Shown here piece by piece: positions 1 through 10,116 of a DNA stretch of 10,116 nucleotides. Position 1 is the stretch's first letter, and every line of letters starts with the position of its first letter. The position numbers and the translations under genes are program-made. This DNA is from Candidatus Desantisiibacteriota bacterium. Its GTDB lineage: Bacteria > JACRDZ01. The stretch spans positions 1 through 10,116 of the forward strand of contig JACQWU010000023.1 in NCBI GenBank assembly GCA_016209155.1. The letters are read 5' to 3'. Below the pieces are notes generated by a model, which saw only the letters and a program-made list of their open reading frames with translations, was not told where the DNA came from and searched no databases.

Positions 1-283
1 CGAGTTCAGGAGGTTCAATTTTACATATGGTAACATCGCGATATGCGCTAATAGAGGAGATTTTTCCGGTTTTCCCGTTTGTTTTTAAATATATTTCTAA
101 TTTGCTGTCTAAAGAAGCGGTTTTTTCATTATCCAATCTTATATAAATAAGACCAAAAAATGGGGAAACCCATATAACTTTTCCTGTTACTGATTCTGCA
201 TGAAGATAAACCTGAGTAAAAACCGAATAAAATATCAGTAATATACTTAAACAAATAATACATTTTTTTATTTTTTTCCCCAT
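1..283 (-). CDS. Exported protein of unknown function, N-terminal 94 residues only (runs off left edge)
   Basis: An open frame of 94 codons starts at ATG 281-283 and continues past the left edge without a stop. The N-terminus is a classic signal peptide: a lysine-rich start (MGKKIKKC), then a hydrophobic run of about 15 residues (IICLSILLIFYSVF), with likely cleavage near the HAES segment at residues 29-32. The mature part begins VTGKVIWVSPFFGLIYIRL and looks beta-rich, with short strands and turns. It could be the start of a periplasmic or surface beta domain, but I do not recognise the family. The ribosome site is weak (AAGG about 11 bases before ATG). A second ATG at 291-293 is out of frame and soon hits a stop, so 283 is preferred. 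A strong promoter lies 45-73 bp upstream. Coding status is well supported by the signal peptide; function is unknown. Confidence 0.7.
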   Translation of the reverse strand, partial: MGKKIKKCIICLSILLIFYSVFTQVYLHAESVTGKVIWVSPFFGLIYIRLDNEKTASLDSKLEIYLKTNGKTGKISSISAYRDVTICKIEPPEL

Positions 284-327
284 TGTAATTCATACCTTAT
301 TTCAATCAAATTATTATATATATAGTA

Positions 328-356
328 TATATAAGGAAAATATATATTTTTGTCAA
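328..356 (-). promoter_or_regulatory. Sigma70-type promoter for the exported-protein gene
   Basis: Read on the minus strand, a perfect TTGACA (351-356) is followed after 17 bases by TATATA (328-333), with TATACT two bases further on as an alternative -10. The start codon of the exported protein lies 45 bases downstream of the -10. No transcription start is known. Confidence 0.55.
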
Positions 357-449
357 CTTAAAAATGAGCCGATGGGCAATCGAAATTGATAAAACGCGTT
401 TTTTATATCAGAAGTTCCCTATCTCGATAAAAAATGAAAATTTAGTATT

Positions 450-503
450 GTAGGGGCTTGATTTATCAAGCCCATAAACGGGTTCGATAAATCGAACCCC
501 TAC
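450..503. repeat. Double-hairpin REPIN-like element with GTAG/CTAC ends
   Basis: GTAGGGG (450-456) and CCCCTAC (497-503) bound two adjacent 20-nt hairpins, 454-473 and 480-499. Each has a 9-bp perfect stem and a 2-nt centre (TT or AA). The stems differ at two pairs, and both changes are compensatory: C-G becomes T-A and T-A becomes C-G. The two halves also form one long imperfect inverted repeat around ATAAAC. A GTAG tetranucleotide beside a hairpin, in inverted pairs, is the layout of REP/REPIN elements mobilised by RAYT transposases. That assignment is inference. The rest of the gene-free stretch 284-620 holds the promoter at 328-356 and a TCTGTG-rich segment near 595-617. I see no gene in it. 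Confidence 0.75.
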
Positions 504-620
504 CAAAAACTTAAGATGGAAAAATTTTTTTTTATATTTTCAATTTTTTCACACCTTCTGAGGCAATACTTTTTTTGAGAACATATTTTAAAATCTCTGT
601 GACTTCTGTGGTTCTGTTTT

Positions 621-1247
621 TCATTTTGATATTATCGAGTCCCTAAGCTGTGCGATTTTACCCATTATTTCTTCTCCGATTATTTTATATTTTTCTTTAC
701 TATCAAGGGATGTTTGATTATTTTTAAGAGTAAAAGGTTCTCCAAAATATACAGTAACCTTTTTGAATTTTGGAAATTTAGCTCCTTTTGGTAATACTTT
801 TTCTGTTCCGTGAATATAAGATGGTACGAGTGTTGCTCCGGATTTAAGTGCTATCATTGCTGTACCGGGCTGCGCAGGGAGTAATTCTCCGTTTGGTGAG
901 CGTGTACCTTCCGGAAATAGAAGCAGCATCTCTCCTTTATTTAACAAATCGATAGCTTTTTTTATAGCTCCAAGATCGCCTTTCCCGCGTTTTATCGGAA
1001 ACATTTTTATTCTGCGAAAGTAAGCGGCAATTATTGGGATTCTAAATAATTCCTCTTTTGCCAAAAAATTAAATTTCCTTCGCCACACAACAGTAGGAAT
1101 AAAGATGGGGTCCATATTACTCACATGGTTTGATACGAGCAATACCCCGCCTTTTTTAGGAATATTTTCAATACCTTTAACTTCGAGCCGGAAAAATATT
1201 TTGCATATAATTGAAGATATAATATGTGTTAAATAATATAGTATCAT
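621..1247 (-). CDS. plsC: 1-acyl-sn-glycerol-3-phosphate acyltransferase (lysophosphatidate acyltransferase)
   Basis: This enzyme moves a fatty acyl group onto lysophosphatidate to make phosphatidate, the second acylation of phospholipid synthesis at the inner membrane. The 208-residue protein has the family's usual short length. The catalytic block I motif NHVSNMD holds H41 and D46. The substrate-binding motif FPEGTRS is at 111-117, and FPIKRGKGD (83-91) matches the middle conserved block. A hydrophobic N-terminal stretch (MILYYLTHIISSIICKIFF) can anchor it to the membrane. The start ATG (1245-1247) has no clear Shine-Dalgarno site. It overlaps the ancestral cmk stop as ATGA, so translation was probably coupled to cmk. 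The cmk-plsC pairing is common in bacteria. The deletion in cmk now ends that frame about 64 bases earlier, which could weaken coupling. Confidence 0.93.
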   Translation of the reverse strand: MILYYLTHIISSIICKIFFRLEVKGIENIPKKGGVLLVSNHVSNMDPIFIPTVVWRRKFNFLAKEELFRIPIIAAYFRRIKMFPIKRGKGDLGAIKKAIDLLNKGEMLLLFPEGTRSPNGELLPAQPGTAMIALKSGATLVPSYIHGTEKVLPKGAKFPKFKKVTVYFGEPFTLKNNQTSLDSKEKYKIIGEEIMGKIAQLRDSIISK

Positions 1248-1739
1248 AGTGATCTATTTATAATAGTAAGCATTTTGTCAACAACTTCATCAGGTGAAAG
1301 CACCGTAGTATCAATTTTCAGGGAAAACCACAGTAGATATGTCTCTGCCTTCCATAACTATTCCGCCGTGTTTACCCATTTCCTGCTGAAGAGCAACAAG
1401 ACGTTTTCTTACACCGTGAATGTCGCATATGGGTGAAGTATTCCGGCTTACAAGCGGAGTACGAATATCTTCTGTAACATTTTTGTTATCTAAAAAAACC
1501 TGCAATTTATCATTTTGCTGTATTAATTTTATATTTGTGTTAAGCGCCAGAGCTGTTATCTCAAGAGTATTATTTAAATCAATATTATGATTCATGACTT
1601 TAAGCGTTATTGCCCTGTACATTGCGCCTGTATCAATATAAAGATAGTTAAGTTTTTTTGCCAGAAGTTTAGCAACAGTACTTTTTCCGCTTCCCACAGT
1701 ACCGTCTATCGCCACAATTAATTTTTTTCGAGAATTCAT
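1244..1739 (-). pseudogene. cmk: Cytidylate kinase, broken by an internal out-of-frame deletion
   Basis: Intact Cmk phosphorylates CMP/dCMP to the diphosphate. The 142-residue frame from ATG 1737-1739 begins MNSRKKLIVAIDG and holds the P-loop GTVGSGKST (13-21), the NMP-site segment YIDTGAMYRA, and GRDISTVVFPEN, where it hits TGA at 1311-1313. Complete enzymes are about 220 residues. Another frame right at that point (1247-1315) reads IDTTVLSPDEVVDKMLTII, the typical Cmk C-terminus. Its stop (1244-1246) overlaps the plsC ATG. About 55-65 codons are therefore missing at the junction near 1311-1316, including the lid and the RDxxDSxR-type CMP-binding region, and the frame is shifted. The piece cannot be an active kinase as it stands. 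It follows the bactofilin gene by 14 bp, with an AAAGGT ribosome site. An assembly deletion is the alternative to a true mutation. Confidence 0.88.
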
Positions 1740-1753
1740 GTTTACCTTTATTT

Positions 1754-2182
1754 TTATGTTTTTTTATGATGCGTCATATTTTCCAATTCAAGTGTAGGTT
1801 TTATTTCTTCTTTAACAACACCCATAGCGCATGAACCTTCAAATATTCCACCGTCAATTATTTGCAGACGCTGGGATTTTAAATTGCCGTAAAGCTTACC
1901 TTTTTGTGTGATTTCAACTTTGTTTTTTACCGTAATATTTCCGTTTATAATACCGGATATTTTAATATCATGCGCCTCAATATCAGCTTCAACCGACCCT
2001 GCTTCGCCGACAGTTAAACTGCCCCTAGCAATCATTCTTTTCCCGCGTAAAACACCGTTTATTATTACAGAACCGGTTGATTCCAATTCGCCGGTAAAAA
2101 TTGTATCTATATCCAGAATACAATCTATTTTAGATGGTGAATCAAAAGCATCATCATTTTTTTTATTATTAAAAAGCGCCAT
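1754..2182 (-). CDS. Bactofilin (polymer-forming cytoskeletal protein)
   Basis: Bactofilins assemble without nucleotide into filaments of right-handed beta-helices, often membrane-bound, and scaffold cell-wall enzymes, stalks or polarity proteins. The 142-residue protein has the family layout: a short polar N-terminal tail (1-17), a repeat-rich core (about 18-120) with a periodic pattern of small and hydrophobic residues (GSVIINGVLRGKRMIARGSL, then GKLYGNLKSQRLQIIDGG), and a charged C-terminal tail ending HHKKT. The ATG has a good site (AGGAG, six bases away) and a promoter about 30 bp further up. It is the first gene of a leftward unit with cmk 14 bp behind it. No M23 peptidase, the frequent bactofilin partner, is in the window. 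The family call is firm; its cellular job is unknown. Confidence 0.9.
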   Translation of the reverse strand: MALFNNKKNDDAFDSPSKIDCILDIDTIFTGELESTGSVIINGVLRGKRMIARGSLTVGEAGSVEADIEAHDIKISGIINGNITVKNKVEITQKGKLYGNLKSQRLQIIDGGIFEGSCAMGVVKEEIKPTLELENMTHHKKT

Positions 2183-2212
2183 TTTTTCTCCTGTTATATA
2201 TATTGAGCTATA

Positions 2213-2240
2213 ATTATACTGCTTGAACTATAAAAATCAA
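2213..2240 (-). promoter_or_regulatory. Promoter of the bactofilin-cmk-plsC operon
   Basis: On the minus strand TTGATT (2235-2240) and a perfect TATAAT (2213-2218) are 16 bases apart. The predicted start lies near 2206, giving a short leader that contains the AGGAG site of the bactofilin gene. Confidence 0.6.
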
Positions 2241-2292
2241 GTAAAAAACAAGTTACTCTTTTCCTGATGTGTGTGTAGAACGGTATATTCTG

Positions 2293-2325
2293 GTAGTATT
2301 GGGCAGGCGCAAGACCTGCCCCTAC
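2293..2325. repeat. Single-hairpin REP-like element with GTAG/CTAC ends
   Basis: GGGCAGG (2301-2307) pairs with CCTGCCC (2315-2321) across a 7-nt loop. The right end is a full CCCCTAC (2319-2325). The left end is GTAG followed by TATT (2293-2300), so the left flank has diverged. It lies between the divergent bactofilin and nikR promoters, 8 bp before the nikR -35. It shares ends, not stem sequence, with the element at 450-503. Confidence 0.6.
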
Positions 2326-2333
2326 AACAAATC

Positions 2334-2361
2334 TTGACATTATTAATATCCATGTTATTAT
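2334..2361 (+). promoter_or_regulatory. nikR promoter with a NikR half-site-like sequence over the -10
   Basis: A perfect TTGACA (2334-2339) is followed after 16 bases by TATTAT (2356-2361). The segment at 2352-2362 (ATGTTATTATT) matches the half-site of the inverted repeat in front of the nickel operon (GTGTTACTATT) at 9 of 11 positions, in the same place relative to its -35. No matching right half is present. This hints at weak autoregulation, but that is inference. Confidence 0.55.
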
Positions 2362-2364
2362 TTA

Positions 2365-2381
2365 AAAATTCCTGGAATTTT
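2365..2381. promoter_or_regulatory. Short perfect palindrome in the nikR leader
   Basis: AAAATTCC and GGAATTTT form an 8-bp inverted repeat around a single T, just downstream of the predicted nikR start site and 20 bp before its ATG. It could be an operator or chance in AT-rich DNA. It does not resemble the repeat at 2897-2925. Confidence 0.35.
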
Positions 2382-2401
2382 ATCACGTAAACGAGGTAAT
2401 C

Positions 2402-2818
2402 ATGTCAAAACTGGTAAGATTTGGTATTTCTTTAGAAAACGAACTTTTATTTAAATTTGATGAAAATATCAAGCGTAAAAAATATACCAACCGTTCTGAA
2501 GCTATCCGTGACTTAATAAGAGAAGATCTTGTTAAGAGAGAATGGGATGAAAATAAAAATGTTGTCGGTGTTATAACACTGGTTTACAATCATCATAAAA
2601 GAGAATTAGTTAATACTCTTATGGATATCCAGCATGATTATCATGATAACATTCTTTCTTCACAGCATCTTCATCTGGATCATGATAATTGTCTGGAAAT
2701 AGTTGCTATTAAAGGAAGAGCAAAACAGATAGGAGAGCTATTCGGAAAATTAAAATCTGCTAAGGGGGTAAAATATGCAGGTTTTACTGAAACAACAACT
2801 GGAAGAGATTTGTCTTAG
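2402..2818 (+). CDS. nikR: Nickel-responsive transcriptional regulator NikR
   Basis: NikR is a ribbon-helix-helix repressor that binds DNA when loaded with nickel and shuts down nickel import. The 138-residue protein has the full family length. The N-terminal DNA-binding part (about 1-45) contains VRFGISLENELL and the helix NRSEAIRDLIRE. The C-terminal ACT-like metal domain (about 53-135) carries the known square-planar nickel ligands: His in IQHDYHD (H78), H89 and H91 in SQHLHL, and C97 in DNCLEI. These line up with E. coli H76, H87, H89 and C95 at a +2 offset. The site GAGG lies five bases before ATG. The gene sits immediately upstream of a nickel importer operon with its own promoter, so local control of nickel uptake is the clear reading. 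Confidence 0.96.
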   Translation: MSKLVRFGISLENELLFKFDENIKRKKYTNRSEAIRDLIREDLVKREWDENKNVVGVITLVYNHHKRELVNTLMDIQHDYHDNILSSQHLHLDHDNCLEIVAIKGRAKQIGELFGKLKSAKGVKYAGFTETTTGRDLS

Positions 2819-2878
2819 GCAGGGATACTTTTTTTCTTTATATGGTAGCACGATTTTGAAATACGTAGCAATTTTTTC

Positions 2879-2925
2879 TTGACATGTACCTGTATCCGTG
2901 TTACTATTTTTAAAATAATAACACG
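2879..2925 (+). promoter_or_regulatory. Nickel operon promoter overlapped by a probable NikR operator
   Basis: TTGACA (2879-2884) and TACTAT (2902-2907) are 17 bases apart. Across the -10 lies the inverted repeat CGTGTTA (2897-2903) N15 TAACACG (2919-2925). Extended inward, GTGTTACTATT (2898-2908) and the reverse complement of 2914-2924 agree at 10 of 11 positions. From memory, NikR operators outside enterobacteria have been described as GTGTTAC-type half-sites with about this spacing. Nearby nikR and the downstream nickel genes make NikR the likely binder. Binding over the -10 fits repression. Confidence 0.75.
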
Positions 2926-2942
2926 CATATTCCCAATGTGTA

Positions 2943-2997
2943 GTAGTGTAACTGGCGAATTACCATTCGCCTTGTTTAAGCTGGATAGTAATCCAGC
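2943..2997. repeat. Two tandem hairpins in the leader of the nickel operon (REP-like)
   Basis: GTAG (2943-2946) is followed by hairpin GGCGAAT-TACC-ATTCGCC (2954-2971), an 8-nt linker and hairpin GCTGGAT-AGTA-ATCCAGC (2980-2997). Each has a 7-bp perfect stem and a 4-nt loop. The pair resembles the two-hairpin layout at 450-503 but lacks a CTAC right end. It lies between the predicted transcription start and the first gene of the operon, so it would be transcribed. No U-run follows, so it is not a standard terminator. Confidence 0.6.
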
Positions 2998-3045
2998 CGC
3001 TGCATTATTATTTCAACTGGGAACTAAAAAAAATAGGAGTAAACG

Positions 3046-3837
3046 ATGATAAAACAATTTTTATATTTAGTGGCTTCTATGTTGTTTTTATTCTGCAACT
3101 TAATTTATGCAGCGCATCCGCTTATTACAGATGATACCGGAACACAAGGCAAAAATAAATTTCAAATTGAATTTAATAATGAATTCAGCAATGATAAAAG
3201 TACAGATGGAGGTGTTACTGCAAAAGAAAGTATAAGTGAACAGGTGATAGCAATATCTTATGGACTTAAAGATAATTTAGATATTGTTATTGGTTTGCCG
3301 TATCAATTTGTAAATATTAAGGAAAATGGGTCTAAGATATTAAATAAAGGCGGATTATCTGATATATCCATTGAAAGCAAATGGAGGTTTCATAACATGG
3401 ATACTTTAAGTTTTGCAATAAAACCAGGATTAAGTTTACCGACAGGCGATGAAGAAAAGGGTTTTGGAAATGGTAAAATATCCGGATATCTTGCTTTTAT
3501 TGCTACTAAGGAAATGGAACAAATTCAACTTCATTTTAATATATATTATATGCATAATGAATTTGAGCTTAAAGAAGACAAAGATGTTAATAATAAAGAC
3601 TTGTGGCATTTATCCCTTGCATCACAGGTTGAGATAATTAAAAAATTATCCGGTGTTATGAATGTTGGTATTGAAAAAAATTCTGATAAAACAAAAGATA
3701 CACATCCTGCTTTTATACTAGGTGGAGTAATTTATTCAATCAGTGAAAATCTGGATATAGACTTTGGCTATAAAAGCGGTTTGAATAAAGAAGAAGTCGA
3801 TAGTTCATATCTTGCAGGGCTTGCTATGAGATTTTAA
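3046..3837 (+). CDS. Outer-membrane beta-barrel protein (phenol-degradation MetA/transporter-like family), first gene of nickel operon
   Basis: The 263-residue protein starts with a signal peptide (MIKQFLYLVASMLFLFCNLIYA, cleavage near residue 22-23). The mature start AHPLITDDTGTQGKNKFQIE is a hallmark of the transporter-like outer-membrane family often labelled MetA-pathway of phenol degradation (PF13557-like). The rest alternates polar and hydrophobic residues in strand-like blocks, and the last residue is Phe (GLAMRF), as expected for a barrel inserted by the BAM machinery. AGGAG lies six bases before ATG. The gene directly follows the NikR-type promoter and precedes nikMN by 24 bp. An outer-membrane channel for nickel or a nickel complex is therefore a reasonable inference. 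The phenol label reflects family naming only, and no substrate can be read from the sequence. Confidence 0.82.
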   Translation: MIKQFLYLVASMLFLFCNLIYAAHPLITDDTGTQGKNKFQIEFNNEFSNDKSTDGGVTAKESISEQVIAISYGLKDNLDIVIGLPYQFVNIKENGSKILNKGGLSDISIESKWRFHNMDTLSFAIKPGLSLPTGDEEKGFGNGKISGYLAFIATKEMEQIQLHFNIYYMHNEFELKEDKDVNNKDLWHLSLASQVEIIKKLSGVMNVGIEKNSDKTKDTHPAFILGGVIYSISENLDIDFGYKSGLNKEEVDSSYLAGLAMRF

Positions 3838-3861
3838 ATATTAAATAAAGGAGATTTTTTT

Positions 3862-4899
3862 ATGCATATGGCAGACGCGCTTATTTCACCTGCGGTTGGA
3901 ATAGGCTTTTGGGCAGCTAGTATAAGTGTTATAGCTTTGTGCGCTAATAAATTAAAAAATACATTCAATGATAAAATAATTCCTTTAATGGGGGTTATGG
4001 GAGCTTTCATTTTTGCCGGACAAATGATTAATTTTACTATCCCTGCAACAGGTTCAAGCGGGCATATAGGAGGAGGATTACTGCTTACAATAATTCTCGG
4101 CCCATGGGCGGCATTTATAACTATTTCTTCAGTGCTATTTGTTCAGGCATTATTTTTTGCCGACGGTGGACTGCTTGCGCTGGGCTGTAATATATGGAAT
4201 TTAGGTATTTATCCATGTTTTATTGCTTATCCGTTGATCTATAAATTAATAGCCGGCAATAGCAGTAATAACAAAAATATAATGATTGGTTCAGTTTTAG
4301 GAGTTATCCTCGGGCTGGAGCTTGGAGCCTTCAGCGTTGTTTCAGAAACCGTTCTTTCCGGAATAACTGAACTACCTTTTTTAACTTTTACAGGCATAAT
4401 GCTTCCAATTCACCTGCTTATTGCTTTGGTAGAAGGAACGGTAAAAGGCGCCATAATTATTTATGTTAAAAATATACAGCCTGATTTGTTTTATGCTGAA
4501 AATCACTCAGACAACGCATTTTTAAATCTAAAAAAAGCACTTATATCTATAGGTGTTTTAGCTTTAATTACAGGAGGTATATTTTCATGGTTCGCATCTA
4601 CTCATCCGGATGGGCTGGAGTGGTCTTTGGGAAAAATATCGGGACAGGAAGAACTGCCTCCAAAAGAAACTGAACTCCATAAAAATCTATCCAGACTTCA
4701 GGAAAAAACAGCATTTCTGCCTGATTACAGCTTTGGGAAACAAGAATCCAGGGAGCCTGAAAATGCATCATGGCTGGCTGTTTCAGGCGGAACCAGTGTC
4801 TCCGGAATCATCGGGGGTATATTTTCATTAGGGTTGACTATTTTGATTGGGATTGTGATAAAATTCTTCCGTAAACGTAATTTGGTAAACACACAATAA
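3862..4899 (+). CDS. nikMN: Nickel ECF transporter substrate-binding membrane subunit, NikM-NikN fusion
   Basis: NikM/CbiM proteins are the metal-capturing membrane (S) components of group I ECF importers; NikN is a small auxiliary membrane protein. The 345-residue protein joins both. The CbiM-like part (1-205) begins MHMADALISP. His2, with the amino terminus, and H68 in SSGHIGGG match the ligands known for NikM nickel binding. FADGG (99-103) and LGCNIWNLG are typical. The C-terminal part has a transmembrane helix (229-245), the NikN-type motif PDGLEWS (249-255), a periplasmic loop and a last helix before RKR. The first ATG, not the second one two codons later, is chosen because His2 must be at position 2; AGGAG lies eight bases upstream. 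The NikR context argues for nickel over cobalt. Confidence 0.93.
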   Translation: MHMADALISPAVGIGFWAASISVIALCANKLKNTFNDKIIPLMGVMGAFIFAGQMINFTIPATGSSGHIGGGLLLTIILGPWAAFITISSVLFVQALFFADGGLLALGCNIWNLGIYPCFIAYPLIYKLIAGNSSNNKNIMIGSVLGVILGLELGAFSVVSETVLSGITELPFLTFTGIMLPIHLLIALVEGTVKGAIIIYVKNIQPDLFYAENHSDNAFLNLKKALISIGVLALITGGIFSWFASTHPDGLEWSLGKISGQEELPPKETELHKNLSRLQEKTAFLPDYSFGKQESREPENASWLAVSGGTSVSGIIGGIFSLGLTILIGIVIKFFRKRNLVNTQ

Positions 4900-4911
4900 T
4901 ACAAATACAAC

Positions 4912-4942
4912 AGTAGGGAACGGTTTCAAACCGTTCCCTACT
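4912..4942. repeat. 31-bp perfect palindrome between nikMN and nikQ (REP-like hairpin)
   Basis: AGTAGGGAACGGTTT (4912-4926) and its exact reverse complement (4928-4942) flank a single C. It carries GTAG and CTAC ends like the elements at 450 and 2293. It fills most of the 59-bp gap between two genes of one operon and ends 8 bases before the nikQ ribosome site (GAGG, 4951-4954). In RNA it would form a stem of about 14 bp, which could block 3' exonucleases or modulate nikQ translation. The lack of a following T-run argues against a strong terminator. Confidence 0.8.
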
Positions 4943-4958
4943 ATTGATAAGAGGAAAA

Positions 4959-5771
4959 ATGTCATTTAATCAGTTTGAATTTTTCGATTTAGGGTATCTT
5001 GATTATTTATCATATAAAGATACTTTTATACACCGGATAGATCCCAGAGCCAAACTCATCGTAAGCCTGATATTTATTATCACAGTTATTTCTTTTCCCA
5101 AATATGAAATTTCTTCGCTCTTTATATATTTTTTCTTTCCAATTTTTCTTATTGCTATGGCTGATCTTCCTGCAAAGGTTATTATTAAAAGAATTTTTAT
5201 TGTTTCTCCTTTTGCGCTTATGATTGGCATATTTAATCCGATTATAGATAGAAAAGTTATTATTACTATATATGGATTGGGAATTACCAGCGGCTGGATA
5301 TCTTATTTTTCAATTATAATAAAATTTATCCTTACTGTAAGTACGGGATTTATTCTCATTGCAACAACTTCATTCCCGGGGATTTGTCTTGCTCTTGAAA
5401 AATTAAAAGTACCTAAAGTTTTTGTACTGCAGCTTATGTTTATATATAGATACATATTTGTATTGGGGGAAGAAGTCGTGCGCACGATGAGAGCAAGAGA
5501 GCTGCGTTCATTCGGGAAAAAGGGGTATGAACTAAGTATCGCCGGCAATATACTTGGAACTCTTTTATTAAGAACCATAGATCGTTCTGAACGGATATAT
5601 CAATCTATGTGTTCCCGGGGTTTTACGGGAAATATAAACCTCTCAAAAAAAATTAATTTTACATTAACCGATTTGTTATATACATTGATTTTAAGCGCAA
5701 TGTTTATTGTTTTGAGATTTTTTTCCGGCAGTTATGCGGTGGGAAGGATGCTTTTAGGAAAAGGGAGCTAA
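4959..5771 (+). CDS. nikQ: Nickel ECF transporter transmembrane coupling subunit (EcfT/CbiQ type)
   Basis: The T component couples ATP hydrolysis by NikO to movement of the S component. With start ATG 4959, which has GAGG five bases upstream, the protein has 270 residues, normal for CbiQ/NikQ. A longer frame from TTG 4944 would put the start before the ribosome site and inside the palindrome's edge, so it is rejected. HRIDPRAKL (25-33) is the family signature. About five hydrophobic helices follow (33-48, 50-68, 80-95, 113-135, 240-258). The coupling-helix motifs appear as RARELRSFG (178-186) and SRGFTG (219-224), matching the A-R-x and R-G-x signatures that dock onto the ATPase. The stop lies 2 bp before nikO, consistent with one transcript. 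Confidence 0.93.
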   Translation: MSFNQFEFFDLGYLDYLSYKDTFIHRIDPRAKLIVSLIFIITVISFPKYEISSLFIYFFFPIFLIAMADLPAKVIIKRIFIVSPFALMIGIFNPIIDRKVIITIYGLGITSGWISYFSIIIKFILTVSTGFILIATTSFPGICLALEKLKVPKVFVLQLMFIYRYIFVLGEEVVRTMRARELRSFGKKGYELSIAGNILGTLLLRTIDRSERIYQSMCSRGFTGNINLSKKINFTLTDLLYTLILSAMFIVLRFFSGSYAVGRMLLGKGS

Positions 5772-5773
5772 GC

Positions 5774-6520
5774 ATGAGTCATCATATAATTGAAGCACAG
5801 GATTTATATTTTGTTTATCCTGACGGGACTAAAGCAATTAATGGAATATCTTTTAAAATTATTCATGGCGAATCTGTCGGAATTGTCGGATCAAATGGTG
5901 CGGGAAAATCAACTTTAATTATGCAGATGAACGGCTTTTTTTTACCTACATCCGGATCTTTGAAAATAGGAGCAACTCCGGTTAATGAAAAAACAAAAGT
6001 TGATATCAGACGTCATGTTGGACTTGTGTTTCAAAATCCTGATGATCAATTATTTATGCCTACGGTATTCGATGATATTGCCTTTGGACCATTAAATCTT
6101 GGTTTTTCAAAAGAAGAAGTTGAAAAATGTGTGGATGAATCATTAAAAATGGTTGGTTGTCTGGAACTAAAAGACAGACCTTCTCATCATCTCTCACTGG
6201 GGCAGAAACGCGCAGTTTCGATTGCATGTATTCTATCTATGGGGCCTGATATCCTGGTGATGGACGAACCATCATCATTTCTTGATCACCGTTCGCGCAG
6301 GGATCTTATTAATCTTTTAAAAAAATTTACTCATACAAAAATAATTGTTTCGCATGATCTGGATTTAATTCTGGAAGTTTGTGAAAGGTGTATAATTTTA
6401 AAAGACGGTAAAATCCAGGCGGATGGAAAAGCAAAAGATATTCTTTCAGAAGAAAATATCCTAAAGCAGAATAATCTCGAACTTCCGCTTACTCTGCAAA
6501 AAAATAACATTCTAAAATGA
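5774..6520 (+). CDS. nikO: Nickel ECF transporter ATP-binding protein
   Basis: This is the ATPase of the importer, 248 residues, acting as a dimer on the cytoplasmic face with NikQ. All ABC motifs are present: Walker A GSNGAGKST (39-47), Q-loop VFQNPDDQLF (85-94, the DDQLF form typical of ECF and CbiO ATPases), signature LSLGQ (140-144, Leu in place of the usual first Gly), Walker B ILVMDEP (160-166) with catalytic E165, and switch His194 in VSHD. The C-terminus is short, like other CbiO/NikO proteins without extra domains. A GGGAG site lies in the end of nikQ. The stop overlaps the ATG of the next gene (ATGA), tying the downstream barrel gene into the same unit. Confidence 0.95.
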   Translation: MSHHIIEAQDLYFVYPDGTKAINGISFKIIHGESVGIVGSNGAGKSTLIMQMNGFFLPTSGSLKIGATPVNEKTKVDIRRHVGLVFQNPDDQLFMPTVFDDIAFGPLNLGFSKEEVEKCVDESLKMVGCLELKDRPSHHLSLGQKRAVSIACILSMGPDILVMDEPSSFLDHRSRRDLINLLKKFTHTKIIVSHDLDLILEVCERCIILKDGKIQADGKAKDILSEENILKQNNLELPLTLQKNNILK

Positions 6521-7709
6521 AAATTATAAATATATCAATTAACATATTTATTTCCTTAATAATTTTATCTCTAATTGCAAGTGCAGATGAAATTTCAAAC
6601 CCTGATATCCAATCTGAAAAAATATCAAGAAATGAAATGTCAGGATATTTGGAAGCAGGGAAAAGGTCTACTGCTCTTGATTATGTAGAAGAGGATAGTG
6701 ATGCTGATTATTCTTATACAAATTATCAGTTTAGATTTAAGCAGAATATAGCTTCACGGTTTAGTTATGATTTAAGTTCTTTTCAATATAAAAAAGATTA
6801 TGATGGAAGCGATGTTTTGGATAATGAATCAAAAATTTTTAAAGCCGGCGGATCTTATTATATTAATAAACAAAAAGAAAAATCATTAAAATTTGATATG
6901 AAATTTCAATATAAGGAAAAAAATTATTATAACATTCCGGAAAAAGAATATAACCAGTTAACAGCCCTTCCTTCTTTGAAATTTAAAAAAGAAGATTTCT
7001 ACGCTGTAAGCTTATCTATTGGTTTAAATCGTTATGATTATATAACCGGAGATAAAAATGATCAGTTTAAATATTCCTCCAAATTAGATTTTTACAGATA
7101 TTTCATCGAAAAGAAATTTATGCTGTCAGGGTATGAAGAAGTTGAATTTCTTGATAATAAACAAACAGACCGCGATAGAGTGAAAAATAATCTTATGCTG
7201 GGGCTTATGAATATAACCAATATGATATTAAGACTATCCATAAATTAAATAGCAGATTGAAAACATATTTTAAATATGAATATTTTAAAAAGGATTATAA
7301 TGTTCTTGCCATTGATCATAATGGTTTTTATATTTTGAACGGATATCAGTATGAAATACAAAATAACAGGGATAAAAAATCTTCGCTTGATTTTGATATA
7401 ATGCAAAAAAATGTTAAATATGATAAAAAAACAGAAGATGATTATACAAAAACAGCAGCAAATATAAAATTTAATTACGATCGCAAAAAAAATTGGAAAA
7501 CATCAGTTGGACTGGAAAATAATTTTTATAAATATAATAATAGAAACAATGATAAGAAAAGATATTATGCTAATTTATCCGGAGAAAAAATTTTGCTTAA
7601 TGGTGATTTGACTATATCTATAGATCTTAAATACAGAGTAACAGATAATGAACAAAAACCTGATAACGAGCAGAAAGCTGTAAGGTTTGGGGCAGAGTAT
7701 AAATGGTAA
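6517..7709 (+). pseudogene. Second outer-membrane beta-barrel protein of the nickel operon, split by a one-base frameshift
   Basis: I do not recognise a named family. The first frame (243 codons from ATG 6517, overlapping the nikO stop) starts with a signal peptide (MKIINISINIFISLIILSLIASA, cleavage near 23). It then shows repeated strand-like stretches rich in Tyr, Lys, Asn and Asp (YTNYQFRFKQN, LKFDMKFQYKEKNYY). It stops at 7246-7248. The other frame continues the same pattern from GCT 7203 (AYEYNQYDIKTIHKLNSRLK) through 7709, ending in the aromatic FGAEYKW expected of outer-membrane barrels. Loss of one G in the run at 7200-7203 (five reduced to four) explains the break. Repaired, the protein has about 397 residues. 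It may be a true mutation, a phase-variable run or a sequencing error. As last gene of a NikR-type nickel operon it is a candidate outer-membrane metal channel. The use of A-rich Lys and Asn codons is high even for this window. Confidence 0.72.
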
Positions 7710-7722
7710 TTGGTAACGCTAA

Positions 7723-7765
7723 ATAGGGGGCTATCCAAAAAGTCTTAAATTGGACAGCTCCCTAT
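7723..7765. terminator. Long hairpin between convergent genes, probable bidirectional terminator
   Basis: ATAGGGGGCTATCCAA (7723-7738) pairs with 7750-7765, with one A-C mismatch, one G-T pair and an 11-nt loop. It starts 14 bp after the stop of the barrel gene and ends 10 bp before the stop of the SWIB gene. No clear T-run follows on either strand, so termination efficiency is uncertain. The sequence GGGGCTATCCAAAAAGTC resembles some insertion-sequence ends, but no transposase is nearby. Confidence 0.5.
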
Positions 7766-7774
7766 ATCAAAATC

Positions 7775-8104
7775 TTAGTCTTCGATATTTGCGCTGACAA
7801 CAGCTGCCATCTGCATCATGTCAATTGTCTGACCTTCTTTAAGATTTGTTAAATCAGTAACTTTACCTGATTTACTTGTGGATTTAGTATTTTTGAATAT
7901 TGTAAGTAATTTGGCATCAGCTACAATAAATTTGCCTGCATTTTCCGGTTTCCCATTTGCAGTTTTAGTTTGAAGTTTATTATTTTTGATGTAATCCCAT
8001 AATCTTTTTGTTATTTCTGTTCTGGGAAGCTCATTTGCTCCTAAAAAAGCCGCTAAATCTTTTTTCAATTTTACTTCTTTTTTCAATCCTTTTGCTTCAG
8101 TCAT
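7775..8104 (-). CDS. SWIB/MDM2-domain protein
   Basis: The 109-residue protein is mostly one SWIB domain. The lysine-rich N-terminus (1-16) is followed by DLAAFLGANELPRTEITKRL, then WDYIKNNKLQTK, a loop with KFIVADAKLLTIF (58-70), and a C-terminal tail with a KEGQTIDMMQMAAVV segment. This order (LxxFLG, PRTEIxKxLWxYIKxxxLQ, xADxxLxxIF) is typical of SWIB domains. In eukaryotes these belong to chromatin remodelling subunits. In bacteria they occur as small stand-alone proteins or fused to topoisomerases, and their function is poorly known. AGGAG lies six bases before ATG (8102-8104). No catalytic residues are expected. It lies 89 bp downstream of the lipoprotein gene on the same strand and may share its transcript. 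Confidence 0.9.
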   Translation of the reverse strand: MTEAKGLKKEVKLKKDLAAFLGANELPRTEITKRLWDYIKNNKLQTKTANGKPENAGKFIVADAKLLTIFKNTKSTSKSGKVTDLTNLKEGQTIDMMQMAAVVSANIED

Positions 8105-8193
8105 TTTTTCTCCTTTTATTTTAAATAATTAAATTGTTATGTAAGTAGTATATACCATTTTAATATAATTTGAAAGAAAAAAATATTTTGTCA

Positions 8194-9201
8194 TTAATTT
8201 ATAGCATTGTCCATTTTTTTATTTACAGGTCTGAAATTTACCGGTCTTAAGATAATAAATCCCGGTCTTTTAGAAATATATTCAATGAAATCAATATCAA
8301 CAACTTTTTGAAATTTTTTTGCAATAGTTGAATGTCTTAAAATAATATTATTTTCGCGTTTGATGAGTAATCCTACATGTGAAACATCTAATCCGTCATC
8401 ATCAGTATATATACCGGCATAATCACCGGTCTTAATTTCATTGATAACAGAATTATCAATTTGAGATGAAGGGATATAATCAATTATGCGCTTTTTTGGG
8501 ATAATCCCGGGCAAAAGAAATGTTGAATCATTTTTTAAATTTAATATTTTAACAACTTGTTTTGTTTTTTCCCTTCCAAGCAGGAGGGTAACATCTTCAA
8601 TATATTCCGGATTGAATTCCTTCCAGTCAGTAAAAAAATGATTTCTTTTATCATAAGCAATTATTGCATTTTGATATCTGACTTTTTTAAGATTTTCCTT
8701 AAAATCATTATAAGAAATAGATCTTCTCATTGCTTCAATATAATCCAAATAAGTAAAACAATCCACGCCGTCAAAGCGAATAACGAAAATTTCAGGGATA
8801 TTTATATCGCCGATTAATGTTGAACCTTTATATTGTGTGTCAAGAAATTGTGCTGATAAAAAATCTATTCTTTTATCTATTTCATTAATTTTACTTGCCA
8901 TAGAGATAAGTTCATTTAATTTATTTTCATCCCATTTACCAAGATCTACAAATTCATTTTCAAGATGCTGTGTGAGAGGACTTTCTCCTGTAGTATTATA
9001 ATTATTAGCAGATGTTTTCTCTTTTTTATCGGGTAAAAAGTGTTCCCCGTATGTATGTCCGGATATTGATGTATCAAACGCAGGTGCCGGTATTTTGGTA
9101 TCAGAATATTGGATTTTACGCTCCTTTCGAAGCGTGGAACATCCGGTTAAAATAATTATTAAAAAAAATAGAATAATTTTATTGCTAATTTTTTTTCTCA
9201 A
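8194..9201 (-). CDS. DUF1460 family lipoprotein, probable cell-wall amidase/peptidase
   Basis: The 335-residue protein begins with a lipoprotein signal peptide ending in the lipobox LTGC (Cys21), so it is probably membrane-anchored facing the periplasm. A polar linker (22-85) leads to a DUF1460-like domain (about 90-320), a cysteine amidase fold related to NlpC/P60 and linked to N-acetylmuramoyl-L-alanine cleavage. The expected residues are visible: nucleophile C148 in GVDCFTYLDYIEA, the NHFFTDW block (187-193), H275 in DVSHVGLLI, and LRHST (H290) before the closing GFIILRP. The start is TTG (9199-9201), supported by GAGG five bases upstream and the signal peptide directly after it. The family call is good; the exact bond cut is not shown by sequence. 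It may act on envelope turnover. Confidence 0.85.
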   Translation of the reverse strand: MRKKISNKIILFFLIIILTGCSTLRKERKIQYSDTKIPAPAFDTSISGHTYGEHFLPDKKEKTSANNYNTTGESPLTQHLENEFVDLGKWDENKLNELISMASKINEIDKRIDFLSAQFLDTQYKGSTLIGDINIPEIFVIRFDGVDCFTYLDYIEAMRRSISYNDFKENLKKVRYQNAIIAYDKRNHFFTDWKEFNPEYIEDVTLLLGREKTKQVVKILNLKNDSTFLLPGIIPKKRIIDYIPSSQIDNSVINEIKTGDYAGIYTDDDGLDVSHVGLLIKRENNIILRHSTIAKKFQKVVDIDFIEYISKRPGFIILRPVNFRPVNKKMDNAIN

Positions 9202-9368
9202 GTTTTCCTCAATATAAATTAGCAGTTATATATCAATCTTTTAAAACAAACTATCAAAAAAAACATACTTATGATAAAATTTGAGCCCATATTATGTTCG
9301 TGCCTGGTAAATTTAAGGTTTAGTCTATCAGCCTCGGACTATTTAAATCCATAGAGTTTGGTGAAAAT

Positions 9369-10116
9369 ATGAATTCATTGTTTGATATTGTTTTTATAAA
9401 TCCTCCCATGTCATATAGAACACGTTTGGGTCCTTTTGAACGTATGGGAAGCCACAGCCCTCCTTTTAATCTGTGTTATCTTGCAGGTATTGTAAGAGAA
9501 AACGGGTATAGTACAGCTATTATAGATGCTGAAGCTGACTTCCTTGACACTGAAAAAGTAATAAAGAAGACTCTGGAAAAGAATCCGGCTTATATAGGTA
9601 TTACAGCTACGACCCTTGGTATAATGCATGCGGCTGATATAGCCCTTGAGCTAAAAAAACGAGCTCCCCATATGTTTATTATGCTTGGCGGGGTTCATGT
9701 ATCGGCTTTGCCGGATGAAACCATGGAACGTTATCCTCAGTTTGATCTTGCTGTACTCGGTGAAGGTGAAGAAACTATAATTGAAGTTTTGAATGCAAAA
9801 AAGTATAACGGCAGTTTAAAAGATATAAATGGAATTATCTGCCGTGAAAAAGATAAATTAATAAAAACACAAACACGTGCTTTAATGCAGAATTTAAATG
9901 AACTTCCTCATCCGGCTTTTGATTTACTGGAAAATTTTCCGGATGCATACAGGCCCGCGCTTTTAAAATTCAAACAACTGCCGTCAATTATGCTTTCTAC
10001 ATCACGCGGATGTCCGTATAAATGTATTTTTTGTGACAGCAGTGTGCTTAAGGATACTTACAGGGCATACAGCGTAGATTATATTATTGATTTGGTACGC
10101 ACTTTGAAAAAAAAAT
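9369..10116 (+). CDS. B12-binding domain radical SAM protein, N-terminal 249 residues (runs off right edge)
   Basis: The open frame begins at ATG 9369 (GGTGA just upstream) and stays open to the window end. Residues 7-150 form a cobalamin-binding-like Rossmann domain: DIVFINPP, then PPFNLCYLAGIVRENGY, IGITATTLG, IMLGGVHVSALPDE and LAVLGEGEETI, the usual blocks of B12-radical SAM proteins. The classical DxHxxG base-off motif is not seen. A short linker with ELPHPAFDLL leads to the radical SAM domain, whose cluster motif CPYKCIFC sits in STSRGCPYKCIFCD. The three cysteines would bind the 4Fe-4S cluster that splits S-adenosylmethionine. The substrate cannot be told from this half; members act in methylation of hopanoids, lipids, natural products and more. 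It is divergent from the DUF1460 gene, 167 bp away. Confidence 0.92.
   Translation, partial: MNSLFDIVFINPPMSYRTRLGPFERMGSHSPPFNLCYLAGIVRENGYSTAIIDAEADFLDTEKVIKKTLEKNPAYIGITATTLGIMHAADIALELKKRAPHMFIMLGGVHVSALPDETMERYPQFDLAVLGEGEETIIEVLNAKKYNGSLKDINGIICREKDKLIKTQTRALMQNLNELPHPAFDLLENFPDAYRPALLKFKQLPSIMLSTSRGCPYKCIFCDSSVLKDTYRAYSVDYIIDLVRTLKKK

Follow-up and report, generated by a model that had tools for sequence, protein, structure and literature searches.

The nik locus and its control region

The window, that is the whole stretch of DNA that was analysed (10,116 nt), is a complete contig (C53) of a 3.1-Mb metagenome-assembled genome. Its plus strand carries, in this order, the repressor gene nikR, a NikR box, the gene of a small barrel protein (barrel 1), nikMN, nikQ, nikO and the broken gene of a second barrel (barrel 2; Table 1). 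An earlier note on this DNA had described the three importer genes as lying between two barrels with signal peptides, the second of which overlaps the nikO stop by ATGA (6517-6520), and both the coordinates and the profiles agree with that description. The control by NikR that it proposed is likewise supported, as the nikR product matches its equivalog model well above the cut-off and contains the metal-site motif QHLHLDHDNC. The box upstream of barrel 1 differs at only one of 14 half-site positions from the published delta-proteobacterial consensus GTGTTAC-N13/14-GTAACAC (PMC545781), and when the gap between nikR and barrel 1 was shuffled 1000 times, no shuffled sequence came within two mismatches of this consensus. 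Promoter-like sites are no more frequent in the region than expected by chance, but the one listed in Table 1 is plausible because it overlaps the NikR box. As its -10 element lies inside the box, binding of the repressor would cover this element, which fits repression.

Table 1. Features of the nik locus, with positions counted from the first letter of the window
Feature	Position	Strand	Basis or remark
nikR, nickel-responsive repressor	2402..2818	+	NF003381 183.8 bits, cut-off 105 (NCBIfam equivalog); PF08753 and PF01402
Additional half-site GTAGCAC	2845	+	nikR-barrel 1 gap
Promoter-like site TTGACA-17-TACTAT	2879..2907	+	overlaps NikR box
NikR box GTGTTAC-N13-ATAACAC	2898..2924	+	consensus from PMC545781
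Barrel 1: signal peptide, N-terminal segment AAHPLITDDTGTQGK, predicted 12-strand PF13557/COG4313 barrel, terminal F	3046..3837	+	
nikMN fusion: CbiM/NikM S component and PDGLE (NikN)	3862..4899	+	PF01891 187.6 bits, PF13190 99.6 bits
Near-perfect, strong hairpin between nikMN and nikQ	4908..4946	.	
nikQ, ECF T component	4959..5771	+	TIGR02454 150 bits; start set by comparison with L018/L019
nikO, ECF ATPase	5774..6520	+	ABC_tran above cut-off; best NCBIfam models are ECF/cobalt ATPases, below their cut-offs
Barrel 2, N-terminal part, signal peptide	6517..7248	+	homology stops near 7206; 54-59% to intact relatives in G001, G003
Barrel 2, C-terminal part, other frame, terminal W	7206..7709	+	about 103 nt absent at junction

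The gaps between the genes are short, with 24 bp between barrel 1 and nikMN, 59 bp between nikMN and nikQ, where the hairpin is located, and 2 bp between nikQ and nikO. Barrel 1, nikMN, nikQ and nikO are therefore likely to form one operon. The importer genes, the adjacent nikR and the NikR box place the system among the NikR-regulated ECF nickel importers (NikMNQO), and its specificity for nickel would follow from the NikR context. An Rfam scan of the window returned no matches.

Family and fold of barrel 1

Barrel 1 has a length of 263 residues and matches PF13557 (Phenol_MetA_deg, the COG4313 channels) with 76.5 bits against a curated cut-off of 22, which corrects the notion that it is a barrel of unknown type. 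Neither barrel 1 nor barrel 2 matched the TonB-receptor domains PF07715 and PF00593 in a profile search for which a TonB receptor of the related genome G001, matching both, served as the positive control; the reading that neither barrel is a TonB receptor thus stands. When solved structures were searched with a sequence profile of barrel 1, no match appeared at E values up to 1, and for this reason the link to COG4313 is drawn from Pfam and from the predicted fold.

The AlphaFold2 model, built with 61 homologues, has a mean pLDDT of 84 and predicts a 12-strand barrel, one strand of which is divided into two by DSSP, preceded by an N-terminal plug segment of low confidence. The model superposes on the COG4313 channel 4rl8 of Pseudomonas putida with a Z score of 24.2 over 237 residues, residues 21-263 being matched to chain residues 1-268, so that the alignment starts at residue 1 of 4rl8. 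FapF is nearly as close (Z 23.9); Foldseek was also run. The first 14 residues of 4rl8 form a plug in the lumen (PMC4493636), and in the model the N-terminal segment AAHPLITDDTGTQGK is in line with this plug and occupies its position. Within this segment, H24 is conserved in 60 of the 61 homologues and D29 and D30 in all of them, although the search pattern of the survey required the N-terminal motif and its conservation is partly built in. Unbiased conservation is given only by residues outside the motif, among them H163 (61/61) and H188 (58/61). A metal site in the plug region is put forward hypothetically, since the plug is modelled at low confidence.

Conservation of the barrel 1 locus

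Three other genomes of this small phylum were compared (G001, G002 and G003). The order nikR-barrel 1-nikMN-nikQ-nikO is found again in G003, while G002 has neither nikMN nor a PF13557 match. In G001, nikR, barrel 1 and nikMN are followed by genes for a TonB receptor, a NikK-like DUF4198 protein, a NikL-like protein and TonB, and then by nikQ and nikO. This operon has a TonB receptor as well as barrel 1, which shows that TonB and barrel 1 routes can coexist. G001 has two more PF13557 barrels, one adjoining Fur and FeoB and the other in an apparent polysaccharide-export context. NiFe hydrogenase, a possible user of nickel, gave clear matches in G001 and G003 and a weak match in the genome of the window, which is 79% complete.

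For a wider survey, we used the barrel 1 alignment to search one genome per species and confirmed 234 relatives. Of these, the 80 best were retained on barrel similarity only, with the neighbours ignored, and 8 kb on each side of every barrel was inspected where available; Nitrospirota and Chlorobiota predominate in this sample. Among these best 80 of 234, a metal importer is strictly adjacent and on the same strand in 66 cases (28 nikMNQO, 18 cbiMNQO, 19 feoAB and one hupE), with the barrel upstream of the importer in 58 of the 65 ECF or Feo cases. The remaining 14 have other neighbours, several of them lying at contig ends or having an importer a few genes away, and three homologues adjoin chemoreceptor genes with no importer there. 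By our own estimate, the chance of an importer neighbour for a randomly landing gene is well below 1 in 100. The association is therefore far beyond chance despite the dominance of two phyla. In the reverse direction, a barrel is present in six of 17 NikMN loci from the sampled genomes (at least 46% identity), with one further weak match, which makes the barrel a facultative and not an obligatory partner of the importer.

The regulator tracks the metal: NikR goes with nickel, the cobalamin riboswitch with cobalt and, in about half of the feo loci, a Fur-family gene with iron. The usual order in the nickel class is nikR-barrel-nikMN-nikQ-nikO, which recurs in Chlorobiota, Nitrospirota and deltaproteobacterial lineages, and a GTRNYAC half-site is present in 24 of 27 nikR-barrel gaps, the window and G001 included. 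These half-sites are frequently arranged as GTAGCAC-N13-GTGCTAC; a reversed half-site orientation has been recorded before for one species (PMC545781). A cobalamin riboswitch lies directly upstream of the barrel at all ten cbi-type loci scanned, ending at most about 50 bases from the barrel match, and 11 of 21 feo loci have a Fur-family gene no more than 2.5 kb upstream. A division of the barrels into fixed clades, each for one metal, was rejected, as barrels from different metal contexts alternate on the tree, with 25 changes over all groups. One and the same assembly can also have barrels beside importers of two metals, as in DYJL01 (feo at L020, cbi at L034), JAGVGM01 (feo at L022, nik at L030), CALGPO01 (cbi at L037, feo at L039) and JACQWR01 (cbi at L065, nik at L083).

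A possible route for nickel across the outer membrane

Gene order, homology, predicted fold and the association with a regulator are the observations from which a role for barrel 1 can be sketched. We consider it probable that the nickel importer has barrel 1 as its outer-membrane component and that the subfamily of barrel 1 serves cobalt and ferrous importers in the same way. When nickel is short, NikR would leave its box, and barrel 1, nikMN, nikQ and nikO would be transcribed together. Barrel 1 would insert into the outer membrane as a 12-strand channel with the N-terminal segment AHPLITDDTG, in which H24 is nearly invariant and D29 and D30 are invariant, probably situated in the lumen. Nickel, as the ion or a small complex, would enter the periplasm through this channel without TonB, NikM would capture it there, and NikQO would import it in an ATP-driven step; in other operons, barrels of the same subfamily would serve the cobalt and ferrous importers. 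Despite the lack of a plug domain, we can only infer that entry through barrel 1 is passive, because Pput2725, the COG4313 channel of solved structure, is a poor conductor at low voltage, where it is mostly closed (PMC4493636).

A wider reading would make the AHPLITDDTG branch of COG4313 a set of general TonB-independent channels for divalent transition metals, in which paralogues for nickel, cobalt and ferrous iron are matched one to one within the same cell and H24, D29, D30, H163 and H188 form the metal path or gate. This extension is tentative, and we lean slightly against it.

The main alternative concerns the form in which the metal passes, as the substrate of barrel 1 may be a chelated metal or an amphipathic molecule that binds the metal, and not the bare ion, with entry by the lateral or lumen route proposed for COG4313 channels. 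It is the main alternative because the known channels of this family are thought to pass hydrophobic molecules, with TcpY, SphA and Pput2725 being credited with sphingosine, chlorophenol or unknown substrates (PMC4493636). We nevertheless think it unlikely, since one subfamily goes with the importers of nickel, cobalt and ferrous iron and the neighbourhoods of the barrel 1 homologues showed no recurring genes for metallophore synthesis. By the general view, the substrates of these importers at the inner membrane are bare ions.

Barrel 1 could also be regulated together with the importer without being an import channel, acting as a FapF-like exporter, as an outer-membrane sensor or as a component of the envelope in metal shortage. 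The close fold of FapF, the chemoreceptor genes next to some homologues and the TonB receptor in the G001 operon are all compatible with such a role. However, the N-terminal region that precedes the FapF barrel is absent from barrel 1 (the aligned FapF chain begins at 97-98), no gene for a secreted substrate recurred among the neighbours of the homologues and the pairing with importers holds for three metals, so that this explanation appears quite improbable.

Barrel 2 and the question of a two-barrel system

The gene for barrel 2 had been regarded as coding for an intact protein of 397 residues once a simple frameshift was repaired. Compared with its intact relatives, the copy in the window is missing about 34 codons plus one base near 7206 and its frame is shifted, which this repair does not account for. 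The intact relatives have about 400-430 residues and a signal peptide, and the complete ones end in an aromatic residue (the copy in G003 runs off the contig end); internal repeats are apparent in them by eye. Their only profile matches are to barrel families and stay below the cut-offs, namely those of PF10082 BBP2_2 (19.2 against 23.7 bits), DUF2490 (19.5 against 29.8 bits) and the autotransporter profile (15.2 against 26 bits). No kinship between the two barrels was found with hhalign (probability 2.8% over 5 columns), and a fold predicted for barrel 2 from the window sequence alone was useless (pLDDT 36). The family is rare, with homologues in 7 of 386 genomes, the genome of the window counted. 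On the same contig, cmk has an internal gap around 1311-1320; it is the sole cmk found in the assembly, and the cmk genes of the relatives are intact. Two gaps within 10 kb, in cmk and in barrel 2, may point to an assembly error.

A fibronectin-type III surface protein of 927 residues is encoded near the barrel 2 homologue in both G001 and G003. The homologue in G001 is followed by larB, a gene connected with a nickel cofactor, while others have pilin-like, RND efflux or suf genes next to them. In the other genomes with a barrel 2 homologue, G001 and G003 included, none adjoins nik genes, which leaves a local rearrangement as the simplest account of the overlap between barrel 2 and nikO. A search for NikR boxes upstream of barrel 2 and of its relatives gave no site clearly better than chance. 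That the two barrels together form one dedicated nickel route, as the ATGA overlap and the larB gene of G001 might suggest, is very improbable in view of a broken copy in the window, of relatives that have no nik genes beside them, of the fibronectin-type neighbour common to G001 and G003 and of the lack of a clear NikR box, and we do not count barrel 2 as a member of the nickel system.

The earlier note had built on a pair of barrels that is not conserved, the relatives keeping nikR-barrel 1-nikMN with barrel 2 elsewhere. Its idea of a dedicated nickel route without TonB is well supported for barrel 1 by conserved order and regulation in many genomes, with a scope broader than proposed, and lacks support for barrel 2. 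The neighbourhood survey of homologues that it suggested divides in the same manner, with importers adjacent to 66 of the 80 barrel 1 homologues and barrel 2 homologues away from nik genes.

Comparison with known systems

Beyond a few TonB receptors, we know of little that accounts for the passage of nickel, cobalt and ferrous iron through the outer membrane of bacteria with ECF or Feo importers. One barrel subfamily found with three importers and three metal regulators is a concrete and testable candidate for this step. A metal porin independent of TonB is not a new idea, as hypothetical Fur-regulated porins beside feoAB in Geobacter have been proposed to admit ferrous iron without TonB (PMC545781). 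Those porins are PF07396-like and OprB-like and thus of families different from that of barrel 1, which is one family for three metals. The link of the PF13557/COG4313 family to metal import and its extension to three metals seem to be new, and a search of the open-access literature found nothing linking PF13557 or COG4313 to nickel, metals or feoB.

The TonB-dependent nickel receptors FecA3, FrpB4, CntO and NikH (PMC11247825) provide nickel entry at the outer membrane, as is proposed here for barrel 1. In contrast to them, barrel 1 has only 263 residues, no plug domain and no match to TonB-receptor profiles. With the NikR-controlled nikMNQO operons described by Rodionov in 2004 (PMC545781), the locus has NikR, its box and the ECF genes nikMNQO in common; the text of that study on the nik operons of Geobacter and Desulfovibrio names no such barrel.

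The closest relatives by family are the COG4313/PF13557 channels Pput2725, SphA and TcpY, which barrel 1 resembles in its 12 predicted strands, its length and an N-terminal segment before the first strand. The subfamily of barrel 1 differs from other COG4313 channels by an N-terminal motif of its own, and while the known members are associated with hydrophobic substrates, this subfamily is tied by gene context to importers of nickel, cobalt and ferrous iron. If the proposed role is true, it would give a physiological function to part of a large channel family that is now annotated under phenol degradation.

Gene neighbourhoods of the two barrels in other genomes

In the NikR operon of a relative from the same phylum (genome G001), genes for a TonB receptor, TonB, a NikK-like and a NikL-like protein are placed downstream of the PF13557/COG4313 outer-membrane barrel (barrel 1), between nikMN and nikQ. 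In three Nitrospirota loci (L021, L036 and L043), no importer is found near the barrel 1 homologue, which is directly followed on its 3' side by a methyl-accepting chemotaxis-like gene, a pairing that perhaps serves metal taxis. At a further locus, L047, a selenocysteine tRNA is immediately followed by a cobalamin riboswitch and then by barrel 1.

The gene for the second barrel (barrel 2), broken in the window, has an intact homologue in G001 that is followed by a larB-like gene of nickel-pincer cofactor synthesis. The final ~55 residues of a fibronectin-type III protein in this neighbourhood match dockerin weakly and are found again in many proteins of the phylum at roughly 35-54% identity; this recurrent segment is possibly a sorting signal.

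Other features of the window

The cmk gene is broken: it retains its N-terminal 142 residues but then lacks ~60 codons, with the C-terminal end lying in a different frame. It is the sole cmk detected in the assembly, while relatives carry an intact copy. The window also encodes a stand-alone protein with a SWIB domain, which is most familiar in chromatin factors of eukaryotes. Three short intergenic hairpins have GTAGGG/CCCTAC-like ends, resembling interspersed palindromic elements.

Coordinates of features in the window and in related loci
Feature	Location	Positions	Strand
NikR operon insert	L018 (G001)	3203-7202	
Fibronectin-type III protein, 927 residues	L016 (G001)	6212-8995	
larB-like gene, AIR carboxylase domain	L016 (G001)	12642-13391	
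Selenocysteine tRNA	L047	7633-7723	
cmk, broken	window	1260-1739	-
SWIB-domain protein	window	7775-8104	-
Hairpin, near-perfect	window	4908-4946	
Hairpin, recognised by eye	window	~2283-2330	
Hairpin, recognised by eye	window	~450-505
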